Below, one piece after another: positions 1 through 64,000 of a stretch of DNA of 64,000 bases; the stretch's first letter is position 1; every line of letters starts with the position of its first letter. Under the pieces are notes generated by a model that did no database searches, was not told where the DNA came from, and worked only from the letters and a program-made list of their open reading frames with translations. A program made the translations under genes and the position numbers. The stretch is from Zingiber officinale (lineage: Eukaryota > Streptophyta > Magnoliopsida > Zingiberales > Zingiberaceae): contig NC_055996.1 of assembly GCF_018446385.1 (NCBI RefSeq), forward strand, positions 49,088,365 through 49,152,364. Direction: 5' to 3'.

Positions 1-1
1 A

Positions 2-817
2 GATACAATCCTTGCTTGTTTTAGCATGCAGAACTCCAAGAAAGGTTTCTTACCTTTTAGGCATGGAGTAGCCTAATCTAAAGAGATATCTTCGAAGACA
101 TCAAAGGAGATAGAGGATATGAAGGCAGTTACTTATGCTTCAGCTGTAGGAAGCCTTATGTATGCAATGCTGTGTACGAGACCTGATATATGTTTTACCA
201 TGGGCATGGTTAGCAGATATCAGAGTAACCCTGGACAAGAACATTGGACTACTGTAAAACATATATTGAAGTACCTGAGAAAGACTAGAGATTATATGCT
301 AGTTTATCAAGCAGACGATTTGCTCCCTGTGGGTTACACGGATTCGGATTTCTAATCAGATAGGGACAACAGTAAGTCTACATCAGGCTATGTGTTTACT
401 TTAGGAGGTGGATCCATTGCATGGAGGGGTGTTAAGCAGAAATGCATTTCATACTCAACCTTGGAAGCTGAGTATGTAGCAGCCGCTGAGGCAGCCAAAG
501 AAGTTGTATGACTCAGGAACTTTCTAATGGACTTAGATGTGATTCCTGGTTTGCCCAAAATCATTACAATTTATTATGATAATAGCAGTACAATTGCAAA
601 CTCAAAGGAACCACGAGCCCATAAGGCGAGTAAACATATAGAGCGCAAGCACCACCTAATACGAGACATCGTCAAGCGAGGAGAAGTTGTCGTCGCCAAG
701 ATTGCATCAGCAGATAACCTGGCAGATCCTTTCACTAAGGCCCTTTCGGCGAAAGCTTTTGATCGGCATGTGGAGGGGATGGGAATCAGATGTATGGCAG
801 CAGATATGGTAGCTTAG
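2..817 (+). pseudogene. Ty1/copia pol 3' end (RT tail and RNase H), copia-A copy A1
   Basis: This is the C-terminal end of a copia polyprotein: the reverse transcriptase tail followed by RNase H, which removes the RNA strand during element replication. The frame runs from the window edge to a TAG at 815-817. The copia RT-RNase H signatures are visible: SLMYAM-CTRPDI, the KYLR segment, YTDSDF, LEAEYVAA, and the C-terminal region ending ADPFTKAL. In-frame stops lie at 74-76 (TAA), 353-355 (TAA, where copy A2 has Gln) and 509-511 (TGA, at a conserved Trp before LRNF). Copy A2 on the minus strand (35632-36798) is nearly identical and carries the last stop too. Gag, protease, integrase and the RT fingers lie left of the window. 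The identification is secure; the copy is dead. Confidence 0.95.
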
Positions 818-828
818 TCTTTTAGTAT

Positions 829-839
829 AAGTGGGAGAT
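829..839 (+). other. Polypurine tract of copia-A copy A1
   Basis: AAGTGGGAGAT immediately precedes the LTR start TGTTAGAGTGT. It is the plus-strand primer site for reverse transcription. The same motif stands in reverse complement at 35623-35633 in copy A2. Confidence 0.9.
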
Positions 840-1972
840 TGTTAGAGTGTATACTAAAAGCCTAGCTTTTGTAAACATTTATTTTTGAAATAAAAGAATC
901 ACATTGGTCAAATGTCTATATTTATTTGTTGAATATAGTTATTCAATTAATTTGTAAAGTAGATAACATGGTGTGTGGTGTCACACACAGAAGATCATGC
1001 TATCAGCTCTTTATAAATTATAAACAGTTGCTCACGACTAAGATGGAAAGGAACAAACCATTAGTATAGTCATAGTGTAATTAGGTATTAGTTTACCTTG
1101 ACTAATAAATTACACTAGTACACTCTAAGTATATTGAGTAGGACCATTTTAGGTAAGTTCTTTTTATACTGACTTAATAAAAGAACTAGACCTTAGTTAT
1201 TATGGAAGTGTGCACTCTTAATCCTAATATAATAACAAGAATATATATTTAGTATCTATTTCTTTAACTTATCAATGGGTGAGATTTAGCTTGATAAATC
1301 AATATGGCCGATAAGTTGGGAAATGATATTACTTATAGTGTGTGTTGTTGATTATAGAAGGAAACTGTGTCCTAGTAATCTAGGTTGAGAATGTCCCCAA
1401 GAGGAGCTCATAAGGATTGCCATGTTAAACCCTGCAGGTGGACTTAGTCCCACATGTCAATGAAGTTGAGTGGTACTACTCTTGGAGCTAGATATTAATT
1501 AAGTGAGTTGTTAGTAACTTACTTAATTAGTGGGCATTCGTTATCTTAAACATAGGGAGACTAACACACTCATGATAAGAAGGAGCCCATAAATGTAATT
1601 TGGGATTGGTGCGGTAGTGCAACAATAGCTCTCTAGTGGAATGAGTTATCATTGATGAACTTGAGTTGTGTGTTCGGGGCGAACACGGGATACTCAAGCT
1701 CATCGGAAGGCCAAAACCAATTTCTCCTCTAGGTCCCTGTTGTAGTCTCATTAGTGCCTTATAAACCACTCATTAAAAGCCCTTCTTGGTGTCCAAGAAA
1801 GGAGGCCGACCCATTGCTTGGTTACTAAGCAATGGTCGGCCACCATCTCCTAAAGAGGGTTGACCCTCTTGCTTGGTGACCAAGCAAGTAGGGGTCGACC
1901 AAAATAAAATCAAATAGGATGAGTGTTTTGAATTTTTAAAATCTTCTCTTTGTAGAAAACTATAAGTTTTAA
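840..1972 (+). mobile_element. Truncated 3' LTR of copia-A copy A1
   Basis: The LTR starts with TGTTAGAGTGTATAC right after the polypurine tract. It aligns along its length with the reverse complements of the A2 LTRs (35622 downwards and 43148 downwards) and of the solo LTR at 45385-48059. The match stops at about 1972, after AACTATAAGTTTTAA. The other copies continue there for roughly another 1.3 kb, so the distal half of this LTR is missing at the junction with the next element. Confidence 0.9.
1804..1900. repeat. Two hairpin-forming palindromes inside the copia-A LTR
   Basis: The first has outer arms GGCCGACC and GGTCGGCC around the near-perfect palindrome at 1813-1833 (ATTGCTTGG...CTAAGCAAT). 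The second, at 1868-1888, reads CTTGCTTGG, TGA, CCAAGCAAG. Equivalent palindromes with changed arms occur at the matching place in the other copia-A LTRs (34130-34170, 34565-34690, 41650-41695, 42090-42215, 46995-47110). Confidence 0.8.
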
Positions 1973-1974
1973 CC

Positions 1975-2802
1975 TGTTGTGTTTATCCTTGTGTCTAAGT
2001 GTGCAGGAGCTTAGGAGTACAAGAAGTCGAGGAAAAGACGCAGCTAGTGAGAAGGATGGCACGGGTAAGAGCCGACGGGCTCGGTGCGTCTGAAGGACAA
2101 GGTGCTACGGAAGAGTACGTGGGCGGACGAGAAGGAGGCATGCGACATTTCCGAGGGACGAGAAGCCGGAGCGGAAGGTTGCTCGAGAAGGCCGGAAGTT
2201 GGGTTCGGGTGAGCCCTATTCTAGATGGTCGAAATCACCCAAGCGAGGGGAGCCAGAGCGAAAGGCTCGGACCGAGGCGAGCAGCATCGGAGTAGAGGGT
2301 CCGGACTAAAAAAGTCAACCCTATTGACTTTATGGGTCCGAACGCTTGGAATCTGATTTTTATCATGTTCGATGTGGACATTGACCAACGCATCGGGGAT
2401 AGAATTCTATCCCACTCCAGGCGTCTGGAACCCTTCCAGGCACCCCCGACCAAGACTACAAATACAGCATTGGTCCAGAAGCTTTAGAGAATAAGCATTC
2501 CTGCAAACAACACTTGTACATGCTTTAGTTTCCATTTTAGCTTTTTATTTTCCGTGCTTCATTGTTGTAACGAGGCTTCTCCGCCTGAAGGAGATCTTTA
2601 GTGCGCATTCACTTCCTTGGATTAACAACCTCCCCGGTTGTAACCAAGTATATCCTCCAAGCCTCAGTCTTTCAGTTTATTTCTTATTTTATTTAATGCA
2701 AGTGTTCCTTTAAGTCCGAGAAGGGTTTGTTTGTTTTGATTTTATGCAGGGATATTCAACCCCCCCCTTCTAGCCAACCAACGGGTCCCAGCAGATTGAA
2801 CA
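1975..2802 (+). mobile_element. Single LTR, probably copia type
   Basis: The segment starts TGTTGTGTTTATCC and has LTR-like composition: a G-rich first half, a phrase about aacgaggcttctccgcc near 2570, and a C-run followed by TTCTAGCC near 2760-2775. This resembles the 3' end of many plant copia LTRs. The right end is ambiguous. A 6-bp direct repeat TTAACC (1969-1974 and 2803-2808) supports an end at 2802 (GAACA). Alternatively the LTR ends at 2793 (CCCAGCA) and the following GATTG is the first bases of a cut primer-binding region. The frames at 1999-2295 and 2235-2453 inside it are not convincing genes. Confidence 0.6.
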
Positions 2803-2808
2803 TTAACC

Positions 2809-3270
2809 ATTCTTATAAAAAGAGCTCGAGGTTCGAGGCTCAGCAATGAATCAATTCTCCAATTCACCTCTATGCAAAGCTGTTGTGTTGCTACTCTATG
2901 CTTCATCTTTAAGCAGCTACTACTTCAATCAAGTGTCGATCGAGATTTAGATTTCATTTACTATTGGTATAATTTTATATTGCTTACATTATATTTAATT
3001 TCAATAAGATAGTAGGTTGTTATTATCTTATATTACTCATTGTATAAATTGCTTCTTTCCGAAGGTTTTAGAAAGAATAATTATAGTGAATTGCCCAACA
3101 GTGCGATCAAGGATCGCAGATCTTGGAGTAGGAGTCGACATAGGCTTCGAACCAAGTAACCACTCGAGTCATTTTTCTTATTCAATTTTTTACTGCTTAC
3201 TTTGATTGTTTTATGATACGAAACAAAAAGTTTTTAACTTGTGATATTCCCCCCCCCCCCCCCTCCCCCT
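2809..3270 (+). mobile_element. LTR-like fragment with a TATA-like motif and C-run
   Basis: A TATA-like TTATAAAAAG near 2814-2823 is followed by about 430 bp of LTR-like sequence and ends near a 15-C run at 3249-3263. The phrase GATCGCAGATCTTGGAGTAGGAG near 3110 resembles copia LTR sequence, judged from memory of similar elements. No matching second LTR, primer-binding site or coding region lies next to it, so it is an undated fragment of unknown family. Confidence 0.4.
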
Positions 3271-4046
3271 TATCGTATTCTTGGAACCTTCAGAAAAAAT
3301 TAGAGAATATGGTGAGGAAAGAGTATTGAGTGAGATGGGGGAAGAAAAAGGAGAGTTATCTGAGAGAATTCAATGGGAAAAGCGATTCTAAGTTTTGATT
3401 TTACTACAATAATTGTAAACACCTAACTTATGTTTGATTTTCTATTCTCAATAGTTATTTATGTAGGTAAACTATTTTATGGTATCCGATGTGAACTTTT
3501 GGGACTACACCGGTGATCCTATCTAAAGGCTATGAGATGGTGCGCTGCCTCTGATGGGTGGTTGGTCGAAGAATAATGAGTTTTTCGAGATCTGAATGAA
3601 CTCTTCAACAATCCTGTACATAATCAGACGAGTCAATAAAGCGTTAGCAACCTAAGCGTTTCATTCGACTAGACTTGTGGGGAGGCTAATTATATGGGTT
3701 ATGGTGAATGGGTTCAGGAGATGACGTGGAGGTCAAGTCAAGATGAAGTGGGAGTCAAACTGGAGATAGAGTGGTATTCGGTTCTGTTGATATCTCGACC
3801 TCAGAGTCCTTAAATTTCGTCTGTGTAGCTCCAAAGCATAACGCTTATATAGGGACAACCGGTTGTAAGCTTGGTAGAATATAAGAATTCTAAGGTTTTA
3901 TGATAAAAAAAGAGAAATATGACACTTGGTCAGTTAATGGTTGGTCGGATTTAGAAGAATTCAGTTGGGTGAAACTCAACCAAATGTAAGACTTTCTATG
4001 GGTGCTCAACCGGGCAAACCATGGGCGGGCCTAAAGGTAATTATCC
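3271..4046. other. Unassigned non-coding stretch
   Basis: I find no open frame of note, no LTR ends and no clear match to the rest of the window. It is moderately AT-rich. It probably belongs to the same decayed element debris as its neighbours, but nothing in the sequence proves this. Confidence 0.4.
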
Positions 4047-4438
4047 CTATAAAACTCTTAACATACATTCAGTCGAGTAAAGGCTGAATGGATATAAGGT
4101 TCTCTGTGATGGGCAAAGCCTGGACGGGCCCAGAGATACTTGACCTTCTATAGAGTTCTCAATACACATTCAGCCGGGTAAAAGCTGAACGAACATAAGG
4201 TTCTCTGTGAATACCTGGTCGGGAAAAGCCCGGGTGGACTGAGAGATACTTGACATTCTATAGAGTTATCAATACGTGTTTGGTTGGGTAAAGGCTGAAT
4301 GAACATAAGGGTCTCTGTGAACACCCAGTCGGGCAAAGAACGAATGGACCCAGAGATACTTGACTTTATATAGAGTTCTTAATACGTGTTTGGCCTGATA
4401 AAGGCTGAATGAACATAAGGTTCTTTGTAAATACCCAT
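4047..4438. repeat. Tandem array, about 3.6 units of 110 bp
   Basis: The phrase AGAGATACTTGA recurs at 4132, 4242 and 4352, giving a period of exactly 110 bp. The phrase TCTATAGAGTTCT...AATAC recurs with it, and a diverged first unit begins near 4047. Units also share GGCTGAATGAACATAAGG and a small GC inverted repeat of the form CGGGCAAAGCCCG. The array ends exactly where homology to the copia-B LTR begins. Confidence 0.9.
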
Positions 4439-6048
4439 TCCTAGTCAAGTATTAACATTCAGGGACAATGTTAATGCGACGAGACTAGCATGTAGGTCAA
4501 CTCGATGACTTGATCTCACAAGTCATGGATATGGAGATATCAAGTTGACACATGGGTATGCATTGGAGAATGTATACTGAATGACCCGCTATGAGAAAGT
4601 ATCATGGATCGTTATATGAGTATCATATACTTTCTCATGTGACTATTAGTATGACTACTAGTCCTTGGACATGAAGTCACCATGATTCCCTACATAAGGA
4701 GTTACGTACTTTGGCTTCGTCAAACGTCACCCGTAACTGAGTGGACTATAAAGGTGATTACTGGGTATGTAACAAATTATGCGGAGGGATGTGAGTAATG
4801 TAGACGGGATCTATCTCTCCTATATGACGGGAGTGACATCAATATTCTTGATAGAGTGAGACCACTAAGTGTATGGCCATGCCCAAATGAGTCAATATGA
4901 GATGTTGAGCTCATTTGATTGAGTGAGTCTACTTGGAGTTCAAGATTTAGATTTAATATAGGATGACACGGTCTATGCCTCATATTGATCAATCTAGGTG
5001 TCAAGAATAGAAGGACACTTGTCATATATTGTGAAGAGTCACAATTAGTAGTCACAAGGTGATGTTGGATCTCAACATTCTTATAACTTGGGTAGTAATG
5101 ATGTGTTGCTAGATACCGCTCATTACTTATGCTTCTAAATGGGTTTAGGAGCATTGCCAACGTTATAAGAACCTATAGGGTGACACACAAAGGGCAATTA
5201 GATGGAGATTAGGTTCATTTGATGAACCTAAAGGATTAGGTTTATGTGATGAACCAAATTGGATTAAGAGTAATCCAAATTAAGCTAATTGAGTTGGACT
5301 CAATTTGGTTTATGTGTTAAGTGAGTCTAATTTGGACTTAGACTCATTTAATTAATTTAATTCAATGAATAGAGATTCATTAAATTAAAATTGACTTGAA
5401 CCAATGGTTAGATTAGATCAACCAAGGGAGAGAAGTGGTCAAGTGTGACTTGACTTGAGAGGAAGATGAAGAGTCAAGTTTGACTTGACCATTTTCCACC
5501 TCATTGGTGAGTTGGCAAAGAGTGGACCAATGATGATGCTCCACATCATCATGGTTGCTTAAGTGGGATGCCACCTCATGGGAGTTACCAAGAGTTGTGA
5601 TTCTTGGTATCCCATGGAGTTAAAACTCCTTCATGAAGTGGCCGGCCACATTCATTCTTGTGTGGGAGTTTTCATTTTATGGAGTAACTCTCATCTTCTT
5701 CCTCTTTGCTCTCTTCTCTTCTCTCCCTCTCCTCCTCTTTGGCCAAGACTTCTTGGAGTGCTAGCACACTCAAGATTTTTTCTCCATCTCTTGCTTGTGT
5801 GGATACACATAGAGGAGTATCTACTTTGATACTCACGAGATCCGGCGAACCTTGGACGAGCGGGATTAAGCGAAGGGCTTCGCATCAAGGGTAAATTCTT
5901 ATCTTGTAGATCTAAAGTAGATCTAGGTTAGAAAACTCGTACGAGAATATTTTTACGAAATTTTATTTCTTCGCACGGATCCGTGGCATGGGAATTTCAG
6001 GGTTTTCGCAACGCAAAAAATGATTTTTGCGGCCTGAAAAACCCAACA
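4437..6048 (+). mobile_element. 5' LTR of copia-B B1, left end missing
   Basis: It matches the 3' LTR from about 10721 to 12330 and ends ACCCAACA immediately before the primer-binding site. Homology begins abruptly at CATTCCTAGTCAAG, next to the 110-bp array. A pyrimidine-rich stretch (about 5695-5745) lies toward its end. A GTGGCCGGCCAC palindrome stands near 5640-5651. Confidence 0.93.
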
Positions 6049-6049
6049 G

Positions 6050-6062
6050 TGGTATCAGAGCC
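6050..6062 (+). other. Primer-binding site, initiator tRNA-Met type (B1)
   Basis: TGGTATCAGAGCC starts two bases after the LTR end. It is complementary to the 3' end of plant initiator tRNA-Met and primes minus-strand DNA synthesis. Confidence 0.95.
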
Positions 6063-6876
6063 ACGTGCGAAGCGCGTATGAGTTTTATTTTGAATTTTAT
6101 GAAATTCTACAGATCTGTAAGTTTCTGTGTTTTTATGATTTTTATAGATTTTATGGGTAATTTTCTCGTAGAAGCGAAGCACAAGTGTTTAGACACTTGT
6201 AGGCTTCGATTACCGAGAAAATATTTCTGAAACAGCAAGGTTTCATCCCAAATTGTTTTGGGACAGCGGTTAAGGCACTGTAGGATCGCTTAGGAACACT
6301 CGCGATGGTTATATCGCGGGTAGGGGTACTGCCCCTAACCCCGCAAGGGGCTTCGTTCGGCGATTGCGCCCGAAAATCGCTAAACGGGACCGTCGGGAAT
6401 TTTTTCTCATAAAAATTATAAAAATTGTAAGAAAAATTACAGAAATTTATAGAAATTACATAATTTAGAATTATGTATTATTTTGTGATGGTCATGGCCC
6501 AAAAGACCCAATTTAATTGGATATTGTGTGTTGTAATTCATAATACGGCCTGCGCGTCGTCATGTGATTGTGCGTGTTGTATATTTGATACGCGACCTGC
6601 ACGTCGTGCCTTTCTATTTATTTATTCTTGTTGTAAATAGTTTAGACTCGAGGCGATGGAAGGTTCACTCGAGATGGAGTTACGAGAAGGGCGCGAGCAA
6701 CACAAAGTGGTCAAAAGAAGGACCTTGAGAAGCTGTTGACCTTAGGTTGACCATCCGATCTTCTCATTGGCTTGAGAAGATCGTAGTAGGGCCATGACTA
6801 ATCACAAAATATTTAATTAATTGCTTGTGTGTGTATATGTGATGCATGCTAGAATAGTAATTAATCAGCGCCTTAA

Positions 6877-6981
6877 CGATTAGATTAGATCTAAATCGCG
6901 TACATGATGCGCCCTCACGATTAGATTAGATCTAAATCGAGTATATGATACGCATCGTCGATTAGATTAGATCTCAATCGC
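6877..6981 (+). repeat. 41-bp tandem repeat in the copia-B leader
   Basis: CGATTAGATTAGATCTAAATCG-type units start at 6877, 6918 and 6959 (the last has TCTCAATCG), giving 2.6 copies with a period of 41. Each unit contains the palindrome TTAGATCTAA or a one-base variant. I did not find the array in the B2 leader. Confidence 0.9.
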
Positions 6982-7087
6982 GTCAACTCGAAATGCCTAC
7001 CATGCCATGATACCCATCACTACCTCGATCGCATGTTGTTGTTGAATCTGCCAAAGCAGAGCAACGCATACTATCTTGGTAGGGTGC

Positions 7088-7110
7088 GGAGGGACAATCT
7101 TGGTCCCTCC
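7088..7110 (+). other. Perfect 8-bp GC hairpin in the copia-B leader
   Basis: GGAGGGAC (7088-7095) pairs with GTCCCTCC (7103-7110) around a 7-nt loop. The matching place in B2 (about 51853-51880) has different bases but can still pair: GGAC with GTCC, and CAATAGT with ACTATTG. Confidence 0.7.
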
Positions 7111-7218
7111 TATCAATGCATGGGTGAGTACAACTCAATTTGATTGAGCAACTAGTTAACTCAATTGGATCGAGTTTAACTATAGGCATTTTCCATTGGT
7201 TGGTAGATAGGTCAAAAT

Positions 7219-7285
7219 CATGTTTATATTAACTCTTGGGCGTATTAGCCAAAGCTAACTCGAGTTTTAATATAAATGCGGATCT
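7219..7285 (+). other. Structured RNA candidate, leader hairpin 1 of copia-B B1
   Basis: The outer arms TTTATATTAA (7223-7232) and TTAATATAAA (7267-7276) are perfectly complementary, extended inward by CTC/GAG after a 2-nt bulge. Inside lies the conserved core CTTGGGC ... GCCAAAG, which forms 6 of 7 pairs around GTATTA, followed by CTAACTC. An alternative inner stem is TTAGC/GCTAA with a CAAA loop. The sequence GGATCTTG follows the stem. The same core recurs at 7341-7394, 51944-52017 and 52101-52155 with different but complementary arms. The role is unknown; genome packaging, dimerisation or translation are possible. Confidence 0.65.
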
Positions 7286-7340
7286 TGATCCTATAAACAA
7301 GAGTTGCATAGAGATGTAATTGATAATTAGTTACCTACCG

Positions 7341-7394
7341 ATCATACTAAGTCTTGGGCGATTTAGCCAAAGCTAACTCAGGGCATAGTATGAT
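7341..7394 (+). other. Structured RNA candidate, leader hairpin 2 of copia-B B1
   Basis: ATCATACTA (7341-7349) pairs perfectly with TAGTATGAT (7386-7394). The core CTTGGGC...TTAGCCAAAGCTAACTC is the same as in hairpin 1, but the stem sequence is different, as expected if pairing rather than sequence is kept. GGATCTTG follows, as in hairpin 1. Confidence 0.65.
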
Positions 7395-7451
7395 GTGGAT
7401 CTTGTCCTACATAAATTCTATAATTCAGTGGGAGCATCATTTAATTAAAGG

Positions 7452-10400
7452 CCTAATTAGATGATTATGTCAATGCCCGAGGTGGACCTACGCGTAGGCA
7501 ATGGAGCACGAGTTGCTGCTGTTGCTGTAGGAACTTATTCTCTATCTCTGCCCTCTGGGCTTGTACTAGAATTGGATGATTGTTGTTATGTGCCTTCATT
7601 GACTAAGAACATTATATCGGTTTCTTGTTTAGACAAGAAAGACTTTTCATTTATAATAAAGAACAAATGTATTCAGTTTATTTAAATGATATGTTCTATT
7701 GTAGTGCACCTCTAATGAACGGATTCTATATTCTAGACCTTGAAAACCCTATCTATAACATAAGTACCAAGTGGTTCAAGTCAAATGACATGAACCAAAC
7801 CTATCTCTGGCACTGTCGCTTAGGTCATATAAATGACAAACACTTATCCCAGCTCCATAAAGATGGTTTGCTGGACTCATTTGATTTTGAATCATATGAG
7901 ACATGTGAGTCATGCCTTCTAGGCAAGATGACCAAGACTCCCTTTAGTGGACACAGCGAGAGAGCGACTGACTTGTTAGAACTTATACATAGTGATATAT
8001 GTGGCCCTTTCAATGTACGCTGCCAGAGGTGGTTATAGGTACTTCATTACATTTACTGATGACTTCAGTAGATATGACTATGTGTATTTGATGACACATA
8101 AGTCAGAATCCTTTGAAAAGTTCAAAGAATTCAAGAATGAAGTACAAAACCAGCTTGGCAAGAGTATTAAGATATTTCAATCAGATCGAGGTGGTGAATA
8201 CCTTAGCCATGAGTTTTGTGACTATCTAGCTGAGTGTGGGATTCTATCTGAACTCACTCCTCTTGGAACACCACACTGGAATGGTGTATCTGAAAGGAGG
8301 AATCGTACCTTATTAGATATGGTACCGTCTATGATGAGTCACACAAATCTTCCCATGTATCTTTGGGGCTATGCTCTAGACACAGCAACCTTCATTCTCA
8401 ACCGAGTTCCATCTAAGGTTGTAATAAAGACACCATATAGGATATGGACTGGGAGAGATGCCCAGGTGTCTTTTATGAGGATTTGGGGTTGTGAGGCTTA
8501 CGTTCGACGTCAAGTCTCGGACAAACTGGGACCCAAATCCAACAAGTGCTATTTCATTGGATATCCCAAGGAAATGAAGCGATATTACTTCTACATTCCC
8601 AGTCAACACAAGGTAGTTGTGGCTAAGACTGGGGTATTTCTAGAAAGGGACTTTGTTTCTAGAAAGACTAGTGGGAGTACGTTCGATCTTGAAGAAGTTC
8701 AAGATGTGGACCATAGCACTAAAGCATCGATGGAAGTTGAACTAGAACCACAAAGTGTTGTGGATGATGTTGTTCCACAAGGAGTTGAGGAACCACAACT
8801 AGTTCAAGTAGACCTACCTCTTCGCAGATCTGATAGGGTACGTCATCAGCCTGAGAGATACTCATTTCTCTTGTCTGACCATGATGACGTTGTGCTCATT
8901 GAGGATGAGCCTACCTCCTATCAGGAAGCTATGATGAGACCAGATTCCGAGAAATGGCTAGAGGCCATGAGAACCGAGATGGAATCCATGTACACTAACC
9001 AAGTATGGACTTTGGTTGATCCACCTAAAGGGGTCAAACCCATTGGGTGTAAGTAGGTCTTTAAGAGAAAGACTGACATGGCAGGACTTATTTATAAGGG
9101 TCGCCTGGTAGCTAAAGGTTTCAAGCAAATTCATGGTATTGACTATGATGAAACCTTTTCTCCAGTAGCGATGTTTAAATCCATTCGGATCATGCTTGCT
9201 ATTGCAGCGTACCACGATTATGAGATCTGACAGATGGATGTCAAAACCACGTTTCTGAATGGAAACCTGCTCGAGGATGTGTACATGACACAACCTGAGG
9301 GTTTTTTCGATCCATAGCATACTGGCAGAGTATGCAAGCTGCATAGGTCCATTTATGGACTAAAGCAAGCTTCTTAGAGCTGGAATCTTCGATTCGATGA
9401 TGCAATCAAAAAGTTTGGTTTCATCAAGAATGAAGATGAACCTTGTGTCTACAAGAAGTTTGTAGGGAACACAGTTGTCTTCCTTATATTGTATGTGGAT
9501 GACATACTACTCATTGGGAAAGACATCCCTTTGCTGCAGTCTGTCAAGACTTGGCTAGGGACTTGTTTCTCAATGAAGGACTTAGGTGAAGCATCCCGCA
9601 TTCTTGGCATACAGATCTATAGAGATAGATCTAAGAGGTTGCTTGGCCTAAGTCAGAGTACATACATTGACAAGGTATTACTTCGGTTTGCCATGCAAAA
9701 CTCCAAGAAGGGATTTCTGCCGATGTCACATGGTGTGAGTCTTTCAAAGACTCAAGGTCCCTCTTCTAGAGAGGGGAGAGACCGCATGGATCAGATCCCT
9801 TATGCTTCAGCCATAGGATCTATCATGTACGTCATGCTATGTACTCATCCTGATATCTCATATGCTTTGAGCATGATGAGCATATACCAGTCAGATCCAG
9901 GTGAAAGTCACTGGATAGCAGTCAAGAATATTCTTAAGTACTTAAGAAGGACTAAAGAATATTTCTTGATATATAGAGACGATGACGAGCTAGCTGCAAA
10001 GGGTTACAATGATGCCAGCTTCCAGACCGACCAGGATGATTATCGATCGCAGTCAGGGTTAGTGTTTTGCATAAACGGTGGTGCTGTGAGCTGGAAGAGT
10101 TCGAAGCAGGACACAGTCGCTGATTCTACAATAGAGGCCGAGTATATTGCTGCATCAGAAGCAGCAAAGGAGGCAGTTTGGATCCGCAAGTTCATTACCG
10201 AGCTTGGGGTGGTTTCTAGCATAGCCGATCCCATAGAGCTCTATTGTGACAACAATGGAGCAATAGCACAAGCTAAGGAATCTCGCTCACACCAGCAGAC
10301 CAAACACATACTACGGCGCTTCCATCTCATTCGAGAGATTATCGAGAGAGGAGATGTGAAGATTTGCAGAGTACCCACAGAGGCTAACATCGCAGATCCC

Positions 10401-10475
10401 TTGACCAAGGCTTTAGCACAGAGAAAGCATGATGGTTACACTAGGTCATTAGGCCTTAGAGCCTACACTGATTAG
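7452..10475 (+). pseudogene. Ty1/copia pol remnant (PR, INT, RT, RNase H), copy B1
   Basis: Domain order: protease C-terminal half (7480-7680); GAG-pre-integrase and HHCC zinc finger (about 7795-7930, LWHCRLGH ... CESCLLGK); integrase core (8020-8560, with HSDICGP, SDRGGEY and an ERRNRTL block); reverse transcriptase (9050-9790, catalytic YVDDILL at about 9492); RNase H (9990-10430, ending ADPLTKAL). Reading begins in frame 0, shifts near 7680 and returns near 8022. Frame-0 stops follow at 9054 (TAG, at a Trp), 9228 (TGA, Trp), 9315 (TAG) and 9375 (TAG). The protease active site and all of gag are absent: leader sequence joins protease at about 7452. The polyprotein stop is at 10473-10475. 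Confidence 0.95.
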
Positions 10476-10484
10476 CACTAGTGC

Positions 10485-10495
10485 TAGTGGGAGAT
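10485..10495 (+). other. Polypurine tract of copia-B B1
   Basis: TAGTGGGAGAT directly precedes the 3' LTR start TGTTAGTTAGAG. Confidence 0.9.
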
Positions 10496-12330
10496 TGTTA
10501 GTTAGAGCCCTAGAGCCAATCATTTGATGATTGTTGTATGAGCTCATTGTATCATATTCTTATATATAAATAAAGGCATTTGTTTATGGTTATTATGCTT
10601 TCTTGTATTGGTGCCAAATAACTAAGTATAATAGCGTCCTTGAGTAGAAGGTTCTTACCTATATCAATTGGTTAGTTGAATCGATAATGAGATGATATAG
10701 GGAGCACTACTCTTAATCATTCCTAGTCAAGTATTAGCATTCAAGGACAATGTTAATGTGACGAGACAAGCATGTAGGTCAACTCGATGACTTGATCTCA
10801 CAAGTCATGGATATGGAGATATCAAGTTGACACATGGGTATGCATTGGAGAATGTATACTGAATGACCCGCTATGAGAAAGTATCATGGATCGTTATATG
10901 AGTGTCATATACTTTCTCATGTGGCTATTAGTATGACTACTAGTCCTTGGACATGATGTCACCATGGTTCCCTACATAAGGAGTTACGTACTTTGGCATC
11001 GTCAAACGTCACCCGTAACTGGGTGGACTATAAAGGCGATTACTGGGTATGTAACAAATTATGCGGAGAGATGTGAGTGATGTAAATGGGATCTATCCCT
11101 CCTATATGACGGGAGTGACATCGATATTCTTGATAGAGTGAGACCACTAAGTGCATGGCCATGCCCAAATGAGTCAATATGAAATGTTGAGCTCATTTGA
11201 TTGAGTGAGTCTACTTGGAGTTTAAGATTTAGATTGATTAGAGGATGACACGGTCTATGCCTCATATTGATCAATCTAGATGTCAAGAATAGAAGGACAC
11301 TTGTCATATATTGTGAAGAGTCAAAATTAGTAGTCACAAGGTGATGTTGGATCTCAACATTCTTATAACTTGGGTAGTAATGATATGTTGCTAGATACCG
11401 CTCATTACTAATGCTTCTAAATGGGTTTAGGAGCATTACCAACGTTATAAGAACCTATAGGGTGACACACAAAGGGCAATTAGATGGAGATTAGGTTCAT
11501 TTGATGAACCTAAAGGATTAGGTTCATGTGATGAACCAAATTAGATTAAGAGTAATCCAAATTGAGCTAATTTAGTTGGACTCAATTTGGTTCATGTGTT
11601 AAGTGAGTCTAATTTGGACTTAGACTCATTTAATTAATTTAATTTAATGAATAGAGATTCATTAAATTAAAATTAACTTGAACCAATGGTTAGATTAGAT
11701 CAACCAAGGGAGAGAAGTGATCAAGTTTGACTTGACTTGAGAGGAAGATGAAGAGTCAAGTTTGACTTGACCATTTGCCACCTCATTGGTGAGTTGGCAA
11801 AGAGTGGACCAATGATGATGCTCCACATCATCATAGTTGCTTAAGTGGGATGCCACCTCATGGGAGTTACCAAGAGTTGTGACTCTTGGTATCCCATGGA
11901 GTTAAAACTCCTCCATGAAGTGGCCGGCCACATTCATTCTTGTGTGGGAGTTTTCATTTTGTGGAGTAACTCTCATCTTCTTCCTCATTGCTCTCTTCTC
12001 TTCTCTCCCTCTCCTCCTCTTTGGCCGAGACTTCTTGGAGTGCTAGCACACTCAAGATTTCTTCTCTATCTCTTGCTTGTGTGGATACACATAGAGGAGT
12101 ATCTACTTTGATACTCTCGAGATCCGGCGAACCTTGGACGAGCGGGATTAAGCGAAGGGCTTCACATCAAGGGTAAATTCTTATCTTTTAGATCTAAAGT
12201 AGATCTAGGTTAGAAAACTCGTACGTGAAAGTTTTTACGAAATTTTATTTCTTTGCATGGATCCGTGGCATGGGAATTTCGAGGTTTCCGCAACGCAAAA
12301 AGCGATTTTTGCTGCCCAAAAAAGCCAACA
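10496..12330 (+). mobile_element. 3' LTR of copia-B B1, complete (1835 bp)
   Basis: It runs from TGTTAGTTAGAGCCC to AAAGCCAACA. A TATATATAAATA stretch lies about 65 bp from its start. It is the only full-length contiguous copia-B LTR in the window and was the reference for recognising the split B2 LTR (44529-44771 plus 49669-51124). The frames at 11059-11442 and 4777-5160 in the two LTRs are open in both copies on the antisense strand, but nothing suggests they are used. Confidence 0.93.
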
Positions 12331-13456
12331 AAAAACACCTTCCACACAAGAAGATCCTGGCCAGCGGGACATGGGAGGGCAATCTCCTGAACCCAATCTA
12401 TCCGCCCTTTATCTAGCCCTTTCCACTCCACAACTTGCTAAAATTCAAGAGACTATTTCTGTACCAAGTGACACCTCTTACCCCAGTTTTCTTATGTGTT
12501 TCTAGGGAGAATGTCCCTTGCCTACACATGACTCACCCTTTTACATTTCTCCTTACCCTCCGTTCAAGCTTCATTTTCTTCGACAACCATTCCTTCCCAT
12601 ACTCTTTTCATATTCTTAGGAGGTCAGTTAATGAATGCTTGGGAAGAGAAAAGAAAACAACTTGGAGAGCTTACTCCTACAGAACTATCAGACATATTTT
12701 CATATGAACAAACTAAGGTAATGTAACTTTAAATTAACGATTTCTTTTCCATTTTGGTTCCTACTACAACATCTATTTTTCAGCACTGGGTGATGAGTAT
12801 GAGCGTAGCTCAACAAATGCATAATTTGGCTAAGGCAAATGAGTCATTAAAGTAGCAAATTCTATAGGCATCTTCTACCCATACTTCTGAACGAATACAT
12901 GAATTGTCTACTCAACTTTAAGAGACTCAAAAATTAGCACAAATCAAACTTGATAAAGCAACTCAGTGGAAAACAACCATAGATAGTTTGGAATCTCAAC
13001 TCAAATCAGAGGCTTGTCTCCGATTAGATTTGAAAACCAAGTTAGATGAAGAGAATGTAGAGAGTAGCTACACATGCTTCTATGTTATCCACCAAAATTT
13101 CTGATCTAACAGCTAAAGATATCGAACACGATTCCTTATGTTCTAGCTTAGCAAAGACCTAGACTACACTATCTGTCAAAGAGATTGAGATGACAAACAC
13201 TGGAGTGAAATTGGATGCCTACAAGGTGAGAGAAGATATATGATTCGAAAAAAGGAAGGAGTTGTTCCTTAAATCTCTTGAATTTAATAATCCTATCGTC
13301 ATATCCTTCACTAAAGTCTTCAAGAATGGAGCTAAAGGGGCCATAGAACAGTTAAAGAAAGGAGACTACTTAACATCCCAACCCCTTGCTAATTCTCTTG
13401 ATCGTAGGAGATTACTAAAAATTCATCCCTCCAATCTTTTTCCCAAACTAGTGTAA
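12331..13456 (+). pseudogene. CC-family ORF, copy 1 (5'-truncated; coiled coil, one intron)
   Basis: Degenerate 3' two-thirds of an intron-containing ORF. The left end is cut by the copia-B LTR. A first exon part (about 12620-12717) ends at a GTAATG donor. The intron at 12718-12783 (66 bp) ends TTTTTCAG. The next exon opens with HWVMSMSVAQQ and continues as a Gln/Glu/Lys-rich coiled coil, interrupted by several stops and shifts. The C-terminus is readable at 13262-13456 (GAKGAIEQLKKGDYL region) with a TAG stop. Copies 2 and 3 have the second intron at the same place (67 and 68 bp), followed by FYASSLH and YWVESLTM. The intron position and coiled coil support homology; the function is unknown. 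Confidence 0.65.
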
Positions 13457-14021
13457 TTTGTTATATTTCTATGTTCTGACTATGCTTTTTAAAGAACATT
13501 TTAACATTCTAAATATTAATATTTATATATTTGCTGATAATTATGTTTTTATAGATGAGCTAGCATATAGACGAGAGAGTAAGACTTAATCAATTTTTTC
13601 TTAGATTCTATTTATCCTAACACTCATTCAACCCTCAACAACTAATCGGCTAGCCAAGTTCACTTTCATCCGAGCTTGTTCGCCCAAGCTTAAACTTATT
13701 CAATTCTCATGACAAGCTGGACTACAACTTATGTTGCTTGCCCAAATAGAAACTTCACAGCTCCCTTTCTTATAATTTTAACTTGACCTCGAATTGAATG
13801 CTCATTCTTAGTACCCACGCCAATGCTCAGGATAATGGCATATTACCTCGATTATTGATGTAGGCCTCTCATTAGTGACATGTGTGAGTATAATGTCATA
13901 AGTGCACCCATTTTTCTATGCCCACCGCCTCATCCAATCATCAAGCGATCCTCAATTAATCCCGTCTTTCGCACTGCTATGATCCAACGATCCCCCTCAA
14001 TTAAACTTTTTTAAAGAAGCC
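13457..14021 (+). other. Spacer between CC-family copies 1 and 2
   Basis: About 565 bp of non-coding, AT-rich DNA lies between the stop of copy 1 and the TATA motif of copy 2. I see no LTR termini, primer-binding site or polypurine tract in it. It does not obviously match the palindrome-bearing repeat that flanks copy 3. Confidence 0.5.
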
Positions 14022-14030
14022 TTATAAACA
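14022..14030 (+). promoter_or_regulatory. Putative TATA box of CC-family copy 2
   Basis: TTATAAACA lies 87 bp upstream of the chosen ATG (14117). The sequence between is pyrimidine-rich, like a 5' untranslated region. The call rests on motif and spacing only. Confidence 0.45.
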
Positions 14031-14116
14031 TTCAACCAAAACCCTAAGACTTCGTCATTTCTCTTAAAACTTTTTGTCCTTCTCCTCTTTGACCTTAGTG
14101 ATCTTTTCTCTCAAAG

Positions 14117-16273
14117 ATGTCAGAGCATAGCGAGTGGTATGCTTAGTGTTCTTCCAGTTTCACCCTCCATAAGTCTTACGACCTCCATCTAAACTACAAT
14201 ATTCCTTCCTATATAATCATTCCTACCCCAAAACACCATCCACACCATTCTCCACTAGAAAACATTGCGGTCTTCAAGGAATAAGTCCTATCGAGTCTCT
14301 ATTTTCCTCTACATTCTTTCTTTGTTGATGTTAGTTGATATTTCAACCTTTCCCTATACCAACTTATTCCCCAAGGTGTTGTTATTAGTTTTCACTTACT
14401 CAATGCCCCCTTATCCCCTCATCTATTCCACCATTTTTTTGTCCCCGTCAAATAGAGAATGGTTTGTTCAAATTCTAGGCGTGTCCTAAGGTGATTTTAT
14501 TCAATAGAGTTCCACCACAGGGGGAATGGAGAGATAAATATTTTTTCATACACCTTCCCTTTCTTCCACCTTATCCTGTAACCTAGCAATAGAGTCTTCC
14601 TCCTATCTCCATATTGGGCAATATCCCCACAGATCCAACTTTTTGTGCCTCTGTGGAGAAACTAAAAGGTGTTAAGTTTAACTTGTCCATATTGAACATA
14701 GAAGGCTTATTATTTACTTTTGGACTTACTTTGGTCGACATAGAACTGAGTGCTTCCATTGGTAAGTTTAATCTACTTATAAATAATTGTTTGTCATTTC
14801 TTGATCATTTATTATATAAATTTTTAACCCTTACTTATTTTCATAGCAGAAGCTATTCTCCCATCTTTTTTGTATAGAAATACTCAATTAATGAGGTGGT
14901 TCTGACTAAGCTAGGAGAAGATTTATTAAAGGATGTCAACTTAATCAAACTTCTTCCTCCATTGGTCTACTTCCTTCAGCTAAGCCAACACGAGAGCCAT
15001 CCTCTAGCTCCTCAAAACATGATACTCCTTTCATCGTCAAGCACAAAAAGCTCGAATAGAGGCTTTGTGTCCAAATTTACCTGCGATACCCATCACCGAG
15101 TAAGTTTACATTACTTTGCTGAGATTTCTTATGATCGAGGTAAAGAGAATGAGTCTTCGAAACATAGTCGTTTTCATTTTACACTTGCTATGATGAGGCC
15201 AGGCCTCCTAATTCCTATGTCTCGTGCAATTCCCCCAGTTATTCCTTCTAGCGAGACAACATCATATATCACAACTACTTCACCAACTCTGTTAAAAACC
15301 TTAGTCCCTCCTTCAACTAATCCCTGCATGAGGCGGACCCCTTGTAGGAGATCCACCAGCCTGGTGTCTAAAAGACTAGTATCTAAGCAAAGTCTTGAGT
15401 TAGCTAGGCCAATGTCATCCTCCCAACCATCTCTTGCTCCATCACAATCTCCTGAGCTTTCCCTTGCTCCTCCTCTAGGGCCTACAATCTCAACTAGCTC
15501 TTCATGTCTCTTTAAGCAATCCTATGGATTACCATCCCAACAAGGACTAGATTCTACCTCTCTTCCACCTTATGAGATACTTAAGCTAAAATGTTCATTG
15601 GCTGAATCATGGTTACAAGCACAGAGACAAATGCAAAGGAATACAATTTCTGAGCATGCTATTGAACACAATCATAATACCACTGCAGTAAGTTTTTGAT
15701 TAAGTTTTATTAGCTTATTGGTGCAAAGTATAATTCTATTTTTACTTTATCTAGTTCTATGCTTCAAGTCTACATTTGGGCTAACTAGCTATGGACTTGG
15801 AAAGGGCTACCAAAGTTTTAAAAGAAAGAGTGGACGAGTTGTAGGTTGCCTCTACTATTCCTAGTGATAAAATAGTTCCATTACAAGGAAAAATAGTGGC
15901 ACAAGCTGAGCTGATCACTAGCATGAAGAAAACTCTACAAGACTGACGCTAATTACTACAATCCTAAGAGACAAATAGGAAAAATTTAGAGCTTTAATTA
16001 TAGAATAATAAGTCCAAGCTTTAAGTGGAGAGGGCCCTAAAAGAGGAATCCCTCTCAAATTTAGTTCTCAAGACTACCTTATTAGAAGAACTAAAATCTT
16101 CACATACCTCTAGATCTTCTGAGCTAAGTCAAGAGTTAGCTTCTAAGGATTTTTTATTGTTGACTAATTAGGAGAAGCTAAGAGCCCAAGATGCATAAAT
16201 AGCCTCATTACTATCTGATTTAATCTAGAACAAAACTGAACGGGTTACTCTCCAAGCTGAGCAAGATGTTGCT
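14117..16273 (+). pseudogene. CC-family ORF, copy 2 (gypsy-transposon-like N-terminus plus coiled coil, two introns)
   Basis: The ATG at 14117 opens a decayed first exon. Its reading aligns by eye with copy 3: PLHSFF / YFNLSLYQLIP / VVISFHLL / PLSPHLFHHFF match PIHPFI / YFRISLPQPVL / VIVLFWLH / PLTSRVFHYFY, and FNLSILNIEGLLFTFGL matches YDLHKLLLEGALYIFGL. Intron 1 (14762-14846, 85 bp) and intron 2 (15688-15754, 67 bp) have GT...AG ends at the same positions as in copy 3. Exon 2 is Pro/Ser-rich. Exon 3 (15755 on) is a coiled coil with many stops and is cut by the Athila LTR at 16274. The N-terminal region resembles Pfam Transposase_28, recognised from memory and not searched. Confidence 0.65.
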
Positions 16274-17691
16274 TGTTACGATTCCGCAAGTGCACGGATT
16301 CGTCATCAGTAATAAAGATTATCGATCCCATGAGGACTGGTTATAAGCACTAGTGATGGCTCACTTAGGATTAGCTAAACTACCGATGGTTGTAAGTTAT
16401 CTAAAGAAAAGGGGTTTGGAAACGGAAATGAGAAATAGCAAAGAGGAAGTAATAGACTCGGTTTATGAAGAGTCCTAGGAGTTCAGTTTCATAGTGGTGG
16501 TGTTGATGTATCACATTCTATCCTTTACTCATTGCCCATTAACATGCATTCGCCGGAAACTTAAGTATCTAATCTTAGGTACCAAATAAAGAGGATCCCT
16601 ATGAAATCCTATTACGGTTAACCTCTGTTACTAGGGTGCCTCGGTAGATCACAAGAACACTACTCTAATTGGTGTCACTAAGGATAGAGATAAGGAGCTT
16701 AGTTTGGTCTCTTATTTCCTTATGGAGGAGTTGTCTCACCTTTCAAGGAAGTACCCTAGACGTCCGTGAATGGGTTACCCCTGTCACTAGGGCCCCTTGA
16801 GTGTATGATCTAGAATATTCTCTCTACGAGATAGGCAATTCCTACAGAATCAATTAACACGATATAGAGATCGAGTAGTCGAAATAGAAGCAAAAGTATG
16901 AGTCTTACATCAAACCAATCCACAACTACAACCTCATCCTAGAACAAAGAATCTACTCCATAGACGCTGGTGAAACATCTGAAGACATAATGTTAAGCAT
17001 ACAATTCTCAAACAAGAAGAGAGAAAGAGAATAGACGCTTATCCAACGATGACGTGTGATCTTCGGATCTAATTCTTTGCTTCTGGAATTGATGTGGTGA
17101 TGAAGGATCGCTGGACGGAGGTCTTGGATAGCATAGAATGGCACCAAGTCGATTCTCTCCCTGACGGCTTGCTTCCCGGCTCCCCCCACCCCCCTTATGG
17201 CACGGCGATGCCCTTTCTTGTATCTGGCTACGTTGCACGGCCGTGCCAATTGGCACGACCGTGTGAACCTGGGGCTTAGCTCTGGGGACACGGCCATACA
17301 GGATTGCACGATCGTGTAGTACTTGGTTGCGGTCATGGGGGGCACGATCGTGCAAGTATGCACGACCATGCTCTGACCTACCTCTAGGTTGGCCGCACGA
17401 TCGTGCAAGAGTTGCACGACCATGCACTTCTCCTCTCCTGTTTGGTCACACGGTCGTGAGAGGTTGCACGACCGTATTCTATAGCTCATTTCGATGTGTC
17501 GACAATCGTTGTTTTTACTCTGAAAGTTGTCCCTGTCAACACAAAACCAAACAAAGAGTAGATATCCAAACAAAAGAGTATATATGATGAGTACATGATA
17601 AAAGAGGCGATTGTGCAAAGAATATATACGTATAAAGTAAGTGAATGTGCATTAAAACATGCATAAATGATCATAATATTTACGCACATCA
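16274..17691 (-). mobile_element. 3' LTR of the Athila-like element
   Basis: On the plus strand it starts TGTTACGATTCCGCAAGTG and ends TACGCACATCA. The matching ends of the right-hand LTR are TGTTACGCTACCGCAAATG and TATGCACATCA. It contains an array of CACGACCGTGC-type palindromes (17222-17476). Confidence 0.8.
17222..17476. repeat. CACGGCCGTG-type palindrome array (copy 1)
   Basis: About ten short degenerate palindromes based on CACG(G/A)(C/T)CGTG lie 15-40 bp apart, for example GCACGGCCGTGCC, GGCACGATCGTGC and GCACGATCGTGC. Similar arrays stand at 20450-20735 and 24990-25345 in the same element. Confidence 0.85.
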
Positions 17692-17704
17692 CACCCCTAG
17701 ACTT
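17692..17704 (-). other. Polypurine tract of the Athila-like element
   Basis: On the element strand the sequence reads GGACAAGCAAAGGTTCAAG then TCTAGGGGTG, directly before the LTR start TGATGTGCG. This is the typical Athila arrangement. Mutations have shortened the G-run. Confidence 0.75.
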
Positions 17705-18532
17705 GAACCTTTGCTTGTCCTCAAGCAAAATGTTGTAAACTATGTTCATGAGTGCCTGGCAGTGTTTAATAATCCCTAGTGCATTCGCCTAACTCTATCG
17801 ACTAGTTTCATTGATAAGCACGATTGTGGAGTAACATAAGTATGGCCTAATCATAAGTTCTTTGTGCTCGGTGCAATAAGTAACTCAAACTCTTCAAGTT
17901 TTAATTTTCTGTCCTAGTTAAGTCGTCATACAATTGAGTTCCTAATGTTCCCGGTGATAGGCACTTACCTACCATACACTTGGTTCGTTTTTTTTAAATT
18001 ACACAAGGTCTCAAAGTATAATACTCGGAATCAAGAGAAACATAACATTCATTTCCCCAATAACCTAACTCGGTCTCAAAAGGGTGAATTGTTTGTTTCC
18101 ACTTACGACAACTATTTTTTTATCCCTTATTCAATTTTTTTTGGTGCTAAAGAGGTGTAGCACTAGCATATGTTGGGATTTGGATTTTTCGAAATGAGCT
18201 TTCATGATCCAAGGTCATCCAGTGACCAAAATGTAATTAAGAAATCACCATGGGAATAAAAGTACTAAACAATTTGGATGAATCATAACTATTTCAAAAA
18301 TATTTCTACTATTCAAGTTTAAATACTTAAGTGTAGTGAAAATAAGATCCTTAAGGTTAGGCCAAAACTTATACCAAACTTCATACAATACTTAGCTTAT
18401 TTCATGCTACTAAAGATAGAGAAAGGAGATACACCAAACATACTAACACTATCTTGACAACACGTGAACCAAGAAAATGCTAGACATTTTACTATCAGAC
18501 AAGTAGCAGAAAAAGTAAAAGGTTTGATGTTC
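17705..18532 (-). other. 3' untranslated region of the Athila-like element
   Basis: About 830 bp of AT-rich sequence without a credible frame separates the ATHILA ORF-1-like region from the polypurine tract. Long non-coding 3' regions are usual in Athila elements. The 71-codon plus-strand frame at 17945-18160 has no support. Confidence 0.6.
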
Positions 18533-20212
18533 TCAGATATGCCTCAAAACTATAAATATAAACTCATAAAATGCGAATAAACAAAACAGACTAATAAAAT
18601 CACAAAAGAGAAAAAAATAAAATATATAGAAAGAAAAGAAAAGTCGACTCGACTCAGGTTGTGTAGACAAACACAACACCCCCCCCCCCCCCAGACTTAA
18701 ACTTTTCATCGTCCCGATGAAATCAATACGGTGGCGGGGTGGGGGATAAGGGGGTCCCCGATATGTGCCAAGGGGAAATCTAGGCATACCAGAAAGATGG
18801 TCAAGGTGTTGATGATATTGATAAAGGACATCTACTTGTTGTCTAGTAATATCCATATCATCCATAAAATTCCTCATTCTTTCCTGGTCAACCTCATTGT
18901 CCTGAACGAACCTTGTCACCTGACTATGGAAGTCCCTAGTAAATTAAAAATGATCCTGTAGCTCCCTAAACTGGTCGTGAGATAACTTGAAGTGATCCTC
19001 CAACAATCGGTCTTTTGCTTCTCATGAAGGGAGTCTAAGGAGGCACGGAAATCAGAAAAATCAAATCTAGAGGGTCCCGTGCCATAGGACAAAGAATGCC
19101 TAGGAGGTTCTGAAAATCCGGAAGGCTGCAGGAATCCTGATGACGAGGGCTCTTGGTGGTACTCAGTTTCTTCTATAATGGAGGGGATAGTTTCGGGGAT
19201 AAAGTCAGTAATCACCCAGTTCACAGGGTTGCGAACCAAAGTGCGCTCGGGGCAAGGAAGGGGTAATGGAAAACCATTGTTCCTAGGGAAGGTAAACTCA
19301 TTCTCATCCTAATAAATCATTTTCATCGCAAGACAAGAATCAATGTCGATCTTGTTATTACCATGAATAACCTCTAGTCCATCAAGCTCACAACCCAGAT
19401 TGATTGCTATTTGGATGATCAATCCACCAAACACTATCATCCCCGAAGATGCTTAAGCCGCTCTCAACAAATTTTGTAGGAAATGAAATCTGGAATCAAA
19501 ATCCACTTTATTCAACATCGCCCAAAGAGAATAGAGCTCTACCTTTCTAACACCCCATCACTCTCTCCTCAACCAAAGATCGTTTTGCTCATCACTTGGT
19601 GGAGGTATCTAAAGGTCGGGTTTTGCATGCGGGATGCCTTAGCTCTAGAAGGTTTGTAAGGATCCTTTGATCCGGTTATTGATGCCCAAAACTTATTCCA
19701 TCTAATCTCATCATCAAATCCATGGGCACCACCAATAGATAAACCAAACCAATTATTAAAATCACTAAAAGTCCACCAAACTTCTTTATTCATCATCCTA
19801 AAAGTTATGACCCCTACATAGTCATCCTCAATAGAAAATTTAACATCAATCGAACTCAAAAATTCAAGGACTAGGCGGGGGTAAGTTGGTAAATGAGCAT
19901 ACATAATATTGTTCCAGTCTAAAGCACTAATCATCTAATCTACACTGTCCCTAATTCCTAGCATATCCAAAGTAGCGGGATCCATATATCTAATGTATAT
20001 AATTTTTCTAGAGACAAGGATATCATATCAAGATTTATGTTCATGATTTCTAAAAATAATATTGAACTCATTTTCGTTACCTTCATCGCGTGCCACCCTT
20101 TTTCCTTTGCCTTTTGAAGAAGACGCCTTCCCTTTGCCTTTGTTGCCTCTCCTTCACCAGATCCACTGCTTCCTCGATGAAGTCTCTTCAAGATCTGCGA
20201 CATGGCGTGCAA
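18533..20212 (-). pseudogene. ATHILA ORF-1-like region downstream of the missing pol
   Basis: Three frame-shifted pieces are readable in order on the minus strand: a Lys/Gly-rich N-terminus (20212-19958), a conserved block at 19934-19569 beginning MISALDWNNIMY with YPRLVLEFLSS, VITFRMMN and LSIGGAHGF, and a C-terminal part at 19239-18700 with QERMRNFMDDMDITRQQ. The middle block resembles the plant family ATHILA ORF-1 (Pfam PF03078, recognised from memory), whose function is not established. At least three shifts and several stops make it non-functional. The position after pol corresponds to the env-like slot of Athila elements. Confidence 0.7.
18679..18718 (-). other. Second polypurine-tract-like block in the Athila-like element
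   Basis: On the element strand: CATCGGGACGATGAAAAG, TTTAAGTCT, then 14 G, then TGTTGTG. It matches the layout of the block at 17692-17730 (GGACAAGCAAAGG, TTCAAGTCT, AGGGG, TGTGATG). It lies about 1 kb upstream of the true LTR border. Confidence 0.6.
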
Positions 20213-20449
20213 GGTTTTGAGGAATTCCTTATGGAGATGGGTCTTGAGGATGGGAGAGGAGGAGAAGGAAGGAAAAATAGGGAAGTTGCTTCTCTCTTTT
20301 CGGATTTGTGGCTTGAAGAAGTGTTAGATCTAGATGTAGATCTAAGCAAAAATGAGCTCTAGAGGTGGGAATTAGGGTTTGATGAGGTGTAGTGGGGAGG
20401 ATAAGGAGATGGAAATTAGGGTTTTTGGAGGAGTAGGCGGCGCACACGG

Positions 20450-20735
20450 GTAGGGGCATGACCATGTCTTATAGGCACGACCGAGTTAGGTGGGGTTCTG
20501 CACGACCATGCTGATTGGCACAACCTCCTCTTTTCTCCCCTCAGCCAAGGTTGCATGGTCGTGCCAATTGGCACAGCCCATTCCTCCTTCTCTGCACATG
20601 TCGCACGGCCGTGCCAATTGGCATGGCCTGAGTCTTCTCCTTCTCTAACAGTCTCGCACGGCCGTGCCGGTTGGCACGACCCGTGTTCTCCTTTTCTCTG
20701 CATAAGGCACACGACCATGCAAGGTTACACGGCCT
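20450..20735. repeat. CACGGCCGTG-type palindrome array (copy 2)
   Basis: A second array of the same short palindromes lies in internal sequence between protease and the ORF-1-like region. Examples are GCACGGCCGTGCC joined to AATTGGCA or GGTTGGCA. The minus-strand frames here (20416-20884) arise from the repeats and are not genes. Confidence 0.85.
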
Positions 20736-20940
20736 GTGGCCTTCATCCCTCTGTCGGCTTCGCACGGAAACTCACCTTTTGCCATTTTGGTTCCCCTGAC
20801 GCCTCCACACCCATGAAATGCCCGCGGCCAGCTCGTGGAGGCTCCGCACATCCTGAAAATGAATACCCAAAAATAAAGAAATAATAAAAGTGCTCAACTA
20901 AACATACTAAAACTAGAACAATGAACTAGAATGAAAAACC

Positions 20941-20963
20941 CTTGGGTTGCCTCTCAAGAAGCG
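20941..20963 (-). other. Athila post-pol landmark
   Basis: On the element strand, CGCTTCTTGAGAGGCAACCC is a block I recognise as following the integrase end in plant Athila elements. Here it stands only about 100 bp after protease, which marks the deletion of RT, RNase H and integrase. Confidence 0.6.
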
Positions 20964-21054
20964 TTTATTTTAGGTCTTTAGCTCGGCTCCGTTTTAGTTA
21001 ATGTGGACTAAACCCGTGGAAGCACGGCTCTCCTCCTAGGGTTAATGCTCTAGT

Positions 21055-21560
21055 CTACGCCTTTAGTTTCACTCGTGCAGGACAAATATATTTCTTATTT
21101 CTTGCTGGAGGGGAACTCTCATGGAAACTGCACTCCTCGACTTTGTGTATGTTGATCTTGCTAGAATTTCCCTGAGAAGAGGGGTCGCAGATGGAGGAAT
21201 CAGATAAATTAAATTCAATCTTTTCTTTGCCGATCTCTAAGGATAACTTGTGACTTTTCACATCAATGATGGCTCCAGCTGTGGCAAGGAATGGTCTTCC
21301 AAGGATGATCGGTATCTTGGGATCCTCCTCCATATCCAAGATAATGAAATCTGTGGGAACGATACATCCACCCACTTCTAATGGCATGTCTTCCACTATT
21401 CGCATTGGGTATCTACATGAATGGTCAGCTAATTGCAGTGTCATAGTAGTCAATTTAATGTTCTAGAGTCCTAGCTTCTTACATAAAGAGTACGGAAGTA
21501 GGCTAACGCTGGCCCCCAAGTCGCAGAAAGCTCTCGGTATGAGTTCAGAACCAATTTTGC
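21055..21560 (-). pseudogene. Athila aspartic protease region
   Basis: Retroviral-type aspartic protease that cuts the gag-pol polyprotein. The active site reads DLGAS followed by VSLLPYS near 21525-21490, then a TAG near 21460. The rest is open from 21453 to 21055: QLADHS, MPLEVGG, VPTDFIILDM, PIILGRPFLATAGAIID. The ILGRPFLAT block is characteristic of Athila protease. The frame ends in a tail of low similarity. Apart from the single stop it is well preserved. Confidence 0.85.
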
Positions 21561-23305
21561 ATGGCATGGAAAACTTCCTGGATCCTAAAGTTTTGGTGGA
21601 ATTTTGTCATAAGTAGAGAGCTGCAATTCTCTATTAATGTTACGGTCTCGAAGTCGCCCTTCTGCGGCCTGTTAGATAAAATATCCTTTAAGAACTTTAC
21701 GAACTTTAGCATTTGGTGCACTGCATCTATCAGTGGTACTTCTACGCAAATTTCCTTAATCTTCTTCAGGAATCAATTGAACTCTTCATCCTTTTGGAAG
21801 GTTATCAGTTTCTGAGGGAAAGGAATCGTCTGACTTTGTGGGGGAATTTGAAGAGTTCCATCAACTTTCTTAGTAACCTCCTCTCCATCCCTGTTCTAGG
21901 TATGATTGGGCATTAGGGGAGAGGGCTCTTCCTCTAAGTCAGGTCCCTTCTGAGTAATGATTTGGGGGTCTTCCACAGTTTGTCCTCTCCTCAGCTCGAT
22001 GCGGTTGCAGTGTTTCACTGGGTTTTATCTGGCTTCCCTGGAAATGTTCCCTGTGCTCTTGAGATAGACTGGGCTATCTGGGCTATCTAGCTGTCTTGCA
22101 TCTTTTGATGTTTCTCAGAATTTTCCATTCTTTGAGTTAACAGCTTGATCTCATTCTTCATATCTTTTTGCTCTGTAAGAGCTTCTTCAAGCATCATTTC
22201 AATTCTGGACAACTGTAAAGGTTGCTGTTGAAAAGTCTGTTGTCCAGATGAGTAGCCCTACTGCCCAGGTGAGTAGCTCTGTTGTCCAGATTGATAGCTT
22301 TACTTTGCTGGCCCTTGGTCCTGATTGTTCCGGTATGAGAAGTTTGGGAGATTCCTCTAACCTGGATTATATGTGTTGGAGTACGGATTATTTTGCCTTT
22401 GGTTGTAGCTGACTATCGCATCACACTACTCAAGTTGGTTTATCTGTGCTTGTATTGGCCCTAGGGGGCAAGTATCTTGAGCATGATCCATACTTCCGCA
22501 AGTTTCTCAAACACAAACTATCACATTGGCCGTGTTGTTGTTGTTTCCCATGGCCTCAAACTTCGTAGTCAGAGCGTCTAGCTTTGCAGACATGAGAGTG
22601 ACTACATCTACGCCAAATTTTCCTGACACTTTTATTGGATTCCCTGAGAAAGAACCACCAAATCTTTCTGATGCCCATTAATGGTGATTTTGTGCTACAT
22701 TCTCTATGATCTCTTTAGCTTCATCAAGGCTCTTGTTCATCAGTACTCCTCCTGCTATAGAATCGAGGGATACCTTTGTGTGATAGTTGATTCCATTGTT
22801 AAAGGTGTGTAGAACCAACCATTTCATGGCCATGATGGGGGCATTGTCTCAGCATACTTTTGAACCTGTCCCAGGCTTCAAATAATGATTCTGAGTCTAT
22901 TTGTTTGAAGCTTACAATCAGATTCCTCATATGAGTAGTTTTGCTTGGTGGATAGAATTTGTCCAAGAATTTCTGCTCACACTACTCCCAGGATGTAATG
23001 TTATTTGCTGGAAGTGAATTTAGCCACTGCTTGGCTCTGTTTTTCAGGGAGAATTCGAAGAGCAATAACCTTACTAATTCTGGAGGGACTCCATTCACTT
23101 TCATGGTACTACAGATCTCGTAGAAAAGCTCTAAGTGTTGGTTTGGATCATCGTGCGGTCCTCCTCTAAATTGATTCTGCTGAACCATGTGAATTACTGC
23201 AGGCTTGATTTCAAAATTGTTAGCTTCGATTGGCGGTCGAGTGATGCTAGACCGAACCCCTCGTGCATAAGGTACTGCGTAATCCTTCAACAATTTATCA
23301 GCCAT
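21561..23305 (-). pseudogene. Athila gag region
   Basis: The ATG at 23305 opens MADKLLKDYAVPY. Recognisable blocks follow: IEANNFEIKP, MVQQNQFRGGPHDDPNQHLE, ICSTMKVNGVP, LLLFEFSLKNRAKQWLNSLP. The frame is open to 22982 and then decays by stops and shifts. KFYPPSKT near 22950 and a later Gln-rich part (22240-22080, IAQIAQS) are still readable in other frames. This is the capsid protein gene of the element. No intact zinc knuckle was found. Confidence 0.85.
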
Positions 23306-23620
23306 CTATGAAAATTCTTGTATTTCTTGAAATGCTTTTTGAAGGTTTCTTCTTCTCAAGAAGGTCCTATCGATCTTTGAATTGAACGGTAGAAGTTGTC
23401 CTGAAAGATTAGTTCTTCGCATGCAAAAAATAAAATATGAAATATAGTAAGAAGAAGAGATGAAATAATATTATTTTTGGAATTTTAATAAAAATGCAGA
23501 AGGTAAAGAAAAATAAAGATAAAATTATTTATCTCTAAATGCAAAATATTAGAAAAATAAAGGAAAAGAAAACAAAGTCCAGTCTAATCTAGTATGATTA
23601 TCACTAATATTATAAGCACA

Positions 23621-23640
23621 GTCCTTGGTAACGGCACCAA
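23621..23640 (-). other. Primer-binding site, tRNA-Asp-like (Athila)
   Basis: On the element strand TTGGTGCCGTTACCAAGGAC follows the LTR end GTAACA after a few bases. It is the Athila-type site (TGGCGCCGTTGCCGGGGA) with apparent C-to-T and G-to-A changes. Confidence 0.75.
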
Positions 23641-24006
23641 AAACTTGTTACGCTACCGCAAATGTATGGTTTCATTGTCAGTAATATATAAGATTTGTCA
23701 AATCCACAAGGGCTGTTGATTAAGCACTAGAGATGGTGCAAAGTAAGTTATCTAGATGGTCGAAAGTTGGCTTTGGTGCTTGTAAACTAATAAGAGTGAT
23801 TGAAGAGAGAAAGAGAAGAATGAGAGAATCGATCTTGGAGGGAATTGAGCTTTGGGAGATGGATTCTAAGATTTTGGTTTCATTATGATGTAGGATCATG
23901 TCCCTAATGCATAGTCACTTCCTTAACCTCCATGTTTAAGGAGTAATCCCTATATTAAGACCTTTTGACTCTAGAAATTGGGTAAGTGTCTATGTCCTCT
24001 TTCACT

Positions 24007-24090
24007 AAGGGCATAATATGTCTGGTTGAATGTGTATCCTCTGTCACTAAGGGCATAATATGTCTGGTTGAATGTGTATCCTCTGTCACT
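24007..24090. repeat. Perfect 42-bp tandem duplication
   Basis: The unit starting AAGGGCATAATATG and ending CTCTGTCACT is present twice with no differences (starts 24007 and 24049). A third start at 24091 breaks off into the 15-C run. Confidence 0.95.
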
Positions 24091-24575
24091 AAGGCCCCCC
24101 CCCCCCCCCGGTTCTAGTCTAGTAGAAACCTTAACAAGGAGATAAATCCCTCATGTCTACATGCTTATACCATTCACATGCTTTATCAAACACTTATGAG
24201 GCACAACATAAGTAGAGCATGGCATAAAACCTTCATTGAACAAGGAAATTAGCATACACTAGTTCATACATCAATCAATACATCAAAACTACTCCCTACA
24301 TCCATAGAGAAGGAGATCTACCCATTGTGAGGGAAGAACAACCCCAAAACATAAAGTAAAGTATACTTACAACCCTTGATGTGAGAAGAAGGGGAAGAAG
24401 AGATACTTGCCGAGGTTTCCGATGTCTTGGGGATGCCTCCTTGCTCTGGAGATGGACAAAACGTCAAGGGATGGCGGTGAATGAACCTCTAGGGTTTCCC
24501 CTGAAGGGAAGAACCCTTTCCCAAGGAGAGGGACGAAATCCCAAACCAAAGATGCCCCAAGAATAGGGTTCTTGA

Positions 24576-24587
24576 CCCTTTTATACC
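24576..24587 (-). promoter_or_regulatory. Putative TATA box of the Athila 5' LTR
   Basis: On the element strand GGTATAAAAGGG lies inside the LTR and is followed by the likely start of the transcribed region. The call rests on motif and position. Confidence 0.5.
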
Positions 24588-24989
24588 TCCTCCAAGCTGC
24601 CCAAGAAAACCAAGATTACAGGGGTCTGGTAAACCAAGTTTTCCACCCTTTAAATCAGGTTTTCTCATGATTTACCCTGAACCAAAGTTGTAGCTCTTGA
24701 AATATCTTCAATCTGATACTTGTATCGAGCCTGGCTCCAACTGACCAGAAATTTATGGCGGTTCAAAGTTTGGTATGCAACCTGGGCGGAGGTCCAGTTG
24801 AACCCACGGTTGGGAGGCACCGCCGGGCCATTTAGCATAGGGAAACAATGTTTTCTCTCTATGGGATCTGAAGAAAAGTTGTAGATCTTTAAGTCAGCTA
24901 CGTTTTGGTATAAAGGACATCCCAAAACTCCAACGTTTCACAAAGTTATCACCAAATTACGAATGGTTTGCAATCTGCCCAAAATTCAG

Positions 24990-25345
24990 CATAGCCCTGT
25001 TTTGGCGTGGCATGGCCCGTGTTCTTCGTCACATGGCTATGTGGAATCCACATGGCCTCACACGGCTTCTTCTCAGATAGAGTCACATGGCCATGTGGCT
25101 CACACGACTGTGGCCTTTTTCTTTTCTGCCGAGGTCACATGGCCGTGTGGATTCACACGGCCGTGACCTTTCTCTCCTCTGGATCGTTGGCACGGTCGTA
25201 TGTTGCTTGGCCACTTGATGTTGGCATGGCCGTGTGTCTCACACGACCGTGGTCCTCTTAAAATCTGGATTCCAGGCAAGGCCATGCCATTTGGCACGGC
25301 CTGAACATACTAATGGCCACACGGTCGTGTGGCTTACACGACCCA
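24990..25345. repeat. CACGGCCGTG-type palindrome array (copy 3)
   Basis: About twelve degenerate palindromes such as CACATGGCCATGTG and CACACGGCCGTGA. Here many inner CG pairs have become CATGGCCATG, consistent with decay at methylated CG. Confidence 0.85.
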
Positions 25346-25550
25346 AGCTCCTGTGTGCGTTTTTGCTCCATTTTCGCTCCAAATAGCGTCCTATCAATAA
25401 AATCAAGTAAAGAATAGATCTCCAAACAAAATATAATGGAAGTATGACATTATAGAGAAATAAGGTGCAATAAACATAGATTATGCTAATGAAATACAAG
25501 TAGATGTGCGTCCAAACATGTATAAAAGTGTATATAATCTATGCACATCA

Positions 25551-25573
25551 AACATAAGTAGCATCAATACTGA
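25551..25573. other. 23-bp spacer between the Athila LTR and the solo LTR
   Basis: Short sequence ending ACTGA, the left target-site copy of the following solo LTR. Its origin is unknown. Confidence 0.5.
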
Positions 25574-26379
25574 TGTAACACCCACAAAATTATAAGATAA
25601 GTACATGGGTATTATTTTCTTTAGAGCATAGAAATAAAAAGGATAAGAGAAAAGGGAAAATAGAAACAAAAAAATAGAATAAGAAGAGGTGAGATCAAGG
25701 ATTGAACCTTGAACCTCCCACAAATAATGGAGATAAATTGATGTATGATAACCACTAGAATAATGAATAATATATGGATAGGAAGGAATGAAAATTTAGT
25801 TAAAGATGAGAAGAAAATAAAAGAAAAACTAAGCAAAAGAGCAAGAGAAAACCAAGTTGCTCACCTTCCTTTCCTCTTGGTTAAGAAAAGAAGCAAGCAA
25901 AAGATGAATTGCCTACTTCCCTCCCTCTCTCTATTTTCGTGGGAATTAAAGGAGTGAGGGAAAAGATGAGTTGAGGGAATGAATGAAGACATGCTTCATT
26001 TACATAGGAATAAATTGGATTGGGAGAAGAAAAAAAAACAAGAGATTAAATCTTTTTCTTCCTCCTTCCTTCTCCTTCTTCATTCTCCACCGAAACCAAG
26101 AGCCCCTTCCCTCTCCTTATTCCAAAAGCTAAGCTAAGTTCCTCTCCAAGAAAACTAAAGTTAGAGAAGAAGCCTTCAAGGTCTATCCCTTCCAAGCAAG
26201 AGAAGCAAAAGGAGGTACAAGAAGAAGAAGCTCTCTTCTTCCTTGGCACTTAGGATACCTTTTTTCCTTAGGAAAACCACAAGAGAAAGGAGGTAAGTTT
26301 CCCTCACCTGTGATACAATAGCTTGTGTATTTTTTTTTATGAGATTTGGTTGCCTAAAAACCTATGATACCTTTATGAA

Positions 26380-27520
26380 ATTTTCGGCCAAGACAAGACT
26401 AAAAAGAAGGACCTAGGAAATGTAAAGACCTAAATTTTGACATGTTCAACATGTTTCTTGTAACATGTATCTTATGGTAGGGATTTATCTAATGTTCATA
26501 TGCTAGAATGTTTGGTTAGAACTTAGAGTCATACCCCTAAACACTCGGCCAAACATGAACAAAGGAAATAGGTAAGTTAAGACTCAAACCAAGCATGTTT
26601 CTTATTTTTGTTTATGATATGTGCCTCATGATGAGGAAGTTGTTAACATGATATGCTCATGCCTATATGATGATTAAACTTCATTCCATGCTCATATGTA
26701 TTCGGCCATGATAGGACTAGGGGCCTAGAAAAATTGTTAAACCTAAACTAATTATGCCATGATCCTCCTTAAGACAAGTTATGAAATTAATATGACATGC
26801 TCATGTTGTTCCTTAAAATAATTGCTATGAAATTCGTTTAGGGTTCTCATGCTTTTATGACACTTGAACCCTAGCTTTAAGTCTTACAAGTCTCGGCCAC
26901 AACATGTTTAAGGGCCTAGGAAACTTAGCACCTAACCTATTATGCTCATGTTGTTCCTTGAAATAATTGCTATGAAATTTGTTTAGGGTCTCATGCTTTT
27001 ATGACACTTGAACCCTAGATTCAAGCCTTACAAGTCTCGGCCACAACATGTTTAAGGGCCTAGGAAACTTAGAACCTAACCTAATTATGCTCATGATGTT
27101 CCTTGTAATAATTGCTATGAAATTGGTTTAGGGTTTCCATGATTTTAGGACACTTGAAACCTAGTTCCAAGCCTTAAGGGTTTCGGGCACAACAAGTTTA
27201 AGGGCCTAGGAAACTTGGAACCTAACCTAATTATGCTCATGATGTTCCTTGTAATATTTGCTACGAAATTGGTTTAGGGTTCACATGTTTGAATGATGAT
27301 TTTAACCCAATATAATGCTTGATAAGATTCGGCCATGATAAGTTTATAAGCTTAAGAAACCTAGAACCCTACCTAAACATGCTCATGATGTTTCCTTATG
27401 GTATATGATATGATATTGGTTTAGGGTTCACATGCTTGTATGTAGTTTTTTTTACCTAAATCCCAACTATAGGTTTCGGCCACTATATGGCATTAGGGTT
27501 AGAAATCTAAATATGATTCC
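26380..27520. repeat. About eight diverged units of 144-190 bp in the solo LTR
   Basis: The phrase CGGCCA followed by a short purine-rich text and a CCTAGGAAA-type phrase recurs near 26383, 26547, 26702, 26895, 27039, 27185, 27331 and 27475. Spacing is 144-146 bp in the second half and wider in the first. The phrases TATGCTCATG and GGTTTAGGGTT recur in phase. Confidence 0.8.
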
Positions 27521-27641
27521 CATGTATCTCACATGCAATGTTTTATGATGTGGTAAGAGCTTGCTATGCTTCTATGTTTAATTATGTACACTTATGATCT
27601 ATGTATGATGGTAACCCTTATGCTATGCTGTGTGTTAAGAT

Positions 27642-27815
27642 GATGAGCTGTGTGCCCAAATTATGCATGCTATTTATGATGAGCTGTGTGCCCAAATTAT
27701 GCATGCTATTTATGATGAGCTGTGTGCCCAAACTATGCATGTATTTATGATGTGTTGTGTGTCTAAATTTTACATACCATTATGATGAGCTGTGTGCCCA
27801 AATTTTGTATGGTAT
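27642..27815. repeat. 36-bp tandem repeat, five units
   Basis: GATGAGCTGTGTGCCCAAA starts at 27642, 27678, 27714 and 27784, with a variant at 27749. Periods are 36, 36, 35 and 35. Confidence 0.93.
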
Positions 27816-28139
27816 GATATGATAAGAAATACGATGTGCATGAAATATTAAGAACCATGATATGTATGACATGCTACTTTACTTTATATGGCTTGTACCA
27901 AGGGTGGGCTCCATAAGCGCCCCAGGGTCGATGGACTAAGAAACGGGCCTCGTTAGGGATGGGCTCCTAAGTGCCCCTAGGTCGATGGACTAAGAAACAG
28001 GCCTAGTATGTATGCCTTGTAGGGTTCAAGACTTGCTACCTTGGACCTACACAGGACGCGCGCATTTATGTATGTGGTACAAGCCGGGGCCCTAATCATG
28101 TTATGATTATGTTTAAGTATGTATGTAATAAGTTTTCAA

Positions 28140-28500
28140 AGGACATGTTGCATATATTATTGCATGAATCATGTTTTTGAAAGTCATCTCGCATAACACT
28201 TTATGATTATGTTACGATATACCATGATGCTTATGATTATGACATGTTATGTTAGGATGAACTTTATGATTATGTTATGATATGCTATGATCATGATTAT
28301 GATATGCTAGGATGCACTTTATGATTATATCATGATATGCTATAATGCTTATGATTATGTTATGTTATGCTAAGATGAACTTTATGATCATGTTACGATA
28401 TGCTATGATTATGATTATGTTATGCTAGGATGCATGTTATGATATGCCATGATACATTACGATTATATTATGATATGATGCTTCTATACATGATATGATG
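28140..28500. repeat. Low-complexity TTATGATTATG block
   Basis: Irregular repetition of TTATGATTATGTTATGATA-like text, AT-rich and without a fixed period. Confidence 0.7.
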
Positions 28501-28967
28501 AGTTGTCTTTATGCTTTATGCCTTGGAGATTTAATTATGCTATACGGTTTTTGTGAGTAGGAAAGGATCTTACTGAGCCTTGTGTGCTCACAGCTTACTT
28601 TCCTTGTACCACAGATAAGGGCAAAGAATGGATGTACTAAGGGAGCAGCAGGAGGGGGGCAAGAAGGACTTGTGTAGTAGTAACTCGGCTAAAGAGAAAG
28701 ACCTGCTTCTAGTTAATAAGAATTATATTTATGTCGCTCTTTTATGACTCCATGACATTTCATCATGCTCTTTGGTATTATGGTTTAAATTTATGTTAAA
28801 GCATGTTATGTGACTCATATGATAGGTAGTTAGTGATGATGATTTGAAAAGTAAAGAAAAAGTTTTAAAGAAAAAAATTATACTATAAATAAGACTTCCG
28901 CTGTTTTAAGAAGAAAAGATAAGTAACCCCCATCAGCTTGAGCAGGAAGGGGCGGGACGTTACAATT

Positions 28968-29808
28968 GAGCCAGCGAAGAGGTCCTCGGCAATGGCCCTC
29001 TGACGCTCAAGTCAATCTCTGACGAAGCAAGAAGAAACAAGAAGCGAGAACTGTAGCGTAATAGTAGAAATCATGTAAAGCATACCTTCGTCGATGCCTG
29101 AACCCCCCTTTATATAGGGCTCTTGTAGCGTGTGTGCATGCTCCTTAAAGTGGGCACAATATCCCAAGCTTTCCCCAAAGAGACATGTCAGTAAAGTGTC
29201 CCTGACACAGTACCTTAACGGGTTGAGCATATCTCTGAAGAGATATTGGAAGCTTCCGCCATACAATCTTTTGCCTGACCATGCTGCCTGTCAGCGACAC
29301 TAGCTCCCAAAAGGATATCGAAGGATACCCCGCCGTTGTGTGTTGCTTGGCCGAGCGGAATGGCCACTCAGCCAGGATTCTGATACCCTTGCATCCACTA
29401 CCACACCGAGCGGGATAGTCGCTCGGCTGAAAGTCCCTTGTCCAAGTGTCGTCCTATTGCTAGGCCAAACGGGATGGCCGCTCGACCGGAAGCCCATAGT
29501 CCACATGTTCTATTGCTTGGCCGAGTTGGATAGCCGCTCGACGGGTAAGTCACTGTCCGCGTGCTTGGCTAATGTCGAGTCTGCTGCTAGGCCGAGCGGA
29601 GGGGCCGCTTGGTTCGACTTCTATGCGTCGCTTGAGCATCGATTTGACTACTCTAGGTCGGAGACGGTGGGTCGGTGCTTAACCCCCGGTTGGAATATGC
29701 CTCACCCGACCGGCCAAGACCATCCATCCGTTAACCATCTTGACTTTGACCTCCATTGACCTCCACCGTGGAAACGAGGTGGGGTCCCTCACCATCATCG
29801 CATCACAA
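28968..29808 (+). repeat. Left copy of the direct repeat flanking CC copy 3
   Basis: Homologous at an offset of 3861 to 32829-33192, continuing at 43149-43617 after the copia-A insertion. The repeat begins with the last codons of the CC ORF (GAGCCAG...GAAGAGG) and carries its stop. It continues through CCTTTATATA and the palindrome array and ends near CGCATCA. It may be an LTR (TGGCC...CATCA) or the 3' part of a tandemly duplicated unit. Because coding sequence precedes it, it looks like the 3' end of another CC copy whose body was replaced by the solo LTR. Confidence 0.75.
29343..29620. repeat. GGCCGAGCGG...CCGCTCGGCC palindrome array
   Basis: Five imperfect palindromes about 24-26 bp long, each with arms like GGCCGAGCGG and CCGCTCGGC around a 4-6 nt centre, spaced roughly 60 bp. 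The right copy at 43165-43430 has the same set with independent substitutions. Confidence 0.85.
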
Positions 29809-30561
29809 GCCTCCCCTTTAAGTCTAGTCGAAGGAGGTTGTAGTCCGACTGACTGGACCATTGTGTGAGCGAATTTCCTCCCAATCAGCCTTCATCACTG
29901 TATGGACTCTGAATAGAATAGACCCTCATTGATCGGCCTTTTGAAGGTTGTCATTCGGTCACAGGCACGCTCCCTCGATCCGATCGGGTGGACAGAGGTT
30001 TACACTTCAGAACTTGTTCCTCGAGCTGTCTTGGGCGAGCACAAGCTAGGCTGTCGTCACCTTGATTTCTTGAGAATCATGCAAATCCCCTCTCATTAAG
30101 GCAGAACAGGTTCCCATGCTTGTATTAATTGCCGACTCATGGTAGCATGCCACATGTTACACGCACCACCGCCACACGCTTGACGTGACAGACATTGATG
30201 GTGACGCTTGGCGGTTTGAATTCAATGGCGAGAGCTTGTCCTAGGTTTCCACGACTGAGATCGGATGGCTCCAGTCGATCGAGCCTGGGGTATATGAGCC
30301 CACTGCATTGCTGCCTTCTCCAAGCTTACGCTGCTGAGCTTCTGACGACCTCTGTGCTTCTGTGCGCTTTGCTTTCCGATGATTCCTTGCATCTTGCCCT
30401 TCGCCGATCCTTCGCCGCCCTTTTTCCCAGTAAGCTATCTTCCTATCACCTTTTCTTTCGAGCATTCTGATTTCCGCTGTTCCAGTGACCTTCTGGTGGC
30501 CGCCTTTCTCCGATCAATTTGCATTTCATCCTTCTAGTCCCTTTTTCCATCCATTTTCATA
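29809..30561 (+). other. Upstream region of CC copy 3
   Basis: Non-coding. It includes a TATA-like TATATGA at 30291 and a possible 5'-leader intron at 30430-30485 (CCCA/GTAAGC ... TTCCAG), both unverified. I found no primer-binding site for an initiator Met or Asp tRNA after the repeat, which weakens a simple LTR-element reading. Confidence 0.45.
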
Positions 30562-31242
30562 ATGGCCAGCTCCTCACAACCGTCGGCCTCCATCCTTGGG
30601 CTCTAGTACACCACCATGGAGTCCATGTTTGATGAGGACGACGCTGAGGGCCTTATGAACACTTTCAAAATCCCATCCAACCACGAGATCATTCTACCTT
30701 CCTCGTCCGATCGGCCAAATACCCCGTCGATCGGATGCATCTGTCTGTTCAGGGATCACTTTACTGTCGGTCTGCGATTCCCTATCCATCCTTTCATTAG
30801 CATAGTTTGTAAATATTTTCGTATCTCTCTTCCCCAACCTGTGCTGAACTCCTTCCGTCTTTTGTGCGGTGTCATCGTCTTGTTTTGGCTGCACGACATC
30901 CCTCTTACATCCCGGGTCTTCCACTATTTTTACTACCCGAAGTTGTCCGAGCCGAGGACCTTCCTCTTCCAGTTTAGGGTTGTTTTAGTGTTTTTTTTAT
31001 AAAATGCCAACTTCCAATAAATATTGGAGGGAGTACTTCTTTTTCATGCGTCTTCCCGAGTTGCCAGAATTCTCGACCCGTTGGCAGCTTGAAGTGGTGC
31101 CTCAGCCCCCGCTGAAGAGTTACAATAGACGATCGAACTATTTGGATGCTATAACGATGTTGGCCGATCAGAAGTACGACCTCCATAAGTTGTTGCTTGA
31201 GGGTGCCCTCTACATCTTCGGCCTGATTGATGACCAGCCTAG

Positions 31243-31301
31243 GTAAGACACTTCTTTACATATTCCTTTGATGCTAACTGATTTTTCCTTTTATCTTGCA
31301 G
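31243..31301 (+). other. Intron 1 of CC copy 3
   Basis: GTAAGACAC at the donor, a TGCTAACTG branch-like site, a T-rich tract and TCTTGCAG at the acceptor. Removal joins GLIDDQPR to a block beginning AEVMMQAWM. Copy 2 has an intron at the same place (14762-14846) before AEAI. Confidence 0.7.
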
Positions 31302-32058
31302 CCGAAGTCATGATGCAAGCGTGGATGGCTGGCAAGGTGAAGCTAAGGGACACTATGATTGAGGCAAAGGCTATTGAAGAATTGATGAGCTGAGGTCTAG
31401 AGCCAGTCGGCTCCCATGAAGATCCCCTTGGGCTGAGCAAGGAGGCGCCCGTGGAATGGGTGAAGGCGAAGCCAGCCATGTGCCGAGCGGAAGGGCCACC
31501 CTAGGCTCATAGCCTCAGACGGAATGGCGCACCATCATTCCCGTCTAAGAACCCTCAGGCTCGACCTCCTCCGACGTGCCACAAACTAGGCGCAAGAGGC
31601 ACCGAGCATAGCCATCTTCGTGTTCCGCTACCTCGAGCGTGCAACCAGTTGAGAAGGTCGAAACTTCGACTCAAGCTCTGCTCCCAGAAACTGTGGAGGC
31701 TTCATCGTCTGATCGGACGCCCTCCCTGGCCGAGCTATCTCAAGGAACCATCGCCGCATCGCCCGTGGCCTTCATGCCGCCACCACCTAAACCCCAGAAG
31801 GTTAAGCGGTCTGGCATCCTACCAGCCCTTGGTCGGGAGGCCTCAGCTCACTCGGCATCGAGCGGTTGACCCTCTATCACAACGATCTTTCATCTACCAA
31901 CAGAGAAATGTAGCGAGCCAAACGCCCAGTCCCGGACCCCAGAGCACCAGATCCTCATTCGGGGGCCACTCGTCGAAGTTTGGGAGGATGCACGGGCCCG
32001 TGCGACGATACTACCTCCAGGTGCCCTGGCCAACAATCATACCCAAATGCCCACCGGG

Positions 32059-32126
32059 GTAAGTTTTTTAATGTAAATTCATAGCTTACCTCTGTTCGGC
32101 TATAACCTTTTCCTGGTTACCCGCAG
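32059..32126 (+). other. Intron 2 of CC copy 3
   Basis: GTAAGTTTT at the donor and TACCCGCAG at the acceptor, 68 bp, phase 0. The equivalents are 67 bp in copy 2 and 66 bp in copy 1. Confidence 0.75.
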
Positions 32127-32828
32127 TACTGGGTGGAGAGCCTAACCATGTGCCACAGACTCGCATTCTTGGAGGATGAGTTCAAGAAATTCAAAGTCTC
32201 AAGCGGTGCTTCCTTCTCCCAAGGGCCATCGATCTCTGAGGTCGAGAAGTTGAAGCCCGACCTGGAGAAGAGTAATAAACTTCTGGAGGCCGAGCGGAAA
32301 AAATTTGTAGATTAGGAGGTGATGCTAGCTCAACGCAACAAACAAGTCACCACCTTCGACAAGAAGATAGAGTCGTCCACTGCAAGGAAGCAATGGGCCA
32401 TCGACGACCTGGAATTGAAGAACAAGGAGGTCTGGGATCTTGCCCAGAAGCTCAAGGAGGTCGAAGATTTTTTGGTGGGTGAGCCGAAGAGTCGCTCAGC
32501 TGAAGAAAAGTCCCTCCATGATCAAATCGCCTCCAAGGAGTTCGCGTTAGCCACCGCCAAGGATGAGTTGGAGGGATCCCGCGCGACATTGCGAATTTAC
32601 CAGGATGCTGAATGGAGCATGTTTGAAACCATGAAACAAGCCTACCTCCGTTCGAACGCATTATGCAGCAAATTCACTGATCGGGCCCTTCAACTATTTG
32701 ACTTGGCGATCAAAGGGACGATCGGTCAGTTTCGCGACGCGGGCCACCTGGCGATCGCTGTGACGAGCAAAGTCATAAGCCGAGATATGCTCACGGTCGT
32801 TCTGCCCGATGACGTGCTAGATTACCTA

Positions 32829-33192
32829 GAGCCAGGGAAGAGGTCCCTGCTGATGGCCCTCCAACGCTCAAGTTAGTCTCTGGCGAAGCAAGAAGAAACA
32901 GGAAGCGAGAACTATAGCGTAATAGTAGAAATCGTGTAAAGCATACCTCCGTCGATACCTGAACCCCCCTTTATATACGGCTCCTGTAGCGTTTGTGCAC
33001 TCTCCTTAAAGTGGGCACGTTATCCCAAGCTTTTCCTGAAGAGACATATCAGTAAAGTGTCCCTGACACAATACATTAATGGGCCGAGCATATCTCTGAA
33101 GTGATAGTGGAAGCTTCCGCCATACAATCCTTTGTCTGACAATGCCGCCTGTCAGTGGCACTAGCTCCAAAAAGGATGTCGAAGGATACCCC
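32829..33192 (+). repeat. Right copy of the CC flanking repeat, left part
   Basis: Matches 28968-29331 and stops at GGATACCCC, where the copia-A element A2 is inserted. It continues at 43149. Confidence 0.9.
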
Positions 33193-35622
33193 TGTTGGTT
33201 AATCCTAGGAAAACGAACTGGTTCCACTGTACAAAAATTTTTTGTACAAGTGTCGAACCTTTCCTAAAATAACCTATTGCGTTCTTTAGAAGTTAAATTA
33301 GGAATCGCAGACGAAACTTAACATCATTGATTCCAAATTTAACTTATCTGTTCTTAATGGTTTAGATTTGAATCGCAAGCGGAATTTAATACTATTGATT
33401 CAAATCCACCTATGTTATTAATTTCATTAAATATTAATTTCCAAAATTGGCTTCCAGGACTGCATGGTGAGGCACATGACCTTCTTGGATATGGGAGTAA
33501 CCACCACCGCCTAGACAAAGCCTTTTAAGGAAAGCTAATATTTAATTTCCTTAAATAACTCTAGGTTAACCAAAAGGAACAATCGAATCACAAATTCAAA
33601 AAAGAAGAAAACACAAACTCGAAAAATAAATTCGAAAAACTAGATCTAATTGTCTCTTGTATTTAGAATTCTTACAAAGAAAATAACTAGTATGATGCGG
33701 AAGAAAATTACTAGTTATACCTTCTTTTTGTAAGCTAATAACCTCGAGATCTTATGTCGTATTCCTCGCCTCGCCTTGGACGTCGTGTGGCTGACGATCC
33801 TCCAAGATGAACATTACCCAAAAGCTTCTTCCTCTTCTTCTAAAATCCGTCCACCACCACCACCAAGGAGAAGAGAGCAAAGGGAAAGGGAGAAAAGAGA
33901 GGGGTCGACCACTTGAGATCGCCAAGCAAAAGAATAAGAGTTGTGTCTCATGAAGCTCCCTCACCCATTCTTTTATATTAGTTGCCCAAGGCAAATAAGA
34001 GAAGAATTTTTACAAAAATTAAAATCTTCCTCTAGCTTTTCTTTTCCCTTTTAATTTTCCTTTTCTTTCCTCTTGATTGAATCAATCACCAAAAATAAAT
34101 TTGATGATTTTATTATTTTTAATATGGCCGACCACCTTGCTTGGCCACCAAGAAAGGGTGGTCGGCCCCTATAAGAGGAAGGAAATAAAATTTTTATAAA
34201 ATTTTACAAGAAGAAAAACTTTTATAAAATTTTACAAGCTCTCTTTCCTAAAGTAGGAGTTAAAAAAGGAAAGTTCTAAAAATTAAAACCATGTTTTAAA
34301 ATTTAAAACTTCTCTTATAAAATTTCCTTTTTTAACATGATGATAGAAAATTTTAATTTTAAAACTTATCTTCCTTTTTTTCTTAAACCATGAGGATGGT
34401 TAAAAAAGGAAAGTTTTATAACTTTTACAACTCTCTATTAAAACATGTGGCCAAAATCAAATAAGGAAAGTTTTTAAAATTAAAATCTCTCTTTTAAAAA
34501 TTATAGTTTTCTACAAAGAAAATATTTTAAAAATTCAAAAACAACCCTCCTTGTTTGAATATTGTGGCCGGCCAATTCATGCTTGGTCACCAAGCAAAGG
34601 GTTGGCCCCTATAGAAAAGGATGTGGCCGACCCTTGCTTGGTCACCAAGCATTGGACCGGCCCACTTCTTGGACACCAAGAAGAGCCTTACATTTAGATG
34701 GACTTGAGGCTATAATGAGGCTACGACAGGGACCTAGAGGAGAAATTGGTTTTGGCCTTCCGATGAGCTTGAGTATCCCGTGTTCGCCCCGAACACACAA
34801 CTCAAGTTCATCGATAATAACTCATTCCACTAGAGAGTTATTATCGCACTACCGCACCAATCCCAAATTACATTATGGGATCCTTCTTATCACGAGTGTG
34901 TTAGTCTCCCTATGTTTAAGATTACGAATGTCTACTAATTAAGTAAGTTACTGACAACTTACTTAATTAATATCTAGCTCCAAGAGTAGTACCACTCAAC
35001 TTCATTATCATGTCGGACTAAGTCCACCTGCAGGATTAACATGACAATCCTTATGAACTCCTCTTGGGGACAGTCTCAACCTAGATAACTAGGATACAGA
35101 TTCCTTCTATAATCAACAACACACACTATAAGTAGTATCATTTCCCAACTTATCGGGCATATTGATTTATCGAGCTAAACCTCACCCTTTGATAAGTCAA
35201 AGAAATAAATATTAAATATATGTGCTTGTTATTATATTAGGATTAAGAGCACAAATTTCCATAATAACTAAGGTCTAGTTATTTTACTAAGTCAGTACAA
35301 AAAGAACTTACCTAAATGGTCCTACTCAATACACTTAAAGTGTATCAGTGTGATTTATTAGTCAAGATAAACTAATATTTAATTACACTATGACTATTAT
35401 GATGGTTTGTTCCTTTCCATCTTAGTCGTGAGCAACTGTTTATAATTTATAGAGAACCGACAACATGATCTTTTGAGTGTGACACCACACTCCATGTTAT
35501 CTACTATATAAATTAATTGAACAATTACATTTTACTAATAAATGTAGATATTGATCAATGTGATTCTTTTATTTCAAAAATAAATGTTTACAAAAGCTAG
35601 GCTTTTAGTATACACTCCAACA
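33193..35622 (-). mobile_element. 3' LTR of copia-A A2
   Basis: On the plus strand it runs from TGTTGGTTAATCC to ACACTCCAACA (2430 bp). A TATA motif for the element strand lies near 33968-33980. Palindromes based on GGCCGACC and CTTGGTNACCAAG occur at 34130-34170 and 34565-34690. The middle (34190-34560) is AT-rich. Confidence 0.96.
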
Positions 35623-35633
35623 ATCTCCCACTT
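35623..35633 (-). other. Polypurine tract of copia-A A2
   Basis: AAGTGGGAGAT on the element strand, immediately before the 3' LTR; identical to copy A1. Confidence 0.93.
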
Positions 35634-37076
35634 ATACTAAAAGACTAAGCTGCCATATTTGTGCCATACATCTGATTCCCATCCCCTCCACATGCCGATC
35701 AAAAGCTTTCGCCGGAAGGGCCTTAGTGAAAGGATCTGCCAGGTTATCTGCTGATGCAATCTTGGTGACGACAACTTCTCCTCGCTTGACGATGTCTCGC
35801 ATCAGGTGGTACTTGTGCTCTATATGTTTACTTGCTTTATGGGCTCGTGGTTCCTTCGAGTTTGCAACTGCACTGCTATTATCACAATAAATTGTGATGA
35901 TTTTGGGGAAACCAGGAATCACATCTAAGTCCATTAGAAAGTTCCTGAGTCATACAACTTCTTTGGCTGCCTCAGAGGCTGTCACATACTCAGCTTCCAT
36001 GGTTGAGTCCGAGACGCATTTCTACTTAATACTCCTCCATGCAATGGCTCTACCTCCTAGAGTAAACACATAGTCTGACGTAGACTTACTATTGTCCCTA
36101 TCTGATTGGAAGTCTGAATCTGTGTAACCCACAGGGAGCAAATCGTCTGCTTGGTAGACTAGCATATAATCTCTAGTCCTTCTCAGGTACTTTAATATAT
36201 GCTTCACAGCAGTCCAATGTCCTTGTCCAGGGTTACTCTGATATCTGCTAACCATGTCCACGGCAAAACAGATATCAGGTCTCGTACGCAGCATTACATA
36301 CATAAGACTTCCTACAACCGAAGCATAAGGAACTACCTTCATGTCCTCTATCTCCTTTGATGTCTTCGAAGACATCTCTTTAGATAAGGCTACTCCATGC
36401 CTAAAAGGTAAGAAACCTTTCTTGGAGTTTTGCATGCTAAAACGAGATAGGATTGTATCTATATATAAAGTTTGGGATAGGCACAACATTCTTTTCTTGC
36501 GATCCCTTATAACTTTGATCCCAAGAATGTGTGCACATTCTCCTAAGTCCTTTATATCAAATTGTTTAGACAACCATACCCTTACATCTGATAATACCTT
36601 GACATTGTTGCCAATTAACAAAATATCATCTACGTATAGTACAAGAAATACCACCACATTTCCGTTACACTTCTTGTATACACAAGACTCATCCAGACAC
36701 TGAATAAATCCATATGATTGGATTACTTCATTAAACTGGATGTTCCAAGATCTTGAAGCTTGTTTCAATCCATAAATGGACCGATTGAGCTTGCACACAA
36801 GATGCTCTTTGCCCTTTTCAATGACCCTTCTGGTTGCTTCATATGGATGTTTTCTTCAAGACTTCTATTAAGGAAAGCTGTCTTGACATCCATTTATCAA
36901 ATCTCATAATCCATATGAACGGCAATGGATAAGAGTATCCGGATAGACTTAAGCATGACTACTGGTGAAAAAGTCTCCTCATAATCGATTCCCTCTTTCT
37001 GAGTATACCCTTTCGCAACAAGCCTTGCTTTGAAGGTTTCTACCCTCCCATCTATCCCTCTTTTCATTTTGTAGAT
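35632..37076 (-). pseudogene. RT and RNase H region of copia-A A2 pol
   Basis: After the TAG at 37077-37079 the frame continues through the RT N-terminus (RLVAKGYTQ, then a TGA-TAA pair at a Trp-Gln site near 36893). It shifts near 36824 and is then open from 36798 to 36022. That segment has KLNRSIYGLKQASRSW, the catalytic YVDDILL (about 36612-36632), LGIKVIRDR, and the RNase H blocks YTDSDFQSD and LGGRAIAW. TAG at 36022-36024 and TGA near 35935 (the same Trp site as in A1) break RNase H. The remainder (35934-35632) ends ADPFTKAL and a short tail. The region copies element RNA into DNA and degrades the RNA. Confidence 0.95.
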
Positions 37077-38837
37077 CTACTTACATCCAATGGCTTTTAC
37101 ACCATCAGGTGGTTCTACAAGCTCCCAGACCTTATTAGAATACATAGATTCTATTTCAGAATTCATTGTCTTTTGCCAAGATACTGCATCTATATCTTGG
37201 AGTGTTTCGTCATATGTTCGGGGATCAGGTTCATGTTTACCTGGGATCAAGTCCAAAGACTCTCCCAAAAACATGAATCTCTCAGGTTGCCTCGCAACCC
37301 TCCCACTACGACGAGGCACTTTCTCTGGTTGTGTATCATGTGTGACTCGTGTTGCAGTTTCTTGTGGTACTTCATCTTGTACTGTTGGTACAAAAGTAGA
37401 CGTGTCCTCTCTTATTTCTTTTAGAACTATTTCACTCATGGGCTTATGGTTCATTACATAATCTTCTTCTAAAAATCGAGCATTGGTGCTAACAATGATC
37501 TTCTGATTTTTAGGATTATAAAATAAACCACCTTTCGTTCCCTTAGGATATCCCACAAACAGATAAACTTCTGTACGTGATTCCAACTTATCAGTATCTC
37601 CTTTCAGCACATGTGCTGGACTACACCATATCCAAATATGATTCAGACTAGGCTTACGCCCATCCCATAATTCCATGGGAGTAGAAGGAACTGTTTTAGA
37701 AGATACCATATTCAGAATGTACACTGCTATTTCTAAAGTATATCCCCAAAATAAATTTGGTAATTCTAAATAACTCATCATCGATCTAACCATTTCCATA
37801 AGAGTCCTATTCCTTCGTTCTGCCACACCATTCTGTTCGGGTGTACCAGGTGCAGACAATTGGGATTGAATCCCGACTTCTGATAAGTAATTCCTAAACT
37901 CTCCAAAGAGGTATTCGCCACCACGGTCAGACCGTAGTGTCTTGATACTTTTACCAAGACGTTTCTCCACATCAGCCCTATATTCTTTGAACTTGTCAAA
38001 GCATTCAGACTTGCGGCACATCAAGTAAATATATCTGTATCTTGAATAATCGTCTATAAAGGAGACGAAGTATTCATAACCGCCTCTTGGCTGGATAGAC
38101 ATAGGACCATACAAATCAGAATGAACCAATTCTAACGCATCTTTAGCTCTATACCCCTTGGCCTTAAAAGGTCTCTTGGTCATTTTACCTTCCAAGCAGG
38201 ATTCACATGTTGGAAAGTTTTCCAACTCTAATGAACCCAAGAGTCTATCGGCTACAAGCCTTTGAATCCTACTTAAGTTAATATGACCAAGCCTTAGATG
38301 CTAAAGATATGTTTGGTTCATTTCCAAAGGTTCATTTCTCTTATTAGAGTTAGAAGATGTGTTATTAATTTCCATATTTTGCTTTGTAGGAGAAATTGGA
38401 TTTAAAGTGTATAAATTGCCAACCAATGTACTAGAATAGATAATCACCTTATTTCTCTTTATAACGACATTGTTACTAAAGGAAACAGAATATCCATCCA
38501 AATACAGTTTAGAAACTAAAATTAAATTCTTTCTAAAACTGGGTACATAAAGAGAATTTCATAAAATCAAATTTCTATTCCTATCAAATGATAAGTAGAC
38601 GTCTCCCACTGCAACAGCCGCCACCTTAGTAGCATTGCCCATGTAGATAGTTATCTCTCCATCAAATAGTCGCCAAGTTTCCTGGAACCCCTACAAAGAA
38701 TTACAGACATGATTAGTGGCTCCTGTATCTACACACCAGGTGCTGGTAGATAACACCGCTAAACAAGTTTCAACTATTAGAGTATGAGATATACCTTTAT
38801 TGTTCTGGTTCCTACGAGGACAGTTCGCTTTCCAATG
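37077..38837 (-). pseudogene. Protease and integrase region of copia-A A2 pol
   Basis: The protease active site DTGATNHV is intact (38706-38729). Stops follow at 38691 (TAG), near 38573 (TGA) and 38301 (TAG, at the Trp of LWHLRLGH). The GAG-pre-integrase HHCC finger (LRLGHIN ... CESCLEGK) lies near 38295-38175. The integrase core is open over 387 codons (38240-37077): HSDLYGP, SDRGGEYLFGEF, GTPEQNGVAERRNRTL, then LWDGRKPS, NARFLEED, RRSGRVARQPERF and AIGCK. All three acidic DDE positions appear kept. It inserts element DNA into the genome. Confidence 0.95.
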
Positions 38838-39602
38838 TCCAGACTGCTTGCAGATGAAGCACTTTCCCTTCGGCTTCTTCATTCCAGCTTTTTGTCCTGT
38901 ACCCTAAGGTTTATTCACCTTCTTTGCTGAAAAGACCTGTTTCTTCTTCTTCTTGCCTTTCGACTTAGAAGTAGAACCATTTTCAGCATAGTGAATCTGA
39001 GAACTTTGACGAAATATACCTTCTGCTGCCTGTAGTTTTGTCAGAAGTTCCGCCAAAGTATACTCTCTTTTGTTCATGTTATAGTTCAGGCGGAACTGCT
39101 CAAAACTTCCGGGTAGCGTTTGGAGAATTATATCGACCTGGGTTTCCCCATCGATTTCTCCTCCAAGAACTTGTATTTCGTTCAAATAAGCCATCATTTT
39201 GAAGATATGGTCCTTTACGGGTGTCCCCTCAGACATGGTGGCTGTCATTAGCTTTCTCATTGCCTCTTGCCTAGCAGTCCGACTCTGGTGCCCAAAGAGT
39301 TCTTTGAGATTGTTCATTATATCATAAGCTGTTGGTAAATCTTGATGCTGATGTTGTAATACATTTGACATTGATGTCAAAATGTAACACCGTGTCATCT
39401 CATCAGCTTTTACCCATTTCTTATGATACTCAATCTCCTCTGGGGTAGAGTCACCGTCAGGTGCATCAGGGCAAGCCTCAGTCAGTACAAATTTATAGCT
39501 TTCAACAGTAAGAACAATGTCTAGGTTTCTTTTCCAATCAATATAGTTGGGACCAATAAGTTTGTTTTCTTTCAATATAATGGCTAGTGGGTTGAAAGTC
39601 AT
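38820..39602 (-). pseudogene. gag of copia-A A2 (UBN2-type capsid with zinc knuckle)
   Basis: The nearest ATG is at 39602 (MTFNPLAIILKENKL); reading from 39614 would need a GTG start. Capsid blocks are GPNYIDWKRNLDIVL, MSNVLQHQHQDLPTAYDIMNNLKELFG, ARQEAMRKLM and ILQTLPGSFEQFRLNYNMN, followed by a Lys-rich linker. A TAG at 38904-38906 interrupts just before the CCHC knuckle CFICKQSGHWKANC (38820-38861). Apart from that stop, gag is open for 233 codons and runs into protease in the same frame, as in copia polyproteins. It packages element RNA. Confidence 0.95.
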
Positions 39603-39614
39603 CCTAAGAATCAC

Positions 39615-40702
39615 AAAAATAAACTTTGGTCAAGACTCTAAATTTAGAATAATATTGATTCCTCAAACAATACTATTTTAAATTAACCAACACCTCAAAT
39701 CACCGTGAATATTGCATGCCACGTCAGTGTGGACATATACAAATTCAACATTTGTAAGAGGAGGGTGTGACCCATTAATTTTATTATCTTGTCATCCTAA
39801 CTTTATGACAAATAAAATTAATAGTTGGTTTCACTTTGGTCACACAATACAATAACAATGACTCCGTTGGGGAGGATACTATTGAATGCGTCTAAGTGTA
39901 TACCATTACTTGATACTAAGTCCATTAAATAGGATTGTGCCCCTTCAGTTGGAGAAGATCACATGCTCCTAAATAATTTCCTATAACCATCCATTAAGGA
40001 AATTTGATCTAGTGATCCGCAACAAACTCATCCGTTGTGGAGGGAGGCACTCAGAGCCAACACGCAAGCTTGTTGCATCACTTACAAACCAGTAATGGAG
40101 ACCATGGGATTTATTAAAATCTCTCTCCCACTTAGTTATTTAAAAATGAGGATTTTAAACTATCCTAGCATATATCACATGCATACACACACATCACAGT
40201 AAATAAAAGCAATAAATATGGAAATTATTTTCCAACTATTATGGCATTTTTCTGTTACTATCCTCCATGTGCTCCAACCCTAGCTGTTGCCATCTTTAGC
40301 CACCACCATCGGGTCGAGTCGTCGCATCCATCTTGCTTCTTATTCCGCTGCGCCTCTGGTGCTCCAAAAGTACCACGCCTCGCAAGAATCCAATCCGCGA
40401 CAAAAATAGAATTTTACATATATCGATCATATATTCCACGATGGAATGTACATGTATTCTAGATCGAACAAAAAATAAAATTCTATAAATAATACAGCTC
40501 CTGCTGTATTTGATACATACAATCATGCACACAAAATAATGCCCTTGACATGTCCAAGGGTCCAATCACACACAATATCTAAATGTCATAATAGTTGGAG
40601 CCTGCAACCAAAGAGTTAGCACATCCTACTATTATCCTGCCTAAATTATGTATGACATGTGCATAACCTATTTGAATTCTAAACACACAGAGGCAAACTC
40701 TA
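39615..40702 (-). other. Untranslated leader of copia-A A2
   Basis: About 1.1 kb between the primer-binding site and gag with no credible frame. I found no counterpart of the copia-B hairpins here. Confidence 0.8.
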
Positions 40703-40714
40703 GCTCTGATACCA
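40703..40714 (-). other. Primer-binding site, initiator tRNA-Met type (A2)
   Basis: TGGTATCAGAGC on the element strand, two bases after the LTR end CCAACA. Confidence 0.95.
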
Positions 40715-40716
40715 AT

Positions 40717-43148
40717 TGTTGGTTAATTCTAGGAAAACGAACCGGTTCCACTGTACAAAATTTTTTTGAACAAGTGTCGAACCTTTCCTTAAATAACCTA
40801 TTGTGTTCTTTAGAAGTTAAATTAGGAATCGCAGACGGAACTTAACATCATTAATTCCAAATTTAACTTATCTATTCTTAATGGTTTAGATTTGAATCGC
40901 AAGGGGAACTTAACACTATTGATTCAAATCCACCTATGTTATTAATTCCATTAAATATTAATTTTCAAAATTAGCTTCCAAGACTGCATGGCGAGGCATA
41001 TGACCTTCTTGGATATGGGAGCAACCACCACCGCCTAGACAAAACCTTTTAAGGAAAGCTAATATTTAATTTCCTTAAATAACTCTAGGTTAACCAAAAG
41101 GAACAATCGAATCACAAATTCGAAAAAGAATAAAACACAAACACGAAAAATAAATTCGAAAAACTAGTTCTAATTGCCTCTTGTATTTAGAATTCTTGCA
41201 AAGAAAATAACTAATATAATGTGGAAGAAAATTACTAGTTATACCTTCTCTTTGTAAGCTAATGACCACCAGATCTTTTGCCGTATTCCTCGCCTCGCCT
41301 TGGACGTCGTGTGGGCGACGATCCTCCAAGATGAACACCACCCAAAAGCTTCTTCCTCTTCTTCTAAAATCCGGCCACCACCACCACCAAGGAGAAGAGA
41401 GCAAAGGGAAAGAGAGAAAAGAGAGGCGTCATCCACTTGAGATCTCCAAGCAAAAGAATAAGAGTTGTGTCTCATGAAGCCCCCTCACCCCTTCTTTTAT
41501 ATTAGTTGCCCAAGGCAAATAAGGGAAGAAATTTTATAAAAATTAAAATCTTCCTCTAGCTTTTCCTTTTCCCTTTTAATTTTCCTTTTCTTTCCTCTTG
41601 ATTGAATCAATCACCAAAAATAAATTTTATTATTTTATTATTTTTAATATGGCCGGCCACCTTACTTGGGCACCAAGCAAGGGTGGCCGGCCCCTATAAG
41701 AGGAAGGAAATAAAATTTTTATAAAATTTTACAAGAAGAAAAACTCTTATAAAATTTTACAAGCTCTCTTTCCTAAAGTAGGAGTTAAAAAAGGAAAGTT
41801 CTAAAAATTAAAACCATGTTTTAAAATTTAAAACTTCTATTATAAAATTTCCTTTTTTAACATGATGATAGAAAATTTTAATTTTAAAACTTATCTTCCT
41901 TTTTCTCTTAAACCATGAGGATAGTTAAAAAAGGAAAGTTTTAAAACTTTTAAAACTCTCTATTAAAACATGTGGCCAAAATCAAATAAGAAAAGATTTT
42001 AAAATTAAAATCTCTCTTTTAAAACTTATAGTTTTCTACAAAGAGAAGATTTTAAAAATTCAAAAACAACCCTCCTTGTTTGAATATTGTGGTCGGCCCC
42101 TTCAAGCTTGGTCACCAAGCAAAGGGTCGGCCCTTATAGAAAAGGATGTGGCCGGTCCTTGCTTGGTCACCAAGCATTGGACCAGCCCACTTCTTGGACA
42201 CCAAGAAGAGCCTCAAATTTGGATGGACTTGAGGCTATAATGAGGCTATGACAAGGACCTAGAGAAGAAATTGGTTTTGGCTTTCCGATGAGCTTGAGTA
42301 TCCCATGTTCGCCCCGAACACACAACTCAAGTTCATCGATAATAACTCATTCCACTATAGAATTATTATCGCACTACCGCACCAATCCCAAATTACATTA
42401 TGGGCTCTTTCTTATCATAAGTGTGTTAGTCTCCCTATGTTTAATATTACGAATGTCCACTAATTAAGTAAATTACTGACAACTCACTTAATTAATATCT
42501 AGCTCCAAGAATAGTACCACTCAACTTCATTGTCATGTCGGACTAAGTCCACCTGCAGGGTTTAACATGGCAATCCTTATGAGCTTCTCTTGGGTACATT
42601 CTCAACCTAGATAACTAGGACACAGATTCCTTCTATAATCAACAACACAAACTATAAGTAATGTTATTTCCCAACTTATCGGGCATATTGATTTATCGAG
42701 CTAAACCTCACCCTTTGATAAGTCAAAGAAATAAATATTAAATATATGTGCTTGTTATTATATTAGGATTAAGAGCACACACTTCCATAATAACTAAGGT
42801 CTAGTTCTTTTACTAAGTCAGTACGAAAAGAACTTACCTAAATGGTCCTACTCAATACACTTAAAGTATATCAGTGTAATTTATTAGTCAAGATAAACTA
42901 ATACTTAATTACACTACGACTATTCTGATGGTTTGTTCCTTTCCATCTTAGTTGTGAGCAACTGTTTATAATTTATAGAGAACCGACAACATGATCTTCT
43001 GAGTGTGACACCACACTCCATGTTATCTACTATATAAATTTATTGAACAATTACATTTAACAAATAAATGTAGATATTGACCAATGTGATTCTTTTATTT
43101 CAAAAATAAATGTTTATAAAAGATAGGCTTTTATTATACACTCCAACA
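40717..43148 (-). mobile_element. 5' LTR of copia-A A2
   Basis: 2432 bp from TGTTGGTTAATTC to ACACTCCAACA on the plus strand; aligns end to end with 33193-35622. Palindromes occur at 41650-41695 (GGCCGGCC arms) and 42090-42215. Confidence 0.96.
41495..41504 (-). promoter_or_regulatory. Putative TATA box of the copia-A 5' LTR
   Basis: TAATATAAAA on the element strand; the same motif stands at the same place in the 3' LTR (about 33970). Confidence 0.5.
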
Positions 43149-43617
43149 ATCCCACCGTTGTCTGTTGCTTGGCCTAGTGGAATGGCCGCTCGGCCAGGAT
43201 TCTAATACCCTTGCGTTTGTTGGCACACTGAGTGGGATAGCCGCTCGGCTGAAAGCCCCCTGTCCAAGTGTCGTCCTGTTTCTAGGCCGAGTGGCATGGT
43301 TGCTCGGCCAGAAGCCCACTGTCCACATGCTCTATTGCTTGGCTGAGCGGGATAGCCGCTCGGCGGGCAGGTCATTATCCGTGTGCTCGGCTGATATCGA
43401 GTCTGCTACTAGGCCGAGTGGAGGAGCTGCTCGGCTCAGCTTCTGTGCATCCCTTGAGCGTCAGTTTGACTACTCGGTGTCGGAGATGGTGGGTCGGTGC
43501 TTAACCCCCTATCGGAATATGCCTCGCTCGACCAGCCAAGGTCATCCATTCGTTGACCGTCTTGACTTTGACCTCCACCGTGGCAACAGGAAGGGGCCCC
43601 TCACCATCACTGCATCA
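43149..43617 (+). repeat. Right copy of the CC flanking repeat, right part
   Basis: After the target-site copy ATCCC, homology to 29332-29808 resumes (CCGTTGTCTGTTGCTTGG) and ends at CTGCATCA. It includes the GGCCGAGTGG...CCGCTCGGCC palindromes (43165-43430). Past 43617 it no longer matches the left copy. Confidence 0.9.
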
Positions 43618-44528
43618 GCAGCTATATAGTTCGAAGAGGACTTTTTATCATATTAGATTCTTTCTCATGCCATTGATGTTAGGGATCGTTGCATATATGT
43701 TCTTACAATGTTTTTTTGCGTTTGTATTTGTCCCTTTCAAATTTCAATTTGGCATAAAAATGATGATAGATTAACTAATCATGACATAAACTTAATAATA
43801 ATTACTTTCAAATATATATAGGTAAATTTTGTATTGATGGAAAGTATAAAATGTCATAGTTCTCACATTTTAATATTATCTTTAATAATTATTTTTATTT
43901 GAAAAGTTCCAATCATTCAATAATTAATTCTTGAATACAATATATCACTTGTATCTTAAAGTAGTATTAGTCATTATCAGCAATACGTTAAACTAATTAT
44001 ATTCACAACCTTTGAGCATTGGTATTAATGTTTATAATGATATTATAATTTATTGATTCTAGTGACAGCCATGCAGTTTCAAATCATTAACATTTAAATA
44101 TCTAAGAGGCACTTGATATAAAAACAATTTACTACCATTTATTTCCTTCAAATCATTAACATTTAAATATCTAAGAGGCACTTGATATAAAAACAATTTA
44201 CTACCATTTATTTCCTTCAAGAGACTTTGTGTTTTTTCTTTGTGATCATCACCCTATATTGATTATATGTGAAGTTTTTGTGCTACGGAAACACATTCCT
44301 ACTTATTGTGTCAATATAATTTCTAATAATTTCAATTTTCTATTAGAAATTTTGATAAAAAGTTGTTAGAGGTGCAAGAGAAAGACATAATTTTGAAGTG
44401 TTGATAAAGAGACAGAGATCATCAGCTATTATAATCCAAAAGTGTGTGAGAAAATGGTATGCTAGGAAGATCTTTAATGAGCATCTAAGGGATGTTATAC
44501 TACTGTAGTCTGGTAACAAACTTCTATT
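43618..44528. other. Unassigned AT-rich DNA
   Basis: No gene, LTR end or match to other parts of the window. It contains the 69-bp duplication at 44081-44218. It could be original host intergenic DNA. Confidence 0.5.
44081..44218. repeat. Perfect 69-bp tandem duplication
   Basis: AAATCATTAACATTTAAATA starts at 44081 and again at 44150, and the whole 69-bp unit repeats without a difference, so the duplication is recent. Confidence 0.95.
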
Positions 44529-44771
44529 TATTAGTATTAGCCCTAGTACCAATTATGAGATGATTGTAAAGAGCTTCTTTTGTATCATATTTCATTACTA
44601 ATAATAGCAAAGTTGGTTATTATATTTACTTCAATTCAGTATCGAATAAATAAGTATAATAATGTCCTAGAGTAGGAGATTCTAATCTACAACATATCAA
44701 TTGGTTGAATTGATAGTGAGATATTGTAGATATACATAGAACACTACTCTTAACTATTCCTAGTCAAGTAT
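44529..44771 (+). mobile_element. copia-B B2 5' LTR, left part
   Basis: Aligns with 10496-10735 (AGCCCTAG, TAAGTATAATA, CACTACTCTTAA, CCTAGTCAAGTAT). It ends with the target-site copy AGTAT (44767-44771). Confidence 0.85.
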
Positions 44772-45384
44772 TGTAAACCCCTCTAGTTTTAAAATAATAG
44801 AAAATGAAAATAATCTATAAAATAATTTATTTAGTTTATAAGTATATGAACCTAATGCAGAATCAGTCAAACTCGAACTAATGCGATAACCATAAAGAAG
44901 CAAAAGAAAACATGTCTTTTTATTTTAACCTCCCTCAACACTCCAAAAGAAAATCATACGGAAAATGTAGGGGTCACTGGGTCAAGTGCCTTGCTTCAAT
45001 ACAGTCCACTCAAGAATCCTGCCCCTCCGTCTCTAGCTCATGCTCTCCTGCACCAAACAACCACAGTGAATCTTAAGACTCAACAAGTACAAAATTCATA
45101 AATAACAAGTACCACATATACAAACCCATACAATTTAAACTAAGTGAACTCAAGTAAATGTTTATGAATCGAAAAAAATGAATGAACTTTCTCAACTAAA
45201 TTTCTTAAGAACTCATCTTTCAGTTTTTTTTTTCTTACCACTCAACCTCATGTCGCTTGATCAAGCTCTGTCAAACCATGGTACCAGCCTGATATAGCAT
45301 CCCAGTACTTTTCTGAAATCCATACCTGTCAAGTGCAGGGCACCCCGGTGCTTGTCCGAAGTCTACTACGAGTCAATTTGATAT

Positions 45385-48059
45385 TGTTGGTTGTTATTCG
45401 GAAAACCTAATGATTTCACTGTACAAAAATTTTGTACAAAGGTCTGAACCTTTTCCTAGCTACCATGTGTTCTTTTAAATTAAACTCGGATCGTCTGCGG
45501 AACTTAACACATTTGATCCTAAGTTTAATTTATTTGTTCTTTTAGGTTTAGACTTGAATCTCCTGCGGAACTTAACACGTTCGATCCAAATCACCTAGGT
45601 TATTAATTCCATTAAATATTAATTTCTAAAATTGGCTTCCAAGACTGCATGGTGAGGCACATGGCCTTCTTGGATATGGGAACAACCACCACCGCCTAGA
45701 CAAAGCCTTTTAAGGAAAGCTAATATTTAATTTCCTTAAATAACTTTAGGTCAACCAAAAGGGACAATCAAATCACAAGGAAAAGAAAAACAAAAGAACA
45801 CAACATCGAAAACTAATTCGAAATACTAGAATCGCATGCCTCTTGTATTTGGTATTTTTACAAAGAAATAAAACTAGTATGATGCTAAAATTAAATACTA
45901 GTGTACATTTTCTTTTGCAAGCAAAAACCTCTAGGTCTTCTACCGTATTCCTCTTCTAACCTCAGACATTGTGTGAGCAATGATCTTCCGATATGAGAAA
46001 CCACCAAAGCACCTTCTTCTCCTCCTTGCAAGGTTCGGCCACAACAAGAGCACCTCCAAGGATGAAGAGATTCAACCACCACCAATGCTACAAGGGATGC
46101 TAGAAAAGAGACTTCTTTTCTCTCCTTCTTCTCCTTCTTAGATCCGACCACCAAAGCTAACTCCACCAAGAGAAAGTTTCGGCCACACAAAGGAGAGGAG
46201 AGGAAAAGGAGAGGCCGGCCACACCCAAGGACAAAAGAGAGGAAAAATAGAATAGAGTCGTTCACCCATGAGGGCACCTCTACCCCCTCTTTTATAATCC
46301 TTGGTCTTGGCAAATAAGGAAATTTTAATAAAAACTTCCTTAATTCTTTTGCCATGAAAAGAAAATTTTAATTAATTAAAAATCAATTTTCTTTTCTCAA
46401 TTCATATGGCCGACCACCACAAGCTATAAACAAGGAGAGTTTTAATTAATTAAAACTTCCTAATTTGTCTCCAGAAATTTATAAAAATTTCTCCAATAAT
46501 TTTAATCCCTTCATGGTTAGTAAAAAGGAAATTTTATAAATTAAAATCTTTCTTTTAAACATGTGGATAAAAAGAAAGTTATCTCTAAAAATTAAAATCT
46601 CTTTTAATCTACAAATAAGGAAAGATATCAAATCTTTTCTTAATCTCTTGTAGAAACTTATAAAAGAGAATATTTAATTTTTAAACTCTCTTTTAAATCA
46701 TGAACATGGTTAAAAAGGAAAGTTTTCTTAAAATTTAAAATCCACCTTTTAATCAACAAATAAGGAAAGATTTCAAATTTTAAACTCTCTTTTAAACATG
46801 TAGATGATTTACAAATAAGGAAAGTTTTTACCAAAAATTAAAATCATCCTTTTAATCTACAAATAAGGAAAGAGATTAATCTCTTCTCTTAATCTTTTGT
46901 AGAAAGTTATAAAAGGAAATTTTTAATTTTTAAACTCTCTTTTAAAACCATGATATCCACATAAAAAATAATTTTAATAAAAATCCTTTTTAATATTCTA
47001 GTGGCCGGCCACCTAAGCTTGGGACTCAAGCTTTGGCCGGCCACCAACTTAGCTCATCCACTTGGTCTTGGCCGACCCTAGCTTGGGTTCCAAGCTAGCT
47101 TGGCCGGCCCCATTAGATAGGTAAGAAGGTGGGTATGTGGTGGGTATAAATCTCTATATACAAGAAGCTACGATAGGGACCGAGAGGAGGAATTGGTTTT
47201 GGTCTCCCGATGAAATTAAGCATCCCGTGTTCGCCCCGAACACACAACTTAATTTCATCAATAATAATTCATTCCACTAAAGAACTATTATTGAACTACC
47301 GCACCAATCCCAAATTACATTTTGGGCTCCTTCTTATTATGAGTGTGTTAGTCTCTCTGTGTTTAAGATAACAAATGTCCACTAATTAAGTAAGTTACTG
47401 ACAACTCACTTAATTAATATCTAGCTCCAAGAGTAGTACCACTCAACTTCATCGTCATGTCGGACTAAGTCCACCTGCAGGGTTTAACATGACAATCCTT
47501 ATGAGCTCCTCTTGAGGACATTCTCAACCTAGATTACTAAGACACAGTTTCCTTCTATAATCAACAACACACACTATAAGTGATATCATTTCCCAACTTA
47601 TCGAGCTTATTGATTTATCGAACTAAATCTCATCCATTGATAAATTAAAGAAATAAATATTAAATATATGTGCTTGTTATTATATTAGTATTAAGAGCAC
47701 ACACTTCCATAATAACTGAGGTTTTTGTTGCTTTATAAAGTCAGTATAAAAAGAAACGACCTCTAATGGTCCTACTCAATACACTCTAAGTGTACTAGTG
47801 TAATTATATAGTTAAGATAAACTAATACCTAATTACACTACGACCTTCCAATGGTTTGTTCCTTTCCATCTTAGTCGTGAGCTACTGTTTATAATTTATA
47901 AGGTACTGATAACATGATCCTCTATATGTGACACCACACACCATGTTATCTACAATATAAATTAATTGAACAACTACATTTATCAATTTGACCAATGTGA
48001 TTCTTATTTCTAGATAAATATTTATACCAAAAGCTAGACTTTTAGTATACATCCTAACA
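45385..48059 (-). mobile_element. copia-A solo LTR (copy A3, 2675 bp)
   Basis: It runs from TGTTGGTTGTTATTCGG to ATACATCCTAACA and aligns with both A2 LTRs. It is flanked by a perfect 5-bp duplication GATAT (45380-45384 and 48060-48064). No internal sequence is present, so the element body was removed by LTR-LTR recombination. The 154-codon minus frame at 45891-46355 lies in LTR sequence and is not conserved in A2. Confidence 0.96.
46995..47110. repeat. Palindrome array in the copia-A solo LTR
   Basis: GGCCGGCC arms enclose AAGCTTGGGACTCAAGCTT, followed by CTAGCTTGGGTTCCAAGCTAG and GGCCGGCC. These sit where the other copia-A LTRs have CTTGGTGACCAAG, but the arm sequence has changed in a complementary way. 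Confidence 0.85.
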
Positions 48060-48340
48060 GATATGGCTAAACGAGATGACTCTCGGCCCCATATCCGTCA
48101 AGGAACACTACATTCAAGTCACCTTATAAAAAAAAATTATTTTTTTTCCTCGCCTCAAATCTCAAAACCCATTGTTTTTTTTCAAACTAAAGTTATGAAA
48201 TAACTACTAAAACATCATAAGACATGATTGACAATTGAAATAATCATTCCATTTAAATCGGCTGCCGCTAGGAACCCAAAAACTCCTCTTGCTCAATTCT
48301 GCCCTGACAATACGCAGTTTGAGTGGTTTCATCGTAAAAT

Positions 48341-48880
48341 TCATAACTTATTCACTTCTAAGCCAAATCACTCCCTGTTTGAACTCACACGACCCTAGCT
48401 CGAAGGACTATCACCTTGACTTGATCCTAACCGTGCAGATCCAAGAAAACAGCATGTACTACTCAAACCAACTTACTGGTCGTGCATAGGCAGCAAACTG
48501 GCGCACACTCACCAAATAAATTCATAACTGACTCATTTGTAAGCCAAATCGACCTCTGTTTGAACCAACACGATCCTAACTTGAAGGACTATCACCTTGG
48601 CATGATCCTAACTGTGCATACCCAAGAAACAGAATGTACGACTCAAACCAACTTACTGGTCGTGCACAGGCAGCAAACCATCGCACACTCACCAAATAAA
48701 TTCATAACTAATTCATTTCTAAGTCAAACCGACCTCCGTTTGAACCCACACGATCCTAACTCGAATGAATATCACCTAGACTTTATCCTAACCGTGAAGA
48801 CCCTAAATAACAGCATGTACGACTCAAACCAACTTACTGATCGTGCACAGGCAGTAAACCAGCAATCCAACATATTTTTG
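48341..48880. repeat. Three 180-bp tandem units
   Basis: TCATAACT starts at 48341, 48522 and 48702 (periods 181 and 180). Units share GAACC-CACACGATCCTAAC, TATCACCT and ACTCAAACCAACTTACTG, with about 10-15% differences. Confidence 0.93.
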
Positions 48881-49342
48881 GGGAGCCTAGGCAGCCTTGA
48901 CATGAAAGGAATATCATGAAACATCAACTTTAACATTCTATTATGTCTAAAATGAAGAAAATGTGTAAATCATAACATACAATAACTATGGACGAATGGT
49001 GCATAGAGAAAACTTTGTACTTGCCTTCACTTGGATATCTTACAACCACGACGTCATGAGGCGGCAAAGGAAGCTGGGGAACACACGAGCACCCCTGGAT
49101 CTCTCAATTCCAAGCTTGAAAATTGATGGGGAAAAACTTAGGGGGCAGCGGCCAAGAGTTCTAGGTTTTTTATCCGAGGAGGCTAGGTTATTTTAAGCTT
49201 TATATATGTAAACAATTGTTACACGATACTTATAAAAATATTGGTCAAAAGTCTGGCCATTAACCCCTTTTAATTTTTTTTTTGAAATTAAAGCTTATTT
49301 GGGAAGGAAAACTTGTTTCGTAAGAGGAAAAAAAAGGGTAAT

Positions 49343-49428
49343 AAAAAAATAAAATAAAATAAAATAAAATGTGTGCTCAAAAGTTGTTATTTTATTAATA
49401 AAAGTGTTATCCAATATATATATATATT
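49343..49428. repeat. Microsatellites (AAAAT)n and (AT)n
   Basis: About five AAAAT units at 49343-49370 and a 15-bp alternating AT run at 49414-49428. Confidence 0.9.
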
Positions 49429-49668
49429 TCTTAAGGCACGAAAAGTAAGCTCAAGAACCCATTTTATAAAAATAACCTTACCTTGGTGTTCCCGTCCTCT
49501 CCTTTCGGGCCTCATATCATATAAATCTAAAATTCTAAAAGAACTCATCATTAAACAATTTAATTAAATCAAACAATATGATAATGGAATAAAATTCATA
49601 ATACTACTACTAATAATAATGCCAGAGCATGTGATTTAGTAGTGAAATTTTTTGGACGCGACAAGTAT

Positions 49669-51124
49669 TAATATGCAAGGACAATATTAATGTGTTGAGA
49701 CTAGCATGTATGTCAACGGATGACTTAATCTTATAAGTCATGGATATGAGATATCAGGTTGACACATGAGTATATATTAAAGAATATATACTGAATGACC
49801 CACCATGAGAATATTTCATGGATCGTTATATCAGTGTCATAAACATTCTCATGTGACTATTAGTGTGAATAGTCCTTAGACCTAAAGTCACTACGGTTCC
49901 CTACATAAGGAGTTGTATACTTTGGTATCGACAAACGTCACCCGTAATAGGGTTAACCATAAAGTTGATTACTGGGTATGCAATAAGTTATGCGAAGAGA
50001 TATGAATGATATAGATAGGATCTATCTCTTCTATAAAATGTAAATGATATCTGTGGGCCCCTTGATTAGTAGGACACAAGAATGCATGACCATGCTTAAA
50101 TGAGTCAATATGCGATATTGAGCTTATTTGATCGAGTGTGTCTACTTAGAGATCAAGAAACACAAAGATTGATAAGAGGATAACACGGTCTATGCCTCAT
50201 TGATCAATCTAGATATCAAGGGTAGAAGGATTGAGTCATACAAGATAATAGCCACAAAAAGGTTAAGTCGGATCTCGACATTCTCGTCACTTGGGTAGCA
50301 ATGATGCCTTGCTAGATGCCACTAATTGCTTATGTATCAAAATGTTGATTTGGATATATTGTCAACGTTACGAGAACCTATTGGGTTACACACAAAGAAC
50401 AAGTCAATGGAGATGGATTCATATGATAGATCATTGGATTAAATCTAATTCAAATTAGACTCAATGAGTTAGACTCAATTGGATCCAACTATTGGATTGA
50501 GTCCAATTTGAATTAGACTCATTGATTCAATTGGATTGATGATTAATAAGTTGGACTCATTATGTGATTTCATGAATTTGAATTCATAAAGAAAGAGGAG
50601 TGTACAGCTTGAATTACTCATGCATTGGCTGCATTGGATGAAGAGTGAACAATTTGAATTGCTCATGCATTGGATTCATTGGATGAAGACAAATATTAAT
50701 GTCAATTAAGGTAATTGACATTAAGGCATGAGGAAATTTCATGAATCTATAAAAAGGGTTTTTTAGATTCATTTTATGATGAGTTTTTGGTGTTCTTGCT
50801 CTTCTTCCTCCTCCTCTCTTCCACTTGGCCGAAACTTCCAAGAAGGGTTGCTGGCACAACTTTTGGTTGTTTCATTCTCCACTTTGTGAGTTTGTGAGAC
50901 AAACGAGGCTTGTTCGTGTGGATACCATAGAGGCGCGACCACATGATTGCGCTAAGATTCGTATCTAAATAAATGTTGCTGTGAGGATTGCAAAGGGCAC
51001 ACAACAAAGGTATAACTCCCTCTCATGTAAATTTTAGTATATGGTTTCCTTTCGCATGAATCTTCTAGATTAACTGGATGTTTTCCGCTATGCTTTGGTG
51101 TGTTTAGTGCCCTAGTTCCTTATA
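49669..51124 (+). mobile_element. copia-B B2 5' LTR, right part
   Basis: Continues the LTR at TAATATGCAAGGACAATATTAATG, matching 4455-6048 and 10741-12330, and ends just before the primer-binding site. It is more diverged from B1 than the two B1 LTRs are from each other. Confidence 0.9.
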
Positions 51125-51125
51125 G

Positions 51126-51138
51126 TGGTATTAGAGCC
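51126..51138 (+). other. Primer-binding site of copia-B B2 (one base changed)
   Basis: TGGTATTAGAGCC; B1 has TGGTATCAGAGCC. Confidence 0.9.
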
Positions 51139-51943
51139 ACTTGCGAAGGCATATACTAAGTTGTAGTAGAATTTCATATGTGATATAGAAATTGTATGAC
51201 ATGTTTATTATGATTTGCATGGTTATGAGAAAGTTTCAGCCAAGAGGTTTTTAACGAGACCATCATGGCATTGCAGCCCATAATTAGTTGTTTAAATCAT
51301 AGTAAATTTTATGTCATAATAGATTGTGAATGTTATATGATATGATGCATGGTTATGACCCTTAAACCCCGATATGATTGGATGTGTGTGTTGTAATTCA
51401 TAATACGGTCTGCATGTCGTGCCTCTCCTCTTTCATTCTTGTTGTAAATTTGGACTACACTTGAATGTAACTCGAGTTTTCTTTAGATTTTGTATTGTAC
51501 AAATTAGAGAAGAATAAGTCTACTTGACGACAGTGAAAAGGGAGGAGGACAACAACACATGACGACCAAGGAAGCACTTGGAGAAGATGTTTTGACCTAG
51601 GCTAACCTTACAATCTTCTCATTGGCTTGAGAGGATCATAAAAAATGGGGCCATAACCATGTCACATTTATTTATGTATATATGTAATGTATGCCATGAT
51701 ATGCTATGATTGTATGCGATTCATGTGTTGTTTAATCATGATTAGGTATTTTAAACATGCCTACCAAAGTTTGGTACTCACTACTACCTCGATCATTTGT
51801 AGTCAGGTTTGCCAAAACAAAGTAACTTGTTTTATCTTAGTAGAGTGTGACAGGACAATAGTGATGTCCAACTATTGGACTTTGGGTGTGACTTAACTAA
51901 GTTACCTCAATTGGATTGAGAACTTAGAGGCATATCCCATACG

Positions 51944-52017
51944 ATGAAATTCAAATTATACTAGTCTTGGGCAATTAGCCAAAGCTAACTCAAGATGAGT
52001 TATAATGTAAATTTCAT
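51944..52017 (+). other. Structured RNA candidate, leader hairpin 1 of copia-B B2
   Basis: The same core as in B1 (CTTGGGC ... TTAGCCAAAGCTAACTC) is enclosed by a long stem. ATGAAATT ... ATTATA-CT on the left pairs with AG-TTATAAT ... AAATTTCAT on the right, with small bulges. The arms differ from the B1 stem (TTTATATTAA/TTAATATAAA). Confidence 0.65.
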
Positions 52018-52100
52018 AAGATGGGCAAATGAACAAATAGTCTTATTCACACAATGATACAAGTTACATATGATGTAATTAGTAAATGTTGCCTACCTAT

Positions 52101-52155
52101 GTTATATTAAGTCTTGGGCAATTAGCCAAAGCTAACTCAAGATACAGTATAATAT
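52101..52155 (+). other. Structured RNA candidate, leader hairpin 2 of copia-B B2
   Basis: ATATTA (52104-52109) pairs with TAATAT (52150-52155) around the same core. GGATCTTG follows, as after the B1 hairpins. This is the weakest stem of the four. Confidence 0.6.
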
Positions 52156-52337
52156 GGATCTTGTCTCACATGAATGTTATCACAATTGGATTTGGAGCTA
52201 GTAGTGTGGATAAAACCACATCCTTGACTTGCTCCTACCAAAGCTTTACAATTTAGTAGGAGAATCATTTAATTAAAGGCTTAGTTAAATGATCAAAATA
52301 TGATACTTATTTCTGTATTTTATTATTGTAGATCACT

Positions 52338-53169
52338 GTGTCGTCAAATACGTCAAATACTCTCTCTCTCTTTGCGTTCTATCCTTGATAAACACAAGCT
52401 CAATGGAGCTAACTTCCTGGACTAGTATAGAAACTTGAGAATAGTTCTCAAGCAAGAACGAAAATTGTATGTCCTAGAGCAGCCCATTCCTGAAGCACCC
52501 CCCATTACTGCCACTAGAGCTAATAAGGATGCTTATAAGAAGCATCAAGATGATGCATTAGATGTATCATGCCTTATGCTCACTACCATGAACTTCGAGC
52601 TTCAAAAGCAACATGAGAACATGGATTTTTATAATATGGTTGAACATCTTACACAACTATATCAAGGACAAGCAAGGCATGAGAGATTTGAGATCTCCAA
52701 GGCTCTATTTCAATGCAGAATGCAAGAAGGAAGTCTCGTAGGGCCTTATATGCTCAAAATGATCGAGTATGTGGAGAACCTACAAAGATTGAGATTTCCA
52801 CTAGGCCAAGAATTGGCCACTAACCTAATTTTGCAGTCATTGCCCGAAAGCTATAGTAAATTTATCATGAACTATAACATGAATGAAATTGACAAGCCAT
52901 TGCTTGAGATGTTGAGCATGTTGAGACCTGCTGAACTCAACCTTAAGAAGGCAAAGCCTAGCACCATTTTAATGGTACCAAAGGGAAAAGGCAAATGGAA
53001 GCCCAAAGGTAAGGGTAAGACCCAAGTCAAAGGCAAGGACAAAGCTCATGCATTGAAATCCAAAAGTGGGGTAGCTAAGGAAGGAATCTGCTTCCACTGT
53101 GGTGAAAACGAGCATTGGAAGCAGAACTGCAAGTTGTACCTAGAGGAAGTGAAAAAGGAAGAGAAGTGA
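52338..53169 (+). pseudogene. copia gag of copia-B B2 with zinc knuckle
   Basis: The N-terminus begins near 52338, where the sequence reads GTG TCG TCA. A (TC)n run near 52360 shifts the frame into SLRSILDKHKLNGANFLD, followed by a TAG at a Trp. From 52435 the frame is open to TGA at 53167-53169: RNLRIVLKQERKLYVLEQP, ALDVSCLMLTTMNFELQ, ARHERFEISKALF, ILQSLPESYSKFIMNYNMNE, a Lys-rich linker, and the CCHC knuckle CFHCGENEHWKQNC near 53089-53130. It is the capsid/nucleocapsid gene that B1 has lost. Confidence 0.93.
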
Positions 53170-53511
53170 AACTTCTGCCTCAGGTATATATGTTATAGAA
53201 GTCAATCTATCTATTTCTTCTTCATAGGTATTAGATACCGAATATGCATCTCACATTTGTACTAATGTGTAGGGCTTAAGAAATAGTAGAACATTGATAA
53301 AGGGTGAAGTGGACCTACGAGTAGGCAATAGAGCAATATTAGATACAGAATGTGAATCTCACATTTGTACTAATGTGTAGGGCTTAAGAAATAGTAGAAC
53401 ATTGATAAAGGGTGAAGTGGACCTACGAGTAGGCAATGGCGCAAGAGTTGCTGCTATAGTTGTAGTAATACATTCCTTATCTTTGCTCACTGAGCTTGTT
53501 TTAGAACTTGA
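53170..53511 (+). pseudogene. Broken copia protease start of copia-B B2 with 108-bp duplication
   Basis: The region corresponding to the active site reads LDTE(Y/C)xSHICTNV rather than DTG, followed by TAG and GLRNSRTLIKGEVDLRVGN. That block is present twice because of an exact 36-codon duplication (53231-53338 and 53339-53446). The sequence then matches the protease of B1 (GARVAA ... LVLELD) until chromo-1 interrupts at 53512. Confidence 0.85.
53231..53446. repeat. 108-bp tandem duplication in B2 protease
   Basis: TTAGATAC starts at 53231 and 53339. The two units differ at only a few bases. The period is a multiple of three. Confidence 0.95.
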
Positions 53512-55797
53512 TGTAACGACCCACCTTCTACTGGCTAAACTGTGAGGCCGATCGTTACATTAATCTGTGCTAAACTATTCCCTGACCATTACTAAATCTA
53601 GATGCGGAAGCTGTACTAATCAAAATCTTGCTAAACTATTATCATTTCTTTATTCTATATGTCCTAGGGGGTGTAATCTAAGCTATTCATAATATGTTCT
53701 ACCTCCCCGGATGGTCAAGGAGCTGAACTAAAGGTTTCTCTGCTATTATCAGGCCTCCCAATCGATCCACAGATCGATTGGAATGGTCGAATCGATCCAG
53801 TGATCGATCCAGCATGCTACTGTATGCGGAACTTGGGTTGGATCGATCCAGTGATCGATCCAGCATGCTACTGTGCCCGGAACAATATTCTGGATCGATC
53901 AGCTGATCAATCCACACTGGCCAATCGATCCAGTGATCGATCCAAGAGCCTTCTGTTCATGACAGAATTCACTGGATCAATCGGCTGATCGATCCAGAGG
54001 CCTACTGTTCGCGAGGCAAATTGCCCGATCGATCCTTCGATCGATTTGAGACTCTCGAATCGATCAGCTGATCAATTCGAGTTTCTGATTTTGACCAAAG
54101 GTCTGATTTCAGCACTTGTCGTGCCAAAATCACCTATAACAATTCTAAACTAAATGCCAAACATTCTAACATCACAAAATAGTATTCTAAACATGATAGG
54201 ATGCTTGATTAACTAATTCATAACATTTAACATGCTATGGTGCAAAATAACCAAATGCTAAAAAGTTCTAGTGCTTAAACAAGCTTGCTGAAATTCTCTA
54301 AGATCTCTATTCCAGGTTCCATCCACACACATCTTCGTAGCATTGCCCTCCAGCCTCCGCTAGTCCATCTTTCCTTTACCTTTATCTGTAGTATAAGGAA
54401 AAGAAAGTATCTGTAAGCTTTCGCTTAGTAAGAAACCATCTACCTCACTAAAACATGTAAACGATGCAAATCATGCTTTGAAAACATGCTATTTAAAACA
54501 TGTACTGATTGAACTAAAACATGGCATGCTATCATACAATACATAGCAATCAAAAGCTAGTCATGGCATACTACCATCTAAAGCAGGTGTAATAAACTGA
54601 ACATAGAGCTATCATACATAATCATAAGAGAGAGCTGAACTGAAACACGAACTGAGCTAGACTGAAGCTGAATTCAAACTCAACTAATATAACTGATCCT
54701 TGTGAGTTTTGAAAAGCTAATAACATAATAGATTAAAATAATAATCATGCTGCTGTTTGGGCCCGGCAACTGTACTTTGCTGTGCGCGCATCCCTAACTA
54801 GACCCGGGTTTGCAAGTCCCGAATTTAGTAGGGTTACTAGGTTAGCTGAACCTAGGGACGACTATGGGAGTCTAACCCAATGGATATCTAATCCAGTACA
54901 GTGCCACTGAGAAAGTAAAGTACTGAACATAAGCTAATAACTATTGTCTTGCTTCTACTAGGTTGTCTAAACCCAGAACTAGGTTATCTGAACCTAGAGG
55001 CGACTATGGGAGCCCACCCATTGAACATCTAGTCCATCATAACTGTAGCAAGACTAAATAAGCTGTAAAATGCTTTTATTGCATTTATCTAGGCTACTAA
55101 AATGCCTAAGTTGCATTTTAACTGTGCTATTAATTTGATCGAACACTTGGTATGCGCTAGTTCGCATCCTTTGTGTCGAAAAACTGCATATCGCTAAATT
55201 AAAAACATACAATCATCCGAAAAGCTACTTATACTGCAGGTGAGGGGTTTCTTACCTCCTGTTCAGATTTTCTTACAATTCTAATCGCTAGATCTCCGGA
55301 GGAGACGATCCTTTCGACGATCTTCTCGCGTCCACGCGTTCCTCTCCCGGAGGGGAGCGTCCTCGTGTCGAAGTCGTCGCCGGAAGGTGCCCTTGGGCGG
55401 AACCCTAGCCTTCCTTGTGGTTGGCGCCGAGAGAGAGCAAGAAAAGAGAGGTGGGCGGAGGTGAGGTTTTAAGGAGAGGAAAAATCACGATCCAAATAAC
55501 CCTTCACTTAATTATTTCTTATTTATATTAAGTGATCTAATTCGCCCCAACTCCAACTTAAATAAAATTGATTCCCTTTCCTTTCAGCACGGCCCTGCTG
55601 GGTTCACCTGGTTACCATGGTTCACCATAAGTTATAGGACCCAATAGGTCTCGGGTTTAATTCCCGCGTAGGCTATTTTACGGTCCTATTTATTTTTGCT
55701 ACTTCAGCTACTCTAAAAATCCCATAAAAATATTCTAAAATTCCAGAAAAATCATAGAATATTTCTAAAATAATTTTGAGAATTTTTGGGCATTACA
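53512..55797 (-). mobile_element. 3' LTR of chromo-1 (2286 bp)
   Basis: On the plus strand TGTAACGACCC...GGGCATTACA. It contains the GATCGATC palindrome array (53759-54085). The right third (55260-55500) is GC-rich, with CTCCGGAGGAGAC-type inverted repeats. Confidence 0.88.
53759..54085. repeat. GATCGATC palindrome array
   Basis: About twelve imperfect palindromes such as AATCGATCCAGTGATCGATCC and TCGATCAGCTGATCAATCC, in pairs roughly 30-60 bp apart, with CATGCTACTGT-type spacers between them. They form possible hairpins on either strand. Confidence 0.9.
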
Positions 55798-55810
55798 ATC
55801 CCCCATACCT
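55798..55810 (-). other. Polypurine tract of chromo-1
   Basis: GGTATGGGGGATT on the element strand, directly before the LTR start TGTAATGCCC. Confidence 0.88.
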
Positions 55811-55819
55811 TATAAAAAG

Positions 55820-57275
55820 TTCATCCTCGAACTTAGAATAACTCTGGGTACTTCTATCTCATACTGGCTTCTGTCTCCCAGGTTGCCTCTTCTGCTGTGT
55901 GACTTTGCCAAATTACTTTCACTAATGGTACTTCCTTGTTCCACAATTTCTTAATTGCTCGGTCTATTATCTGAATAGGCCGACTGTCATAGCTGAGGTC
56001 TTCGCGGACTTGTACTGACTGGGGCTCAATCACCTGGGTGGCATCTGGGATATGCTTCTTGAGCATAGAGACATGAAATACGTTGTGGACAGCTGACATT
56101 TCCTGGGGTAGCTCTAACTCATATGCTACTTGCCCACTCTTCTACTGATAAGGTATGGTCCCACATATCTGGGACTTAGTTTGCCCTTCTTCCCAAAACG
56201 CATTACTCCCTTCATGGGAGCTACTCTGAGGAACACTGAATCCCCAACTGAGAACTCTAAAGGTCTGCGCCGTGTATCAGCATAGCTTTTCTGGCAGCTC
56301 TGAGCTGTCTCTATCCTCTGGCGGATCTGCTGTATAGCTGCTGTGGTATCTGCCACTAGATCTGTCTGAAGTTCTAGTTCTTTCTGTTCACCACTCTCAT
56401 ACCAGCAGTTGGAGATCTACACCTCCGCCCGTAGAGAGCCTCGTAAGGTGCCATACCGATAGTGGCCTGATAGCTGTTGTTGTATGCAAATTCTGCTAAA
56501 CTCAGATATTTGCACCAACTTCCTTTGAAGTCTAGGGCACATGCTCGGAGCATATCTTCGAGTACCTGATTTACTCGCTCCGTCTGACCATCTGTCTGAG
56601 GAAAGTCTTGAACTTTAACCGTGCCCAAAGTCGTGTACACTCCCAGAAGTGTGATGTGAACCTACTGTCTCTGTCTGATATAATGGTTCATGGGACTCCA
56701 TGTAGTCTAACGATCTCCTTGAGATACAACTGTGCTAGCTGTTCCATGGAGTAGGATATCCTGATAGCTAAGAAGTGGGCTGATTTAGTCAACCTGTCGA
56801 CTATTACCCAGATGGTATCAAAATCATTCGTGGTTCTGGGTAGTCCCACTATGAAATCCATGGAAATGTCTTCCCACTTCCATTCGGGTATCTGAATGGG
56901 CTGCAAAACTCCTCCTGGTCTCTAATGTTCTGCCTTAACCCTCTGACAGGTTAGGCAGATGTTGACATATCGAGCGATGTCTCTCTTCATCCCAGGCCAC
57001 CAAAAGTGTTTCTTCAAGTCCTGGTACATTTTGGTGGAGCCTGGATGCATCGCATAGGGAGTCTTGTGAGCCTCATCTAAAATCTTCCTGCGTAGTTCCT
57101 CCTAATTTGGAACACATAATCTGTCACCAAAATACAACACCCCGCTGGCGGACACTCTGAATTCTCCACTTTCTGTTCCTGCTAATCCTTGCCTGATTTT
57201 CTGAATTTCAGGATCCTGATCCTGAGCTGTCTGGATGTCACCAAGCAAGGTAGACTCTAATGTCATAGTAGAGAG
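55820..57275 (-). pseudogene. Integrase and chromodomain region of chromo-1 pol
   Basis: The zinc finger ([14 protein letters not shown] then [11 protein letters not shown]) lies near 57075-56940. The core includes MDFIVGLPRTT, VDRLTKSAHFL and SDRDSRF, with a TAG near 56688 and a frame change near 56640. ERVNQVLEDMLRAC, YNNSYQATIGMAPYEALYGRRCRSP and the GPYLISRRVGK linker follow. The C-terminal chromodomain reads IIDRAIKKLWNKEVPLVKVIW ... EEATWE, with one TAG before KYPELF and the natural TAA. Chromodomains direct such elements to particular chromatin. Confidence 0.92.
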
Positions 57276-58600
57276 CTATCCGACTATGAGTTCGAGATCG
57301 AAATCTGTGATCTCTTTCTGTAGGGGCGGTGACATGGCTGCTAGAGATAACAAGGTAGCACTGGACTTTCTGCTAAGTGCATCTGCTACCCTATTTGCCT
57401 TTCCTGGGTGGTAGAGGATGTCTATGTCGTAGTCTTTAACCAGTTCTAGCCATCTGCGCTGTCGCATATTCAGATCCTTCTGAGTGAAGAAGTGCTTCAG
57501 ACTCTGATGATCTGTATACACTCTGCACTTAGCTCCATACAAGTAATGTCTCCAAATTTTGAGAGCGAACACCACTGCTGCAAGCTCAAGGTCATGAGTA
57601 GGATAGTTCTTCTCATAATCCTTGAGTTGTCTGGAGGTGTAGGCGATTACCTTGCCGTCTTACATCAGCACTGCTCCTAGTCCCAACTTAGAGGCATCAC
57701 TATAAATATCGAAACTGTCTGTGTTCTCGGGTAGAGCTAGAATAGGTGCACTGGTCAATCTTCTTTTTAACTCGCTGAAGCTGTTCTCGCAGTCCTTTGT
57801 CCACTGTCAGTGGGGAGGCTATCCTAGAGAAGTCCTCTACGAATTTTCTGTAATAACCTGCTAATCCCAAAAAGCTCCTGATCTCACTGGCATTCTTGGG
57901 TCTTTTCCAGTTACTCACAGCTTCTATTTTACTGGGGTCTACCATGATACCATCCTTTGAGATGATGTGTCCCAGGAAGGACACCTGATCTAACCAAAAT
58001 TCACATTTTGTGAACTTGGCGTACAACTGGTTCTGCTGAAGGGTCTGCAATACTATTCTCAGGTGCTCTGCGTGTTCTTCCTGAGTTCCTGAATAGATAA
58101 GGATGTCATCGATGAAGACGATAACGAACTTATCTAAGTACTCTCTGAATACTCTGTTCATGAGGTCCATGAAAGTAGCTGGAGCATTTGTCACGCTAAA
58201 GGGCATGACTACGAACTCGTAATGTCCGTATCTAGTTCTGAATGCTGTCTTGGGTATATCTCCTTCTCTAACTTTCACCTGATGATAACCTGACCTGAGG
58301 TCTATCTTAGAGAACACTGCTGCTCCCTTCAGCTGATCGAACATGTCATCAATTCTGGGAAGAGGATACCTATTCTTGATCGTTACTTGGTTCAGTGCTC
58401 TGTAATCTATGCACAGGCGCATGCTCCCGTCCTTGACTCGGACGTATGAAGCCCTTGTCAAGCAGCTCCTGTAGTTGCTCATGAAGTTCTTTCAGTTCTG
58501 CTGGAGTCATGCGGTAAGGTACTTTGGAGATAGAATTTGTACCGGGAATGAGTTCTATCTCAAATTCGATATCCCTGTCTGGTGCTAGGCCTGGTAACTC
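57276..58600 (-). pseudogene. Reverse transcriptase and RNase H region of chromo-1 pol
   Basis: RT is open from 58482 to about 57790: [51 protein letters not shown], catalytic [30 protein letters not shown] frame change near 57790 leads to RNase H (57720-57390), with a TAG near 57660 and the blocks [32 protein letters not shown] and VADALSRK. The frame ends at 57276. Confidence 0.93.
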
Positions 58601-60181
58601 TTCAGGGAAGACTGCTGGGTAGTCACGTATGACTCGGACCTCTGCTAGCTGTCGGTCCTTGTCATGACTTCATAGCTGAGAGAAACTTTTGGCCTTTCTC
58701 TTGGGTTCTCCGATGAACTCGAACTGTGCTTCTGCTTCAGGTTGGAATACGACTTTCTGTTTACGGCACTCGATGGAAGCACCGTATCTGATCAAGAAGT
58801 CTATTCCAAGGATGACATCGTAGTCAGTCATATTTAGCACTATTAGATCACAAAAGAGCTCTCTGTTTGCTATAATGGTACCGCCCGAGCCGGCGTGGAT
58901 GCCATAATTTCTCCGAAGGTAAGGTCGCCGACTCGAGTACCTCGAGGTCTTGCTAACTTCTCAGCAAATGCCCGGATATATAAGAATGGGTTGCCCCAAG
59001 ATCGAATGCTTGTACTTTCTTCAGTAAAATATTAATCTGACTGAATAACCGCCGAGGCATTCGCACGCCTTCTCCGTTAAGGAGTAGATCCTTGCATTCT
59101 CATGCTTCTAATCTGCCCTGGCTGATGTGTGGACCATCTAGAGCGCCCTGCATCTGATGTAACTGGGCCATACTGAATCGGCCGTGGTGGAGGAAGACTA
59201 GTCTTGTTCGGCACTCGCTAGCCATATGCCCTTCCTGCCCACACTCAGCATCCTCGTGTGCCTTTACGACCTCGGTGGAATTTCCCACAAGTAGCACACT
59301 TTGGATAACTAGGTTTTCTTGCCGGTCCTCCCTTTGGGTAACTCCGGTTTGCGCTTGTTGCCGGGTTCCCTTTCCGCTAGAGTTGTGGCCCTGTTGCTTC
59401 GAGTGCTCGAGCCTCCTTGCCCTTTGGGCTCGAGGACTTGCGCTGATATTATTCGTAGTGCTCGGTCGAGCACCGACTAGTTCTTCTGGTTTGCGGCTGT
59501 GAACGCCACCACCACGCTCATTGCTATTTCCGCCTCAACATCTTGAGCATCAATCGGGCTCGTTCTTTACTGACTAGTTCAGGGCATAAACGAGCCAATC
59601 TATTGAATTTCTTCACGACTTCCTCAACTCGATAGGTTGCCCCGACGAAACTCGGTGAACTCGTCGATGGCGGTTTGTGCGTGAAAGAACTCCTCAAGAA
59701 TTCTTTCTCAAGTCACCATGTCATCTCACTGGGCGCTTCGCCCTAATTCTCTCCCACCACATGCATGCATCCCGCAGAAGGAGGTGCACTTCACCTTCTC
59801 ATGCTCTGGCCAATCGTGCTCTCCAGTGTTTTGAACCAAGCTTGAGCATCCCATGGTTGGTGCGAGAAATTTCTGCTTGACTCTCCGCCACCGACTTGCC
59901 TCTGCTGCTGGGGCTACTGGTGTTGTAGGCTGGACTGGTGGAACCTCTAAGACTATTGGCATTGCTACGTTTGGTTCCGGGGTGACTGTGGGAGTATTCT
60001 GCTGATTAGCCTTTAAGGTGGCTATCTTCTGCTGTTGTTCAGCTAACTGCTGCTGTAACTGAGCCACCAATGCTGTCAGGTATGGGGGAGGCACTGAATT
60101 GCCTGCCTCATGTTGGGGCTCAGTGGCTGGTGCCCTCCTAGCTGGGTGTCCTCGTGCCATCTCTAGAGACATGGAGGGCAT
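58601..60181 (-). pseudogene. gag and protease region of chromo-1
   Basis: The ATG at 60181 (another at 60160, MARGHPARRAP) opens a Gln-rich N-terminus (LVAQLQQQLAEQQQKIATL) and a Pro/Val-rich linker, shifting near 59870. Most of the capsid is scrambled. A zinc-knuckle remnant CGQEGHMASEC (near 59218-59240) lacks its first Cys. The protease region near 58990-58650 is read only in fragments. Decay is heavier here than in RT. Confidence 0.75.
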
Positions 60182-60315
60182 ACATGACTAACACAATCAT
60201 AAGGGAGTAACTATTGTTATCATGTCAACTGCTATCATGAACAAGCATGCTTTAGTTATATCTAAACATGAAACAAGAAACATAAAGAAAGTGAGAGATG
60301 TTCTTACTTGGAAGC

Positions 60316-63300
60316 TGTCACGCCCCGGGGAAGTACCTCCCGAAAAATTTCGGCAGCACCTCCCCTGTACCGGTGACAATCTGAAACTTTCATACATGCA
60401 AAAATACGTCAGCCACATGCGGCTGGGATATATATGCAGAAAATAACCACAACCACGCAGTTGAATATGTAGCCCACACGACTATATCAAAAAGCTGAGC
60501 GGAAAATGAATATGAAACCCACATAATCGAAAGTCCACAAAAACACACCACAGGTGTAAGTCCACAATACACGTATCAAGTCATAGTATAAAATGACAAC
60601 ACCAAATCCATGAAACGTAGAATGTGAATAGTAAAAGACTAAAAACCGGTAAGAATCCTCGGATGTAACGCGGGAAGTGGGACCGGCTGGCAGCATACTC
60701 CAAGTAACTCCAATCAACTACCTACTACCTGAAAACATAACAGTATAGAAGGGGTGGTGAGTACAATGAACTCAGCGGGTAAGAATAGAATAAAGTATGG
60801 TAAGTACGACAACATAAGAATCAAGGGATACAGTCTCCATAATAAGAATAGAATCATGCTATCGAAACATACCACATCTAGACATATCTGATACAATGAC
60901 TATACATAAACATACCTGACGCGGTAGATATACATGCTCGACTAGAATCAATACCATGATATCAGAATCAGGGAACTCACCAGACTAGCAACAGATCAAC
61001 TAGAGACACCTGTGCAAATACAGATACGACTGCATATATATGTAAAATAGATGACATGTATGCAGTATGACACCCAAATGTAACATACATAGCGCAAACA
61101 AATGCAACAGCACACAATCACATGCACTAATATCTACTAGGCATGTATGCAAAAGTATCTCCCCAGATACACCGCGCATCCTATGCAAAAGTGAATGCAT
61201 GCTCCATGGTCACCCCCGCCACCTCTCTAGACACCACGACCCCTGTATGGCCGAGAGGCTTGGGTCTGTGACAAACCGTACTAGCCTCCAGTACAAGCAC
61301 CGCTATAGGCGGCCGAAGCGGACGGTCAGCTAAGTAGTTATATAACTACACAACTAAGGGTCCCTGACCACTCACAACTCAAGCCCTCTGACTACTGTAC
61401 CCTCAAGACCCACTACTCCAGAGTGGTCGAGGCTGACAGAGTATAATCACTGAACGGCTGAGCAAGCGCGACAGGACTAGCTCCACTCCTATCTACCACT
61501 CTCCAAAAGTGGCTGAATGGCAGCTATAAACAACTGACGACCCTCTCACCACAATGAAGACATCGGTCGTCAGTATGCAATGAATGATGACATGATGTGA
61601 ATAGTCACAATATAAATACCATCATCCATAGTGTATCCCAACACCCACAATAACCACCACAAATGTATATACATACTCCAACGCACAACATGGTCAACCA
61701 GGTATACAACCCCTATACCACATACCCGTCACATATACACTCGACATCAATATGCATGATAAACACGCTAATCGTACCAGTCAGACGACTCTATGATACC
61801 AATTCTATCAATGCACATGCACGGAGTTCTGATATCAAGGGTGAGACTGTATCGAAGTAAAGATGATCATATCAAAGCTCAAATAGAAGGAGACAAGCAG
61901 GAATAAAACAAATATACAGATTTAAGGTAATGCAACCTAAGCATTCAAAAACAACCATGCTTTATAGTTCAAAGAACTAAATAGGAGAAAAGGAAGAAAT
62001 ACCCGCCTCCAGATATCTCGTATCAACAGAACCACCCCACGTCACGCTGCTCGTATAGATCAAGGTCCTGTGTCACATATACAATACATGTAATATACAT
62101 ATACCTGTACTACACATACATAAAACACCTATAAATAAATAACCGATTCTAGAGTAATAGCTAATCATGATTACTACTCCTTTCCATTATTCTTCAATAA
62201 GAAACTAACCTCCACATCATGATCTTGACCTCAAATTTAGGTTAATCTAGATTTACCACCTTTAATTTCCCAACATAGTGACACCCACCACTGTTAACCA
62301 ATTCCGACCAACAACCCACAGCCTTCACAGAAATTACAGTAACATAGCACTCACAGCATTCCACAACCGAACAACACATTTCACAACTCCTCTTGATCCC
62401 ATCATGGATCTAGGTCAAGGAAATACACTGGACTCACTGCAACTCAGGTTAAATCAAGAGAATGGAGTAAGAATTAACAGTGTATCAACTCCCTACGACA
62501 AGTAAACTACCCATAACATCTTCACTGGTCGGATCAAGAACAGAACAGTGAGAATTCACTAAAAATTTTGTAAACAACCATAACCAATCGATGCCCTTAC
62601 CTCTACTGCTTCAATTGTCGGAGATGATCACAACTCCGATGGAGGGACCAACCCAATCAATCTGTGATGGCTGAAATCACCACAGCACCCCTGTTCTCAG
62701 AATCAAACCCCCTTCGAATCAATACCAGAAGGAGGATCAGAACCCAAATTCAAGACAGAAACCAACTCCTTACCTCCAATATCCCGATTAGGGCTCGGTC
62801 TTGTTCTTGCTAACGCACAGAGAAGAGGTCAGAACCCTAATTCTCAACCAAAACCTACTGAATCAAAATCAGAAAGAAGATCATATTCGAATTCACAACA
62901 AAACCCAAAACGCTTACCTCCACAAATCCCGGCTAGGGCACAATCTGTGCTTGCCGACGAGCAGGGGAAGGAGATCGGAGAGGGATAATGATGGTGACCT
63001 CACACAATCGTTCGACGCTGGCCAGATCTAACGCCGGTGCCCTCGGTCCCTTTCCGACAATAAGCGCAAACCCCAAATCGAAGCCCCGTCGCCGCGGTTC
63101 GCCGAGACCAGAGGAGAAGGAAAGGTCGGGAAAGGAATAGGATCCCTCCATCCCAACGTTCCGAGATCCCTCCCCGCCGGCGCCTCTGAGAGAAGAAGAA
63201 GGAGAAGATCGCCGATGGTCGCAGCAGGCGTCGGCGTCGGCGTCGGGGAGATCGCGCGAGAGAGAAAGAGGAAGAGAGTGAGTCGGGTCGGGTTCTAGGG

Positions 63301-63532
63301 TTCGGGTGATAAAAAGCCCTATTAATAGAACCCACTTAGGGTTAAGGAAATCAAACCCTAACTAACATCTCAATTAATCCCTCACACGCGTATTCCTAAC
63401 CAAACCTCCACTTCTATCCTCGCGAAACTAGTCATACGACCTCCGAAAAATTCTAGAAAAATTTCTATAATTTCCTAAAATTGTCATAAGGTTATTTCAT
63501 TGTAACCCTAAAATAAATTCGCATATCTTACA
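60316..63532 (-). mobile_element. 3' LTR of chromo-2 (3217 bp)
   Basis: On the plus strand it starts TGTCACGCCCCGGGG and ends GCATATCTTACA, directly against a polypurine tract (63533-63545) and pol of a second minus-strand chromovirus. The G/C-rich 63120-63300 part and AGGGTT-type text near its right end are LTR sequence. The frames at 62801-63335 are not supported. The left flank is GAAGC (60311-60315), which is chromo-1 leader sequence. Confidence 0.85.
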
Positions 63533-63545
63533 TTCTCCCCCACTA
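63533..63545 (-). other. Polypurine tract of chromo-2
   Basis: TAGTGGGGGAGAA on the element strand, immediately before the LTR start TGTAAGATATGCG. Confidence 0.9.
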
Positions 63546-63629
63546 ATAAAAATTTGGTCCCCAAATTTACCACTACCAACTAAAAGCACGAAGTAGTAGA
63601 TAAACTTATTCTAGTTACTGAAATAAACT

Positions 63630-64000
63630 TTACTCACCTTCAGTAAATAGTTGTGGGTAACTGGCTCGCATCTTATCTTCCAACTCCCAAGTGGCTTCTT
63701 CATCTGAGTGATGCCGCCATCCGACCTTGACCAGTCGAATTACCTTGTTCCGCAACCGACGCTCTTTGCTATCCAAAATCCGAACTGGAATCTCCTCATA
63801 AGATATATCCGGCTAAAGTACAACTGATACACCTGTGAGAATATGCGAAGGGTGCGGTACATATCTCCTCAACATAGATACATGGAAAACATCATGCCCC
63901 CCGGAAAGTGAAGGTGGTAGCGCCAGCCGATACGCTACCGCACCTATCCTCTCGAGAATCTGGAAGGGTCTAATATAGCGAGGTGCTAATTTACCCTTCA
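63630..64000 (-). pseudogene. Integrase C-terminus and chromodomain of chromo-2, runs off window
   Basis: On the minus strand the frame enters at the window edge with KGKLAPRYIRPFQIL, RLALPPSLSG, HDVFHVSMLRRYVPHPSH, one TAG near 63814, then the chromodomain VRILDSKERRLRNKVIRLVKVGW ... SDEEATWELEDKM and YPQLF, ending at TAA 63630-63632. It is better preserved than the chromo-1 equivalent. The rest of the element lies to the right. Confidence 0.9.

Follow-up and report, generated by a model that had tools for sequence, protein, structure and literature searches.

A hairpin array with shared CAAA tips in the leader of ginger Copia elements, selected for its fold and possibly acting in RNA packaging or dimerisation

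We analysed a window of 64,000 nucleotides of the Zingiber officinale genome. Two Ty1/copia LTR retrotransposons, B1 and B2, were recognised in it by their domain order and by a primer-binding site (PBS) directly 3' of the LTR. In B1, gag_pre-integrs, rve and SH3_retrovirus precede RVT_2, so that the integrase stands before the reverse transcriptase, which is the Copia order. The LTRs of the two elements are 74-77% identical over their alignable part, and by sequence B1 and B2 are assigned to two different subfamilies, I and II. The 3' LTR of B1 ends at 12330 and the LTR of B2 begins at about 49662. At a rate of 1.3e-8 substitutions per site per year, B1 would have inserted about 1.5 million years ago. 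B1 has no gag, since a deletion runs from just past the last leader hairpin (7460-7480) to near the protease region; the putative splice acceptor described below is also gone. The deletion junction had a single match in the genome at ≤3 mismatches, namely B1 itself, and is hence private to this copy. A gag-less parasite subfamily of the BARE2 kind was thereby ruled out for B1. For gag, the top identity with a named plant was to Curcuma longa (79% over 80%), and the best E-value was to Hibiscus sabdariffa; Gossypium and Trifolium also have relatives of this gag. The coordinates of all features are collected in Table 1.

Table 1. Features of B1 and B2 in the window. The ranks of splice sites rest on plant splice-site weights.
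Feature	Position	Strand	Basis
B1 5' LTR, subfamily I, minus about 220 bp at its start	4436..6048	+	96.1% identity over 1613 bp to 10718-12330
Putative splice donor GT in B1 U5 (CAAGG/GTAAAT)	5891..5892	+	second-best of 104 donors, 5600-7480
B1 primer-binding site TGGTATCAGAGCC	6050..6062	+	direct match
HP0 of B1, apical TCTGC-CAAA-GCAGA, closed by CTACC/GGTAG	7020..7082	+	fold; covariation in 46 distinct copies
Small hairpin GGAGGGAC-AATCTTG-GTCCCTCC	7088..7110	+	fold; by eye in many subfamily I leaders
HP1 of B1, core and long outer stem with the GGATCTTG motif	7207..7294	+	fold
HP2 of B1, 9-bp arms, 1x1 loop, middle stem, apical hairpin	7341..7394	+	fold; covarying arm pairs
HPt of B1, ATCATTTAATTA-AAGGCC-TAATTAGATGAT, 12-bp stem, palindromic GGCC loop	7436..7465	+	fold
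Putative splice donor GT in B2 U5 (ACAAAG/GTATAA)	51010..51011	+	second-best of 110 donors, 50770-52440
B2 primer-binding site TGGTATTAGAGCC	51126..51138	+	direct match
HP0 of B2, decayed, MFE favours another fold	51784..51843	+	alignment; fold
HP1 of B2, outer stem CCCAT..ATGAAATT/AATTTCAT..ATGGG	51936..52025	+	fold
HP2 of B2, last hairpin	52097..52157	+	fold
HPt of B2, loop AAGGCT	52264..52293	+	fold
Putative splice acceptor AG before gag of B2 (TTTTATTATTGTAG/ATC)	52330..52331	+	best of 92 acceptors, 50770-52440
B2 gag reading frame, start codon not intact	52426..53166	+	PF14223, E 2.3e-13

Both 5' LTRs start at a nearly equal point, about 220 and 230 bp from the start of a complete LTR as judged from the starts of local alignments, and both are devoid of the TG end and of the TATAAATAAAGG box. 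A fuller copy, L151, has both, with a TGTTAG start at L151:314. Two possible TATA boxes were seen in the LTRs, TATAAAAAGGG at 50748 in B2 and TATAAATAAAGGC at 10565 in the 3' LTR of B1, and recall the two-promoter LTR of BARE. Elsewhere in the window lie a plant C/D box snoRNA, snoR71 (22827-22898; Rfam RF00097, 41.2 bits for a gathering score of 40), and tandem arrays of about 146, 180 and 110 bp (26848-27429, 48337-48859 and 4111-4440).

The leaders of B1 and B2, between the PBS and gag, each contain two copies of a hairpin core, CTTGGGC followed after 2-3 nt by TTAGCCAAAGCTAACTC. The exact cores start at 7235 and 7353 in B1 and at 51966 and 52113 in B2, the places at which a first-pass annotation of this DNA had reported them, and no other full-core match at ≤5 edits was found on either strand in the rest of the 64-kb window. 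That annotation had also described complementary arms that differ between the sites, and they were found as written, all four sites folding alike in RNAfold. The shared architecture consists of an arm stem, a small internal loop, a middle stem of the TCTTGGG/CTCAAGA type and an apical TTAGC-CAAA-GCTAA hairpin. The core, formerly described as a single block, is thus itself made of two stems, middle and apical. While the arms had been correctly placed, these inner two stems had been missed and the first hairpin (HP1) reaches further out in both elements than had been drawn. Its outer stem has unrelated sequences in B1 and B2. The GGATCTTG motif was indeed present downstream of three of the four hairpins (7280, 7397, 52156), with the first B2 hairpin as the exception. 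At least 16 enclosing pairs were predicted by RNAfold for 39 of 41 first hairpins in subfamily I and all 28 in subfamily II, for 20 of 46 and 11 of 27 last hairpins, respectively, and for all nine middle hairpins. The best 100-nt windows over the hairpins had fold z values of -2.7 to -4.2 against dinucleotide shuffles, and other parts of the B1 leader fold equally or more strongly (z -4.1 to -4.7), so that fold stability alone is no argument.

Two further stretches of the B1 leader, 6110-6269 and 6290-6389, are strongly folded (z down to -4.7 and -4.3) and have no clear counterpart in the B2 profile. The hexamer ATCTTG occurs four times in the B1 leader (7073, 7097, 7282 and 7399), including the loop of the small hairpin and the GGATCTTG motifs after HP1 and HP2, and once in that of B2 (52158). 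Kissing of ATCTTG loops with the CAAA tips was considered and dropped, being judged too weak. A switch pairing the TCTTGGG strand with the downstream GGATCTTG was likewise dropped on inspection; subfamily I hairpins, for example those of B1, do not have the CAAGAT that it needs. A peptide-coding leader was rejected on visual inspection, since B2 does not share the reading frame that starts at the ATGs of HP2.

Other hairpins accompany these two. HP0 lies about 200 nt 5' of the HP1 core and is tipped by TCTGC-CAAA-GCAGA in subfamily I and TTTGC-CAAA-GCAAA in subfamily II. A GC-CAAA-GC tip is thus common to HP0, HP1 and HP2, on differing stems. In the window, GCCAAAGC was found five times on the + strand, always within the B1 and B2 leaders, and once on the - strand. 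Directly 5' of gag stands HPt, with a 12-bp stem and a six-base loop. It was matched at ≤4 edits in 61 distinct leaders, 42 of which have GGCC in the loop; seven loci gave no match, and in six of them the examined stretch may stop too early. Changes in the HPt stem are mostly one-sided, to G.U. HPt is a stable hairpin with a self-complementary loop, as looked for in a dimer initiation site, the loop of B2 itself reading GGCT.

We then looked at the copies of the core in the whole genome. The exact core had 16,602 matches in 3.09 Gb (reversed control, 0), some of which may be two alleles of a single insertion if the assembly is haplotype-resolved; PMC8342452 describes a haplotype-resolved ginger assembly of 3.1 Gb. 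Among the first 30 core loci, which cover 26 distinct regions, 29 had fragments of gag or of the protease region downstream as judged by eye, L024 being the exception. A core form with a two-base spacer, belonging to subfamily II, was present in 1,081 copies. Outside this genome, a 17-mer of the core had no match in prokaryote contigs and nine in IMG/VR, none with the remaining core and taken as chance; peptide patterns of the B1 reverse transcriptase piece had no match in IMG/VR. Elements carry one to three recognisable core hairpins, with three in 5 of 102 sources, as in the subfamily II locus L106 (G000:C2:74222809-74223672; spacings 149 and 89). The spacing is 116-119 in subfamily I, mainly 118, whereas subfamily II has chiefly spacings of 147-149 plus 87-90. 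The identity of the cores and their spacing lead us to infer tandem duplication of hairpins, and the four sites in the window probably descend in this way from one ancestral hairpin.

The first-pass annotation had read changed arms that still pair as the mark of a selected RNA structure, and had proposed to look for compensatory change in many copies. Since covariation cannot be proved from four sites, wider samples were used: 108, later 181, distinct HP1/HP2 units and 46, later 82, distinct HP0 units. For the null, the observed changes of each column were placed at random on the tree in 3000 simulations. In the 108 HP1/HP2 units, 2206 cells held standard pairs against 2011±73 under the null (reached in 3 of 3000 simulations), and 85 cells were changed on both sides against 20±15 (8 of 3000). 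In the 46 HP0 units, 663 of 690 cells were paired against 537±37 and 53 were double-sided against 9±7, neither being reached in 3000 simulations. With the second sample added, 1180 of 1228 HP0 cells were paired over 82 copies. Compensation therefore exceeds the tree-aware null, in one genome. The strongest HP1/HP2 pair, 17-67, is T-A in some units and C-G in others, with changes back and forth (p=0.0003). Some double-sided cell was present at 6 of the 15 pairs of HP0 and 8 of the 23 of HP1/HP2, and by this measure only six pairs pass 0.05 uncorrected (17-67 and 21-63 in HP1/HP2; 23-50, 26-47, 27-46 and 32-43 in HP0). The covariation is based on few independent events. Columns that flank the loops pair poorly (25-60 in 37 of 107), and the middle stem barely varies. 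When arms were swapped among 11 arm lineages, of which six comprised one or two units, the cognate energy was equalled in 68 of 20,000 permutations.

Changes on internal branches (shared) were mostly passed on by replicating elements, and those on terminal branches (private) mostly arose after insertion. With pair 31-54 excluded from the second sample and from the pool, since the second loci were chosen for change there, pairing was kept in the pooled stems in 30 of 45 shared changes versus 41 of 107 private ones (p=0.0012). Slid controls, in which partners were shifted by 1-3 columns, gave p values of 0.20-0.99. In the first sample, from whose alignment L020_3of3 was excluded as spurious, the stems kept pairing in 23 of 29 shared versus 30 of 71 private changes (p=0.00065) when four loop-flanking pairs were left out, a choice made after seeing the covariation result; over all pairs the counts were 28 of 42 versus 34 of 79 (p=0.011). 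The second sample, from 40 other loci, gave 18 of 27 versus 23 of 55 for stems (p=0.030) and 24 of 35 versus 26 of 66 for all pairs (p=0.0047). In it, HP0 alone reached p=0.033 (36 picks kept, 22 dropped as HP1/HP2 copies, and 3 of the 40 loci giving none), and the HP1/HP2 stems alone were not significant (8 of 14 versus 13 of 30, p=0.30). These tests use parsimony over short alignments of which the tested columns are themselves a part, pool HP1 and HP2 as paralogues, take loci in contig order and cover one genome. Altogether, covariation beyond the null, the contrast between shared and private changes, the flat slid controls and the agreeing second sample indicate that the structure of HP0, HP1 and HP2 is selected in replicating elements. 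We hold this with high confidence, and the selected RNA structure that the first-pass annotation had read from the arms is borne out by it.

Could the paired arms have arisen with no selection at the RNA level? Inverted repeats might come from template switching or duplication, or the dyads might be a DNA element such as enhancer dyads or a cruciform, and we consider all this very improbable. The first-pass annotation had itself named a shared inverted-repeat duplication as a possible undoing of its reading. That idea stands insofar as HP1 and HP2 do look like tandem duplicates at the spacings given above, and in one lineage, L028, the HP1 arms are wholly new and near-perfect, as a single template switch could produce. 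The Drosophila copia leader reportedly contains a DNA enhancer, which would suit a DNA element. Against all these readings stand the pairs of HP0, which change singly and at scattered positions, and the contrast of shared and private changes at true pairs, absent at slid ones. Neither internal loops nor wobbles should survive template switching, yet the internal loops persist and 107 of 108 units have the G.T wobble 32-53. G.U, moreover, was scored as a pair and is meaningless in duplex DNA.

Variants of single stem positions were also followed over the genome. At apical pair 2, the 5' base is not T in 194 places, and 77 of the 100 listed, on C1 to C9, carry a compensated C-G (count by eye); the other 23 listed are uncompensated (15 C without partner, 4 A and 4 G). 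The flanks of the C-G copies are near-identical, and for this reason they look like one young lineage and thus a single event, yet an amplified one. G5 of the middle stem varies in 537 places, with C kept in 97 of 100 listed, A-T in one and A in two, and apical pair 3 in 120 places, the old partner being retained in all 100 listed. These uncompensated variants look like dead-copy decay. One may then ask whether the structure mattered only in an ancestor and is drifting now. Copies do decay freely, 66 of 107 private changes breaking pairs, but the lineage with the compensated change was amplified over C1-C9 and moved recently, since a number of its copies show no difference around the leader, so that a mere relic has very little probability in our eyes.

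What the selected structure does is a matter of graded likelihood. The array is structured and lies between the PBS and gag, where a retroelement packaging signal is expected. The first-pass annotation had offered packaging, dimerisation or translation control as an inference, and such it remains; we favour packaging or dimerisation because of the position between PBS and gag, the repeated identical tips and the hairpin with a mostly palindromic loop. This is our first choice for the array, at an even chance or slightly below. The domain would comprise HP0, HP1 and HP2, joined in some subfamily II elements by a third core hairpin, followed by HPt directly before gag, and would act in cis on the full-length genomic RNA. 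Gag or a partner may recognise the repeated CAAA-capped hairpins, and two RNAs may make their first contact at the GGCC loop of HPt. Retroviral nucleocapsids often favour unpaired G, and by this analogy the CAAA tip, with no unpaired G, would count against packaging. The decay of B2's own HP0 would also count against packaging or dimerisation.

A second feature of the leader bears on these readings. Upstream of the PBS, a donor-like GT in U5 (AAG/GTATAA-like or GG/GTAA-like) was seen by eye in all 13 visible rows, from 12 distinct loci. At the other end, a T-rich tract ending in TTGTAG sits a few bases 5' of the gag ATG. A script found the TAG acceptor in 52 of 61 leaders, three rows having a wrong AG (TTGTAG by eye) and six none, and the acceptor form TTGTAGATNNNCATGNCNNCNAA occurs in 11,475 copies genome-wide (control, 0). 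The conserved U5 GT and the T-rich TAG before gag suggest that the whole leader is a putative intron. Copies of the spliced junction, searched for in the genome in the subfamily I form, numbered zero, which fits an RNA that has no PBS and is uncopyable and fits absence of splicing equally. ATGs number 32 in the putative intron of B1 (5893-7466) and 54 in that of B2 (51012-52330), against 0 and 2 in the putative first exons (5690-5892 and 50785-51011), whose starts are guessed. Plain scanning to gag is therefore implausible on unspliced RNA, and plant pararetroviruses shunt past leader hairpins. The array might thus control translation, by a shunt or internal entry past the long AUG-rich leader. 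Since splicing would remove the same ATG problem, and since HP2 of subfamily I has ATGs in its 3' arm, we regard this role as improbable.

The hairpins might instead steer the processing of full-length RNA, dampening leader splicing or aiding nuclear exit of unspliced RNA, and not be the packaging signal itself. The putative acceptor is some tens of nt 3' of the end of HPt and about 150-250 nt 3' of the last core hairpin. A 2025 review (PMC12786077) reports that in mouse structured elements (RTE, MTE) serve the export of unspliced LTR-element RNA, and that the structured CaMV leader recruits export factors. On the other side, HP0 is several hundred nt from either putative splice site, and such control presupposes splicing, itself only putative here; we judge it rather unlikely.

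To return to packaging and dimerisation, the putative intron would give the domain a place in the life of the element. The leader would be spliced out between the U5 donor and the acceptor before gag, leaving a translated mRNA without primer site and hairpins, and unspliced RNA would retain both and be packaged. That the leader in its full length, starting in U5 and stopping just short of gag, is an intron holding the PBS, the CAAA-tipped packaging hairpins and the GGCC dimer hairpin, spliced RNA serving translation and unspliced RNA packaging and copying, is put forward as a tentative and somewhat doubtful model. It would be unusual, because plant LTR elements generally have no introns, with Ogre and EVADE as exceptions, according to the 2025 review (PMC12786077). 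As for the explanation as a whole, a selected leader domain that acts in packaging or dimerisation in a spliceable leader, we see it as evenly poised between right and wrong.

In our judgement, very little is known of the cis signals that let plant LTR elements pick out their genomic RNA. With thousands of copies in one genome, shared changes can be separated from decay after insertion, which makes selection testable per base pair without an experiment. If the intron reading is true, it would explain simply how a single transcript can be used for translation as well as for replication.

No match to either leader was found in Rfam at the gathering score, three matches far below gathering scores appearing when E up to 1 was allowed, and no description of these hairpins was found in open-licence PMC full text. 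This agrees with the earlier remark that no description of them was known. The array thus appears undescribed, as fits these searches, while its general kind, the structured 5' packaging or dimerisation region of Copia elements, is known. Gammaretroviral packaging hairpins stand in tandem between primer site and gag and have identical tetraloops. The tandem hairpins with one tip found here resemble them in arrangement and differ in tip and lineage, the packaging role here being putative. Ty1 is a Copia-superfamily element. Its RNA has a structured 5' domain (TIPIRT) with paired hairpins, likened here by description: the first 326 nt contain a pseudoknot and a pair of hairpins whose 7-nt loops are complementary, and kissing of hairpins is proposed to start dimerisation and packaging (PMC5454406). 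Unlike Ty1, the ginger leader has repeated hairpins with one CAAA tip and a separate GGCC-loop hairpin, all 5' of gag. BARE1 and BARE2 are plant Copia elements with an untranslated leader; PMC3735527 reports that dimerisation and packaging signals are conserved in BARE2 and that translation and replication of BARE use different RNAs. Together, PMC5454406 and PMC3735527 show that Copia 5' regions can carry such signals and that a plant Copia separates its RNA pools. In BARE, however, the pools are separated by promoter and 104 nt are spliced out within gag (PMC3735527), whereas the putative intron here is the whole leader. EVADE and Ogre are likewise plant LTR elements whose introns yield subgenomic RNAs (PMC12786077), but there the introns are placed within coding parts or between them (EVADE, PMC12786077; Ogre, PMC3735527). 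Finally, Sireviruses share with the ginger elements conserved palindromic motifs in non-coding Copia DNA; these comprise LTR boxes and PPT repeats together with an inverted repeat where the PPT meets the 3' LTR (PMC2829016) and, unlike the array described here, are not leader hairpins with covariation.
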